Origin: Tricholoma matsutake
Taxonomy: Eukaryota > Basidiomycota > Agaricomycetes > Agaricales > Tricholomataceae
Length of the DNA stretch: 64,000 nucleotides
Direction: 5' to 3'
NCBI GenBank assembly: GCA_026075535.2
Contig: AP026547.1
Span: forward strand, 4,898,001 to 4,962,000
Under the pieces are notes generated by a model, which was not told the origin of the DNA, did not search any database, and worked only from the letters and a program-made list of their open reading frames with translations. This document shows positions 1 to 64,000 of this stretch, one piece after another. The position numbers were made by a program, and so were the translations under genes. Position 1 is the stretch's first letter, and each line of letters begins with the position of its first letter.

Positions 1-480
1 TAATTCTACACCGGCATTCCCAAATACCATCTAGAAAAGCTTAATCATCCAATCCCATTGAAATGAGACTCAATTAATGAGGAGGTGTACAAGGTTGATG
101 AAGATGTTGTGTAAAACTGAAAGCACTTGCCATTGTGACGACCACATTCTAATCTTCACATAATTTTACAAAGGTATTCTCAAATATTATATTGAAGTTT
201 CAATCATCCAATCCCTTTGAAATAAGACTCGATTAACGACGGGGGTGTACAAAATCTCTATATGGTTGACAACAGTATCTCAAAGCACTTGCCTTCATGT
301 GCTCAGATTACAATGGCCATGTATTTCTACAAACAGGTTTCCGTGATATTATCTCGAAGTTTGAATCATCCAACCCCTTGAAACGAGACTCGATTAACGA
401 CAACAATATTCAAAATCACTTAAGCATGACAATAGTGCTGCATTCCACTTCATTGGCATCCAACACTCACCGATCCTGGA
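1..480. repeat. Three degenerate ~160-bp tandem repeats
   Basis: A core that reads roughly AATCATCCAATCCC, then TTGAAA, then AGACTCGATTAA occurs near 44, 203 and 364, a spacing of about 160 bp. Every copy has stops near the same place in the frames I checked, so this does not look coding. From about 480 to 956 I see no further structure. Confidence 0.5.
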
Positions 481-956
481 TAATGATGACAAATAGCAGA
501 TGACAAAACCAAAGCAATCCTGATGTCCTCATACCATCACCATCGCGGCAACGCGATTCTGAGTTTTCCTCCTGCACTTCTTGTGGCGTCAAGAGCATAT
601 TCTTCTCTCGTTTCCTACACGTAGTCATAATATGATCAGTCGTTTGTTGCGACATGCAGCCAACTTGAAGTTAACTGACTTTGCCACAATGTTCTCTGAT
701 AATTAATATTGCATTTAGGGTGTCAGGCTTGGGGGTTGCATTCGTCCTGCTTATCCTTTGGCTGCCAGCAGCAGTGGGCTCTGGGACAAGGATGTCACTT
801 TAGCCTGAGTTTACATGAGCTAGATGCTAATCTAATCAAACAAGACGTGATCGTATACTCAAAAGGATATCTTACAGGGTTGTGGTTTACTGAATTTATT
901 ACGCGACTTATCATACTCGATAGACACTGCCTATTTCAAAGTAGTTCCTAGGCCGA

Positions 957-3320
957 CTATAGACGAGCATCTTTCGGCATTTTTCGCAGAGCCTGGCGCA
1001 CTCCCAGGTCTCCAAGAACGTCCTCCGCTAGAAAGTCCAGTCATCAACTTCTGGCGCCGAGAGCTAGAAAAAAAACGAACCTCCGCCTAGAACGCTATAT
1101 ACATATTGTCAGCAATGAAATAAAGCAAGTGAAAGCAAACTTACGCGTCAAATGGAACTGTCCGATGGTACTGAAACGAATAGTGTAAGTTACACAAACC
1201 TTTAGCTTGGATATAACCGAAACAAACATGTTCGATAAATCGGCCCATTCCTGATGAGTGGTCGATCAGCTTTAGGAGCTCAAAGTTGCTGTTTGAACGT
1301 ACCTGTTTTTGTGATACCACGCCCACCGAAAATCTGAGATAATGTGTTATGAAAATCAATTGGAAAACAGTAACGAAAGCCAAACCTGAACCGCATCTTT
1401 AGCCGTCTCTTGAGCCGTCTCTGTGCAGTATTTCTTGACGAAAGCAATAGGGCTAGATGCCATTGAGATTAACTGCATTTTCAGCAGCAGAACAATTGAT
1501 GTACCCAGCCAAATGTATCGCTTGCTGCCTGTAGTTCATGTGAATCATTTGGTAGGTTATGTTTTCGATCCAGTTCTGTGCGCTTTCAACCCGCGAGATC
1601 ATTGCAGCAAGTTTGGCGCGGATCACGGCCTGCGAGTTCAGAGGTTTCCCAAACACTTGTCTCTGGGTAGCCCACCTTGATACCGAATCAGTTCCACGAA
1701 ACTCAATACTGTACACTGGGGAACTAACTTCAGGCATTCCTCAACGATATATCTTTGGGCCCCAATACTGCCGCACGCCATGCCCCAACTGAAAGGGATT
1801 CACTGCGAGGAAAATTCGGGATAATGCGTGGAGACGTACCGTTCGTGGTTAAAATTGCTCAGTATAACTTGCAGTCCTCCATTATCGTCGCCAAGCGTGT
1901 TTTCGTACGGAACATGCACGTTTTCAAAAGTAACGTATCCAGTACCAGCGGTGGTCGAATAAGACGTCTTGATCTGTTTCGTTTCGACACCTGGGCCACG
2001 TTCTATGAGGAGAACAACCATTCCTCCCTGGTCGTTGCGACAGCCTACTGTAAAGTAGTCTGCGAAAGTCGCATTAGTAATCCATTTCTGTTCCCATATG
2101 TAAGCGGTCTAGCAACGTATTTCCGTCTCAACTAATAATCGTTACCTTGCTAGGGAGAGAAGAATAACTTCATATAAAAACTTTGAACACAGAGTTGCGT
2201 ATGGCTTACGTTCCAGTCACAACCCAGCCATCTGCTACCCGCTTAGCATAGCACTTAAGTCCAGCTACATCGCTTCCAGCGAACGCCTCAGATATACAGA
2301 GACAAACTAATTTCTTGCCATCAAGAACCTCCGGAATGATCTTGTCGCGCAATGCAGGTTTACCGAAGTTGAGGATAGGTGGTAACCCTTCAAACGGTTG
2401 TAAGCAAGCAGATAGAAACATGATGTCAAGAAGGGATTCACCGATATAGGTTCCACCTCCTAAGCCATCATAATATCCACGTGTATTGAGTCGTGCGACC
2501 TCTTGCGCCATGATCAACTCATGGAAGTAGTCATACTGGTAGTATAAACATCAAAATCTTTTATGAAATAGACATTTAAGCGAACAAAATACCTCTTCTG
2601 GCTTTACAACTCCATTCATCAAGACGCGTCCTTGCAGATGCTTTCCTGGGCCCAATCGCATCGCAATGATGTTAAGCTTTGCCATTTCGTCAAAGCAACT
2701 CTGGGAAGGCCTCTTCCCGTCTTCTTCTCGAGCCTGAGCGTCCGGGAGCAAGACCAACTCCACGAATTTCCTAAACTCGGCTTGTAGGCGACGATGATGC
2801 TGGAGGTGGGTTACGAAACATCAAATTGAATCACTGAACAACATACGTCCTTGTAGTAGGGAGAGTAATAACCCTTTGTAAGCCACGTTGGCTCCGCGTA
2901 TGGGACAGTGCTCAATGCGCCAACTGAGCGAGGGAATATCTGCTGCTTCTCGTCCGCCACAACTCCAATTTGAAGGCGAGCATATTGGGGCTTTTGTAGG
3001 ACTTCATATCGATGAAGGCTGAAGAAAACGGTAGTGGCGTCGTGGCCAGCTGATTTTGGAAAGTTGAAGATGCATACTAGCATGGGGGGCACTATTGCTT
3101 ACCAACTTCCTCGTCTAAAAGCACAGACAGACCGCCGGGGTGCATGGCGGCAAATTTGGATATGTCAAAGACCTTTGTGTCAACAATTATCCACTGGGTA
3201 ACGACGCACGGTCAACTTCAAATGCCTAAATGCCAGGCTTGAATTCTTAGTATTCCTCACCAAATCACCTTGCTTGTTGTGTTTTGCGACCTCCTCTCTT
3301 GAGAATTGCTTGGATGCCAT
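957..3320 (-). CDS. Cytochrome b5 / acyl-CoA dehydrogenase fusion, 15 exons, likely peroxisomal
   Basis: FAD-dependent acyl-CoA dehydrogenase with an N-terminal cytochrome-b5 domain; it would oxidise acyl-CoA to enoyl-CoA. Exons on the minus strand: 3320-3261, 3193-3103, 3049-2847, 2799-2593, 2535-2210, 2149-2146, 2087-1840, 1788-1729, 1675-1505, 1452-1386, 1333-1303, 1250-1228, 1170-1145, 1094-1081, 1027-957. They sum to 1602 nt (533 aa) with no internal stop. The haem motif HPGG sits near residue 40, the dehydrogenase signature ISEAFAGSDVAG near residue 265, and the second signature QIFGGRG near residue 465. The ATG at 3320 opens a typical MASKQFSREEV start. The C-terminus DARL ends in ARL, which fits the PTS1 pattern. 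One exon is only 4 nt (2149-2146), needed to give the family reading GTKKWITN. The next gene, GH79, ends 205 bp upstream on the same strand. The family call is firm; the exact substrate is unknown. Confidence 0.93.
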
Positions 3321-3525
3321 CTTGCTTCAGCTGTGAAGTGAGAAGGAGGGAATGAGAGCGATGACGCGTACTTGGTTCACCTGAAGTACCTAACCGGGGC
3401 CCTACTCCAGAGTATTTATTACATTTGATTTTAGAATCAGATCCAACGCCCGATTGACTTGACAAATCACATGATCACTCGTTGCAAGATAATAATATTA
3501 TGTAATACTGAACGCACGACACGTG

Positions 3526-5741
3526 CTACACAGTTACCAATACTGCCTCTGAAGCCTTTACGATAATCTTTCCACCAGTGATTTTTTCTTCCACAAATTT
3601 ACCAGCTGGGAGCCCAGACGCGAAGTTTTGCCCAGCCCAAGTAGTCACGTTCGAGAATTTAACATCAGCCCCAGGAGCGGTCAAGCGCCGAACAGTTACT
3701 GCATGACTAGGATTCTGCAAAAACTCGGATATGTCGAAAGTTGCTGTCGGGCGAGGTACAGTCTGCGTCTGGTTGTATATCTGGAGGTTGAGCAAAACGA
3801 ATTTGGCAGGGAAATGATGTCGGGATGGTAGTTTGTCATCCCAGAATCCATAAGCGACTAATTGTCCGGCGGACTGATCACCAAGCGTAGTAGTTATAGT
3901 TGATCCGTTCGCTTGTCTACCTGGGTAGATGTTGGCAATTCTGAGGGACTTGGAGTGCCCCAAGGTGTCGGCTACAAACACATGAGCCGAGTAGGCTGGG
4001 AAGACTTGGATGGGACCGTTTTGGTTATTGACAGGGTACCTGAACGCCTGAATCAGCACGTCATGTTTATACGAACGATGGAGAATGTTAAGACCATAAA
4101 TTATAGAAACTGAAGCCTAGTGTTCGCCCCTACTTCAGCAAAAGTGTATGTGAAGCAAGGAAAATATTCGCACCTCCGTGATTTAGCTGTACGTTGCTTT
4201 GCAATGCCAAGGGACCACCTTGGTGGACGTACATCCTAGACAGAAGCCGAAGGTATATCAGCAATATACACGGGAGGCTCATATGTTATCACATACCGCG
4301 AAACATTCAGAGATGCAGCATACATCATGGTATCGAGCTATACGCAACAGATGTCAAATCGGGATCGGATATAGGAAAGAAATGACATGCCAGCCACAGA
4401 GCTTGTCCAAATGTATTGCTAACACCATCCTTGCCTGAGCATGAGACGGAGTTATATTCACCTAACATGGCGTGTCAGAGCACGAGATGAAGGAGCGGGT
4501 AAATAACTGAACCAATGACAAAGGAACCAGGTCCTAGCTGCTGCCGCACGGACTTGATGCGCGGCTGCCAGAGGTCGAGATATCTATGGAGGAAAGCCAT
4601 CAATATGATATCCATTCCGCATTCATTACAACGCACTGCGCCAAACGTGTGTGGTTGACCTGAGGGAGAGTAAGGACCGCCGAAAATAGGTAAATTTGGC
4701 TGCTCTTACAAGGTTTGGTAATGTCGCGACCGCAATCCTGGGAGGATCACAAACCTACCCGTACATCAATGGAGCACAGAGCGGAACGTTAAGCGGTCGT
4801 GAACTCACGCTATATTGGTATGTATGCTCGCTGCATGATTTGACGACACCATCTCTGTCTGCACCAGCAGCCAACACACTAACGCAATCAAGTTGCTGGG
4901 CCGCCCCTGTTGCATTGTAAGGCCAGAGAGGGTCAATAACTGTAGCTCCAACTCGGAATTCTGGGGAGTGAAAGTCCAAAGCGTCGAAGATGTTTTTCGC
5001 CCAGGTCTAAGAGAGGATGTCAGCTGAAGCCAATGCAATCTCGTGGATTACATACCCCCCAGATCTGACTGTAGTTTTGAGGAGTGAACTTTCTTGAATA
5101 TTGATCAGGTTCGTTCCCGACTGAGCATGCTCATGGTAAGTACCTTGAAATATATGGAAGAAAGAAGCTTACGCACGTTCAAACGTGTCAAGTTGCCCAC
5201 GTTGCAAACCTTTCATGGCGGATTCCGCAACGCTCAAGGCGCCATGATAATCCAAGTCTCGAAGGTCCTGCGTTTGCAGCAATGATTGCTCAGCAAGTGA
5301 ATTACGATTAGAAACTCGACATACCAAGGTCATTGTGATCTTTGTTCCCTTGGGTAGAAGCTGCACAGAATTCCAGAAGCCAGGCCCAATACTCGTGTTC
5401 CGGAGAGCACCAGTATTATCGACGAAGTTGAGGAGACTGATAGTCTGCGATGCATTCCAGTACGTAGAGTCTGCTGTGATACCACCAATCCTAATTTCAG
5501 CCGGCGTCCCAGTGCGTTTTGCGAGATTCTCAAACAAGTTTTTCGACAACTGATTTGGGGCAGAAGAATTTCCAACGAACTCTTCAAAGAAGGCAGTTTC
5601 AATGCTGAAGCTTCCGAGAGCAGGGTTGAGAGGGTAAGAGGCTGTTGAGGGGAGAGTAGGAGGGCCCTGGAGTATGAGGTTCGATAGGGCCAAGGCGTTG
5701 GCCAGATAGAGGCAAAGAAACGCGAGAATGCTGAAAGCCAT
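3526..5741 (-). CDS. GH79 family glycoside hydrolase (beta-glucuronidase/heparanase-like), secreted, 12 exons
   Basis: Exons on the minus strand: 5741-5325, 5267-5177, 5120-5056, 5006-4809, 4754-4710, 4659-4637, 4583-4513, 4461-4391, 4337-4297, 4235-4174, 4116-4095, 4039-3526. They total 1620 nt (539 aa) and stay open. Residues 1-18 form a signal peptide ending near ANALA. The TIM-barrel part holds RIGGITADSTYWN, the acid/base Glu in FELGNEPD, and the nucleophile Glu in GEYNSVSCSG. The last exon is the beta-sandwich C-terminal domain usual for GH79, ending in a KIIVKASEAVLVTV-type strand. Several N-x-S/T sites suggest N-glycosylation. Known members release glucuronic acid or 4-O-methyl-glucuronic acid from glycans such as arabinogalactan-protein sugars; the substrate here is inferred only. 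The intron after 4391 must use a GC donor (GCATGT) to keep frame, and the donor at 4094 is the weak GTCTTA. Otherwise the gene looks functional. Confidence 0.93.
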
Positions 5742-6465
5742 TGCAGCGCATGAACAGAGAGTAGTTGACGGCCATTAAATAGCAAAAGTTGGCAAGCACA
5801 CGGTCCGAGCGGACCAGAAAGACATGTGGAACTCTGTAGTAGGTCGTCACAAGAGTACCATGAGCGGGCCAATAATATAAATCATTTCAAATTTTCAATA
5901 CGTGCTAATTTCGGCCCGAGTCCCGGACGGCATCGCCTTCTTTGAAGCAAGTGTTTGTTGTGGGAATCCGACAATGTTGGGTGCTCAGAAAAGGGTTTCC
6001 GAGGGATCTCCTACTAAAAAGATGCGCTTGGTAAAATTTTGGATCCAGTGATTCGAAGACTGAACAACTGAGGTCAGTGTGATGAGACAACAACTGAGTA
6101 CTGATTACGCAGTGATTTCCCCAAGGATGGTTAACATGCAGCATAAATAAGGGGTTGGAGAAGATGGACGGGAAGCTGTCTAGCGATTCGAGAGACCAGT
6201 TAGTTCGAAGTTCCAAACTTATCAGGTACAACGCAGGATCCAAGCAGGATCCCAGAAAATTTCGGGTATGGAGAATCCGTGAGTCCGTCCGTCCGTCCGT
6301 CCGTCTGTCCGTCTGCCTGTAGTACTTATTCTATTAAACATGATAATGCGGCTTCGTCAGCACTTATATGGCCACGGTACCTGAGGTTGGAACGCATAGT
6401 GGGGGTCTACATAGCCTGGCAAGCCGTCTTGTAGTATTAGTGAAGATAGTCGTTCACTATTATAA
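5742..6465. promoter_or_regulatory. Upstream region of GH79; TCCG microsatellite at 6283-6320
   Basis: This stretch lies 5' of the GH79 start and must hold its promoter, but I can point to no single motif. A (GTCC)n microsatellite with slipped CTGT units runs 6283-6320. No convincing gene is present; the short ORFs here lack family features. Confidence 0.4.
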
Positions 6466-6532
6466 AGCCTGGTACCCGACGCGTGGGTCTTGTGCGGAAC
6501 CCCCATTTCATCAAATCTTTCAAACTCCACGC
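6466..6532 (+). repeat. Inverted partner (67 bp) of the helicase 5' segment
   Basis: Matches 7121-7187 in opposite orientation over 67 bp with few mismatches; both contain ACCCGACGCGT and CCCCCATTTCATCAAA. It covers the leader and first codons of the helicase copy, so it is either a second 5' fragment of that gene family or one arm of an inverted repeat. Confidence 0.7.
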
Positions 6533-6708
6533 ACTTGCCGGGCTGTGCCGGCTCAGGCCAACTATTTTCGCGTTTCTGGAAGTACCTTGTAATCATTGCA
6601 AACATGCCCGAAAATGAAGTAGAAATTCATGAAAGCAATTCTGAACATAGTAAGCAGCCAACAGATGGTTTTTTCCTTAATTTATATGAGTATATAGTAT
6701 CTGCCTGA

Positions 6709-7161
6709 TTATGCCATTTCTTCCTCGAGGCCCTTTGTTGGATACACAGTGATAACAACAGGATCAGAAGGAAAGGTTCTCTTCAGGAGGGGACATGGAG
6801 TCTCGAGCTCTCTCAATGCCCGTAAAAGAAGGGCATATCCATAGAAGAGCCCGGTCTTCCCTCCACCTGTCTTTACCACGAGGAGAACATGGATACCGTC
6901 CACTGCCTTGCAGATAGCCTCAAGGATATAATCATGCAGATCGTGCGGAAGGCGAGAACGAAGGAGCCGGCGAGCAAGAGCGTGTCCTTCCGAGTTGCTA
7001 AACCCAGTTGTTGAGAGCTCTGGCATACACGCGGTTGGTAAAAACGGTACAGAAGTATGGTAAACAAACTCGCAGCGCGAGACGCGTTCAATCACATGGC
7101 TCGGCAATGCAACGGCAACAGCGTGGAGTTTGAACATTTTGATGAAATGGGGGTTCCTCAC
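6709..7161 (-). pseudogene. RecQ-like DNA helicase fragment (N-terminal part)
   Basis: The 150-aa frame carries a Walker A motif, VVKTGGGKTGLFYG, preceded by LPHDLHDYILEAICKAVDG and followed by VVITVYPTKGLEEEM. This is the start of the helicase core as seen in the expanded RecQ-like helicases of Agaricomycetes. It then stops at TAA (6709-6711), so the DEAH box, the rest of RecA domain 1 and all of domain 2 are missing. A 67-bp copy of its 5' end lies inverted at 6466-6532. Such helicases are often repeated and sometimes subtelomeric in fungi; nothing here proves that location. No introns are needed inside the segment. I read it as a truncated relic rather than a working gene. Confidence 0.7.
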
Positions 7162-7187
7162 AAGTCCTACGCGTCGGGTCCCAGGCT
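7121..7187 (-). repeat. 67-bp inverted repeat at the helicase 5' end
   Basis: Partner of 6466-6532; the two arms are separated by about 588 bp containing the helicase fragment. Confidence 0.7.
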
Positions 7188-7240
7188 AGGGTCTACAAAC
7201 CTTGGCAAAAGCGACATTTCAAAATCACGTGATCGTTGTG

Positions 7241-7813
7241 CCCACTTTCTGTCAGACGAAATAAGTCGCTTTCGCGACTGAGTACTGATTTCCAAAATGT
7301 TTTCAAAATGTTTTTTTATTCCCAGGAGCACATGTGCCCAAATTCTGATCACACACTGTGACACATTTTTGGAACCCCTTTCGAGCCCTTTCGTCCTGTG
7401 CGGACTTTGAAATAAAAAGTGTTCGCTCATTGTTTGCAACAGCCTACATAGATGCTTGCTCGTCGCTGTTGACAGTTCCCGACACAACATAAGTGACCAA
7501 AATTAATGAATTTCAAATTTCTGCGTACAGTTGGTTTCTAAGAGGGCGCAAAGTACGAGAACAAACAGGACAGAAAAAGTTGAGAAAACCTCGTTGTTGT
7601 GGTTGCACACAAAGGGTGTATTACGCCGTTGCAACCAATGAGCGAACACTTATTTATTTCAAAGTCCGCACAGGACGAAAGGGCTCGAAAGGGGTTCCAA
7701 CAATGTGTCACAGTGTGTGATCAGAATTTGGGCACATGTGCTCCTGGGAATAAAAAAACATTTTGAAATCACTTTGGAAATCAGTTGCGAAAGTGACTGA
7801 TTTCGTCTACTGT
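7241..7813. mobile_element. Fold-back element with ~190-bp inverted arms
   Basis: The left arm (about 7241-7441) and right arm (about 7628-7813) are reverse complements with high identity. Shared landmarks include the segment around TTTCAAAGTCCGCACAGGACG, CCCAGGAGCACATGTGCCCAA, and outer GACGAAAT and CGCGAAAGCGACTT-type ends. The spacer is about 186 bp and has no coding signal. The element resembles a non-autonomous fold-back transposon. I could not fix a clean target duplication; CTAGGGTC-like sequence lies just outside both arms. Confidence 0.7.
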
Positions 7814-7907
7814 GAATGACCCTAGTGTAAACCAATTCCGAGTTCTCAGTGGGTGACTTTCCATAAGGATCTACTCATGTAAGACTGAACCTAGACGATG
7901 TACGCGT

Positions 7908-8053
7908 GTCCTCAGAGGTCAGCCAATGATGGTAGACAACTATAGAATTACCTAGATGATGTATGTGTCTAGTAGGTGTAAGTACACATAGTAGTATATG
8001 AGATGCAATAGGTACTTACGTCCTCAGAGGTCAGCCAATGATGGTAGACAACT
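7908..8053. repeat. Exact 34-bp direct repeat
   Basis: A 34-bp segment starting GTCCTCAGAGGTCAGCCAAT is present at 7908-7941 and again at 8020-8053, with no mismatch seen. The intervening 78 bp are AT-rich. The stretch 7816-8277 has no gene. Confidence 0.8.
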
Positions 8054-8273
8054 GAGGACGTAGGGTGGTGGTGAATCAACAATGAAGTGGTGATGAGTCA
8101 CATGGTCCTATATAGATGTATGTGATGAGTATACCATAACAACTCATCTAGAAATTAACTCTGTAGCATGCTGGCGCGGCAAAGCCTGCTACTCGCCTGT
8201 AGCTCTGTGAATGTTACATAAGCTCTCTCTCTTTCTGCCTCCCCTTTCCCCTCAATTGGGTCCAGTTCAGTTG

Positions 8274-8322
8274 AAAATAAAAATAAAAAAGTAAAAAAAT
8301 AAAAAAGTAAAAAAATAAAAGC
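8274..8322. repeat. A-rich low-complexity tract
   Basis: Runs of AAAAATAAAAAAGTAAAAAAAT just upstream of the truncated LINE. It could be the A-rich tail of another retroelement. Confidence 0.5.
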
Positions 8323-9746
8323 TCATGGGACCTGGAAAACAAGAATACTTAGCAGGACAATTGGACTAGAATGCTGTTTGTTGAAGGTGATGACTCTCTT
8401 AGTTCACCAGTGCCTTACAATGTGGGCAACAGCTCGTGGCCTCATTCCAGATTCCCAGAATAGATTCAGGGAAACATATTGCACAAATAATAATGCTTTT
8501 ATCCTGTGGTGTGCAATAGAGAGGGCTCAAAGCTTGGGAAAGACATTATATGTTGCACCAGTGGATATCACAAATGCTTTTCCATCAACAGAACAATCAA
8601 CTCTGTGGGTTAAACTTTGCCACCTTGGGGCAGGAGGACAGCTGTTTGACTGGATTAGAATGCTATACCAACAAATGTCCTATATGGTGAGAATGGGTGG
8701 AGAGCTCTCCCCACCATTCAAAGCACTTGTGGGCATCCTTATTGGGGACCCTGCATCTCCAACGCTATGGAACCTGTATATGTCAGACTTTCATCTCTCG
8801 CCAATTCCTGATGATGTGATACTGAATGGAACTAACACATCAAATCTGGAGCATGCAGATGACATTCTTCTGATGTCTTTTTCAGCAAATGGCTTACAGG
8901 CAAAATTGAACAGTGTGTTGTATTGGTGCAGTGTAAACTTTATGTTGGTGAATGCTATAAAATCGGTCATAGCAATATTTGGGAGAGTACCACAACACAT
9001 TCCAATTTTACTTTGGGTAATGGTGCATTGGAGATTGTGGAAAAGCTCACTTATGTGTAAGGGCAACCTCACAGCAATGGCATAGGGTCCAATGACCTTG
9101 CAAGGGGGAACCAAAGAGAATTCTCTAAGGTCCCCCTTGCAGGGTGCAGGCTTATATACACCTCCCCCGGGCCATTGCTCTACTGCCATTGTCCTACATC
9201 ATCGTAACAGTGTGCAGGTTTCCCACGGGTTTCCATGGGGACCATATACTTCTCCAGGTTTGTGCTGTATCACATTGTGGTAGTGTGGTAAGGTGGGCAC
9301 CGGGTTTCCCATGGAAACCCAGCAGAGTCTTTGTGGCTGACTGTCCCCTTACACACCCCACTTTTTACAGAGATGTCAATAGTTCCCTTACGTTTCCAAA
9401 GGGCTCAACTTGCATTATGCTACTTAGGTTACCTTGCTTCACTCCCTGTAGGCCACTTAGCATGCTGTGCATTCCTAGATTCAGTAGAACTGGCACAGTC
9501 TAGCTTCCCATGTTGGATCAATGACTTGCGTATTACTCTACTGAATCTCCCTCAGCCTGTCCATCCTCCTGACCTCTGCTTGATTGATTCAAAGGGGATT
9601 GAGAGATCGGATAAAGGAATAACAGCAGCAATGAAATTGTGGTTGGATACAGAGATGAGGTCTCCAAGGCTATACCTCCTACACAGTAGGATGGAACTGG
9701 AAAAGAAGAAGCCCCCACAGCATAAGACATTATACTTCAGACACTA
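8320..9746 (+). pseudogene. LINE (non-LTR retrotransposon) reverse transcriptase, 5' part
   Basis: From about 8320 the frame reads a 5'-truncated LINE polymerase: RTIGLECCLLKVMTLL, then VDITNAFPSTEQSTLW (first catalytic Asp region), GILIGDPASPTLWNLYMSDF, and LEHADDILLMS, where ADD is the catalytic pair. The frame is damaged after 9060. Sequence from about 9062 to 9350 does not fit the family and holds an imperfect hairpin at 9094-9147, so part may be replaced or badly decayed. Family similarity returns at 9360-9746 with a TEMSIVPLRFQRAQLAL-like segment ending KTLYFRH, where a 3.6-kb transposon is inserted. The LINE resumes at 13349. It has no 5' end, no intact frame, and is a dead copy. Confidence 0.85.
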
Positions 9747-10020
9747 AGATAGTCGTCATTCATAATCGACGAGATTGACGAGATCACATGTCATAAGCGT
9801 TACTTTGCATGACAAATTGAAAATTTCACTAAGGCTTTGTAATGGGCAACTTTTAAATGAATCTGCACCTGAGGAATTGAGCAGAAAGTGAAAAACTTCA
9901 ATCCCTCGGAGCTGAAATTTTAAATTTGTATGAATTGAGCAAGGAGTTTGATTTTTAGTAGCTATATTTAGCCCCCAGCCAAATTTAGGTCAACAGCAAA
10001 AAACTTAATGTGTCATGTAC

Positions 10021-13000
10021 AATGCCTATGCTCAAGAAAATGAAGTTTCTGACAAATCTAAGAAGATGGGCCGGCAGAAATAGCAAGAAACACAAGCGTG
10101 AGCAAGAAAAGGAAAATGTGAGTCTGATAATTGATTTGACATGTCACAACATGTCATTAAGCTATACTTAGATACCCAGTCCTTCACCAAAGAAAGCCAT
10201 GCCAGCGCCATCCATGCCAAATCTGGAATGGCTGTTGGGTGACCTTCCTGTGCCAGCGCCTATTGTGATGTTACCATGTGAAGTAATGCCGAGATTAACT
10301 GGCAAAACTTTGGGCTTCCCTGACACCCTTACTGAATGCAAGAATGGATTGCATATGGAACAGGGTGTGGGAGAAATACTCACTGATGACACTGGGATTG
10401 ATGGATCCATGGCAACACTGGATGTCGACATGGCTGAAACTGCACTAGACAGCACTGCAGACATGGGAGGCAATGATGACTTGGATGATGACGACGATGA
10501 AGAACCTGAGTTTCAATATGAGAAAACTGGAACTTACAGTTTTGCACCAACAATAGCAGAAGCAGAAGCAGCTTTTGCAGATATCAAGAAACTTTTAAAG
10601 CCACCCTGAAAGAAAGGTCCGGGATATGATCACCATGGCCTCAATGAACTCATGCACAGCCGCATTGAGGCCATGAGAAAATTCTTATGGAGGTATATTT
10701 CAGGGAATAGCACTGCACGATGGGGTTCTGCATCATTGGAGACCACACATGATCATGAAAGGAGGGCTTACCATGCACATCTACTCCAGGAGTGGACCCA
10801 TGCATACATTGCCAATAAAAATGACTTGCTGAAGAACACCTATGGAACCTGGAAGCCTTCAATGCTTGATGATGAAGATTTGGCACAGACAATCCACTTA
10901 CATCTTCAGTCTTTGGGACCATGGATCCAAGCACAAGATGTGGTTGACTTTGTAAATAAACCCGAGACACAGGCACAGTTTGGATTGAAGAAATCAATTT
11001 TGCTCTCAATGGCTACACAGTGGATGAAGGGCTTAGGATACAGGTGGACACTGGCTCCTGGTGGTCAGTATGTTGATGGACATGAAAGAAAGGACATTGT
11101 TGATTACCGGCAGAAGAAATTTCTTCCAAGGTGGATGAGTCTTGAAGAATGGACATGGAAATGGAAAGAAGATTTCCTTGATGAAGCAATTGGTGAGCAG
11201 CCCCAAAATTGCCGTATTGTCATCTGGTTCCATGATAAATCCACCTTCTATGCAAATAATTGTTGAAAGCTTTACTGGGTCCACAAGGATGAAACAGCCA
11301 TCCCATGCCCCAAGGGTGAGGGTGCTTCACTTATGGTTGCAGATAGCATTTTAAGGTCTGGTTAAGTCCAGTTTTTGACGTCTAAATGGGGCAACTGCAA
11401 CCGCAACCGGTCTAGGACTGACCCAGATATTGATGGACCCCAACTGGACTGCATAGGACCAGTCCATATCAGTCCATGGACCAATGAAAACCAGTCCAAA
11501 CCGACTTTTTGTTGTAAAATTTGTCGTACCAATATAGCCCATATGTTTCTCAGCAACTATTACCTGGACAATTTAACCACTACTTAAGGAGTTGGATATT
11601 GTAATTCCCTGGTGATCAGTCCAATTTCTAAGAGATTTCATCAAGATTTGACTGAGATTTGACCAAAATGAAAGTACATTGTATTACATGTTGTAGGTTG
11701 TAGGTTGTAGGTTGTAGTTGTAGTATGTAGTTGCAGCTTGTCAGGGGTGTTAAATTAATCAAAGATACATGGTACAGATGTTTATGTGTGTTATTTTTAT
11801 GTATTGGATGGTGTCCAATTGTACCCAACATTTTTGTAACACAAGGTATAAGCAGTACAATCAAAGTTATTTTAATCACAATGAAATTCTTGTGCAAAAT
11901 GTATTTGGTGATATCTCTCTCAGTTCTCAACCATTTTTGATGGTCCAGGGGGCGAAATTAAAGTCATTATGTGTGGAAATCAGGGGTATAGTTTACGTGA
12001 CATATAAACTGGTTGCAACCAGTTTTTATTGGTTTTTATCGGTTCAATGATATTTTTCAAAGTGAAAGACTGGCAACTAGACTGCAAAAGACCGGTCCTA
12101 TAAATAGCCACCTGATGAACCGGACTTTGGTTAAGTTCGGTTCGGTTTCAGTCTTTTTCCAGTTTGTAGGACTGGACCTCTAAACACTAGTTGCAGATTT
12201 TGTTTCAGCAGACTATGGGTGGCTACACTCCCCTGACAAAACCAAAGAGGCTCAAGTGTTTTTCAAGGCCAGGAAAAATCATGAAGGTTACTTCACAAAT
12301 GGAGACATTCTGAACCAAACCACCACTGCAATGGACATCCTCGCCAAATTCTACCCAGATGATGAACACAAGTTTGTATTTGACAATGCAATGACACACA
12401 CAGCAAGATCAGACTCAGCATTATCTGCCCATCAGATGCCAAAGGGTACCAAGGCTGTCAGGGAATTTTGGGGAGCCATCGTACCAGTTCTTGATAGCAA
12501 TGGGAACCAGGTATATATGCGAGATAATAATGGAAAGCTTACCAGGAAGCCAGCAAAAATGAAAATCCACATGGACGATGCTACATTCAATGACAGATCC
12601 CCACAGCCACTTTATTTCCCCAACAACCATCCAACTTCTCCTGGGTGTTTCAAGGGTATGGCTGTGCTCCTTGAGGAGCATGGAATGATTAATGAATCTA
12701 AGCTTCAATATGAATGCCCTGGCTTCAAATGCAAACCTGGTGCAACAGATTGTTGTTGCTGCCAAGCCTTGTACACACAGCCAGATTTTGTTGCAGTTGA
12801 ATCTCTTCTGGAGACTCATGCTCGGGTGCAAAGATTTGAAGTTCTATTCCTGCCAAAATTTCACTGTGAGCTCAACTTTTCTTGAACAATGCTGGGGGTA
12901 TGCAAAGTGGAAGTACCATGAATTTCCATCCTCATCAAAAGAAGCAGATCTTGAGAAAAATCTTCTTGCAGCATTGGAGATGGTGTCACTGGACAAAATG

Positions 13001-13207
13001 CACAGGTGAGTCTCTTAATTCAAAAATGTTATTGTATTGAATCACATCATCAGATATTCATATTGGTCACATCATTTTATGCATGCTTATCATGATGGTC
13101 TTAATGGCAAAGATGCAGCATGGGCATGTAAGAAATACAAAGGTCACTGTGTTATTCCTAAGACCCTTATGGCTTCTTTTGATAGAACAAATACTATATC
13201 TACTTAA
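10021..13207 (+). pseudogene. DDE transposase of the 3.6-kb element, interrupted
   Basis: A basic first exon (about 10021-10118) is followed by an intron with GTGAGT...CTTAG. The main frame has an acidic stretch (DDLDDDDDEEPE), then a DNA-binding-like region (LNELMHSRIEAMRKFLWRY...). Catalytic motifs are FHDKSTFYAN (first Asp), FVFDNAMTH (second Asp) and CELNF with EQCWGYAK (Glu, as in IS630/Tc1 enzymes). Breaks: TGA at 10607-10609; TGA at 11264-11266, next to a TGT, where the family has Arg-Arg (CGT CGA); the 846-bp MITE at 11344-12189; and a 1-nt insertion near 12878. The downstream frame matches exactly once the MITE and one 8-bp duplication are removed. A last intron starts GTGAGT after MHR near 13007, and the stop is TAA at 13205-13207. 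Not functional. Confidence 0.85.
11344..12189. mobile_element. hAT-like MITE copy 1 (846 bp, 8-bp TSD GTTGCAGA)
   Basis: Starts TAGCATTTTAAGGTC and ends with the complement of TAGTGTTTAGAGGTC. GTTGCAGA flanks it perfectly (11336-11343 and 12190-12197). Eight-bp duplications and TAG...CTA ends fit the hAT superfamily. It is a close relative of 51933-52760 along its whole length and has no coding capacity that I recognise. It lies inside the transposase above. Confidence 0.93.
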
Positions 13208-13346
13208 TACTACACCAATAATTACAGAATCATCGTGAGATTGACTTCAAGCGCGTCGATGCATGTAATTTCGACGTTCATACATGTGATGCATCACATC
13301 AAAAGTAACATCACCTGATCTCGTTGAGTATGAATGATGACTATCT

Positions 13347-13610
13347 TACCTAATAGTCTGATCTGCCTCACATAGGATGGCATTAACTCGATTGCTATTG
13401 TCTGATCATGCCCTTGCAGTGGAGCAGTTGCGTCGGGCAAGCGGATCATATATCCCAAGAGACAAGCAGTTATGTCATTTTTGTAACAGTGCAACTGAGA
13501 CACTGGAACATGCACTTCTAGAATGTACAAGCTCACATGAGCTGGTTCTGTGCAGAAATGTGTTTGTGGAAAAGATGTGTAAGTCTGGTGCCCTCACAGA
13601 CTTACTACAC
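13347..13610 (+). pseudogene. LINE 3' part with C-terminal zinc knuckle
   Basis: Continuation of the LINE after the 3.6-kb insertion. SHRMALTRLLLSDHALAVEQL is the region before the terminal Cys/His motif, CHFCNSATETLEHALLEC (C-x2-C-x8-H-x4-C), typical of such LINEs. A TGA at about 13358-13360 stands where Arg is expected. Downstream (13600-13740) comes CACA-rich sequence in which ACATGCATGCAAAACA occurs twice. Confidence 0.8.
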
Positions 13611-13890
13611 ACACACAACATGCATGCAAAACAGCTGTACACACCAACACACATAACATGCATGCAAAACAACCATATATACCAAAAACACTCCAAAGTG
13701 CACACACATCAATATCCACATCAAAGAACTGCTAAATATAGAATTGGGCCATGAAACAATGCACACTATGCATTGCCATCACATTGCCATCAATTCCCCA
13801 TCAATCAGTGCCCACTTAACACCCCCATTGGAAGGATGCCGAGTTTGGCAGCCTACACTAGACTTAGGTTTATTAAAAGACAGGATCAAA

Positions 13891-13983
13891 TTATCTTCGT
13901 TGCATGGAAGTAGGAACCATAAGTTACTACAAATAAAAGAATAGGAAGTTACTATACCTTCGTTGCATGGAAGTAGGAACGAA
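13891..13983. repeat. 23-bp direct repeat
   Basis: CTTCGTTGCATGGAAGTAGG plus AAC occurs near 13896 and again near 13961. No gene lies between 13610 and 14200. Confidence 0.6.
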
Positions 13984-14206
13984 GGTTAAGGAATAAAAAA
14001 TAAGTAATATATAAGAAAAAGATTGACCGTGTAAGTAAAAGGCTGCATCAAGTGTAGTGTGTGATTTGGGAAGGCCGCATCAGGCATAGTCACATAATAG
14101 GAAGGTACCGCATCAATAGGATAATGTCAGCACTGCTGGATGTGGATAGAAGGGTAATAAGGATGTATGGTGCCATTGCCAGGATGCATGTTGCCGGTGT
14201 GTTGTT

Positions 14207-14630
14207 GTCGTATTTGCTGGTGGCTGTGTCAGTGGCAAGGGTGATTGTGTCGGCGATGTGTGTGGCTGTGTCAGTGCCATGGGAGTGTGTTGGCGGCATA
14301 GGGTGGCCATAACTCACTGTAACACAGAGATTGGTATATCTGGTGTTGGTGAGTTGTTTATGCACCATAGGTGGCTGTGCCAGTGGCGAGGGTGGTTGTG
14401 TCAGCAATCTGTGTGGCTGTGCTGGTGCTGTGGAAGTGTGTAACAGTGGTGTAGTAATGTAACACAGACATTGGTATGTCTGGTGTTGGTGAGCTGTTTA
14501 TGCGCTGTAGGTGGCTGTGCTATCACCAGTGGCTGTGTCGGTGGCGAGGGTGGTTGTGTCGGCGATGTGTGTGGTGTGCTGGCACCGTGGAAGTGTGTAA
14601 TGGTGGCATAGGTAAATTAACTTGTTGTAA
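14207..14630. repeat. GT-rich minisatellite, ~3 units of 150-158 bp
   Basis: The segment GTGGCGAGGGTGGTTGTGTC recurs near 14230, 14380 and 14538, with the linked TTGGTATGTCTGGTGTTGGT block between units. Open frames across it are low-complexity and I do not call them genes. Confidence 0.75.
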
Positions 14631-14794
14631 TGTCATGAGTTTGTGGGGCCAGACTTACACCCATCACTTTTCCATCAAATTCTGATCAAATTCCCATCAA
14701 TCCCATCAATCCCCAAGAATGACGTGCTCCCATCATTCCGACATCATGATGCGACCCTACTGCTCCCTACTGTGTATAGAAAGTCTTGATGCGG

Positions 14795-15759
14795 TGATGA
14801 TACTCAACCTGGAAACCCAAACAAAACACCTAAAAGGGTCCTATTTGGTATAACACAAGTCAGAGGAAGGTTGCGATTTGTTCTAAACTTTCACTGATCT
14901 CCAATAATAACAAACTAGATGATCCAAACAAAGTTCAGGATGTGCGAAGTAGTTTCGAGGTGTTGCAATATTTTTCGAGATTGCAAAATGGACTGTGAAG
15001 ATATTGGTGAGTGATGGAAAGGTTGATAAATGATGAGTGACAATGAATACAAGAGGATGACGATAATATCGAGAGGCAAAATGAGGATGAACGAGTTTCG
15101 ATGAAATCCGAAGAATTTTTGGACTAAAACTTGTGACTCAAATGATGAGAAGAGAGTTTTTAGCTCTCTACTACTAATACTATACTTGGGGGATGCTTCC
15201 CCTTGTTATTCATCATGGATAATACAAGGTTTTGTAGGTTAAAAAGAGATAGTACCAAAAAGGCAATAGTGGGCATGTGGAGAACATGAGGCAAAAGAAA
15301 ACATATGGACTTCAGGGATGAAGTGATAACCAATATGGAACAATAACCACGAGTCTAGGGAGTGGGGGAGACAATAAATCGAAATATAGACTGTCCTTTT
15401 GTTCTAGAATTGGCTAAATATTGCAAAACATTGTGATGCGCCTCAAGGTGATGTGTGCTGCATGAATATAGCCGAAATGTGGTTCGTCAAAGTCATTATG
15501 TAAAGGGGAAGTGATGGAAAGCATGCAAAGTGTTGGGGGCCCATGCTGAAGTGTGCAAAGTAGAAACTAAAAATGCAAAATCTTTGAAATGTCCGAAATT
15601 CAATCAGAAGCTTGCGAAATAGTCGAAAAAGGTTTGAAAGATGCCGAAAATAGATGCAAAATGATTGAGGGGTGATCGTGAATGTCTGTGGCTGTGCGTT
15701 GACTATCTGCGAATCCACAAAATCAATTTCCGAGCTTGTACTGGGTGGTGGACCTATCA
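14795..15759 (-). mobile_element. Solo LTR A, Gypsy family with TGATAGGTC ends (965 bp)
   Basis: On the minus strand it begins TGATAGGTCCACC and ends GTTGAGTATCATCA. GCGG flanks it on both sides (14791-14794 and 15760-15763). Ends match those of the full Gypsy element at 49051-59969 and of the copies at 23057, 34165 and 61077. Confidence 0.85.
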
Positions 15760-15763
15760 GCGG

Positions 15764-16650
15764 CCATATTCTCAATATGTACAAGGCAGATAGCTATTTT
15801 TAGCATACTATAGGTAGTAGGCTGTCTTTCCCTTTGTTGCCCCTGTCCCTTCCTCTCTTGCAATGAAGGTATAGTTAATTATTCTTTCTACTGTATAGTA
15901 TTAATGTCCCTTCCTCTCTTGCAACAAAGATAACATATTCCTGTCTGTCTGTCTGACTACTGAGTGAGGTTCCCTAACCAGGCAACCTTTCAAGATGCAG
16001 ATAAAAATCCCAGTTTTTTTGTCAGACCTGGCTCCATGTGATGCCCTTACATGCTTGAAGGTGTTAATTGCAAACAGACCAACCATATCATTGCTTGCTG
16101 CATATGTCCACAATGTTCTGACCATCTTCAAATCCTATCCTGCTTATAATGTGTTGTCTGCAAGCTGACTATTCTAGCATCTCAAACTCGCCATTCAGTC
16201 TGCCAGGAAAGGCATACCAGTTTCTGTTGGTTGTTTTCCAGTGATTGAGGTGGCCTGGAGGCAGGGGTATATAGCTTGCATGTACCTGTGTGAACTTTTG
16301 TAACCCAGTGTTTCTGATTAGGGACCATGCCATGTATTTACTACTACTACTACTAGCATTTATTGAGCTTAAGGCAAGGCAGGGGTAGGGGTATACCCTA
16401 GTGTTTTTGGGCTAAGTGTATGAGGGGTAAGGGTAGGGGTTTGGAAGTTCATACCCTTGCATACCCCCACTGTGAGACTGGTAGGGTATGGATTTCAGCC
16501 CAGAGACATGTGTAGATTCAAAAGGTTATGAGCGTTAGACACGACGGAGCAGCCAGATATTGTTATCCCAGCACCTCTCCTTACTATTCCATGGATGGAC
16601 CATGCTACTTGGAACGCACATAATCTCTGAGGTCAGTGGTTATGGACATG
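15764..16650. other. No gene seen; short direct repeats and a TAC run
   Basis: TGTCCCTTCCTCTCTTGCAA occurs twice about 60 bp apart (near 15846 and 15906). A (TAC)n run lies near 16339. Nothing coding is supported. Confidence 0.4.
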
Positions 16651-16652
16651 CG

Positions 16653-17289
16653 GGATCCGAAAGGATGACAGGAGTGCCATGACCAGAAGCACACTGTAAG
16701 ACAACCAACATATGGCTGAACACTGGATGGTTTCTTTGGAACTTTGCACCTGATCTCCATAGTAAGTGAAGCTTGGATATAGTAATTTGAAATGATACCA
16801 CACTTTTAAGATGTGATGGAATCTCCTGTTTGATGTACCAGTGCATCATTGATGTAGAAGGGAAAATAAGGCGATGTTTCCACAATGTGACTGTGATATA
16901 CATACCGTTATTAGGAGCTGTAAACTGATGCAGAACACTGGGCGTTTTGGGCTATTTACAACTTTTTCCGAGACCATGTATTCCCAAAAGGACTGAAGTG
17001 CCATGATCAGAAGCACGCCATAAGACAATCAACATATAATTGAATGCTGGGTGGATTCTTTCATGGAACATCATACCTGTTCTCTATGGTAAATGAAGTT
17101 TGAATGTGACAATTTGAAATGATACCACACTCTTGAGGTGTGATGGAATCTCCCATTTGATGTAATAGTGCATCATCAATGTAGAATGGAACACAAGGCG
17201 ATGTTTCCGCAATGTGACTGTGATATACATACTGTTATCTGGGAGCTGTAAATTGATGTGGAAACAATGGGCATTTTAGGCTATTTACT
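16653..17289. repeat. Degenerate tandem duplication, ~330-bp period
   Basis: Two diverged copies (about 16653-16958 and 16986-17289) share AATTTGAAATGATACCACAC, GTGATGGAATCTCC, GTGCATCAT and AGGCGATGTTTCC in the same order. No frame is conserved between them. Confidence 0.8.
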
Positions 17290-20200
17290 TGTGTTTCAAC
17301 AGCTATACAGGCCAATGACAATAAATTTCGGATACCTTGATGTAACGGTCTGCAGAATATTACCTATGTGTAGCCTATATCAGCTTGCTTCCCCCTCAAG
17401 TCAATGCTAAACCCACTGTGATATGTTTGAGGTATTTGGATCTCGACAATCTTCTATGGTGAGAACATGTGCTCCCTTCGTGTAGTATAGAGCCTGCTCC
17501 AACAGGACTCAATCCTCATTCATCCCACTCAGGTGGCTTGTCAATCTATTTTTTTCTTCTAGACCAGCCAGGTAGGCTGGTATGTTGATATTTATGACAT
17601 TACACTCATTTCATGTGCATTCCATGCTTTGAGCTACAGTGCTACCCACTTAGAGGACCCACACTCACTTTATTGATGTACATACCTTCTACATGGCATT
17701 CTTTGCACTGTTTGTATTGTCTATAGCTCTTAGCCCATTTTGATTGGCATAGTATGCTATGTTGTAGTTTCAGTCCAGTTGATAGCATCGTAGTTAGCCA
17801 TAGAGATAGGGTTCTGTGAACAACTCCCATGGGAGTTTGTCACTGACTCACATATGTTAGTAACATATGGGGTCTTTTTTGTTTTGTTTTTTGGATTAAG
17901 GATCTATTCCTTTTTTACAAGGGCACCCAAACACAATCCCCTGGAAGTAGGCTACACCTCAAGAACCCTCCTCATCAACAAGCACCCGAACTGCTACCAC
18001 ACCCTCTCAAGCTCGCAGGACTGGCTGATGTGCTTCCTCCCACTATGGTATTCTATACTTCCCAAGCCCGCATGAGCACTGAGGCTTCCAGCTGTCAGCA
18101 AGCTGCATAGTTGGTGTATGAACACAGGATTGATCATGGGAAGGCTTAACTTGCACCTGTCAGAAAAGAAAAAATGATCGTGGTTAAATGAACGACCCTT
18201 GCCTTTACTCTGCAGTTCCGCCCCCCATCCCCCTCAACCAATACTCCCCCTGTTCCCCATCTATTCCTCCCACAGTATATATGTCCGTGGTCCACCCCTT
18301 GCCGATGAAGTCCCAAGTATGCCAACACTCTCCCAATAGGGTGTGGGCCATGCAGGGACGGTCCTATGATCAGCCATTGGCGACCTTCCGCTATTGGTCT
18401 TCCTCCCCAAAGGTTGTAGGTCTCTACCCAATCGACAATGGATTGCACCCTTGACACAAGGCCAAGGTCTGTGCTAAGCAGAGCTGGTGGCAGTATGCCG
18501 AGGCCTCAAAAATGGTGCCTGAGTCGCATTGAGAGTAAGATGGATAGCACATCAGGAAAACTACATCCATGTGGCAGTGTATGGAACATCTGGCAGGTAT
18601 GGCTGGTGTGTAGCCATTCGAGCCACAACTCAATCACAATCTAGAAATCTCACCACAATTACCACACCAACCACAAAATATATTTTCCCCACAATGTTAA
18701 AAGGATACAATTTTGATGTCATGGATTGCCCATGCAGAGTTGTGATTACATATAATAACTATAATTTATAAAGAACAGACATAGAATAAAATGAAATCGA
18801 GCTCACAAGAGGGGGTAAGATAGGTGGTAGTCACTCACTGTTCAATTTTTCAAATTTGTTGTATGACATCACCCATGTTTCATCCCCCTGTCACCCCCTT
18901 CGCCCTGTTGTCTGTTGTTCCCTATCCTCGGTCTCTGCCTCCTGTCGGTTGTCGCCTTATCATCCACACTGAGAGTAGGGGCTTGCAGTGGTAGCATAGA
19001 GGTGTGGTGGTTGGCCTGGGTGCATTGCCCCAGGGGCTGTTGTTACAACATGTTTAGAACCTAAATACAAGTGAAAACCATTTGTTGATTGTAAGAAAGA
19101 AACATACAAAAAATGTACCTAGCACCCAAATGACCTGTCTAGCATCCTTTGGGCCTGCGATGCCATACTCCCACACCTGCCGAGAACAATGCCTGAGAAC
19201 TGAAAACAAGCTGGGATGGGTGTTGATAAAGGGTGGCTGAGGCAACGTTGAGGAGTGGTGATGCGGCTGTGCATGATGTGAAGGAAACACTCAAAATCAC
19301 AGAAGTCATTTCAAACCCCAACGAAAGTTCAACATGAACCAAACATGAGCCAAATATGTGGTGAATTTTTCTCTTTCACTTCCATCTTACCCCCTGCTGC
19401 CCAGGGCTTGTAACAACAACAATGGGAACCAGACAACAACACACCAACAGCGCCCATGACAATGACAGCCAGCCACGACCAATGTCCCCAACCTGTGTCA
19501 CAACTGGGCTGAAAATGATGAAGGAACAGTGCTAATTTTTTAGGTATGTTTTTTTCTTCATTCTTATTCTTTCAATACTAATCTACGTTTGACTCCACTA
19601 CAGTCTACAAAGCTTCAGGGTGGTACAGCACAGCAACAACCAACAAAATGAGCAACCCAAGCACCAGGAAAGACCACATCAAACACAGGGAAGAGCTGAA
19701 CTCAAGATAGGTATTTTTTTCTCTTTCTCGATGTGTCTCTATCACTAGTTCAGATCTGAGTCTACAGGCTTTGAGTGACAAGCCAATGGCCAGCTGAATC
19801 GGGAACACATCAGCAAGGCCGCGGGGGGCAACAACAACAACAGGCTCAGAGGTACAATGAGGCAGGGCACAATGCCCTCTTACCATGTACATTCGGTGCT
19901 CCCTCAAGACATCTCCTAAGGCTGATATGTTACTTCATCTAGGATATGTTTAGTGATATACCCCGCTGATTCTTTTTCTCAACCTCCTTCATCCCCTGAC
20001 CCCAATGCCTATCATCACCTCTCTTCATAGTAATATGTATGTTTGGGGCCCTAAAGACATTCCCTGTGGCTGATGCACTTCCTTTATCTAGTGTGTACTT
20101 CTCAGAGCTGCAGATACTATTATCATACTAGATAAGGTCTGGATAGTTGACATGCTGTATATAGCAAAAGATGTAGAGTAGTGAATATATTTTATTGTTT

Positions 20201-20754
20201 CTAAATAATGTCACTTTTAAGTAACAGGTACCTAGGTATCATAACCCTAGAAATTGTGGTGCCACATTGTGATTGTGGTTGGTGTGGAACCACAAATGTT
20301 GTGTGGTAGTGGTGTGGTGTTGCAAAAGTATTTTTAGCACCACACCTCATTGTGGTGGTATGGCAGTGTATGGTTTGCATGGCACCATACCAGCCACACA
20401 TTGCCACACAGGTTTGAGTTTATCTGATGCAGGGCATTCCTGCCGCCAGCAAGAGCATGTGGGGTCCACCATGCAAATTGTTGCAATGAACTCCAATAAG
20501 ATAAAATGAAGGGGTAGTTTATAAAGGATGATGTCTCGAGCTGTGAGAGAGGCCCAACAGCAATTAGTGAGGAGGTGTTAGGTAGAATAAAGTGCAGTCA
20601 TAGTGGGGGCACTGAATTCCCACAACCGGATGGTGGTGGTTAAAGATCAAGAAGCAGTTTTGAACATATGGGGTCTGGACTAGTTATTCACACCTGTTAT
20701 TAACTGTTAATGACTAGTTTTTGTGGAAATAACTATAAAAAAAGAGTTGTCTCA
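17290..20754. other. 3.5 kb without a recognisable gene
   Basis: Only short frames occur, for example 18146-18457 minus; none shows a domain or an intron-joined frame I trust. The part 20258-20412 is rich in GTGG and CCAC and can fold on itself (GTGGTGTGGTG against CACCACACCT). I see no terminal repeats. Confidence 0.4.
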
Positions 20755-21171
20755 CTACCAATTAGCAAAATTTGCTTCTAAATTGGTGTCCTCAGTGGTA
20801 TCTATGGCAGATGGAGCTGGAGAAACTATCACATCAGTTTCTGTAACTGTTGGATTGTCCGACAAGATATCAAGGAGCCGAGATGACTTTATATCAATGT
20901 CACAGTCAACCTCAAAAGCCACCTGTTCAACTGTACAAGAGCGGGCACAACTCAGAAAAAAACTCAGGTTCATCCATCTCCCCGCAATCAGAGTCCTCGC
21001 TTGCCTCACCATGACACCATTCTCTGACACAATACCTGGTTCCACCCCTTCCACATCATTTTGAACAGCTTCTAAGACACCCTGGTCGATATTGTGAACC
21101 AGCTGATACACACTTTGTTTTGGCTGCCTAAATAGTACTTGTTCTTGTTGGGCCATGGCTGCGCCTGGCAT
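20755..21171 (-). CDS. Hypothetical 138-aa open frame
   Basis: An uninterrupted frame from MPGAAMAQQEQV to EANFANW, with a middle rich in acidic and Val/Ile residues and no domain I recognise. It has ordinary amino-acid composition, unlike the repeats around it, but no visible introns, neighbours or motifs to support function. It may be a fragment of a transposon gene or chance. Confidence 0.25.
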   Translation of the reverse strand: MPGAAMAQQEQVLFRQPKQSVYQLVHNIDQGVLEAVQNDVEGVEPGIVSENGVMVRQARTLIAGRWMNLSFFLSCARSCTVEQVAFEVDCDIDIKSSRLLDILSDNPTVTETDVIVSPAPSAIDTTEDTNLEANFANW

Positions 21172-21429
21172 CTACGAGTCCTCAATCATCTTCTTTATTA
21201 TGTACTACTCAGACATGAGGAAAGCCCAAAAATGCAAATGCAAAATTTTTGTATGTTCAGTAGGAATAAGATATCCTAGTTTTCCCTTTGCAAGCTTGTA
21301 GACCTGTCCATAACATTCATAGCAGTCAGGTTTTGTTCTTATCTTTGGGGTGGCTTGATATAAATTGCTCAAGAATATATTTAATTAACTCTCTCATGCG
21401 ATTGTGAGGGAGGAGACTACATTATTATA

Positions 21430-22960
21430 TACATAAAAAAAGCCAACCCCTCACATGAACACGAGAGGGGCAGCACAAGTATATTAATAAAAATTATAGA
21501 AAAAAAAAACCCCGCCCCCATGTTTTCTGTGGGGGTGGTGTGGTGTCATCTCCTTCTCCTTCTCCTTCTCCCAGTGTCCTGGTTGCCGTCTTCTTCCTCA
21601 TCCTTGTCCTCATCCCTTTGTGGCTGGCTGGTGTCATCATGCTGGTGTTGTCCCCATCTCCATCCCCGTCCCCATTGCCCTTCGTCATCGGCTACTAGCA
21701 CCCACAATCCACCCCACGAGCAGTGGCTCGCAAGGCTGGGGGTGGTTTCTGGGTCATTCATTCATTCCCCATTGTTGGGCGTACCTGGTGTGTTTGCCAT
21801 TTGTCCTTGTAGTCCTCCCCTCATTGTTGTCCTCTGCCCATTCCTCGAGGTCGCCGTCATCATGTTGTGGGTGGCATTGGGTCGTGCCTGTTGTCTCCTC
21901 GCCCTGCCTGCCTCATTCCTGGGCCTCGTTGCTGTCCTTGTTGAACCCCGTGTCCACCCCACGAGCAGTTGCTTGTGGTGGGGGTTGGGGTGCTGCTCCT
22001 GTGGTGCTCATCGTGCTCGTCGGAGGTAGTCATAGCACCCGAACCACTCTACGAGCATATGCTCGCAGCAGTGGAGGGTGGGTGCTGGTGCTTGTCGTCT
22101 CCATTTCTCTGCATCCACAAACCACCCTAAGAGCAGGTGCTCATAGGCATGGGGCGGGTGCATTCATTGTCTCCTCATCTCCCCCTGCTCCCTGTTTCCA
22201 CCCCGAAAGCAGTTGCTTGCGGCGGTAGTTGGGGTGGCAGGGTCGGAGGAGTGGGGTTGGGGGGTGGCAGTCATCATAAAATAAAAAATATTAGCAACAA
22301 AAAAATAATAAGAATTATGAAAAATACCTGCGGCGTCTCCCTGTTGTCATTCTCCCCTCCCTGCCCTGTTGTGTTGCTGTCCCCTTGACTTATAGCTCCC
22401 CATTTCCACCCTGCAAGCAATGGCAGTGGTTCAGGGTGTTGTTGTGCTGCTGGCCATGGTCATCCTGCATTGCCCTCATCCCCATCCCTGTCCTGTTTGT
22501 TGTTCTCACCTCCCGTCCCCATTGTCGTTCTGTCATTGTTGTTGTCCCTGTTCCCCGCCCCCCATGAGCAGTCGCTCGCAGTGGTGGGTTGGGGCACTGC
22601 TGTCCATTGGCGGTGGGCCTGTCGTTGGTCATCCCTCGGTCCCTTGAGCCAGATGCTACAAGATATTTTAACCTGAAAATGAAGAAGTTAGTTAGTAAAA
22701 ATATGAATGAACAAAGAACAAAACTTACCTGGGGCCCAAACACCATACATCGGTGTTTGGGCCTGTTGGGTGTGCAAGCAGTGGCAGCAGAGGTCGACAG
22801 AGCAGTGGTGGTGGTGGTGTTAGGAGGGAGACGGCGGTGTCATCACCTAGGGCCCAAACAACATTTATCTGTGTTCAACAGAGGAAGTGTGATTGAGTGT
22901 GACAGTTTTTTTTTTCGTTCAAAATCTGCATGTTGGTAAAACCCACTGAGTGTGAAATGT
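21430..22960 (-). repeat. GC-rich hairpin-bearing repeat with an intron-like module
   Basis: Starts with a CCCCTCACATG / GAGGGGC stem also seen at 48413-48445. It contains seven copies of a small palindrome, GAGCA-nn-TGCTCG or close variants, near 21719, 21963, 22051, 22130, 22208, 22412 and 22566, usually framed by CACCC and GGGG. On the minus strand GGCCCAAACACC and its complement form a 12-bp stem (22731-22763), followed at once by an intron-like segment, 22728-22673 (GTAAGT, ACTAAC, TTTTCAG). The long frames across it are low-complexity. The same module recurs at 48868-48965 and 60027-60117. Confidence 0.6.
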
Positions 22961-23056
22961 TGTGCAGGGCTGAGTCGGACTGACTTCAAAATGTAAGCCT
23001 TTCCACAGCCAGAGTTAAAACCCTGTCACTTGCCGAGCAGCCATTACTCTTAACGT

Positions 23057-24375
23057 TGATGATGCTCAACCCGGAAACCCAAACAAAACCCACAAAAAGG
23101 CTTCAGATGGTATAACACAAGTCAGAGGAAGGATGCGAGGCCCTCTAGATGTCACCTGTCAGATCGACCGTAAAATAGCCATAGAAGGACTGCTTGTCGA
23201 AGCAGTTTGAGGCTAAAAGAATGTGTTTCGAGGACTTGTGATGATTTGCAAGACATTGCAATGATTTTCGAGGTGTTGCAATGATTTTTGAGATGTTGCG
23301 ATGCTTTTTGAGATGTCGCAATATTTTTTGAAGAAGTCTCGAGGAATTTTGAGTGTGCAGATATGTTCGGATGCAAGATCGGGGGACTAGACAAGTAGTA
23401 GAAGTGAAGAAAAGGCTAATCGAGGGAAGTGAGAGCGAAAATAGCATAATGCGAGGAATTTTGAGGAATTTTGAGGAAGTTTAGCGTAAAACACCAAACT
23501 TCAGACTGAATAAGACTAAACCGAACTCTCAAATCACTGTGATCTGGGAGGAAGACGATGACTTTCTTCTTTTTCTTTGTATCTAGTACATCTTTTTATA
23601 TAAAATAAAGAAAGTACCTAAAAAGGCTAGAGAACATGAGGCAAACATGTGGAAAGCTCGAGGCAAAAGACAATATAAGTTTATCAGAACAATAAAGCGA
23701 GCCTAGAAGGGGTGAATATAACACATGATAAAGAAATAATAAGAAAGAATAGCTAAAACTGGACTGTCCTTGTTATAAATTGAATAAAAGATCGGAAACT
23801 GCTTTGAGTGGATTGTATGCATGCACATGTGGTTGAAATGTGTTTGATATACTCGATATAGTGTCCCATGTGTCCAGCATGTGTCTGAAGATTGTTCGAG
23901 TAGGAAATACTGTGTCCAACGATGTTTTTCAAGGTTCAATGTTTTTCAAAGATTTTCGAAGATTCTTCAGACTTCATTCATGGCCCGATATCAGTGCGAT
24001 ATTGTTCGACAATGGTAGGGGATACATCTGGCATGTGTGCGATGACCATTGGGATAGCGATATAGTGTCCAATGTTGATTTTCGATGTTTGATGATTTTC
24101 GAAGTTGGTCGAGGAAATATCGGACTTGTTCCAAGGCCGATATCGCTGCGATATTGCTTGATACTGGTTCAGAACTCATCGACGATGTTTCAGGTGTATG
24201 TCCTGAGCTGTACGAAGGTCAGGGGATTGTATTATGGCAGCCAAAGGCATACAAAGAATTTCAAAGCACTTTGTAGAGGTTCATAGAGCTTTGGAGGGGT
24301 TCATATGGGTTTGTAGAGCTTCGACGATGATCATAGATGTGTTTTCCGAGCTTGAATGACAAGGTGGACCTATCA
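23057..24375 (-). mobile_element. Solo LTR B, same Gypsy family (1319 bp)
   Basis: Minus strand TGATAGGTCCACC to GTTGAGCATCATCA, flanked by ACGT on both sides (23053-23056 and 24376-24379). It is longer than its relatives because of extra internal sequence. On the minus strand a TTTTATATAAAAAG box near 23600 may be its promoter. Confidence 0.85.
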
Positions 24376-24837
24376 ACGTATCACTTTCATTGGCTGGTTG
24401 GTTGAGTTAAAAAGACAAGTCCTCGTTCCTCGGACTTGTAAAAGGTATTTATAAGCTGTATGCACAACAAGATAAACAAAGACTATATGACTTTTTGCCT
24501 GTACCGCTGTCCTATCTGGACCATATCAATGATATTTTGCATGTCCTGTCTACTGTGGAGAGGTGAGTTCAGCCATGTGAACTTAGATCTGGTGCATTAT
24601 CAAACATTGAGTCAACCAAAATCGAGAAGAGCCTGATGGAGTTCTTGGAACTTCACAAGTTATTCGCAGTTATTCACAACCTACTCTGACCCCATGAGTT
24701 ACTAACTAGTTATTATCTGTTATTAACATGGTGTTAATAACTATTGTTACATCAGCAAAACCTAGGCCCATCTTTGGGGTCTTTTCATGTCTCTGAAAAG
24801 ACATGAAAGCTCTGAAAGACCAAAAGACATGCATCTT

Positions 24838-24958
24838 TGGAAAGATGTTGGTGATCTTTTCTGAGCAAGGTACATCGTCTTTCAAAAACATCATTTGTCT
24901 TTTCAAAGATGTTGTTGGTCTTTTCAAAGATGTTATTGGTCTTTTCAAAGGCTCTCAA
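24838..24958. repeat. Tandem ~24-bp repeats
   Basis: AAAGATGTTGTTGGTCTTTTC and close variants occur three times in a row, with a fourth weak unit. On the minus strand they read FEKTNNI repeats in an open 66-aa frame. The rest of 24380-25188 shows no gene. Confidence 0.65.
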
Positions 24959-25188
24959 AGCCATTCTATCTTTTGTAAGATTCATCTAATAGACCAGGCT
25001 TTTACATTCAAATGATCTACATTTGACGAATGATACAATGTTGCAGCCTGTACAAAACTGTATCTATAGTACCACAGGACACCCGTTTATGAACACTGAA
25101 ATCCCCACACTATACATCACCTGGAATCAGATAATTATGATACTACAATTAAGGGCCAAAGCTCACCTGTGATGGGATATTACTATAC

Positions 25189-28100
25189 TTAATCAAGCGA
25201 CTCCTCATCCGACATCATCACAAAGTCCTCAACATCAACATCAACTGCTTCCGAGCTTGCTTGAGAAGCACTTTGCACACGGCCTTTCCTCTTCTTATCA
25301 GGAAAGTATTCCTTCGGCTCCATAATAAAGTCTTCCCATTGTTCCTGGTTCCAAGCCTTGATGGTCAAGATGAAACCCGTAGCGCGCTTCTCTGGAACAT
25401 GCTTCCACCTGCCATTAGAGCCCTTGATATGCACCACCTTATCACCATAGTTGTCAGCCAAGAAATGGGTGTCAGCATTTGAGGAATTATCTGAAGTTCC
25501 CATCTTGCGGAGTCTGAGTGCCTGGCCAACCTAATACAGATGATAGCAAGTCAACCAAGAGTTTGAATAAAAATGATAGACTCACAGCCTGCATCGAAAG
25601 GATCAGGGCACCAATTGGCTTGTCATCAGTTTGTTCATCGATGTCTTCCAACCCTGCGAGATGTGCCAAGGCAAATGTATGAAGGATGAGTTGATGTTGA
25701 AGGAACCCCTAAAAGACTGAGATAAGTGTAATATCTCAAGAAGTATTGGTACTCACTTTTTTCTTCTTGCCCTCATTCCATTCCCTCTAGTGAAATGATG
25801 CAGTCATGAGTGGCTTGATCATCTGCTCAGTTTTATTATCCAAATCTGCCCGAGTGGCGTTTCTGTGTACCAGAACTTCTTTGAGGGAGAAATTTATATA
25901 TTCTTGGATGTCATCCTCAGTTGAAAGGAATTCACTGTTGTCCTTGATCATTGTCTTGACGCTTTCAACAGCTGCCGTTGCAAAGCCATTGTGCCAATCT
26001 CTGAGGCGATAAGACAGCTCCACAAGAATATATGAGTAATGTTATAGCAGAAGGGTGAGATAGATGTCAATGCACCAACCGATACCATACGTTATCCTCT
26101 GAGACAACATATTTACCCTCTCCATAAACACGATCCACCAGGACCTGAGTATCAGCAACGGAAAGGACCACCCATGCATCCAAAGTGCCTAACTTCTCAT
26201 GAGCGAGAGCAATGAGTTTGTTCCCAAAGAGATCGGCTGTACCCTTGGGCAGGTGACTAATTTTCCATTTTGTGTCGCCACCGCGCTGCTTTCTGTGTCT
26301 TGACTGAAATTGGTTGACAGTTAGGCTCGATCTTGACCATAGTCTAGTTGACACTTAGTAGGTTCTATCTTGGGAAGAGGGAATATGAATAAGGTACTCA
26401 ACATGTAACTGACGCCTATCGTTCCCAATCCTTGCCTTGCCCAACACTTTCACATGTGATCCAAGTGCTGCCCGTTCGACATCGTCCATCTCTCCTGTTA
26501 AGGGCAAAGCCTTAACCACTCAATCTAGTCGATGTCGTTTGTTGAGGTGCTTCCTCGACAAGTCGTTTGGCACTAGTCTTACTTGGAGCATCTGACATAA
26601 GATGGATAGTGCATTCTAGCAGGCCTTCTGCATAGAGTCGTTTGGGTTCACGCACTAAGGGGCTTCCTTAGTGGTTTCGAGTAAGTTCGTGAGTTCACAA
26701 GTTAAAGCTGTAGATTGCCTAGATCTAAACTAAGGACATCCCTACTACGAGTCACAGTACTTATACTAAGAGGGAGGTCCTTATCATCCAATCGGAAAGG
26801 TAGATGTGTATCAGGTAAGAATAGAAACAATAAGCCTCATGCCTAGCATGAGGCATCCGATGTCACAGATCCGATGTCAAGGATCCGATGTCAAGGCAGC
26901 ATGTCAATCGTGAGAGTCCAACATCATGGACCTCATGTCAAGGGGCTGTCGTATCACAGCATGTGTGGGAATGGGTTCAGGTGCATGGAGTCACCATGCG
27001 TCAAGGGTGCCTTCCACGGGAAGGGGATCAAATGCATGTTGTCAGCATGCATTGTGTGTGTCTGGTGTCAAGGGCATGCCTCAGGCATGAGTCAGGGAGT
27101 GCCTCCTGTCTGGAGGGGATCATCGGGTGCATCGGGTCTGTCGGGTTCCATGAGTTACAAGGAGAATTGTAACATCTCCCTCTTCAATGACACCACCATA
27201 CTGAACCATGGAGTCACCGAAATCCGATGCTGACGTGGCCAGTGATGGAGTTCCAGAAGCACGACACTTAAGCTGCTCCTCTCAGCCATTATGGAGGCCG
27301 GTTAAATTATCATGACGGTTAGTGGCCTTGAATTTCTTCTTTGTGGCTTCATGTTGCAGTTCAGATCTTGGTGATAGAGTGAGAGATATACCCGAGTCGA
27401 GAGAGAATGTGACTCAGAGTTCACAACACACCTTTTGATGTTGATGCTGTCTGCGGTCTTCCATTTGTTATTGCCTCCGGTGGCAGTGCTAGTGATGTCA
27501 GGTGTTCCCGAGGCAGGGTCAGTCTTCCAGATTGCGGTGATATCAGTATGTCCACTTTTACTCTGCTTGCCTTTCTTAACTTTTAGTTTGTTTACTTCAT
27601 CTCCAAGTTCTTTGTCAACTTCTGACTCCGACTCTGACTCTGGACCGTTTTCATCCTTGTACTCATCGCCACTACCCTCTGACTCTAGGAGCCTCAGACC
27701 TGGTAATGTATGTCAGTGACTTTCAGATTCTGAATTACACCTCTGACCATCATCATCATATTCTTCCATTTGCAGGTTGCTGACGTGGTGAGTTGACTGC
27801 TCTAACTTGCGCTCTCAGATCTTACTAGTAGGTGCTGCTGATGAAGGTGGTGAGTACTTTTTCCCCTAAAGTAAACAATAAGATGGTTACTGTCTTGTTA
27901 TAGCTTAGTGTCCATATCATTATCGCTGAGTTGCACGTCTTCCATTTCATCATGACCTTGATCAGTAGGTAAGCTAAGAAAAGTGTTTAATAGTAATAGA
28001 TAGCTTATGATCTTCTTCAATCTCAGGTTTGTCAGCTGCTTGTAGTTCCTTGCGACCTCAAACAACTTTTGGCCTTGATTTTTTGACAGCATCTGAGTCT

Positions 28101-28372
28101 TCTCTTGCCTTAGCGGTGCTACTGTGGAGCTTGGCATCGCAAGCGATATCCTCGTGTCGTAAAGTATCTTCGATTTCTGTGACATGCTTGAGGGCCTTTT
28201 GCTTCTCTTCCATGGCAATTTGCTTTTTCTCAGCCTCTTGCTTGCAGATGAGTTCCATTTCTGCATGACTGTGGCGTGCTTTTGGTATGAGTGCGGCTGC
28301 TGGATGTTGATCTTTATTGCGGGTTCTGGTTTTCATTGGTGAGGGGAAGTTTAGAGACATTTCTGGTGGCAT
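25189..28372 (-). pseudogene. Multi-exon gene of an expanded Agaricomycete family (DUF6532-like), broken
   Basis: Minus strand. The start (ATG at 28372) encodes a Glu/Lys-rich coiled coil (RHSHAEMELICKQEAEKKQI). An acidic, Lys-rich exon lies at about 27710-27431. A further exon (about 27360-26407) contains VQYGGVIEEGEMDDVERAAL and is split by a solo LTR. Later exons read TADLFGNKLIALAHEK, VDRVYGEGKYVVSEDNVWYR, SYRLRDWHNGFATAAVESVK, then KPIGALILSMQA and GSNGRWKHVPEKRATGFILT, ending SDEESLD at 25189. I know this layout from repeated basidiomycete genes of unknown role; the DUF6532 label is from memory and tentative. Breaks: the LTR, TGA after SRPKVV, TGA after GLHNG, and TAG where the family has Trp before REWNEG. 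Exon borders in the middle are approximate. Confidence 0.55.
26496..27174. mobile_element. Solo LTR E (679 bp) inserted in an exon, TSD TCTCC
   Basis: TGTTAAGGGC to AATTGTAACA, with TGTTA/TAACA ends, flanked by TCTCC on both sides (26491-26495 and 27175-27179). Removing it joins VIEEGE to MDDVERAAL in frame. It contains GATCCGATGTCAAG-type short repeats near 26870-26895. No matching internal element is present. Confidence 0.88.
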
Positions 28373-28505
28373 GGTGGTTGGAAGGGCATTTGTTTGTGCA
28401 ATGGAGAAAAAAAATTTTGTTGTGTTTGGGCTGTGATTAAAGTTTATGATTGCACAATTTACCAGTTCCGAGCCAAATATTCATCTGTTTGCTGTTTTCT
28501 TCAAC

Positions 28506-29603
28506 ATGCCCCATACTTTTCAGCCATGCAATATTCCCTGTTCTGTGGAGGGCTGCAACCAGTATTTTATGAACCACGGTGGACTGAGGAATCATCTGAG
28601 AATCCACCGCCGTACCTTCCAACTATTAAATCAACATCTGCATCCACCAACTCTGGCTCAGGCTGGTGATACAAACTCTGCACCTCACAGTCCGATAAAT
28701 TATGAGGATGATCCTCCTGGAGCACTGCCTATACGGACACCATCTCCTGAAGCCCCAGTTTCAGGAGAAACTTGTAAGATCCATCCACTAATCAACAGTT
28801 AATATTATTGGATGATATCCTATCTGCATATTGAAATACAGAATCACAGGTCGCCCGTGCAATTTACAAGGGGATTATTTACCAGACAGAGCTCCGCCGC
28901 CTCCATGGGACCATCCAGCACCAGATGATTGGTCTCCCTATGACAATCGTCCATGTTTCGAGCTTGCCGATCTTTTGTATCGCCGCAACCAAATGCCTGG
29001 CTCACACATATCTGATCTCATGCAAATCTGGGCTACTATGCTGTCTGATGACCACGATCCTCCATTTGCCAGCAAAGAGGATCTGTACAACACTATTGAC
29101 TCTACTCAAGTTGGCGATATACCATGGCAGTCGTTCATGGTCTCTTATAATGGTGAACTGGATGATGGCAATGTTGCACCCTGGAAGGTTGCTTCATACA
29201 ATGTATGGTACAGGGATCCTCGAGATGTCCTCAAAAATCAGCTATCAAATCCCAATTTTGCTAAGGAGATGGATTTTGCACCAAAGGAAATTCGGGATGC
29301 GAAGACTGGTCGCCGTCGGTTCCAAAATTTTATGTCAGGATGCTGGTCTTGGTGTATAGCCATGTGTTAGTTTCTTTCCATCTCAAAATATGTTTGCTTA
29401 TGACACTCCAGGATCAAATAGCCAAAAATGAACACAATCACGGTGTGACACTTTGCCCGATCATTCTGGGAAGTGACAAGACAACTGTCTTGGTTGCAAT
29501 GGGTCACAATGAATACTACCCCCTCTACATGTCAAACAGTCTTATCCATAATAATGTACACCGTGTGCATCGAAATGGGGTTACACTTATTGGGCACTGT
29601 GAA
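28506..29603 (+). pseudogene. Plavaka-type transposase, 5' part with C2H2 zinc finger
   Basis: ATG at 28506 starts MPHTFQPCNIPCSVEGC; a C2H2 finger follows (C-x4-C-x12-H-x3-H, ending LRNHLRIH). A 52-nt intron (28798-28849) joins HPLIN to SRPCNLQGDYLPD. Next come DDWSPYDNRPCFELADLLYR, DPPFASKEDLYNTIDST, FMVSYNGELDDG, NVWYRDPRDVLKNQL, a second intron near 29340-29410, and PIILGSDKTTVLVAMGHNEY with HRVHRNGVTLIG. These are hallmarks of the Plavaka (CACTA-related) transposases of basidiomycetes. The similarity stops at about 29603, where a Gypsy polyprotein begins in the same frame. The start lies 133 bp from the divergent start of the minus-strand gene at 28372. Confidence 0.8.
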
Positions 29604-32600
29604 CTATTGCAACATTTTGAGAAACACCTGCACAAATTCAACATGGAAAAACATTCTGTCATAGGCCCTAACATTATAGGTCTAGTCACTACCCGCATAC
29701 AGCAACTAGCCACGCAAGCTCGGCTTGCCAAACTCGACATCAAAATGAAAAAGAAATTTGTGGACCGTGTTCCAACAGACATCCCACACATTCGGGACCT
29801 GCCACAAGATGTGTATCACCACATTGAAGTCAAGCCAGGCATCGCAATATCTACTGCATGCGCGTACTCATGTCCACGCAAATACCGTGATGGTTGGAAA
29901 ACCCTCATAGACCAACATTACACAGCAGGGCGCATCAGGCCCTCATCCTCGCAATACACATCACCATTGTTCATTGTACCAAAGGCTGACATCACAGTTC
30001 TACCATGCTGGGTAAACGACTACTGAATCTTGAGCCACACAACAATTCCTGACAATTACCCACTCCCTCGTATCAATGACATCCTTGCAGATTGTGCCAA
30101 AGGAAAGATATGGGGAAAAATTGACATGACAAACTCATTCTTCCAGACCCTGGTACATCCTGATCATGTCAAATACACTGCTACCCTCACCCCTTTTGGA
30201 CTATGGGAATGGGTAGTGATGCCTATGGGCCTCCGTAACTCCCCTGCCACACATCAACAACGTGTGTCCTTGGCATTGAGAGATCTCATTGGACGTATCT
30301 GTCATGTCTATCTTGATGACATTATTGTCTGGTCCCAATCAGTGGAAGAACATGAATGTAATGTCGCCCTCATACTAGAAGCCCTCCGAAATGCACACCT
30401 TTACTGTTCATCGAAGAAATCCACATTATTTGACACAGAGATCAACTTCCTTGGCCATACAATATCGCAATGTGGAATAGAAGCTGATGGGTCAAAAGTT
30501 GAGTGGATTCTCAACTGGCCAACACCAAAAACAGCAAAAGAAGTCCATCAATTTCTCGGTTTCGTGAGATACATTTCCACCTTCCTCCCCGCACTAGCCG
30601 AGCATACAACTATACTAACACTGCTCACATGTAAGGAATGCAATAAACTGTTCCCACCATGGACATCTGAGCACCATGATGCTTTCAAGTCCATCAAAGG
30701 ACTGGTTGTCTCATGCAACTGTTTAATGACCATTGACCACCAGAACCCAGGCGACAATAAAATTTTCATCACCTGCAATGCCAGCCAAAAAAGGACTGGC
30801 ACTGTGTTATCTTTCGGACCTATCTGGGAAGCCACTCAGCCAGTCACCTTTGAAAGTCGGCAACTACATGGAGCTGAACTCCACTATCCTGTGCACAAAC
30901 AAGAAATGCTCATGATTATATGCATGCTAAAAAAAGTGGTGCGTCGATCTCCTTGGATCGCACTTCACCATCTACACTGACCACCAGACACTACAAAACT
31001 TTGAAATTCAAAAGGAATTATCAAAATGGCAAGCTAGATGGATGGAGTATATGTCACAGTACAACTGTACCATCCACTACATAAATGGGGATGACAACTG
31101 TGTCGCCGATGCCCTATCATGACTGCCACACTCTGTGGATGGGAACCCCTCTGTGATTTCAAGCATTTTTGAGATCCGAACTGATCCATCCCTCATACAG
31201 GACATCAAGGAGGGCTATCACATAGACCCATGGTGTAAAGCGCTTGCACATGACCTTTCCCATGGCATCACTGACAACAAGCTGGGAATTTCATCACGAA
31301 ACGGAATGATGTTCCTTGGTAATAGACTGATCATCCCAAAACACAAAGACCTCCGTGAAAGCCTCTTCTGTCTCGCACATGACAACCTCAATAATTTCGG
31401 CACAGAAAAGTCTTACGCCACGCTCAGAAATGACTTTTACTGGCCTAATATGTGTCAAGATCTGGTCAGAGCTTATGTCCCATCCTGTACAGACTGCCAA
31501 CAAAACAAAAACCTAACCTTGAAACCAGCAGGGCCACTTCATCCATTGCCCATACCAGACAAACACTTTGATTCCGTAGCTATTGACTTTGTTGGGCCAC
31601 TACCCAAAGACAATGGTTTTGATTGCATAGTAACAATGACTGACAGACTAGGCACCGACATCCAACTGGCCACATGTAACACCAACATGACTGTGGAAGA
31701 GTTTGCAGCCGTTTTCTTTGACCGATGGTTCTGCGAGAATGGATGTCCCTCAGAACTGATTACCGACCACAACAAACTATTCGTCTCCCATTTCTGGAAA
31801 GCACTGATGAAACTATCAGGTATCAAACACAAAATGTCCATGGCCTTCCATCCTCAAACAGATGGCTCCTCAGAACAATCTAACAAAACAGTGATACAAG
31901 CACTGAGATTTCATGTAGAATGGAACCAAGCTGGATGGGCAAAGGCACTCCCAAAAGTTCGTTTTGACATAATGAATACAATCAACATGTCTACAGGCTT
32001 CACTCCTTTTATGCTTAAATCGGCACATGCTCCTCGTCTCATTCCACCTCTCCTCAACCTTGAGGAACCGGCATGCGACGAGCCACCCACCTCACCCACA
32101 GCAGAGATGGCTGTCACCGATGATACCCAACATGCCAGAGACACCACAGACCCCGAGAACACACAGACCTTACCCAGCCCCACTCCTATGGCTGAACAAT
32201 GTGACGATGCGGATACCCCACCCATACCCTCTCTCCCCAACAAGAACATCGAACCAATGACATCACCTTCTTCCAATGGTGAAGAGGAAGTGCATCACAT
32301 CATCAACCAACTAGCAGAGGACCTACTAGATGCTCAAGACTCACTGACGGCGGCCAAGATCAGTCAAGCCTATCAAGCCAACAAAGATCACTCACTGGAC
32401 CCAGAGTTCAATGTTGGGGATCATGTTCTGTTGGCGACCGCCCACCGATGTCAGGACTATATACAGGCTAAGGATGGCCGGGTGGCCAAGTTTATGCCTA
32501 GATTTGATGGCCCTTTCAAAGTTCTCAAAGCCTACCCAGACTCATCCACTTACACGCTCCACCTTCCTGAATACTCCAAAATTCACTAAACATTCCACTC

Positions 32601-32862
32601 ATCCCTCTTACGCCCGTATATTGAAAATGACCCAGAACTAGTTCCCGGGAGAACACTCGAAAGACCCGGTCCCATCGTAACTGCAGATGGCGAAATCGAA
32701 TATTTCATCGATCACATCATAGATCGGCAGACCAGAGGATGTGGAAGGCAGTACCTTGTCCATTGGCTCAGTTATGGTCTGGAAGCCGACCTCTGGCTCC
32801 CTCAATGTGAACTAGCAGACACAGCAGCATACACCGAATGGTTAAAAACCCACGGTGTGTAA
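29604..32862 (+). pseudogene. Ty3/Gypsy chromovirus pol (RT, RNase H, integrase, chromodomain), 5'-truncated
   Basis: The order is linker, RT with GKIDMTNSFFQT, LRNSPATHQQR and the catalytic YLDDIIVW, then RNase H (FITCNASQKRTGTVLSF; GAELHYPVHKQEM), integrase with C-x2-C (CTDCQQ), AIDFVGPL, LITDHNKLF and FHPQTDGSSEQS, a Pro/Thr-rich linker (32041-32300), and a chromodomain near the end (YFIDHIIDRQTRG, YLVHWLSYG). Breaks: TGA at 30024-30026 and 31120-31122 at family Arg positions, a 1-nt gain in the A-run near 30930, and TAA at 32587-32589. The first zinc-finger half reads HDNLNNFG where HDxLGHFG is usual, so the second His is lost. Gag and protease are absent. The sequence after 32887 (TGTAAGAGTACTCTTAC) looks like the start of its 3' LTR. 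Confidence 0.9.
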
Positions 32863-32886
32863 CAATTTTTTCAAAACATGGGCAAG

Positions 32887-33053
32887 TGTAAGAGTACTCT
32901 TACCTAGTACTTACTAATATATGTGATCACCTGATCTCCTCCACAGACATATATATACATTACAGACCTCATCTTGTATCCTTATCTTGTACCCTCGACA
33001 ATATAACCCGTTCCACTTTACTCTTGTGTCATCTTAGTGTTTGATGCTCTAGC
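32887..33053 (+). repeat. Probable 3' LTR remnant of the chromovirus
   Basis: Begins TGTAAGAGTACTCTTACC right after a short purine-containing stretch; the end is unclear. The region 33054-34160 has no gene I can support. Confidence 0.5.
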
Positions 33054-34164
33054 ATCATTCCAAATCTTCACATATACTGGGCATTGGCAAAGTGGTCCTC
33101 AGAGTTTTCTCTTTGGATTTCCCCTTGCTATTCCACTAATTAAGTGGCTTCTAAGGTTGCCCTTATAGAGGCATCAGACAAGGAGATTTATCAGGTGGTG
33201 TTGTAGAGTCTAGAGCTCTGCTCGTAGACTTGACAACATAATGTGTCTGGTTCATGATCAGCATGTGGCTGTGCCTGGCACCAGCCCTAATGTAGGTATA
33301 TGTGTTGAATGCATGTTTGTTGATTTCCTTTATCCTTTGTTATCTGCTTGTTCTCTTGGTACTGTCCCCTATTTCCCTGAGTTCTCTAGATTCTGACAGA
33401 ATCCCCTTCCCCCATCGACATCCCCTTGAAAACCTCCTAGTTCAAGAACAGTGCGACTAGCTGAAGAAGAACTCTTTGATTGATGGGATTTGGTACTTTG
33501 GGCTTCAGACATTTTGCATTTAATCAACTTCTTGACACATACAGTTCTACATCTACCATCAACTGGTCTTTTCTCTACCATATGTGTGCCATGCTGGATT
33601 CTGGGGCCTGGAATGTAGGGTTGAGTGGTGTTGTCCAGAGGGTCCCACACTTGAGCTGGGGCAGGCGACACAGGTCAATAGGACCCACAGGCAATGATCA
33701 TCACCCTGAGACATTGTCCAGTCTCTCATTTTCAGTTTGTGCATGTACATTTCCTTTTTGATGTCATCTTCTCGAGGCTTTCCTACTTTGAGCATTTTCC
33801 ACCTAATTGTTGATTGACAGTTGGACTGGTGCAAGAGCATGCACACGGTGCCATTTTTCTCTTGTGTTTGTATTTAGGTGTCCTTCCACCTATCAAATGG
33901 AGCACCCTTCCTTTTGATGAAACTCTCTCTCTCTGAACCTAAGTTTTATCTCCTACAAGAGGAATTTAAGTTTCTACACACAAAGGTGTCATACAAGGAT
34001 TTCTTTCTCCTTGAGCTGACTTCCTGCCTTGTAGACCTTTCAAGAACATGGCCTTCTCAAAGTCTGGGCTCTATTACCTACAACAAGCCTCCAAAAACTC
34101 AGTTTTAGTCTTTTTCCTCACATTTCAGCTTTTGCAGCCTTTTGATGCCCACATGTGAACACGT

Positions 34165-35361
34165 TGATAGGTTGTCTCCTTGGCTCAAAGGCCGATTCAC
34201 CATTACAACCACATTCTATGTAATCACATCGGCTAACTCCCATGAGGTCCCAGAAGCAGCACGACCACTCCCGACCAAGTCTACCAAGCACGATATTGTA
34301 TTGACTGTGTTGAAACATAACCAGTGACATTGATCATACTTAGAAACCACATCGCACAACTTTAGGACTACCTTGAAATGCCCTAAGATCCCTCTGAACA
34401 AACATCAAATATCCCCAATCAACCTCGAACAACCATGAATGCGATTGAACATCATCAACCATCGTCGAGCGCTATCGATCAATATCGAGAAACTACGAGC
34501 AACATCGGATGCCACATTTGTTATCTAAATGGGGAATACCATGCGCCAGGAAGTATTCCGACTCATGCTCAAACCTGCTGATAGTAGGTCAGCCTCGTTC
34601 CAAGTCCCTATCGTGTACAGAACCCACTGGATGGATTATTGTGAGACTTACCACAGTTTATACACAAAGGACAGTCTCTTTTTAGTTCTATACCCTTTAT
34701 TACTCCTTCATCATATGATATCTCTCTTTCTTGTTCAGATTCCAGTCTCCTTTTGGCCTCGTGTCTTAACTCATATCTCTTGCCTCATGTTCTACACATG
34801 TTTCTTATACCATTTTAGGAAGTTTCTTTATAACATATAAAACTCTGTAGTATCTACTGAAAAATACAAGAAATTGTCTTCACCTATTGTCTCGTATAAA
34901 GTTCTAAGAATCAGATCTATCCTCTAAAAACAATCTAAGCTTCTATGAGTTTTCTTGATCAACGAGAAACCTCTGCGACCATCGTCGTCCTCAATCTTCC
35001 TACGATCCTCTGATCATTAGCACTAGCAACCATTCCAACACTTCCTAGCCATTGGCTATAGCCTTCGTATACTATCAACCTATCGAAAGGTCCTTGGAAT
35101 TCACACTTCGACCATCAACGATAAAACTCGTTCACCATCAATCTTGTCGATTGTCCTCAATATCGATCGATACCCCATCAGACCACGTCAAACACCTTCA
35201 TCTCTTATAGAACTACCTTTACAACTAGTACCAACTAGTTGTCCTCCCATAGGTTGGACCATGAACATTTGGAACATCTCGCACCCTTCCTCTGACTCGT
35301 GCAAATATCATTGGTTGCCTCATTGGCTGTTTTGGTGGTTTTCCCGGGTTGAGTATCATCA
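34165..35361 (+). mobile_element. Solo LTR D, Gypsy TGATAGGTC family (1197 bp)
   Basis: TGATAGGTTGTCTCC to GTTGAGTATCATCA, flanked by ACGT (34161-34164 and 35362-35365). It aligns along most of its length with the LTRs at 49051-50236 and 58784-59969, so it is the closest relative of the complete element. Confidence 0.9.
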
Positions 35362-35540
35362 ACGTCTATCCCCATTAACCTTATTTCCACCTCCCACAGC
35401 CTTCCTTCCCTGATGTTCCATGTCACCTCATTCTCTCCCATTTTCCCCTCCTTCCATGGTCCTCCCATACCCTTTCCATTGGAGTTCAATGACCCAAACA
35501 AAAACCCTGTGTATACTAAATTTTCCCTACTGCAGCAGTT

Positions 35541-35810
35541 ATCAATTTGATTGTGGCACATGAGAACATCGAGACAAATGGCGGAGATGACATGGACAAC
35601 ATGGACAATATACCCATCAAGCCTCACCCAACTCGTCGTGATGTTCTCAAGGCAGTATCAACCATCAACAAATACATTAACAAATTAAATGACCCCATCA
35701 CATGCAAAGTTGAAGGTATTTTGGGCTCATTCAATAGGCAGCTCTGCCTTGATGAGACCAGGAGCATGAAGGCCATGGTCTTGACAGACTTCTTCCAGAG
35801 ATTATAGACC
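35541..35810 (+). pseudogene. C-terminal piece of a pogo/Tigger-like DDE transposase
   Basis: The frame reads PTRRDVLKAVSTINKYINKL and EGILGSFNRQLCLDETRSMK, then LTDFFQRL, a pattern I know from the C-terminal end of basidiomycete pogo/Tigger-like (DDE-1, CENP-B-related) transposases. No catalytic domain is left upstream; solo LTR D ends just before it. About 200 bp downstream, GGAGTTGACTGTA at 36002-36014 is the complement of a Tigger-like CAGTCAACTCC terminus, which supports the assignment. Confidence 0.5.
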
Positions 35811-36239
35811 ATCCACTCAAATTAGTCTACAGGCATGTTTATAATGTAGTTTAACATTGTTCTGCCATCACCCAATTTTTTACAGATTTTTTACATTTTC
35901 CTGCAATTTTTCAAGTCCATTTTTACCATCTCCCTTGAAACCCATGACCCCTCGTAACCCATACCCCCTGCCATCCACTGACAGGTATGGGTTAAGAAGG
36001 AGTTGACTGTATCATAAAGATATCCACTGTGTGGATCCATACATGTGCACACTCATGGTATGTGTGCTATTTTGACTCATTTCAGGTAGCTGATTGTAAC
36101 TCAGCATGCAATTACTATCTGACTTGGCTAAAGAGATTCATCAGCTGCTTCTTCCATCACTCATGGGTCAATTCTTGTATGATCAGTTACATCCTGATGG
36201 ACCACACACCTCCCCATAATTTACAGCAAAATCTCCATC

Positions 36240-36734
36240 TTTCACTCAGCCATTGCCACCTTCTATGCCCTGAGTGATCCATCCAGCATTCATGGAATGC
36301 GCTGTGAGTGCATCCGATCAACACCTCTATGGTGAGGAACATGGCCCCATCATGACTGTGTGTATGTTGCAGAGGATGAAAAGAAAGCAGGGATGAGAGG
36401 GATGAGTGTGGTGAGGGTGCAGCTGTTGTTTTCCTTTGAGTACAATGGGACAGTATATTTGTGTGCTTTAGTGGAATGGTTTCAGAAAGTTGGAAGATCT
36501 CCCAATGCCAATACTGGAATGTGGAAGGTTAAGCCAGAGATTACAAACCATTGCAGAGTCACTTCAGTTCTTCATCTTGATATGTTATTGTGCAGGACAC
36601 ATTTATTGCCAGCTTTCGATATTTCTAATGGACCACTTTCTCTTGATTTTCACTATTACTACTCACTTGATGCCTTTGAGGCATTCTTTGTCAACAAGTT
36701 TATTGATCATCATGCTAACGAGATAGCTTTTTAA
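36240..36734 (+). pseudogene. Plavaka-type transposase, 3' part
   Basis: The frame reads EDEKKAGMRGMSVVRVQLLF, SFEYNGTVYLCALVEWF, LHLDMLLCRTHLLPAFD and DAFEAFFVNKFIDHHANEIAF, the conserved end of Plavaka-type proteins. An intron-like GTGAGT...TTGCAG segment (about 36305-36371) precedes it. It has the same orientation as the 5' part at 28506, so both could be remains of one element split by later insertions. The middle is missing, so this is not proven. Confidence 0.6.
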
Positions 36735-36872
36735 TAGTTGTGTAATGTTCTGCAATACACAAAAACAACATAAAGTAGTCAAAAAAGCACCTGAAAAAAG
36801 TTGAACCAAGTGGTTCCAGAAAAAAGCCTGAATAAGCCTTAGAAAAAGAGGATGTAATTTTACTGATGACTA

Positions 36873-37135
36873 GCGGTCAAAGTAGGGTGATTATTGCATG
36901 ATTATGTACAAAAAATTGTGACAATAATCCAAACCACCTTGACTGTGACAGTTATTGAGCATGATTACTTTGGCCACGATTCTTTTGACAGGTTCATGAT
37001 CTTCTGATGTAAGCAAAATGTAACCAGATCGAATAATTGGCTCCAATAATCCAAATAATCATCGAATCGATTCTGCTTATCTGTGTCCCAAAAATCATGG
37101 ACATAATCAGCAGATAATTGCCCTACTTTGACCGC
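36873..37135. mobile_element. 263-bp MITE with ~26-bp inverted ends and TA flanks
   Basis: Left end GCGGTCAAAGTAGGGTGATT; right end is the complement of GCGGTCAAAGTAGGGCAATT. TA lies on both sides. The interior is AT-rich and has no frame. Confidence 0.85.
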
Positions 37136-37284
37136 TACTAATAGATGTCACCTACCTTATTCCTTCTTTGAAGTTCTTTTGTTACAGTTTTGGATCGGGC
37201 CCCAGTAGGTCAAAATTTATGTAAGGATAAAAATTGAGAATTTGGCTGCCAGATACTATTCCTGGCGCTGGGTTTGAAAGTGGG

Positions 37285-37640
37285 TTTGAAAGTGGATCCT
37301 AGTACAATCAAGATTGTGCTCAGTCTCTGTATAAGTGACTAATATTAATGTGTACAGTGTACTGTACCTAGTACAATCAAGATCGTGCTGTAGGTACAGT
37401 AAGTATGGATCAATAAACAAGTAATTAATGAAGCTCACCTCAGTCTCTGTATAAGTGACTGAGGTGGTAAAGTAACTACCAAACATATATATATGTATTC
37501 TGTGTAACAAAGGATGGGTATGAATAAAAATGAGACAAGGGGGAACTGTGCCATGGATTGACCCGTGTATCAAAGGGAATGCTAAAAATAGCACACACAT
37601 CAAACACATCAAAAGCGAGACTCACAGTGCAATCTCAACA
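37285..37640 (-). repeat. Copia 3' LTR
   Basis: Ends in AATCTCAACA on the plus strand; its outer end reads TTTGAAAG where the other copy has TGTAGAAAG. It carries a 7-bp insertion (GTACAGT-like) relative to the other LTR. Confidence 0.9.
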
Positions 37641-37721
37641 CTCCTCCTCACTGTGAATACTCCTCCTCGCATGGAATCGCATTAACATAGTCCAAGATGG
37701 TTTCTAAGAAAGGCAAATTGT

Positions 37722-40040
37722 TTAGGGTCCAAGGCCTTTGTGAACATTATCGTGGGTGTTGATGTAATCAATAGTAAGGTCACCTGATTGGACGCGCTCT
37801 CGCAGGAAATAATATTTAATGTCGATGTGCTTAACACAAGAATGAAGTAATGGGTTTTTGGATAAAATCCTGGTAGTGTTGTTGTCGCAAAAGATAGTGG
37901 TAGGGAAATTCTGATGGAGGTCAATTGCATGTAGTAGAGTATGCAACCATATACATTCCTTCACACTCTCAAATGCTGCAATGTATTCTGCCTTGCAAGT
38001 AGATGCTGCCACAACCTTCTGTTTTTGTGCTGCCCAAGATACCGCACCCGATCCAAGGGAGCATATGTAACCCCCAACACTACAACAAGTGTCGAGGCAA
38101 TTAGCCCAGTCAGAGTCACTATAAGCACACAAGATAATTAGAAGGTGACCACCCAGATAAAGCTTCAGGTCTCTGGTTCCTTTTAGGTATCGAACCAGCC
38201 GTATAGCAGCATTCCAGTGCTCAAGTGAGTATGAGCTGAGATACTGAGAGAGCTGTTGTACTGCATATGAAATATTGGGACGAGTAGATATTGCCAAGTA
38301 AAGCAAACATCCAATAAGAGAGCAGTAAGGTAGTTTGGCAAGAGCGTTCCTGGCATCCAGCGACATGGTTTGCTGATCAAGGCATTGTAGTTTTGAACCA
38401 GGCTCTAGGAGAGCAGAAACTGGGTGAGCATCCTTTTGACATTGTTCCACAATTTTGTCAATAAGTGCGGTTTGTGAGAGCGCTACAGTATGCGCGTTCC
38501 TGTCTCAGGTGACAGCAATACCCATAATAAACTGTGCTGTCCCCAATTCAGATATAGTCCATACCTCACACATTTGATTTTTAAAATGCTCACTTTCATC
38601 CTTGGTGTCCATGATGGCTAAATAATTGTCAACGTGAACAGCAGCAATTATCATACCAGTGTCGGTTTTGCGGTAATAGACACAGGATTCACAAGAAAGA
38701 CAGGCGAATCCCCAATTGAGCATTTGTGCTAGTGTTGCCACCGCTCAGCTGCATTTTTTTGCTACTTTGGGAAATAAAATAGCTAAAATTCTGAAAATAT
38801 TTGAGGACCTAGATCACATGATAAGCCGAGGGGTCCTCTGCCAACTCTAAGTGATCCGACCACCGGTTCCCACATTATGTAAGTGGCTTAAAATGCGGCT
38901 TAGCAAGCCACCATCCAAGCCACTTAAATAACATGGGAACTGGTGGTCAGATCACTTGGAGTTGGCAGAGGACCCCTCAGCTTATCATGTGATCTAGGTC
39001 CTCAAATATTTTCGGAATTTTAGCTATTTTATTTCCCAAAGTAGCAAAAAATGCGGCTGAGCCATGGCAACACTAAAATTTTGTGTGTTGAGAGTTTGAT
39101 TCCAAATACATCTGCTCTGCTTCATACCGTACAGGCCACACTGGAGCTGCCAAACCCAGTCCTCCTTGCCTGGCTCCTTGAATCCTGTAGGTTGCTGCAT
39201 ATATTGAATTTTGTCATCCGGGAGTGAGCCATAGAGAAAAGTGGTTTTTATATCTATTTGTTGTGCATCCCATCCGAGAGAGGCAGCGATGTGTAGGAGA
39301 ATTTGCCAAGATTCCATCCATGCAGTCAGTGAGGTGGTTTTAGTGTAATCCCTGCCATAAATCTGCTCATGACCTCTGAAAACAAGGTGTACCTTCCACC
39401 TGATAGCGGTGCCCGCTTCATCATGCTTGATATGGAAGACAGGTTTCCCATGTCTAATATGCTTCCCTGGTGGGACCTTGGACCGAGGCATCAACTTATA
39501 GACTCCCATCTCCTTCAATGAGTTCAATTCACCACAGTACCCATGTTCCCAATGCGCTGCATCAGCTGAGTTCTTGGCCTCATCCCAAGTTTTTGGCTCA
39601 TCCTCAAATTGAAGTGATTCTGGATCAAAATCTGCCATTTCTGAGATCAGGGCCTGAAGTTGATGCACCTGATCGCCCAGATCAAGATTATGAAATGATT
39701 GACAAAGTTCTTCAATGACATCATGATTATGATCAGTGGATTGATTTGGAACATGGTCTGATCTGGCAGCGACAAGTGCAGCCCGACGTTCCCGCCGTGC
39801 CTCCTTGATCTGAGCAGTGCTTTCCAGAGAGTCATGCATGGCAGCAGCAGTTCTGGTAACTGCAGGGCCACCATTAAGATTCTTCTCAGTGGGTATCATC
39901 ATGCAGGTTGATTGATGTATTGACTGGGCCGGTGGTGTTAGCGGCAGGGCTGTGTTATGAGAATGCGCATCAGGGACAACAGAATCATGAACAGACTCAT
40001 CATCAACATCATTTTGTAAAATGGGACCCAGGAAGGGGGG
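37722..40040 (-). pseudogene. Copia reverse transcriptase and RNase H
   Basis: Minus strand. RT: AHWEHGYCGELNSLKEMGVYKL, GKPVFHIKHDEAGTAIRWKV, DAQQIDIKTTFLYGSL (catalytic Asp), WQLQCGLYGMKQS, then a MITE (38730-39075), then NWGFACLSCESCVYY and AAVHVDNYLAI. The last should be VDD, so one catalytic Asp is Asn here. RNase H (38450-37722): RPNISYAVQQLSQYLS, SDSDWANCLDTCCSVGGYI, STCKAEYIAAFESVKECIWL, with the acidic residues kept. Stops: TGA at 40038-40040 and at 38502-38504, both where Arg fits. It cannot make active enzyme as it stands. Confidence 0.9.
38730..39075. mobile_element. Palindromic hAT-like MITE (346 bp) in Copia RT
   Basis: TAGTGTTGCCACCGCTCAGC at the left and its near-complement at the right; the inverted repeat continues almost to the centre, so the whole element can fold back. 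The flanking duplication is imperfect (ATTTGTGC against a diverged copy). Removing it restores the RT order from TLNTQ to LNWGF. Confidence 0.85.
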
Positions 40041-42000
40041 TCAGCTCCCAACGGAGTCTATATTTCCATCCTCCTGTAGCATGGTGGGTGGGGGCAGTAA
40101 ATGGCCATCATGGCTTTCAAGGAATCTGACATGATATGAGCTATGGAACTTATGCATGGCGCAGTCATCACATCGGTATGACTTTGATTTGAGGTCATAA
40201 CCTACCAAGATGCATTCAATTGACTGCTCATAAATCTTGGGATTATCCTTCTTGGGGATAAGTACAAATGCCCTGCATCCAATTTTGTGAAGGTAAGAGT
40301 AGTCAGGTTTTCTCTCGTACCATAATTCCCAAGGTGTTAGGCCTGCAAGGGAACGTGTTGTAGTCTTTGCATGTAAATGAGCAGCCATGAGGTAGAATTT
40401 GTCCCACAGATAAGAGGGCAGTCCTGCATAAATTTGCATTGTGCATACTTTAGCCATTAGTGTTCTATGCATTCGCTCAACATGGCCTATATGTGCAGAA
40501 GTGTAAGGAGCCGTGAAGTGTTGATCGGTACCCCTAGTCTTCAACCAGCTCTCCATTTTGAGTGATTTAAGTTCACCATTATCAGTGATATAGGTTTTGA
40601 CCTTGAGTCCAGTTTAGTGTTGCCACTGGCTCAGCTGAGGTTTTTCAATAAAATGGCTATAGCATACCAGATAAATTTCCTAAATTCACTAGGATATTTG
40701 AGCATATGGACAAGCCCATAAGCCGAGGGGTCTTCTGCCAACATTATCTGATCGGATCCCCTGTTCCTGACTTATTCACTCAGCTTTGATTTCAAGCTGA
40801 GCCATCAAGCCGAATTTTGTTTATTAAATAACTCAGGGACAATTGATCGGTTCAACTAATTTTGGCAGACAACCCCTTGGCTTATGGGCCCATCCACATG
40901 CTCAAATAACTTGGTGAACTTAGGAAATTTACCTGGCATGCTATAGCCATTTTATTGAAAAACCTCGGCTGAGCCAGTGGCAACACTAGTCCAGTTTCGT
41001 TCTCCCGAACAAGCTCCCAAGCCCTGAGTTCAGGAAAAGCATTGTGTTTATTTTTTAAGGGTATAGACCATGGGAAGGAAGTGTAGTCATCTACTATATC
41101 CATGATATAATGGTTGCCTGCTCGCGATGCCACAGCATGTGGCCCAGATAGGTCCACCCACACCTTTTCCAGTTTCCTTGTCACTTTATGATCATCCTTC
41201 CTGATGTTTCTTGGGAACTGGTGTTTTTGTCTGCTTGCCAAGAACACATGAATCACATTTAGGCAATTTTGGGAAAGAGGCAAGTGGCGCACTAGTGAGA
41301 GCACCCTTCTTGGCCATATCCCAGAGAGCCTGGTAGTTCATGTGACCCAGACGGCGATGCCAAGTTTCGAGAGCAGGGGACTTGTGAACTGCGAGCACGT
41401 GATCAACCTTGGCTGATGGAATATTAAGTGTGTAAAGTTTCCTGGAGAGGCAGGTGCCATGAGCAATGAAAGCACTGGAGGATTTGTCAGTGACCCAACA
41501 GGCATCAGCATCAAAATGAGCGACAGCATTAGAGTCATCTGCAAGTGTGCCCACTGATATTAACCGAACTGCCAAGTTTGGGATGTAGAAAGCATTACAT
41601 AAGACAATTGATGCGCCCCAGGCTATTCTTAGTTGTATATCTCCGACACTGATGGTGGCAATAAATGAACCGCCAATGCCTTTGACAGAATGAGGTGGAA
41701 TGGGCACAGGCTAAGAAAATCAGATCTGTTGGGGGATGTATGGATTGTTGCCCCAGAGTCAATGATAAAGGGGAGATCATCCAAGGTAATACATGAGCAT
41801 TGAGTCTGGTTAAGGGGCTCCACAGTGAGAGCAATGTCATCAAGGGGTAAAGTATGGTGCTTCCAGTCAACAGTGGTAGTAGGCTCCTCCTCAACAGCAA
41901 GCCATCCCTTGTACTCTATGATGTCAGGGGAGTCAACAAATAAAGGGTCGTGAGCAAGTCCTGCAAATTCCGGCACAGGCAGGGTTGATGCCTCGCAGCC
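40041..42000 (-). pseudogene. Copia protease and integrase
   Basis: Minus strand. Retropepsin motif PFIIDSGATIHTS; then the pre-integrase zinc finger ETWHRRLGHMNYQAL ... CDSCVLGKQTKTPVP (H-x-H...C-x2-C type). Integrase core: KVWVDLSGPHAVAS (Asp), a MITE at 40615-40988, then YITDNGELKS (Asp) and SAHIGHVERMHRTLM (Glu), followed by the C-terminal WDKFYLMAAHLHAKTTTRS. Small indels shift the frame near 42000 and near 41700. Confidence 0.88.
40615..40988. mobile_element. Palindromic hAT-like MITE (374 bp), TSD GTCCAGTT
   Basis: Ends TAGTGTTGCCACTGGCTCAG and its complement, flanked by perfect GTCCAGTT (40607-40614 and 40989-40996). Most of its length is one inverted repeat. Its termini match the MITE at 38730-39075. 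Confidence 0.93.
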
Positions 42001-42010
42001 TCAGAGTCGA

Positions 42011-42913
42011 TCATGACAGTGAATGCTCGACCTTCACAGTGACAGGAACCTTGGAGGTACTAGTGGGCAGTGGTTTCTTTACATGAGCCGCCCTGCAAGT
42101 GGTGATCGATTCCTCCAGTGACTTCCCAGCCATACCACCACCAGGTTTAATGCAGTACTGCTTCGTGTGCCCCTGCTTCCTGCAGTTTGTGTTGGTACAA
42201 GTCAGTGCGTTAGGGAACCTGGAAGGCTTGGGCTGTGCCACAAGAGCGATGTGGGTTTTAGAATCATTGCAGTAATCATTCTCAAGTAGGGATTGCTTAT
42301 TCTCCAGGAATAACTGGATATCCTTAGAACTGTATAGAGCTTCAATAGAGGAAGCAGCAATGTCTCAAGAAATAATGGAGCTGGCATGGGGAAAATTGTC
42401 ACTAAGGGAATTGAGTAGAGCAATGCAGCAGAGGAGGTCAGCTTTTATGTCACCCATAGCAAAGGTGTGTTCTATTAACGCACAAATTTTTTTTGCTGTC
42501 TCAGGGAGTGGCATGTCCTTTGTGCATTGTATGGAGAGCGCTTGTTGCAGAAGCTGAACCCGGCATACCGGCCCTTCCTTCTGATGGTGGTCCTGAAGGA
42601 TCTTCCAATTGACCTCAGGGCCCTTCTTCATGTCCAGGAATTGCCATTCAGAGGAAGAAACACTGGATGCAATAAAAGCATATGCAAGGCAGGAATTCAC
42701 CCTCCAGTTGGCAAGCACACGGAGCTCGGTAGGGGTGGGCTCAGGTATATCACCCATAACATACTCGTAAAGGCCATTTAGAGATAAAGCAATAATGATT
42801 TTCTCGCACCATTCTTTGTAATTAGATTTGAGTTTGTCGAGCTTCTCCCCAGTATATTGTACAGAAAGTTTGATAAGAGAAATGGATGGGGGGTCAATAG
42901 TATCAGTACCCAT
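42011..42913 (-). pseudogene. Copia gag with zinc knuckle
   Basis: Starts at the first ATG, MGTDTIDPPSI (42913). Typical Copia gag segments follow: YTGEKLDKLKSNYKEWCEKI, EWQFLDMKKGPEVNWKILQD, LCCIALLNSLSDNFPHASS. A TGA near 42363 interrupts SSIIS-DIAAS where Arg fits. The knuckle reads CTNTNCRKQGHTKQYC (C-x4-C-x4-H-x4-C). Confidence 0.88.
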
Positions 42914-43122
42914 GGTAGGAAACAATGGTTAGTGGACGATGAATTGTCAAAGGGAGAATATGGAAATGCGATGGTAGATGAGCAGGGTTTGTGAAAGACA
43001 AAGGGCTGATCCGAGATGAAAGTGATCAGGGAAACGGATCAAAAAGATATGATGTAGTGGAACGTCGAGTGGCTAGGATACTTGATTCCATTGTTTAAAA
43101 ACAATGGGAGTGGCCCATAACC

Positions 43123-43473
43123 TGTAGAAAGTGGATCCTAGTACAATCAAGATTGTGCTCAGTCTCTGTATAAGTGACTAATATTAATGTGTACTGTACC
43201 TAGTACAATCAAGATCGTGCTGTAGGTACAGTAAGTATGGATCAATAAACAAGTAATTAATGAAGCTCACCTCAGTCTCTGTATAAGTGACTGAGGTGGT
43301 AAAGTAACTACCAAACATATATATATGTATTCTGTGTAACAAAGGATGGGTATGAATAAAAATGAGACAAGGGGGAACTGTGCCATGGATTGACCCCGTG
43401 TATCAAAGGGAATGCTAAAAATAGCACACACATCAAACGCATCAAAAGCGAGACTCACGGTGCAATCTCAACA
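43123..43473 (-). repeat. Copia 5' LTR
   Basis: TGTAGAAAGTGGATCC to AATCTCAACA on the plus strand. Inside it, the sequence next to the LTR on the minus strand (GGTTATGGGCCACTCC) is the likely primer-binding site. Confidence 0.88.
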
Positions 43474-43478
43474 GTGGG

Positions 43479-44213
43479 TAAGTGTTTGAAGACTCAATAT
43501 TAAACCTTGTTCCTGCAGGTTCTGGACCTCAGGACTTTCGGGATCAGTGCCCACAGTATGTGTTAGTATGCCTATGAATTTCATTTGAAGGAAGTCTATA
43601 AAGCTTTGGTGAAACTACAGGAATGGTAAGTGAAAATACTCCTGTGAGAAATCGGTATCTGGACTATCTCTACACTGCTCGATAAGGGGAGCTTTTTTAT
43701 ATTCATGATCCTTATGTAGAATACAAGCTCTCCGCAAATTCCTGGGGCCAACCACCAACTGTGGCATGCTGGACAGCGAGTTTGAAAGGAGCGTGACAGA
43801 TATTGCTAATCGAATTGCTATCTACGGTTATTTGTTTACTGATGGCTCGCCTGACGGACAGTAGATCAGGGAGTGACTGATGTGACTGATTTTTTTCAAA
43901 CACCCACCTTTTGCAACTCGCGACGCCGGCAGGGTGCTGCCCACTATATGTCTAAACATTTTTTACATAGATGGATGTAGGAGAACCATATGTACCTCCC
44001 AAAAGATCCCGAGGCCAAAATTCGCGGGGAAGCACAATTCCGAGACGAGTTTTCAAAACTTTCAAACACTACCCAACGATAGTACGATTCGGATAAAAAT
44101 CCGGGTCTGGAGCCTCAATGGCCTGCCGTGCCGTCCCGGGCCCCGGGCCCCGGGTAAGAATGTCCCGTGCTGGTAAGGTTACTTACGCGACAGTGACACC
44201 CACCCCTCACCCC
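43479..44213. promoter_or_regulatory. Upstream region of the racemase gene
   Basis: No gene is supported. A 20-bp palindromic G/C tract, CCCGGGCCCCGGGCCCCGGG, lies near 44136-44155, about 60 bp before the ATG. I cannot name a factor that binds it. Confidence 0.35.
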
Positions 44214-45805
44214 ATGGCTTTAGCTGGTCTTCGCGTAGTTGAGGCTAGTGTTCTTTGCTTCGATGAGCTTCAATATCTCACCATAGGTCTAGTTCGCTGG
44301 TCTAGCCCCAGCCCCGTTTGCTGGATTAATCCTTGCGGACAATGGTGCTTCTGTGGCGCGTATTGATAAACCCTCGTCTGTCTCACAAGACGTCCTATGT
44401 CGCGGCAAGCGATCTATTGCAATAAACCTAAAGATCCCCAGTGGCCTGGAGACGGTGAAGAAATTACTTTCAAACGCGGATGTAGTAATAGAGCCCTTCA
44501 GACCTGGTGTGATGGAGAAGCTTGGACTTGGACCGAGAGTTTTCCATGGAAACGGCAAACATAAGGGACTTAATGAGAAGCTTATCTATGCAAGGATGTC
44601 AGGGTGAGTCTCCGTTACGCTTCTGCTGATCAAATGGTGAGGGTTAATTATGCTCAGATTTCCGAGATCAGGTACTTCGTACCCCACCTGATCTTGAAAG
44701 ATGACTACATATGAACCCCTGCAGGTCGCCACAAGGCCATGGCCGGTCAGTAATGAGGAAACGGAAGATGTTGTTTACTGATGCTCTAGAGTAAGGCCAC
44801 GATGTCAACTATGTAGCTCTCAGTGGAGTGCTCTCAGTAAGTATTTCACATGTTATTTTTTCTTCTCTCCCGTCATCCCCTGCGTCCACCGTGACACTCA
44901 GATCCTTCCCGGCCATGGAAAACCGAATTTTCCGTTGAATATCCTGGCTGATCTTGCTGGCGGAGGGTTATTATGTGCATTGCTAATTCTGCTTGCGTTG
45001 ATCGAGCGGGAAAAGATCGGGCGTGGACAGGTTGTGAATGCAGATATGGTTTGGTTCTGGTTGTCCTGTTGCTGAAATGGTGCCCATGCACTTCTTTGCA
45101 GGTTTCTGGGACTCGTTACGTTTCTACACTTCCCCTCCTGCAGGCCATGCTTCCAAGCTCACCTTTATTTGGCAACGAAAGGGGTAAAAACCTGCTGGAC
45201 GGAGGGGCTCCTTTCTATGATGTATACATCTGCAAAGATGGCCGTTTCATGTCCGTTGCATGTCTGGAGCCACAATTTTTCAAGGAGTTCATCCGGTTAT
45301 TTGTGGATGCTCTCCCTCAAGGATTTAGCATACAGAACGGATGGAAACCGACGACCAGCTCACATGGAGAACAGGATGAATGGCCGAACCTGAAAGAATT
45401 TCTCGAAAAGGGCTTCAAGACCAATACTAGGGATTATTGGTCTGGCATCTTTCATGGTAACTCGGACATCGAGCCTCGTTTGCACGACCTAATTATCCAT
45501 TGCGTGTTATAGGATCAGATGCGTGTGCGTTGCCAGTCCTTACTCCACTGGAAGCACACACGTTGGCAGGTGCAGACGTGCCTCTTCCTGCTGCACATTT
45601 GCAAATACCAGGATCGCAATCGCTGCCAATAGTGCAGCGTGGTGATGCAAGTGACCCCTTTCTTCAACCCGGGAAGCATACTCGCGAAATTCTAGAAGAA
45701 CTTGGTTTGAATGAGGAGGAGAAGAGACAGCTAGCATTGGACGGTGCGATTGGTGAAGAGGCTCGGTTTTACATTCCGGTTCGCACCAGCCTGAGCAAGC
45801 TATGA
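44214..45805 (+). CDS. Alp-ha-methylacyl-CoA racemase (CoA-transferase family III), peroxisomal, 8 exons
   Basis: Converts the (2R)-methyl branch of acyl-CoA to (2S) so that beta-oxidation can go on. Exons: 44214-44243, 44293-44603, 44658-44671, 44725-44745, 44796-44836, 44902-45048, 45102-45456, 45513-45805; total 1212 nt, 403 aa, open throughout. The first exon [10 protein letters not shown] joins [31 protein letters not shown] carries the catalytic His and [11 protein letters not shown] the catalytic Asp of this family. The protein ends SLSKL, and SKL is the classical PTS1. The third exon has only 14 nt. The first intron (44244-44292, 49 nt) appears to use a GC donor (GCTAGT). A Copia element lies 740 bp upstream, so the gene is an island between transposons. 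Confidence 0.93.
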
Positions 45806-46198
45806 AATTCTCGGATCGGCATTGAGAACTTGTTATATAGCAGCGTGATTATGAGCCTATTTAAAGATTCTGTCCAGTCTTTACGTCCCCCGGCCTCATG
45901 ACTGTCGTCTCCTCGCACTTGGGATCCTACAACCTAATAGACACCTTATTGGCCTCAAGGGCTTCCGAAGTCGAGGAACAGTAATAGAGTTACAGTGTTC
46001 AACGGGCCAATGATACAAAACACTTTTGTCTCGTCAATGTTGAAATATTCACTTTTGACTACCTTGCTGCGGTAGCTCAGAACCAGTTTGATCACGTGAA
46101 ATCCGTGACATTCTACTAAATCATAATTGGCATTCGGCTCAGTGGCATTGTGGCCACACAGAAATCTTTGAAACCACCCTTTCTAAAGATCTGTTACT
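45806..46198. other. 3' flank of racemase; no gene
   Basis: I see no gene, and no clear poly-A signal or repeat. Confidence 0.4.
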
Positions 46199-46560
46199 TT
46201 ACACTCTATATATTCTACAATGTTTCTTTCAAATCCCTTCTGGAAACATTTTTCATGTTCCCTTTGTGTAAGTTAAAGAAACACTTTTTATGTAATTATG
46301 CCTGTATCTGCAGAAAACATTTAACATGTAATTTTATTATGTGTTTCCTAGGGATACATGTGTAACCATGGTAACCCCTTTGTTCTTTGCATGTATCCAT
46401 AGAAAACACATAATAAAATATATGTCAAGTGTTTTCTGCAGATACAGCCATAATTACATAAAAAGTGTTTCCTTAACTTACACAAAGGGAACATGAAAAA
46501 TGTTTCAAGAAGGGATCTGAAAGAAACATTGTAGAATACACCTTTTATGTTCCTTGCAGA
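46199..46560. repeat. Large near-perfect inverted repeat (fold-back)
   Basis: Left arm 46199-46375 and right arm about 46378-46560 are complements. Landmarks are ATTCTACAATGTTTCTTTC, ACACTTTTTATGTAATTATG and GTATCTGCAGAAAACA with their reverse copies. The centre is near GGGATACATG...CATGTATCC. It could form a 180-bp hairpin and is probably the core of a fold-back MITE whose outer ends I cannot fix. Confidence 0.8.
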
Positions 46561-46746
46561 TACAGCTTGGATACATGTAAAATATTTCCCTAACATTTCT
46601 TTTACATACATATTAGAAATATCCAAAGGATATACACATCAGAAGTCTTAAAACCAGTTTCTAAGGCTGTGTTTCTGTGGGAAACACAGGTCAGCCCCAG
46701 TAGTGTCATCAGCATCAATAAACAAGCCTAAATATGGTTTTACTTT

Positions 46747-48203
46747 TTGTGTCTAGCAGGAGTTGCCACCACCAGAGTGTTTGGGCTTTCCAGGGCTTGT
46801 GACAGGCCTGTGACTGAGCCAGGCCTGCACATCACTAATTCTCAGCAACAGGTGAACAAGGTGGGTCCTCAATTATCCCTGAGTCATCATGGAACTAGTC
46901 TACAGTCAGTAAGCAATGTTGTCATGGTGAAGAAGACCTCACAAATCACAGGTATGTTTTCCTTTCCCAAATCCCTCAATAATGAATTTGTGCTTACATG
47001 CCAAGTTCAATAGCTCTAGAACATGGCTGTGTAAAATTTTTGTGACATATAGATGTGTTTGGGTCTAAATTTGGATTCAGCACTTCCAGATCCAAATATG
47101 TAGTATATTTAACTATTGAAGGACCAAAAGTAGCTATTTAAGTAAGTATGTCTTTTGTGGAACATATTTGTGCTTAAGTATGTGTGGCAGCTCCAAAGTC
47201 AAATTTCAGTAGATTTTGATTTGGAACTGTCACACTCAAGCAAATTGGCAGGCATGATATTACAATTTGGACAACCTAACCTTCACACACATCTGCTCTT
47301 GTGCAAGAACGGCAAGAAAATATTACAAGTTTTTAATGCATACAATAAAGAATTTGACAACTTGGTGCACTGTTTTCCTGCTGTGCCTTTAGGTGATGAA
47401 GACATCACAGCCATTGGCAAACTTTGCATGTTTCTCGATGTTTGTCATGCATTCATACATTCTCTGCTTGGGTGGAAGTCATCAGACGAAGGTCTATTTG
47501 GCAAAGTTGACACTTACTTGGAAAACATCACTTACAATGAGGTGGAAGGTTTTAAATTTCAGGTGCTCATTTGGGTAAACCAACCAGATTATTTAGTGTC
47601 ACCGAGCCTGGACACCAACACATTAATCAGAAGAGGTGGAGTTTCAGAGGCAGCTCACTCAAGTTTTCAATACTTGGTCCAATGGTTTTTTACTCTCAAC
47701 CTTCATGGAACACTTGATCAACCCACAAACTTATTTCAAACAACTGTTTTTGGACATGGATCATTGCCAGTTATCTTGAGAACAGCGGGTGCAAACAGCA
47801 ACCTCTTACAACTCTTTTTTTGAGCCGCAGCAAAGCATGCCCAAATTTTGTACAGAGCTTGGAGAAGCCCACACTTATTTACCAATGGGATGGACTGACC
47901 AAGAGTGGATATTAGGTACAGTATGAACACAAATGAACAGTGGTTGTCTGTCTTCATTCGAGACACTCATCATTATAAGTGGAAACAATTTTCAATGGCA
48001 GTCACACCGCTTTGTTGACATTGAATCTGAATCCATGTTCAACACCGTTGTTGCACATCTTAGAGGGTCAGTTATATAGATTTTCATTTTAATATTGACA
48101 CTAACAACTTTTGACAGCACCACTGTGTGATGGTCTCAGAGAGCATTGGAATACATGAGGAGGCCACTTGTTCAACAAGATTGTAATTTAATCCAGTTTG
48201 TCA
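46747..48203 (+). pseudogene. Unknown coding sequence, interrupted by the hAT/Gypsy composite (5' part)
   Basis: A 222-aa frame (47155-47823) is ordinary in composition (KLAGMILQFGQPNLHTHLLL, GKLCMFLDVCHAFIHSLLGW, DYLVSPSLDTNTLIRRGG). An earlier frame lies at 46747-47013. Near 48118 an acceptor-like TTTTGACAG begins the stretch reading RALEYMRRPLVQQDCNLIQF, which runs into the target duplication GTTTGTCA. The frame resumes after 60573 with VMQKNDTEDKEEHPAPF, so one coding exon was split. I do not recognise the protein; it may belong to a host gene or another transposon. Exon borders are not resolved. Confidence 0.45.
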
Positions 48204-49050
48204 TAGTGTTTGAAGGTCTGGTTTGGTCCAGTTTTTTTCCACTTTGGAACAAAACTGGAACCAAAACCGGTTGCATTACATTCAAAGTCTACATAAAACC
48301 GGACTGAACCGCACGAAACCGGTTCATAGTGGTCCAGTCCAGTCCAACTACTCACTTAGGTCAGTCTAAACTGACATTAGTATATATAATAAATACAATT
48401 CTAAAAGTAAACTAAAGCCCCTCACAAGCAGGGGCCTGTGAGGGGGCAAGCACACATGTAAATAATAAATAGAAAATGAAAACAGCCCCTGCCGCCTCAC
48501 ATTTGGTGTGAGGGCAGGGGGGCAGCTGTTGACCATCATCGTCATTGTTGTTGTTGTTGTTGTCGGCATTGGCATTGGCATTGTCAGCATTGGCATTGAC
48601 GTCATTGGTGTTGCCATTGTTGTTGTCAGCATTGCCGTCGCCATTGTTGGTGTGGTGCTGTGACGTGGCATTGGTGTCAACAGCCCCACTCCCCCTACGA
48701 GCAGGGGCTCGCAGGCAGGGTGGAGGCGTTGGTGAGTTGTTGCGGCTGCTGTTGCTGTGTAGAAACAGGACCCCATTACCACCCTGTGAGCAGATGCTCA
48801 TAGCGGCAGTGTAGGGCGCAGGTAAGGGGTGTTTCTTGGTTCAGGCTTCGTCGCTACCAGTAAAAACCTGATAATGAAAGAGGGAAAGTTAGTTAGTTAA
48901 AAAATAGAAGAAATATTCTAACATACCTGGGGCCCAAATGATGCCAGTCATCGTTTGGACCCATTTCATTCATTCATTCAGCTTGGGCTGCTGTGTTGTT
49001 GCTCCATCTTCCACCCTGCAAGCAGGGGCTCGCAGCAGTGGCATATGCAG

Positions 49051-50236
49051 TGATAGGTCGTCTCCTCGGCTCAAGGACCGATTCACCACTTTAGCATCAT
49101 TCTAATCACGTCAGCTAACTCCTATGACATCCCAGACGCAGCGCGACCCACTCTATCGATCGTGATATCATATCGACTGCGTCGAAACATCACCAGCGAC
49201 ATTGATCGTATCAAAAGCCCACATCGCACAACCTTAGGACTACCCCGAAAGTCACTAAGATTCCCCTACACGACCATCGAACATCCCCGACCAACTTTGA
49301 ACAAGCCGCAACCGCGATCGAGCATCATCGACCATCGTCGAGTGTCATCGATCAATATCGAGAAACTATGAGCGACATCGGGTGCCGCCTTTGTTATCTA
49401 AATGGTGGAAGACCATGCACTAGGATGTATTCCAACTCATGCTCAAACCTGCTGATCATAGGTCAGCCTCGTTCCAAGTCCCTATCGCACACAGAACCCA
49501 CTGGATGCATTATTGCAAGACTTAGTGCAGTTTATACACAAAGGACAGTCTCTTTTAGTTCTTTCCTTTTATTACTCTTTCATCATATGATATATATATC
49601 TTTCTTGTTTGGATTCCAGTCTCCTTTATGGCCTTGTGCCTTAACTCATATCTTTTGCCTCATGTTCTACACATGTTTCTCATTCCATTTTAGGAAGTTT
49701 CTTTAAAACATATAAAACTCTGTAGTATCTACTTGAAAATAGGAAGAAATCATCTTCACATATCATCTCATATACAGTTCTAAGCATCCGATCAACTTTC
49801 TAAAACAATCTAAGTCTCTGCAGGTTTTCTCGATCGACGAGAAACCTCTGCAATCGTCGCATCCTCGATCCTCCCTTGATCCTCTCATCATTAGTTCTAG
49901 CAACCCTTCCAACACTTTATAGCAGTTTGCCGCACCCTTCGTATACCATTGACCTATCGAAAGGTCCCCATAATTCACATATCGACCATCGACAATAAAA
50001 CTTGTTCGCCATCGATCTCATCGATCGCCCTCGATATTGATCAATACTCGATCGGACCACGACAAACGCCTTTGTCTCTCATAACACTACCTTCACAACT
50101 AGTGTTAACTAGTAATCTTCTCAGAGGTTTGACCACAAACTTTTGGAACATCTCGCAACCCTCCTCTGACTCGTCACAAACATCATCGATTGCCTCATCA
50201 GCAGTTCTGGTGGTTTTCCTGGGTTGAGCATCATCA
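49051..50236 (+). repeat. Gypsy 5' LTR (1186 bp)
   Basis: TGATAGGTCGTC to GTTGAGCATCATCA. Same length as the 3' LTR; all differences I could read are transitions at CpG. Confidence 0.95.
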
Positions 50237-53200
50237 TTTTTGGAGCCCACTGCGAGGGTGTCTGAATCATTTCATCGTCAGACCAACCTCGACTTCCTCG
50301 GCTTAGGCCAACACAAGCGAGAACCCTTCGCATCGATACTCGCCACGCCTTCGAATCTCTTGAACAATCGGGAGATATTCTAATTCCAGTTTCCGAAGCA
50401 GAATCTACTCATCGTAGACTATTTCCTTCACCTATATCATTGCCTTCCACATCATCATCTACTTCTTCATCATCATCATCGACCTCTTCATTTATCCTTC
50501 CAACAACTTCGACACCTCTACCATCTATTACACAAGTCTTAACCCCTACCCCTAGAGTCATCGCATTCATGACTACCCAAACCGTGATGCCAGCTTGTGG
50601 GCACTTGACCGCTCCGAAATTTGACCCGACTCAGCCTTGAGAGCTTCGACAATACTTCGAAGAGCTTGAACTATTATTCCCGACCTGCGGTGTTACTGAA
50701 TCAAATCTCATGAAGAAACACGCTTGTTGCTACCTCGACACCGACTCGTCAGAACTCTGGGAATCGCTTCCAGAGTATCAACCCGGCACATCATTCAATG
50801 AATTTAGAACAGCAGTACACAAACTCTATCCCGGCTCGGAAGACGATTGCAAGTGGAGCATATCGGACATGGACAAATTAGTGGGAGAACAGCTACACAT
50901 TGGGATATTCGACGCAAGCGATCTAGGAATGTATTATCGCATGTTCTACAACATTACTCACTTTTTGCAAGCAAAGAATAGGATCTTGGAAGCCGAGCAA
51001 AGCAGAGCTTATGTTCGAGGATTCCAACCCGGCTTATGGACTCAAATTGCTCAACGACTCGAACTCAAATTCCCCGACCATTATCCCGACGATCCATATC
51101 CACTCAACGACATTCACGATGCGGCAAAATTCATTCTAGCAGGCTCCAACACATCGAACTCAGTAATCCACCAATCGACCTCTTCATCGCACTCGACATT
51201 GAACATCAGAAATACGGGCACCTCGTCACCTGGAACTATTATGATCAAAACCGAAGATCTAAATGCGATGTTCAAACAATTTGCTAGCACCATTGCTACG
51301 CATATCGCAGGTACTAAAAATCCTCGCACTAATTCGGCAGACAGACAGGCACATATTGACGCACTCCTTTGCATATTTTGCGGTTTATCCGGACATTTTA
51401 TCCCTGACTGTATGGTTTGTCAGTCGTACCTGAACGAAGGGAAGTGTAAGCGAAACGCAGAAGGAAAGATCGTACTTCCTAACGGACAATTCACCCCTCA
51501 AAGTATCCCTGGCAGGTTTATCAAGGAATGGATCGATGAATGGTGGAAACGCAACCCAGACGCAACCCCAGCAGCAACACTTTTATTCAGCATCGCACCA
51601 TCGGCACCTTCGACTTTGACTAGTTCAACCTTGGCTGCGATCACTTCGATAACAGAGTCCGACGCCATTTCTATATCGGGATTGGAGACGAAAGGCATTT
51701 ATCATAACTCGACATTGACAGCTGACTCCGAAGATAGAATAGCGGCTCTCAAGCACGAAATATTCACGCTTCGAAGTGGTCGACCATTTTTGCGTCCAAA
51801 CAAAGAGGTTCGAACTTCGGTTCCAGCCACGACAACTCCCGTCCCTGCATCGTCAACATCTACTGGTACAGTCCCACCACCCTCAACATCTTCATTGACA
51901 ATGGTCAACCCTTCGACTTCAACTACCGCTCCTAGCATTTACAGGTCCAGTTAAGTCCGGTTTTTTATGTCTAAATGGGGCAACCGCAACTGCAACCGGT
52001 CCAAGACTGACCCAGATATTGCTGAACTGCAACCGGACCGCATAGGACCGGTCCATATCAGTCCATGGACCGAAAAAAACCAGTTCGAACCGACTTTTTG
52101 TTGTAAAATTTGTTGTACCAATATAACCCATATATTTCTCACCAACTATTAACCGGACCATCTCACCATTACACAAGCAGTTGGATATTGTAATTCCCCG
52201 GTGACTGGTCCAACTTTTAAGAGATTTTATCAAGATCTGACAGAGATATAACCAAAACAAAAGTACATTGTATTCCATGTTGTAGTTTGTAGTTTGTAGT
52301 TACAACTTGTTAGGGCTGTTAAATGAATCAAATACACATGGTATAGATGTTTATGTATGTTATTCCTTTGCCTTGGATAATGTCCAATTGTGCCCAACAT
52401 TTTTGTAGCACAAGGTATAAACAGTACAGTCACAGCTGCTCAAATGACATCAAAATACTCACATCAAAATGTATTTTGTCATATCTCTCTCAGTTCTCAA
52501 CCGTTTTTGATGGTCCAGGGAGCGGAATTGAAGCCATTATGTGTGGGAATCAGCGGGTATAGTGCACGTGACCTATAAACCGGTTGAAACCGGTTCGGAT
52601 CGGTTTTCATCGGTTCAATGATATTTTTCAAAGCAAAAGACTGGCAACTGGACTGCAAAAGACCGGTCCTATAAATAGCCACCTGACGAACCGGACTTCG
52701 GTTCAGTTCAGTCCGGTTTCGGTCTTTTTCCAGTTTGTAGGACCGGACCTTTAAACACTAACCGCTCCAACATCGACATCGACCACTTCGCCATCGACCA
52801 CCATACCCCCAACGCAAACCTCGGTACACCCATATGCATCAGTCAGGGAGAACACCTATTTGCCACCACACAAAAGGAACTTCGCTGGCGCATCAAAGGG
52901 TAAGGAAAAAGACAGACCATCATATGCAACACAGGCACCGGTACAGAACGAGAAAATTGCGCATGATATATTTGTGCGCTCGATGAAGATGCCGATCGTC
53001 ACGCTGACATCCGAAGAACTACTCTCGCTTTCACCAGAGGTTCGAACAAAATGGAGAGAACAGGTCACACCAAAATGAGTCCCACAATCCAGAAACAATG
53101 CAACGAACATGTTTAGTCCCGACGCAATCATCGTGCCTGACCCATATGAGACTTATATTAGCAGTCTTCGACCTGGTGAAATCCCTCAGCCTTTTGTCGT

Positions 53201-53651
53201 CGCTAAAGAAACTTCATTGATTAGATCAGTTATTATGGACATCCATGGTAACAACCAGGTAGAAAGTGTTGTCGATCCCGGTTCCTCGATCATATCAATG
53301 GCCAAAGATGTTTGCCATGAACTCGGTCTAGCATACGACTCCTCGATTAGGCTTCCAATGCAGTCTGCTAATGGGACTGTGGATGAAACACTCGGTTTAG
53401 CACGCAACGTACCCTGCAATCTCGGTGGAATCACCCTATACATGCAGATACATATTATTCGGGACCTGGCATACGATATTCTACTTGGACGACCTTTCGA
53501 TGTCTTGACAGAAAGTGTCATTAGGAACTATCAGAACGAAGTGCAAGCCATCACGATATGCGATCCTAACTCAACTTGGACCACTACAATTCCCTCGATA
53601 CCTCGATCACACCGTTGTCGAAAAGTAGTTCGAGAGGATTTTCAGCGTTAG
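50237..53651 (+). pseudogene. Gypsy gag and retropepsin, interrupted by a MITE
   Basis: Gag is in one frame from about 50270; a Ser/Thr-rich start has no clear ATG. TGA at 50638-50640 precedes LRQYFEELELLFPTCGV. The capsid-like part (YLDTDSSELWESLPEYQPGT; RAYVRGFQPGLWTQI) ends in a zinc knuckle, CIFCGLSGHFIPDC. The MITE at 51933-52760 plus its 8-bp duplication shifts the frame; taking it out puts 52769-53651 back in phase. TGA at 53076-53078. The protease region reads ESVVDPGSSIISMAKDVCHE and DLAYDILLGRPFDVLTES. Its active site is DPGS rather than the usual DTG/DSG, a form I know from this basidiomycete Gypsy lineage. Confidence 0.88.
51933..52760. mobile_element. hAT-like MITE copy 2 (828 bp), TSD ACCGCTCC
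   Basis: TAGCATTTACAGGTCC to the complement of TAGTGTTTAAAGGTCC; flanked by perfect ACCGCTCC (51925-51932 and 52761-52768). It is homologous end to end with 11344-12189. Confidence 0.95.
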
Positions 53652-55372
53652 AGAATGAAATTTCGGAACAGTGCACTTTCATCATCTCATTCGACTCTTC
53701 TAACTCCTCTATATTTATTGAGTGCACTGCAAATATCCCCGAAATTGACTCCTCCGAAGAATTATCCACAACACTTTCCAACTTATATTTATCTGCGTGC
53801 GACGAGTTCCACGTTCCTCGAAACGCCTCGATGGTGTTTATACCTATGCGACCTTCTTCATCGTCAGTTTCCCCTTCCTCAGTTATTTCCAACAATCCAC
53901 AGTCTAGTTATTTATCGACGAAGAAAAAGTATAAACCAGTCACACAGAAGGTCCATCCAATCATGGCCAGACTACCCGATCATTTTAGAATTATTCGACG
54001 CATCGAGGGCGATCCCCTCCAAGACATGCCTCCACTAAATCCCCATCCTCCGATATTCAAACCAACTCCTCGATATAACCTCGAACGCAAAAACATCATC
54101 GATCGAAATCATCCAGAAGATTTCTTATGGCCTCAAGAACGAGACCTCATGCATGACTTCATTCGAAACCAGCAAGCAGGGTTCGCATGGACCAAAAATG
54201 AACGAGGAAGGTTTCGACCCGATTTCTTCCCCCCTATCGAGTTCCCAGTCATCCCGCATACCCCTTGGGTTGAACGCAATATCCCCATACTGCCTGGTTT
54301 GTATGAACAAATTTGCGAGATGCTGAAAAAGAAGATCGAAGCAGGAGTCTATGAGTCATTGAACTTGTCATACCAATCGCGATGGTTTTGCGTTGCGAAG
54401 AAAGATGCAAAATTGCTCCGAATAGTCCACAGCCTCGAGCCGCTAAACCAAGTTATGATTCAGCACTCAGGCATCGTCCCGATCCCTGAGCATTTAGCTG
54501 AACAGTTTGGAGGACGCGCTTGTGGTGGAATGTTGGATTTATATGTTGCATTTGACAAAAGGCTCGTATCTGAATCCTCTTGAGATCTAACAACTTTCCA
54601 GACACCATTCAGCGCACTTTGAATCGTCACCCTACCAATGGGTTGGACAAACTCGGTTCCAATCCTACACGACGATGTAACTTTCATCCTACAACCTGAG
54701 GTCCCTCACATCACGATCCCTTATATCGATGACACACCGGTGAAGGGTCCGAAATCAGAATATTGAACGATCGGTGGGTCTTATGAAATGATCGTCGACA
54801 ACTCAGGCATTCGACGATTCATGTGGGAGCATTTCGAGAACCTAAATCACATTGTCCAGCGCATGAAGTATTGTGGTGGGACGTTCTCTGGACCGAAATT
54901 ATTTGCTTGTGTCCCTGAGATAATCGTTTTAGGTCATCGATGCAATATTCAAGGCCGAATGGCTGACCCGACGTGTATCGATAAGATCCAGAAATGGGGT
55001 CCGTGTCGTACACTCACAGAAGTTAAGGCGTTCTTAGGAACGATTGGAGTTTGTTGAATTTTCATCCAAAGTTTTGCACATCGAGCAGCTCCGCTAATCA
55101 ATCTTACTCGAAAAGATGTGCCCTTCGAATTCGGCCCATCTCAGGTAGCAGTGCAAGAAGATCTCAAGCATGCACTCCTAAACTCGCCAGCGATTCGAGC
55201 CATCGACTATACCTCGAACGCCCCAGTAATCCTCGCAGTCGACACATTGAGCATTGCCATCGGCTATTTCCTAATGCAATGCGACTGCGATAACCCTCGA
55301 AAGCAATGCACCATGGACCAGATGGTCTTTCACGACATCCTCGACAAACCGAAGACGACGATGTCGAAGTAG
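53652..55372 (+). pseudogene. Gypsy reverse transcriptase with RNase H deleted
   Basis: The RT frame (from 53576, shifted relative to the protease) reads MARLPDHFRIIRRIEGDPLQ, SYQSRWFCVAKKDAKLLRIV, ACGGMLDLYVAFD, TLPMGWTNSVPI, and catalytic IPYIDDTPVKG, then RMKYCGGTFSG and LTEVKAFLGTIGVC. TGA codons at 54581, 54620, 54764 and 55055 break it, most where relatives have Arg. RNase H begins (APVILAVDTLSIAIGYFLMQ, NPRK) and then jumps at about 55300 to MHHGPDGLSRHPRQ, which in relatives lies after the RNase H core. Roughly a hundred codons are therefore missing and the frame shifts. Confidence 0.85.
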
Positions 55373-56924
55373 AAGAAGAATTCAGTGACTGGATCGACAA
55401 ACTACACGGTTTCGTTCACCAAATCAACCCAATCTCGATTCGACCATTCCCCTCTCACACGACTTATCCCACTTTCACCCAAGCTTCAGATTTCAGTAAG
55501 GGGGAGGACGTTTCGTACAAAGACATACCTAGATCGGACAAAGCAAAGAAAGACGACGAACGATTACTGCTCGTTCATAAATGGTTAGACAATATGGTGC
55601 GACCCCCACATCTATCAGACACAGAGTACGCTACCTTCGTGCAATATTGCACCGAGTTCTTCATAGATTCCGGCAAACTATGGCGAAAAGATCGTCACGG
55701 CAAACACAAGATCGTAGCAATTCCAGAGCGTCGCATCGATATTATCCGGTTGTCACACGACCATATTGGCCACAAAATGATCTTCGCCACAAAGTCTCAC
55801 ATCGCACTATGATTCTGGTGGCCCAACCTGAAAGCCGATATCACATGGTACATCTGAACATGCCACTACTGTCAGTTGCGACAAACACGAAATCTTCTTA
55901 TTCCACCAATTGTTGCCACACCCGCTCCTCTATTCGGAAAAGTCTATATCGACACAATGCACATGCCACCTTCCGGTGGATATCGCTATATAGTACAAGG
56001 TCGATGTTCGATATCGTACTGGCTGGAGTTCAGGATGCTTCGCAACGAAACAGCGAAGACCATCGGTGATTGGATCTTCGAAGAAATCATTTGTCGTTGG
56101 GGCTCACTTTATGAGATTGTTACTGACAACGGCGCAGCATTCCTTTCTGCTCTCGAGTATTTGTTGAAGCGATATCATATCAATCATATTTGGATAAGTG
56201 GGTACAATTCTCGTGCCAATGGCCTCATTGAACGAGCCCACTTCGATGTGTGACAATTGCTCTACAAGGCCGTCGATGGTGATCAAACTCGATGGTCAGT
56301 TGGGACCTACTCGGTCTTTTGGGCAGAACGGGTAACAGTTCGAAATTGAATGGGCTGTTCGCCCTATTTTGCGATCACAGGTTCTCATCCACTCATCCCT
56401 CTCGACATTTCAGAAGCGACATATCTACGACCACCACCCGATTTGATACTCTCCTCCACCAATCTCATCGCCCAACGTGCTATTGCACTCCAGAAACGCT
56501 CGACTGATCTTGAGGTACTCTACTCTAGAGTCTACACTGCTCAACGAGAAGCTGTGAAACACTTCAAAGAAGTTCACAAGCGAACGATTCGAGACTACCA
56601 TTTCGAAAAAGGTGACCTCGTACTCATGCGAAACACACAGATCGAAAGGCTCTTAATCAAAAAATGCGAGCTCGATATCTCGGCCCACTCATAGTCATTG
56701 CAAGAAACTACGGTGGCGCTTATATTCTTTGTGAGCTCGACAGATCAGTTCTTCATCAACCAGTAGCAGCTTTCCAAATTCTACCCTATCTAGCACAGAA
56801 ATCAATTCCCCTTCCTCCAAACTTCTTCGATATCGACGATTGTCGGCTCGAACAACTTCGAACAACATTGGACGTCGATGGAGACATCGATGAGGGCATT
56901 CCTGACCTCGACAAAGATGAATAA
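55306..56924 (+). pseudogene. Gypsy integrase
   Basis: Zinc finger: RLSHDHIGHKM ... CHYCQLRQT (H-x3-H, C-x2-C). Core: KVYIDTMHMP (Asp), EIVTDNGAAF (Asp), NSRANGLIERAHFDV (Glu). C-terminal part: GCSPYFAITGSHPLIPLDI, KGDLVLMRNTQIE, then after a 1-nt loss near 56640 MRARYLGPLIVIARNYGGAY to DLDKDE. TGA codons at 55810, 55855, 56251 and 56347 replace Arg of the family (RFWWP, IRTCH, DVRQ, RMGCSP). Confidence 0.88.
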
Positions 56925-57248
56925 ACCATTTTTCTTCTCTTTTTCTACTTGCGATATTGAAACAAACTCTCGATTTTATAACAGTGTACTATTACAAGTC
57001 ACAATATTGTTTGAAACGTGTTCGCGCAAGCTCGATGGGGTTTTTTGGCTATGAAGGAGTTCTGAGCCTTTCCCCTATGTCTTGTTTTGATGAATCGTCC
57101 ATCTTACTTTCTTTTTTTCTCTCTTTCCTATGTTTCTTTGCATATATCTTACATTTCCTGGCTTCGATCGCATGCGATATTTCTCATTTTGACCTTATCT
57201 CGCTCAGACACAAGAAAAACGATAAAATTTAAACAATAAAACAAAATT

Positions 57249-58635
57249 CTACTGGGACTCCTCCCATTTCCTCTCTAACACCTCGATCTCCTCCATCAGC
57301 ACTTCCACTTCCAACTTTTTTCGCACCAGGACTTCTGCCAAATACCGACAACGGAGTCTTGCTGCGTCCGACTGCGTCATCTCGTCCTCCACCGCCATCG
57401 ACGCCCCCTGAACCATACCCACGACCTCAGGTTCAACTTCTCGTGCTCTCGCTTTCCCCTTCCCCTTCCCCTTGTCATTCTCAGCCAACTTCGCCTTCGC
57501 CTTCATCATGCGTTTTGGGCGCTTGTCAACTTTTGAGGGCCTGGCCTCCACGTTTTGGATGGGCTGGATAGCCCAGATGCATATCGCTAAGTAATCATAC
57601 AGATTAGCAATTGTATTGGTTATGCAGAAGAATCACTTACTACATCTGGCAGTCGACAACTGCATCGACTCCGCATTATCCTTTGTAGCTCGCTTGGAGC
57701 TCACCTTCTTCCTCAACTCGCCTCGTCGGAGTCCTTGCCTTGACACTCCCTCCCAGTAGCACCCCTGTAGCCCTTGAGTGCATCGCTTGCACTTTGGGGC
57801 GCCCTCCTCGACGATACACTCCTGAGTCATCCTTAGTCCGGCACATCGATCACACTAAAGCAATATCGAAGGCATGATTAGCCTGAACGATATTGAAAGA
57901 AAATAATGACTTACCGGCCCATGGAAGGTGATCAGCTCACCTTCCTCTACGTGCACCCGCTTTGTGACCATGGGCTCCTCATCCAGTTCATCCTCACCTT
58001 CCTCCTCGTCGTCCATCTCATCTGCCTTCCTCTTCTCGACGATCCGCTTGACATCCGGTAGGTCGTTGACCAGGGGCGCTGCTTTGTCCGCGGCCTCATC
58101 CCGATTGATTGAGAGGCACATCAGCTCGAGCGCAGCTGTACGATCACGGAATTCGTCCTTTGAAATGGTTTTGGCCCAGACTTCGGCCAAGAAAGCTCGA
58201 CGCGCCTCGACCAGCGCATCTCGTCGTTCCTCGATCCTCTTTGCTTTTGCCTCGACGGCCACCTGCCGAGCCTCCCTCTCCTCCTCTCTCTTCCTCTCTT
58301 CCTCAACCTTCCTTGAATACTCCACAAAAAGATACTTCCCACCCCACAAAACCCAATCCTTGTGAGCGAATGGTACGAAGAGGCCGACTGCCTCGTCTAA
58401 CATCACCTGCACATGTTCGTTGTGTGCCTCGTCAAATGACCCAATCAGGTCATCATATTCAGCCTATCAAATGAGATTAGGAAGCAGATAAACCCAAGAA
58501 AAGGGAAGGACATACCATTTTCTCACAAAAAACACGATGCCACACTTCGAAGTCCAACTCTTTGGCTTTGCCAGCCTCGGGCATCGATTTCGCGTGTTCG
58601 AGGATGGGAAGAGCAAGTTCGGCGAGGATAGACAT
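57249..58635 (-). CDS. Antisense accessory gene of the Gypsy element: coiled-coil, Cys-cluster protein, 4 exons
   Basis: Runs opposite to gag-pol between integrase and the 3' LTR. Exons: 58635-58516, 58463-57915, 57854-57641, 57586-57249; 1221 nt, 406 aa, no stop or shift. Introns are 52, 60 and 54 nt with GTATGT/GTAAGT donors and TAG acceptors. The start MSILAELALPILEHAK is followed by ELDFEVWHRVFCEKM; DEAVGLFVPFAHKDWVLWGG; a charged coiled coil (about residues 85-145); an acidic stretch (DDEEEGEDELDEEP); then a Cys cluster CDRC-x9-C...CKRC-x6-C that resembles a Zn2-C6-like knuckle; a Lys/Gly-rich segment and a final leucine-rich coil (LVRKKLEVEVLMEEIEVLER). I recall similar hypothetical proteins in Agaricomycetes; their function is unknown. 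At least eight CGA codons remain unmutated here, unlike gag-pol. Confidence 0.82.
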
Positions 58636-58783
58636 GTTGTCGAGGAGATGGATGGAAGAGATCGAATGAAAAGAGAAAAGTTCAAACCACAACGCATCTT
58701 AAATCAGCAATCAACAATGTCACATGACCCAGTTGTTTCGGCTTGACTGACCGGGATGGTCAGAATGTCAGTAAGGGGGAGGA

Positions 58784-59969
58784 TGATAGGTCATCTCCTT
58801 GGCTCAAGGACCAATTCACCACTTTAGCATCATTCTAATCACGTCGGCTAACTCCTACGACGTCCCAGATGCAGTGCGACCCACTCTATCAATCGCGATA
58901 TCATATCGACTGCGTTGAAACATCACCAGCGACATCGATCGTATCAAAAGCCCACATTGTACAACCTTAGGACTACCCCGAAAGTCACTAAGATTCCCCT
59001 ACATGACCATCGAACATCCCCGACCAACTTTGAACAAGCCGCAACCGTGATCGAGCATCATCGACCATCGTCGAGTGTCATCGATCAATATTGAGAAACT
59101 ATGAGCGACATCGGGTGCCGCCTTTGTTATCTAAATGGTGGAAGACCATGCACTAGGATGTATTCCAACTCATGCTCAAACCTGCTGATCATAGGTCAGC
59201 CTCGTTCCAAGTCCCTATCGTGCACAGAACCCACTGGATGCATTATTGCAAGACTTAGTGCAGTTTATACACAAAGGACAGTCTCTTTTAGTTCTTTCCT
59301 TTTATTACTCTTTCATCATATGATATATATATCTTTCTTGTTTGGATTCCAGTCTCCTTTATGGCCTTGTGCCTTAACTCATATCTTTTGCCTCATGTTC
59401 TACACATGTTTCTCATTCCATTTTAGGAAGTTTCTTTAAAACATATAAAACTCTGTAGTATCTACTTGAAAATAGGAAGAAATCATCTTCACATATCATC
59501 TCATATACAGTTCTAAGCATCCGATCAACTTTCTAAAACAATCTAAGTCTCTGCGGGTTTTCTCGATCGACGAGAAACCTCTGCAATCGTCGCATCCTCG
59601 ATCCTCCCTTGATCCTCTCGTCATTAGTTCTAGCAACCCTTCCAACACTTTATAGCAGTTTGCTGCACCCTTCGTATACCATTGACCTATCAAAAGGTCC
59701 CCATAATTCACATATTGACCATCAACGATAAAACTTGTTCACCATCGATCTCGTCGATCACCCTCGATATCGATCAATACTTGATCGGACCACGACAAAC
59801 GCCTTTGTCTCTCATAACACTACCTTCACAACTAGTGTTAACTAGTAATCTTCTCAGAGGTTTGACCACAAACTTTTGGAACGTCTCGCAACCCTCCTCT
59901 GACTCGTCGCAAACATCATTGATTGCCTCATCGGCAGTTCTGGTGGTTTTCCTGGGTTGAGCATCATCA
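58784..59969 (+). repeat. Gypsy 3' LTR (1186 bp)
   Basis: TGATAGGTCATC to GTTGAGCATCATCA, preceded by the polypurine tract at about 58772-58783. Confidence 0.95.
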
Positions 59970-60573
59970 GCGGGTGGACATGGGGGCCATGTTGGTGCCA
60001 TCTCGTTGTCACAATATAGTTAGAGCCTAAAAAAGAGAGGAAAAGATTAGTTAGTTGAAAAAGAATGTGAAAAAACATTACCTGCACCCCAAATGACAGC
60101 TATCATCATTTGGGCTCCTGCTTGGGAACATTATCTGATGGGGGGAACAGGCGTTGACAGGGTGGTGGTGCTAGAAGGAGGCAGAGGGGTGGTTGTTGAT
60201 GTTGATGTAGCATGGGAGTGGAAACGAAAGTGGCACCACATTTTTGTTTGGGTGCACAAATGTGATCAAATGGTCCGTGTGCACCCACAGGGTATTTAAA
60301 CACTCACTTTCTTAGTTCTTTTGTCCTCGGGCTCGTCCCATTTTCAATTTATTTAACTTTATAGTATCGTAATGTAATACTATGTGTATAACCAGTTACA
60401 ACGGGTTGGAACCGACTTTTGTCAGTTCCAAATAAATATACAAATTTATGAAACTGCAACCGCTGCCATACAAAAACTAGGGCAACCGCAACCGCAAAAG
60501 AACCTGACTGTGGTTCAGTCCGGTTTGGTTTCAGTTTTTTTTCCAGTTCAATGAACCGGACCTTCAAACACTA

Positions 60574-60820
60574 GTTTGTCATGCAGAAAAATGATACTGA
60601 AGATAAAGAAGAGCATCCGGCACCATTTCTCACTGGCAGAGTCCCTAACATACAGTCTGGTCATTCTGCAGAATGCTATTTCAGCTGGAAGCTTGCTTTA
60701 ATTCAGCCATGGAGGCAGCTATCTGACTTGTCAGATGGATTTGATTCCTTCCAGGCGGCGTTCAATGTGATCTCAAGAAGCGTCAATGATGTGCATCTGT
60801 CAACTCCAAGTAAGTAAAAA
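60574..60820 (+). pseudogene. Unknown coding sequence, 3' part after the composite insertion
   Basis: Reads on from the target duplication: VMQKNDTEDKEEHPAPFL, SAECYFSWKLALIQPWRQL, FDSFQAAFNVISRSVNDVHL, ending with a GTAAGT donor at about 60809. It is the continuation of the exon cut at 48203. No recognised domain. The stretch 60821-61072 holds no clear gene. Confidence 0.45.
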
Positions 60821-61076
60821 AAGATGAGGACACTATTCTCCGAGTGCCAGTTTTCTTTCTACATTCACTACTCTATCACAGACGATTATGAACTAAGGGA
60901 CCTTTCTGAACAAGACTGAATTTGTAATACTACTACACCATTTTTCTATGAGAATTCCATGGATGGTGAAATTACACAGGGAGGATAGTCCCTAAGCATC
61001 ATAAGGGGGGGCCCCCAAAGAAGGAAGTTAAGTAATGTAAGTGGGGGCAATCTCAGGTAAAGCCGCTGATGATACT

Positions 61077-62064
61077 CGACCCGGAAACCCAAACAAAACC
61101 TATAAAATGGCTTCAAATGATATAACACAAGTCAGAGGAAGGGTGCAAGGTGGTACTAAATATCACTGTCGGCAATGAGCATGAATGCGATGTGATGTGA
61201 TGCTGTACAAAGTACTGCAAAAGCTTGCGAAGAAGTTCGAAGAATTTTGAGTGTGTGCGAAGTTGTTTTGAAGATTTTTGAGGATAGTGACGAGAATAGG
61301 GTGTGGATAGTACAAAATGGTGATGGGAGTCAAAGGTGACAAGATATGATTGAGACAATAGGAGAGAGTTTAGAGATGGTACAACAAATTTCAAAGAAGT
61401 TCACGATGATTTGCAGAACTTTAGAGCTAAGATGAGGTGCTGGAACTCAAGAGGGAAACTCCTGAGTCAGACTAATACGATATACAAGGGACTGATGCAA
61501 CAATATATTCCTGTGCTTTGTTGTATAGTAGTACAAGACTATATAAGTTTTGGGGAAGTAGTACTAAAAAGGAAATAAGGCCATGAGGCTCCCATGAGGC
61601 AAGGTATAAGACAATAAAGAAGTATCCAAATCACAAAATAAATGAGAAACGATGTGAGGGGAAATGTGTAGAAGCATAATATATCAAAGGTACTTGTCCT
61701 ATTGTTCCAATTTATCATGGAAATGTCAAAAACATGGCAATGTGTCCTAAAAAGCGAAATGTCTTGTCTCCTCATGTCTGGTGTGCTCGGCATGCGATGT
61801 GGCAAGATGTAGCAGGTGTGGAACATGTGTCCAAAGGTCAGGGGAGTTGTATTATGGCGGTTAAAGGCATACAAAGAATTTCGAAGTCTTGCAAAGAATT
61901 TTGAAGCATTTTCATGACTTTGTAGAGGTTCATACATGTTCATAGAACTTTGGAGGGGTTCATATGGGTTCATAGAGCTTTGTAGAGGTCTGTAGAGACT
62001 CGTAGAGCTTTGACAACAGTTGTAGATGTGTTCTCCAAGCTTGAATGACAAGGTGGACCTATCA
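61077..62064 (-). mobile_element. Solo LTR C, Gypsy TGATAGGTC family (988 bp)
   Basis: Minus strand, same termini as copies A, B and D; CCGC on both sides (61073-61076 and 62065-62068). On the minus strand it has an AACTTATATAGTC box near 61550. Confidence 0.85.
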
Positions 62065-62068
62065 CCGC

Positions 62069-63330
62069 AGTCAAACTCAAGTAAACAAACATCACTAAAC
62101 CATCATTTTGAGTGAAGCAGACCAGTTTCGTGTGGTTCTCAAGCAAATCTTGTACTTTTTTCTATATATATGACTTCTATGATATCCAAACTAACATTAT
62201 GCATACCCCTTATGTCCTGTATTGTGGTATCTCTACTGTAAGAGCCAGAGAGAAGATTCTGGTCAAAAATGTGAAATTATCACAATCTCCCTATTTTACA
62301 GTTCTATTAAATCCTACACCATCCCTACCACTTCTCAACATCTTCAGAGTCACTTAATGGTTGGTTTACCTTCACAGGGACCCATAATCTATTGTTGAAC
62401 TGCTCAGTTAGGTGCTCATGCTTTAAAACAACTATAATACAAGTCAATTAGTAGTATAAATCCATTCTACAACCTCCTCAAAGTTGGAAATAGTGATTTA
62501 GTCCATAAAATATCTTATTTTACCTATATACTGACATTGGATGTGTTACAGAAGTGATTGGGAGGGATTCCTGACCTCGATGCACATTGGACACATCAAT
62601 CACTGAATTTGAACTCTGCTATTGTGTCTGTCACGTCTCAAAAGTAGACAACCTCATGACCCATTTTGTGGCTTCCTCACTCACAATAGTATCTTATGTC
62701 ATTAGTAAAGTCTACTTAATTTTTTCCTGGCTACAAGTTCTTCATGCTGGATTTTTTAATTTCTTTCTTATTGCTTCTCTTGGCCTCAAAAAATGATGTA
62801 TTTCTGCTCTTCTTCAACAACAAAGTCAAATTTAAAAAAATCGGCCATAAAGAGGTTGTAGAGAATCAAAAATGTGAGAACTTTCTCTGCTATGACAAGC
62901 TGTGAAAGTTGCTGTGTAATGCAAAAAATCGATGCTTCAGCAAAACCATCATTTTGTGACCAAGCCAAACAACAGTAAATAATTGGCAAACAGGGGGGAT
63001 TGCCCTCCCCCAATGTAAGCAAGGCAAGTGAGTAAGATGGCTCAGCAAGGTTGGCATCTCAGACGGTTTCTGCGATAAACCTTCATCTCAACATTTGGAC
63101 GTGTATCTGCAAACACGTCAACATCAATATCTCCTTCTCAACATGGAAACCTCACAATGTACATAGTGCTCCATATCAACCACATTCCTTTTCAACTGTC
63201 CCTATATTATCAAGTGTTCTCTCTCCAGCTACAAATTCCACTTCCTCTTGCCATATCCCTTCATCCTTTCTTCCAAACCCAACTACTGCTAGTCTCATAT
63301 CTAATGAAAATACACCACCCCTTAATCCTG
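62069..63330. other. No gene supported
   Basis: AT-rich sequence with only short frames lacking motifs; no terminal repeats found. Confidence 0.35.
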
Positions 63331-64000
63331 CTACTCCTAATGAAGTTCTCTGCACACACTGTGGTATCTATATCAATCATGGCATGAATAATCGCACAAA
63401 ATATCTGCTACATCAACATCAGAAAGGCCAGAAATGTAAAGTGGGCTTTGCTAGTGCATATCTAGCCCCTTCAATATATTCCATATCTTTACATTACATC
63501 CTGCAGATTTAATTCTATTGCAAATTGATGCCCTTGGATCAATTACAATTCTGGTCACCCAAGATGGTGACTTTCAAATCTCATCCTCATCCTCACCCCT
63601 CTCTTCACCTCCGTGCTCTGGTGTCACCTTTAAATGGGGACTGGGGTCTCCGCTTCAAACATATCCCTATGCTATCCACCATCCAGAATCTTGCTTCAAG
63701 CCAAACTATTTATTTGTTTCCGTCAATCATCACAACTCTGCCATCTGTTGCACTTCAGGTATGCAGAAAATGTCTGCTTATAGCAGTACAGATGTATTTT
63801 CCTAAATTACTTATTGTATATAATCTTTCATTTCAAACTTCAGGTTGCACTGCACTGCCAGTTGGAGTGGTGTTGATTCAAATTTGATGGCAACAGTCCA
63901 TGCCGCTGACATGCCGTGTCCTGGAAATCCTCAGTTGTGCTTTGTCATGAATGAATCTGATGGCCACAATTGGTGGATCTGACACCTCTTGTGTCCAGCA
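63330..64000 (+). CDS. Partial gene at window edge, Cys/His-containing protein of unknown role
   Basis: A frame around 63340-63450 reads LCTHCGIYINHGMNNRTKYL LHQHQKGQKC in two blocks, a C-x2-C...H-x...H...C arrangement like a zinc-binding site. A following frame (about 63560-63760) contains CSGVTFKWGLGSPLQTYPYA. GTATG-like donors and AG acceptors suggest several exons. The second block resembles hypothetical proteins repeated in Agaricomycetes, often near transposons, but I cannot name the family. The 3' end is outside the window. Confidence 0.35.

What the first reader, a model, noticed from the sequence alone, without database searches (positions are those of the whole stretch)
57249..58635. 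Intact spliced antisense gene in a dead Gypsy element
A four-exon, 406-codon gene lies opposite to gag-pol, just before the 3' LTR. It has three textbook introns and no defect, while gag-pol has ten stops, two frame shifts, a deletion and an insertion. At least eight CGA codons in it are preserved. A retrotransposon cannot easily carry spliced introns in its own sense RNA, but antisense introns survive retrotransposition. The protein has coiled coils, an acidic patch and a Cys cluster (CDRC...CKRC). It may be a regulator or assembly factor of the element, or a gene kept for the host. This is my best candidate for an undescribed system.
Basis: partly seen in the sequence, partly recalled or inferred. 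Interest (0 to 1): 0.88.

Follow-up and report, generated by a model that had tools for sequence, protein, structure and literature searches.

The report
Spliced antisense gene of mushroom retrotransposon
A large family of jumping genes in the matsutake mushroom carries, on the opposite strand to its own genes, an extra intron-containing gene that natural selection kept working while the elements were spreading, although the copies examined have mostly decayed since.

Summary
The gene is real: minus strand 58635-57249, four exons, 406 aa, three GT-AG introns, inside a 10.9 kb Gypsy-type element of Tricholoma matsutake chromosome 10. It belongs to the element family: 434 places match its exon-1/intron-1 joint. 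Of 150 integrase matches, 119 have the gene antisense downstream, 31 have none listed, none is contrary. Outside CpG sites, old shared changes are mostly silent (77 replacing: 119 silent), new private ones are not (64:20; p=1e-8); with CpG sites included the contrast fades (p=0.06). So the protein was selected while the element spread, and inserted copies then decay. The window copy's intactness is about what chance gives: 4 of 37 copies lack stops, 3.2 expected. Best reading: an element-encoded, probably nuclear accessory protein with a conserved six-cysteine cluster and a basic tail. Antisense genes before the 3' LTR are a known kind (plant Grande/Retand, fungal Boty); this one has three introns and no match to the Retand domain; Boty's could not be compared. 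Its halves have been exchanged between elements. No RNA evidence was available.

The parts
49051..50236 (+). 5' LTR, 1186 bp
   Evidence: 97.0% identical to the 3' LTR; 35 differences, 32 of them CpG-type transitions
50641..51954 (+). gag frame (open, with a CCHC-like knuckle CIFCGLSGHFIPDC); first ATG of the frame at 50710
   Evidence: named by reading the sequence, no family search was run on it
53079..56924 (+). pol remains (protease to integrase), broken by stops and frame changes
   Evidence: domains named by reading
55306..56649 (+). integrase-side pol stretch used as comparison frame; 4 in-frame stops in 448 codons in this copy
58516..58635 (-). antisense gene, exon 1 (40 codons, conserved N-terminus)
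   Evidence: same exon end in P0009 and P0010
58464..58515 (-). intron 1, 52 nt, GTATGT...TAG
   Evidence: P0002 reads through an intron at the same position
57915..58463 (-). exon 2 (183 codons): predicted helices, then acidic patch
   Evidence: model with mean pLDDT 69.8
57855..57914 (-). intron 2, 60 nt
57641..57854 (-). exon 3: six-cysteine cluster C224,C227,C236,C245,C248,C255 (CX2CX8CX8CX2CX6C)
   Evidence: each Cys kept in 35 to 37 of 37 copies; last three present in P0011
57587..57640 (-). intron 3, 54 nt
57249..57586 (-). exon 4: basic tail (15 of 37 residues K/R at 310-346) and nearly invariant C-terminal helix LVRKKLEVEVLMEEIEVLERKWEESQ
58698..58703 (-). TTTAAG, TATA-like, invariant in the 36 sequences aligned there, 63 nt before the ATG; candidate core promoter (inferred)
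58773..58783 (+). polypurine tract AAGGGGGAGGA next to the 3' LTR
   Evidence: region conserved and read antisense in P0002, P0009, P0010
58784..59969 (+). 3' LTR, 1186 bp; 148 bp separate it from the antisense ATG

Best explanation
The element family encodes, antisense between integrase and the 3' LTR, a spliced accessory protein that the retrotransposon itself depended on. Shown by computation: the gene structure, its fixed place, the invariance of the splice dinucleotides, and purifying selection on the protein during the spread of the family followed by decay after insertion. Inferred: RNA polymerase II starts in the 148-bp spacer or the start of the 3' LTR and runs opposite to gag-pol; three introns are removed; the protein goes to the nucleus, binds nucleic acid through a zinc-type six-cysteine cluster and a lysine-rich tail, pairs through its helices, and regulates the element's own transcription or a nuclear step of its copying, as has been proposed for antisense proteins of retroviruses (HBZ of HTLV, recalled) and of plant Gypsy elements. 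The introns survive because transposition uses the sense RNA, in which they are not splicing signals.
For: Gene model. Splice dinucleotides 0/12 variable against 76/139 in intron interiors. Non-CpG replacing:silent 64:20 among private variants of well-sampled copies against 77:119 among shared ones, p=1.3e-8, ratio of ratios about 0.2; integrase 75:31 against 14:37. Of the six frames of the gene region the proposed one gives the strongest signal (p=3e-6); frame -2 gives a weaker one (p=2e-4), the other four none in that direction. Each exon alone points the same way (p 0.005-0.04). Place: 37 of 39 fetched copies have integrase upstream and LTR downstream; 119 of 150 integrase matches, 31 none listed, 0 contrary; 5 of 5 chosen deeper copies without a listed integrase begin beside an antisense LTR end, 4 of 5 with integrase. 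P0002, P0009 and P0010 carry the LTR/PPT reading upstream of exon 1. Six cysteines conserved.
Against: No RNA or protein evidence. With CpG sites included, replacing:silent differs little between private (136:78) and widely shared (233:187) variants (p=0.06). No family match for any part and no useful structure: exon 3 model pLDDT 53, exon 2 without a PDB match at E<=0.001. A nucleic-acid role rests on composition and cysteine pattern alone; single deeper copies lack one cysteine (L050, L052; P0011). A link between the cysteine half and the LTR it might bind is weak (partial correlations 0.21 and 0.31), and one search shows the cysteine half exchanged while the LTR stays.
Confidence: 0.7

Rival explanations
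1. A host gene captured in antisense orientation and carried as a passenger: introns were brought along from genomic DNA and the element gains nothing.
For: Three introns in an element look like a captured host gene; the relatives found in the protein database (P0001-P0011) have no named function.
Against: A pure passenger would not show purifying selection along the element lineage nor stay beside the 3' LTR in distant relatives. Capture may still be its origin; no host copy outside an element was found, but none was searched for beyond the capped lists.
Confidence: 0.12
2. The gene is kept for the host: the intact copy in the window is a domesticated gene in a dead element.
For: The window copy has no stop, frameshift or splice defect; L009 and L011 also are intact.
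Against: Stop-free copies are as many as chance gives (4 of 37, 3.2 expected). CpG decay in the window copy is no less in the gene than in integrase (0.56 against 0.60). The LTRs differ at only 3 sites of 1186 outside CpG-type transitions, so the insertion looks young.
Confidence: 0.04
3. The antisense transcript acts as RNA (dsRNA or silencing trigger, or interference with sense transcription) and the protein is secondary.
For: The antisense transcript would overlap the 3' part of the sense RNA (inference); RNA roles are discussed for plant antisense ORFs (PMC7264820, passages read).
Against: The bias towards silent changes and the six conserved cysteines show selection on the protein. Both roles can coexist.
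Confidence: 0.1
4. Chance open frame with chance splice sites.
For: A sense-strand frame of 145 aa also lies over the gene.
Against: Frame-specific selection, invariant splice dinucleotides, relatives at 32-45% identity.
Confidence: 0.01

Closest known systems
brtn, antisense gene of Boty (BcGypsy1) retrotransposons of Botrytis cinerea (Zhao et al. 2011; I saw its title in the reference list of PMC8365987 and mentions in PMC8365987 and PMC7264820, not the paper)
   Same: Fungal Gypsy element with an additional antisense gene; PMC7264820 cites Boty as carrying one between pol and 3' LTR
   Different: Ascomycete host; sequence and splicing could not be compared, because its sequence was not held
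Antisense aORFs of plant Gypsy elements: Grande gene23, RIRE2, Retand TRP28 (PMC7264820: section 5 and passages; PMC11963269: passages)
   Same: Between pol and 3' LTR, antisense, in most copies, conserved like element proteins, proposed DNA-binding or nuclear
   Different: No TRP28 match here; the word 'intron' has 0 occurrences in both papers; sequences of gene23 and RIRE2 were not compared
HBZ of HTLV-1 and other retroviral antisense genes (recalled; passages on HTLV in PMC11963269 and PMC7264820)
   Same: Works like: antisense, promoter by the 3' LTR, spliced, coiled-coil nuclear regulator (HBZ details recalled)
   Different: HBZ is a bZIP protein (recalled); no bZIP match here; unrelated host and element
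Fungal Zn2Cys6 (Gal4-type) zinc cluster, PF00172
   Same: Six conserved cysteines in CX2C...C...CX2CX6C order
   Different: Spacing CX2CX8CX8CX2CX6C; no PF00172 match in the whole protein or in 12 exon-3 sequences
marY1, the described Gypsy element of T. matsutake (PMC10211490, passages read)
   Same: Host and superfamily
   Different: marY1 is 6,047 bp with 426-bp LTRs; this element is 10,919 bp with 1,186-bp LTRs

Membership tests
Antisense additional ORF between pol and 3' LTR (aORF-3R) of LTR retrotransposons | Lies between pol and 3' LTR, antisense | tested here: met
Antisense additional ORF between pol and 3' LTR (aORF-3R) of LTR retrotransposons | Present in most copies and conserved like other element proteins | tested here: met
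   119 of 150 integrase matches have it, 31 have none in the capped lists (two of those 31, at C4:7457130 and C8:9411074, do have a P0003-like gene antisense downstream by the coordinates); replacing:silent shift in gene like integrase
Antisense additional ORF between pol and 3' LTR (aORF-3R) of LTR retrotransposons | Transcribed from its own promoter | not testable with these tools
   no RNA data; only a conserved TTTAAG
Retand TRP28 (PF04195) antisense ORF | TRP28 domain | tested here: not met
   Pfam scan
Zn2Cys6 zinc cluster PF00172 | Match to the family model | tested here: not met
Zn2Cys6 zinc cluster PF00172 | Six conserved cysteines | tested here: met
   35-37 of 37 copies each
Zn2Cys6 zinc cluster PF00172 | Spacing CX2CX6CX5-12CX2CX6-8C (recalled) | tested here: not met
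   second gap is X8 here
Retroviral antisense bZIP gene (HBZ type) | bZIP domain (recalled) | tested here: not met
   no bZIP match
Retroviral antisense bZIP gene (HBZ type) | Spliced antisense transcript started in the 3' LTR | not testable with these tools
   splice sites conserved but no RNA
brtn of Boty | Sequence homology to BRTN | not tested

The most novel reading that the evidence does not exclude
The element carries its own three-intron, zinc-cluster regulator on the antisense strand, and the nucleic-acid-binding half of that regulator is exchanged between otherwise close elements (L035: exons 3-4 differ by 10.6% from the window copy while integrase differs by 0.6% and the LTR by 1.1%). 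That would be a swappable specificity module by which competing elements recognise or evade one another.
Probability: 0.2. Interest if true: 0.75.

Novelty: new variant of a known kind. Interest (0 to 1): 0.5.

Why it matters
The review that I read in part (PMC7264820) says that the functions of antisense genes in LTR retrotransposons are unknown and that a role of the antisense RNA itself cannot be ruled out. Here many copies in one telomere-to-telomere genome separate two phases: constraint on the protein while the element was spreading, decay afterwards. The three antisense introns also act as natural markers that the copies came through sense RNA. If the regulator role holds, it gives a fungal parallel to retroviral antisense regulators and a test case for exchange of gene halves between elements.

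Tried and rejected
Spliced (retro-copied) versions as proof of splicing: patterns across the exon 1/2 and exon 2/3 joints, up to 2 mismatches, gave 0 and 0 places; the positive control on the unspliced exon 1/intron 1 joint gave 227+207 (reversed-pattern control 1+1). The exon 3/4 joint was not searched, and more diverged lineages could escape the patterns. So none was found, and splicing stays inferred.

Domain naming: Pfam (whole protein: only DUF7096, below its cut-off; exon 3: only DUF5830, below cut-off), PDB by sequence (0 matches), AlphaFold models of exon 3 (pLDDT 53) and exon 2 (69.8), Foldseek on the exon 2 model (7 matches, none at E<=0.001). None names the protein. PF00172 has 21 matches in the genome, none at the window gene.

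Selection on CGA codons after insertion: CGA to TGA is somewhat rarer than change at other CpGs (TG share 0.28 against 0.31-0.43), but CGA to CAA is depressed as well (0.31 against 0.35-0.50), so this is not specific to stops.

Co-evolution of the cysteine half with the LTR: partial correlations 0.31 and 0.21 over 29 copies, and counter-examples. Not supported.

Target-site duplication: the five bases on either side of the element are not identical; unexplained.

CpG sites: at these alone, replacing:silent does not differ between private and widely shared (four or more copies) variants (gene 37:24 and 191:116, p=0.89; integrase 31:25 and 164:102, p=0.45), and with all sites together the gene gives p=0.06 and integrase p=0.51. 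I read this as repeated deamination and set these sites aside before the main count; a reader who does not accept that should weigh it against the claim.

Full report
What is there. The minus strand from 58635 to 57249 encodes 406 amino acids in four exons with introns of 52, 60 and 54 nt, all GT...AG. The element around it has LTRs at 49051-50236 and 58784-59969, 97.0% identical over 1186 bp. The window is part of a genome of 161,040,721 bases in 13 contigs, the total printed for the telomere-to-telomere Tricholoma matsutake assembly, and the contig lengths that I compared agree (PMC10211490, passages). The window lies on contig 10, taken as chromosome 10.

It is a family gene, not a single gene. 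The DNA search scored 40 of 459 candidates and returned 43 matches at 80-100% identity, some of them pieces of one copy. The exon 2 protein search scored 150 of 675 candidates, listing matches down to 66% identity. A pattern over the exon 1/intron 1 joint, up to 2 mismatches, found 227+207 places, with 1+1 for the reversed control. A database relative, P0003, finds a further set in the same genome: 149 matches at 46-67% identity (150 of 748 candidates scored); none of its ten best places is in the list (compared by eye). So at least two lineages of the gene live in this genome.

Place. Of 39 fetched copies, 37 have integrase upstream and an LTR downstream; L010 and L033 lack the LTR in the fetched stretch, and in L011 it lies 1,164 bp away. 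By hit coordinates, 119 of 150 integrase matches have the gene antisense downstream, 31 have none listed, and none is contrary; 88 of 150 exon 2 matches have a convergent integrase, 62 have none listed, and none is contrary (lists are capped, so 'none listed' is not absence). Five exon 2 matches without a listed integrase, chosen and not random, were fetched: all five begin beside an antisense LTR end and show exons 1-4, four of five with integrase.

Is it coding? Of 40 copies, 37 could be aligned over the gene. All 37 keep the GT and AG of the three introns; 4 of 37 have no stop, 20 of 37 no frameshift, and 3 of 37 are fully intact. In five copies the frameshift calls include a shared one-base gap at the stop codon. 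The twelve splice dinucleotide positions never vary, while 76 of 139 intron-interior positions do. Decay is mostly CpG deamination: 32 of 35 differences between the window's two LTRs. I therefore counted changes at sites where no copy has CpG. Private changes in well-sampled copies are 64 replacing to 20 silent; changes shared by two or more copies are 77 to 119 (p=1.3e-8). Private changes of six divergent copies, set apart because they include old lineage changes, are 35:34. Integrase gives 75:31 and 14:37. With the six included the private count is 99:54 (p=3e-6). Reading the same bases in the other five frames gives the effect in one, more weakly (frame -2, p=2e-4), which I ascribe to shared degenerate positions; frame +2 gives p=0.01 in the opposite direction. 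With CpG sites included the contrast is 136:78 against 233:187 (p=0.06) for the gene and p=0.51 for integrase, as repeated deamination after insertion would give. So the protein was under purifying selection along the spreading lineages, as integrase was, and was released after insertion.

The window copy. It is one of 4 stop-free copies of 37, where a Poisson draw at 2.46 stops per copy expects 3.2. CpG retention is 0.56 in the gene and 0.60 in the integrase stretch. Nothing singles this copy's gene out for continued use.

The protein. Exon 2 is predicted helical, followed by an acidic patch; exon 3 holds six cysteines kept in 35-37 of 37 copies each; of the five other cysteines C37 is invariant too and four vary. 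Exon 4 has a lysine/arginine-rich tail (15 of 37 residues) and a nearly invariant C-terminal helix. Of the five deeper copies, L052 has Tyr for the sixth cysteine and L050 Trp for the third. The relative P0011 keeps the last three cysteines but has Tyr where the third is expected. No library names the protein.

Relatives in the protein database. Three searches gave P0001-P0002 (990 candidates scored), P0003-P0010 (991 scored) and P0011 (817 candidates), from JGI and ENA contigs without organism or function name. The best matches in this genome are 61% for P0003 over its whole length (67% for one piece) and 54% for P0009 (65% for one short piece), so these two are not copies of anything scored here; I take them to come from other fungi (inference). 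P0002 reads through an intron at exactly the exon 1/2 joint, and P0001 runs past the exon 2 end into 'VS', as intron 2 would read. P0002, P0009 and P0010 also carry, upstream of exon 1, the antisense reading of the polypurine tract and LTR start (PIILPLTEILTVPV against PIILPLTDILTIPV). So the gene, its exon ends and its place are older than the copies sampled here. I could not fetch those contigs.

Exchange of halves (non-CpG differences from the window copy). Fourteen close copies differ by 0.5% in integrase, 0.7% in exons 3-4, 1.1% in exons 1-2 and 1.5% in the LTR on average. L035 differs by 0.6%, 10.6%, 3.3% and 1.1%; L038 by 1.2%, 10.6%, 4.3% and 2.9%; L030 and L037 by 9.9-10.4% in exons 3-4 and 1.9-3.4% in the LTR, integrase not measured. 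L026 and L028 differ by 2% in integrase and 4-5% in the LTR, but only 0.2-0.7% in exons 3-4 and 7-8% in exons 1-2. In trees, L030, L035, L037 and L038 form a clade for both gene halves but sit inside a 23-of-36 clade for the LTR. Recombination, for example template switching between co-packaged RNAs (inference), has shuffled the gene. I did not run a formal breakpoint test.

Mechanism. Most likely an element-encoded nuclear accessory protein made from a spliced antisense transcript starting near the 3' LTR. A TTTAAG invariant in the 36 sequences aligned there lies 63 nt before the ATG. Regulation of the element's own transcription or of a nuclear step is inference by analogy with antisense genes of retroviruses and of plant Gypsy elements (PMC11963269 and PMC7264820, passages and one section).

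Known or new. [quoted passage not shown] brtn named in PMC8365987). My paper searches for such a gene in Agaricomycetes or matsutake showed none: searches (1 paper, unrelated by its abstract; 0 papers), and the listings, seen as titles and abstract starts only. The library lacks most subscription journals. New here, as far as these searches go, are the three conserved introns, the six-cysteine cluster, the two-phase selection result and the exchanged halves: a new variant of a known kind.

Noticed in passing
G000, e.g. C8:3275224-3275796 and C1:7689407-7689985: A second lineage of the same antisense gene (P0003-like, 46-67% identity to P0003) is spread through the genome; its elements were not examined.
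   Followed up: partly
window 49031-49051 and 59969-59989: The element has no exact 5-bp target-site duplication although its LTRs are only 3% apart and 32 of their 35 differences are CpG-type transitions.
   Followed up: partly
window 51955-53078: About 1.1 kb without a long gag-pol frame separates the gag frame from the protease/pol frame and holds a 119-aa minus-strand ORF; possibly an insertion.
   Followed up: no
window 48366-48801: Overlapping 129- and 138-aa minus-strand ORFs, one with an Asn/Asp-rich repeat, just outside the 5' LTR.
   Followed up: no
L009-L047, gene alignment: CpG sites have decayed to TpG or CpA at every codon position to a similar degree (kept 0.41-0.55 by class).
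   Followed up: partly
window 57249-57330: The last 26 codons of the antisense gene are almost invariant among copies far more diverged elsewhere; a cis-acting role of this DNA was not separated from protein constraint.
   Followed up: no
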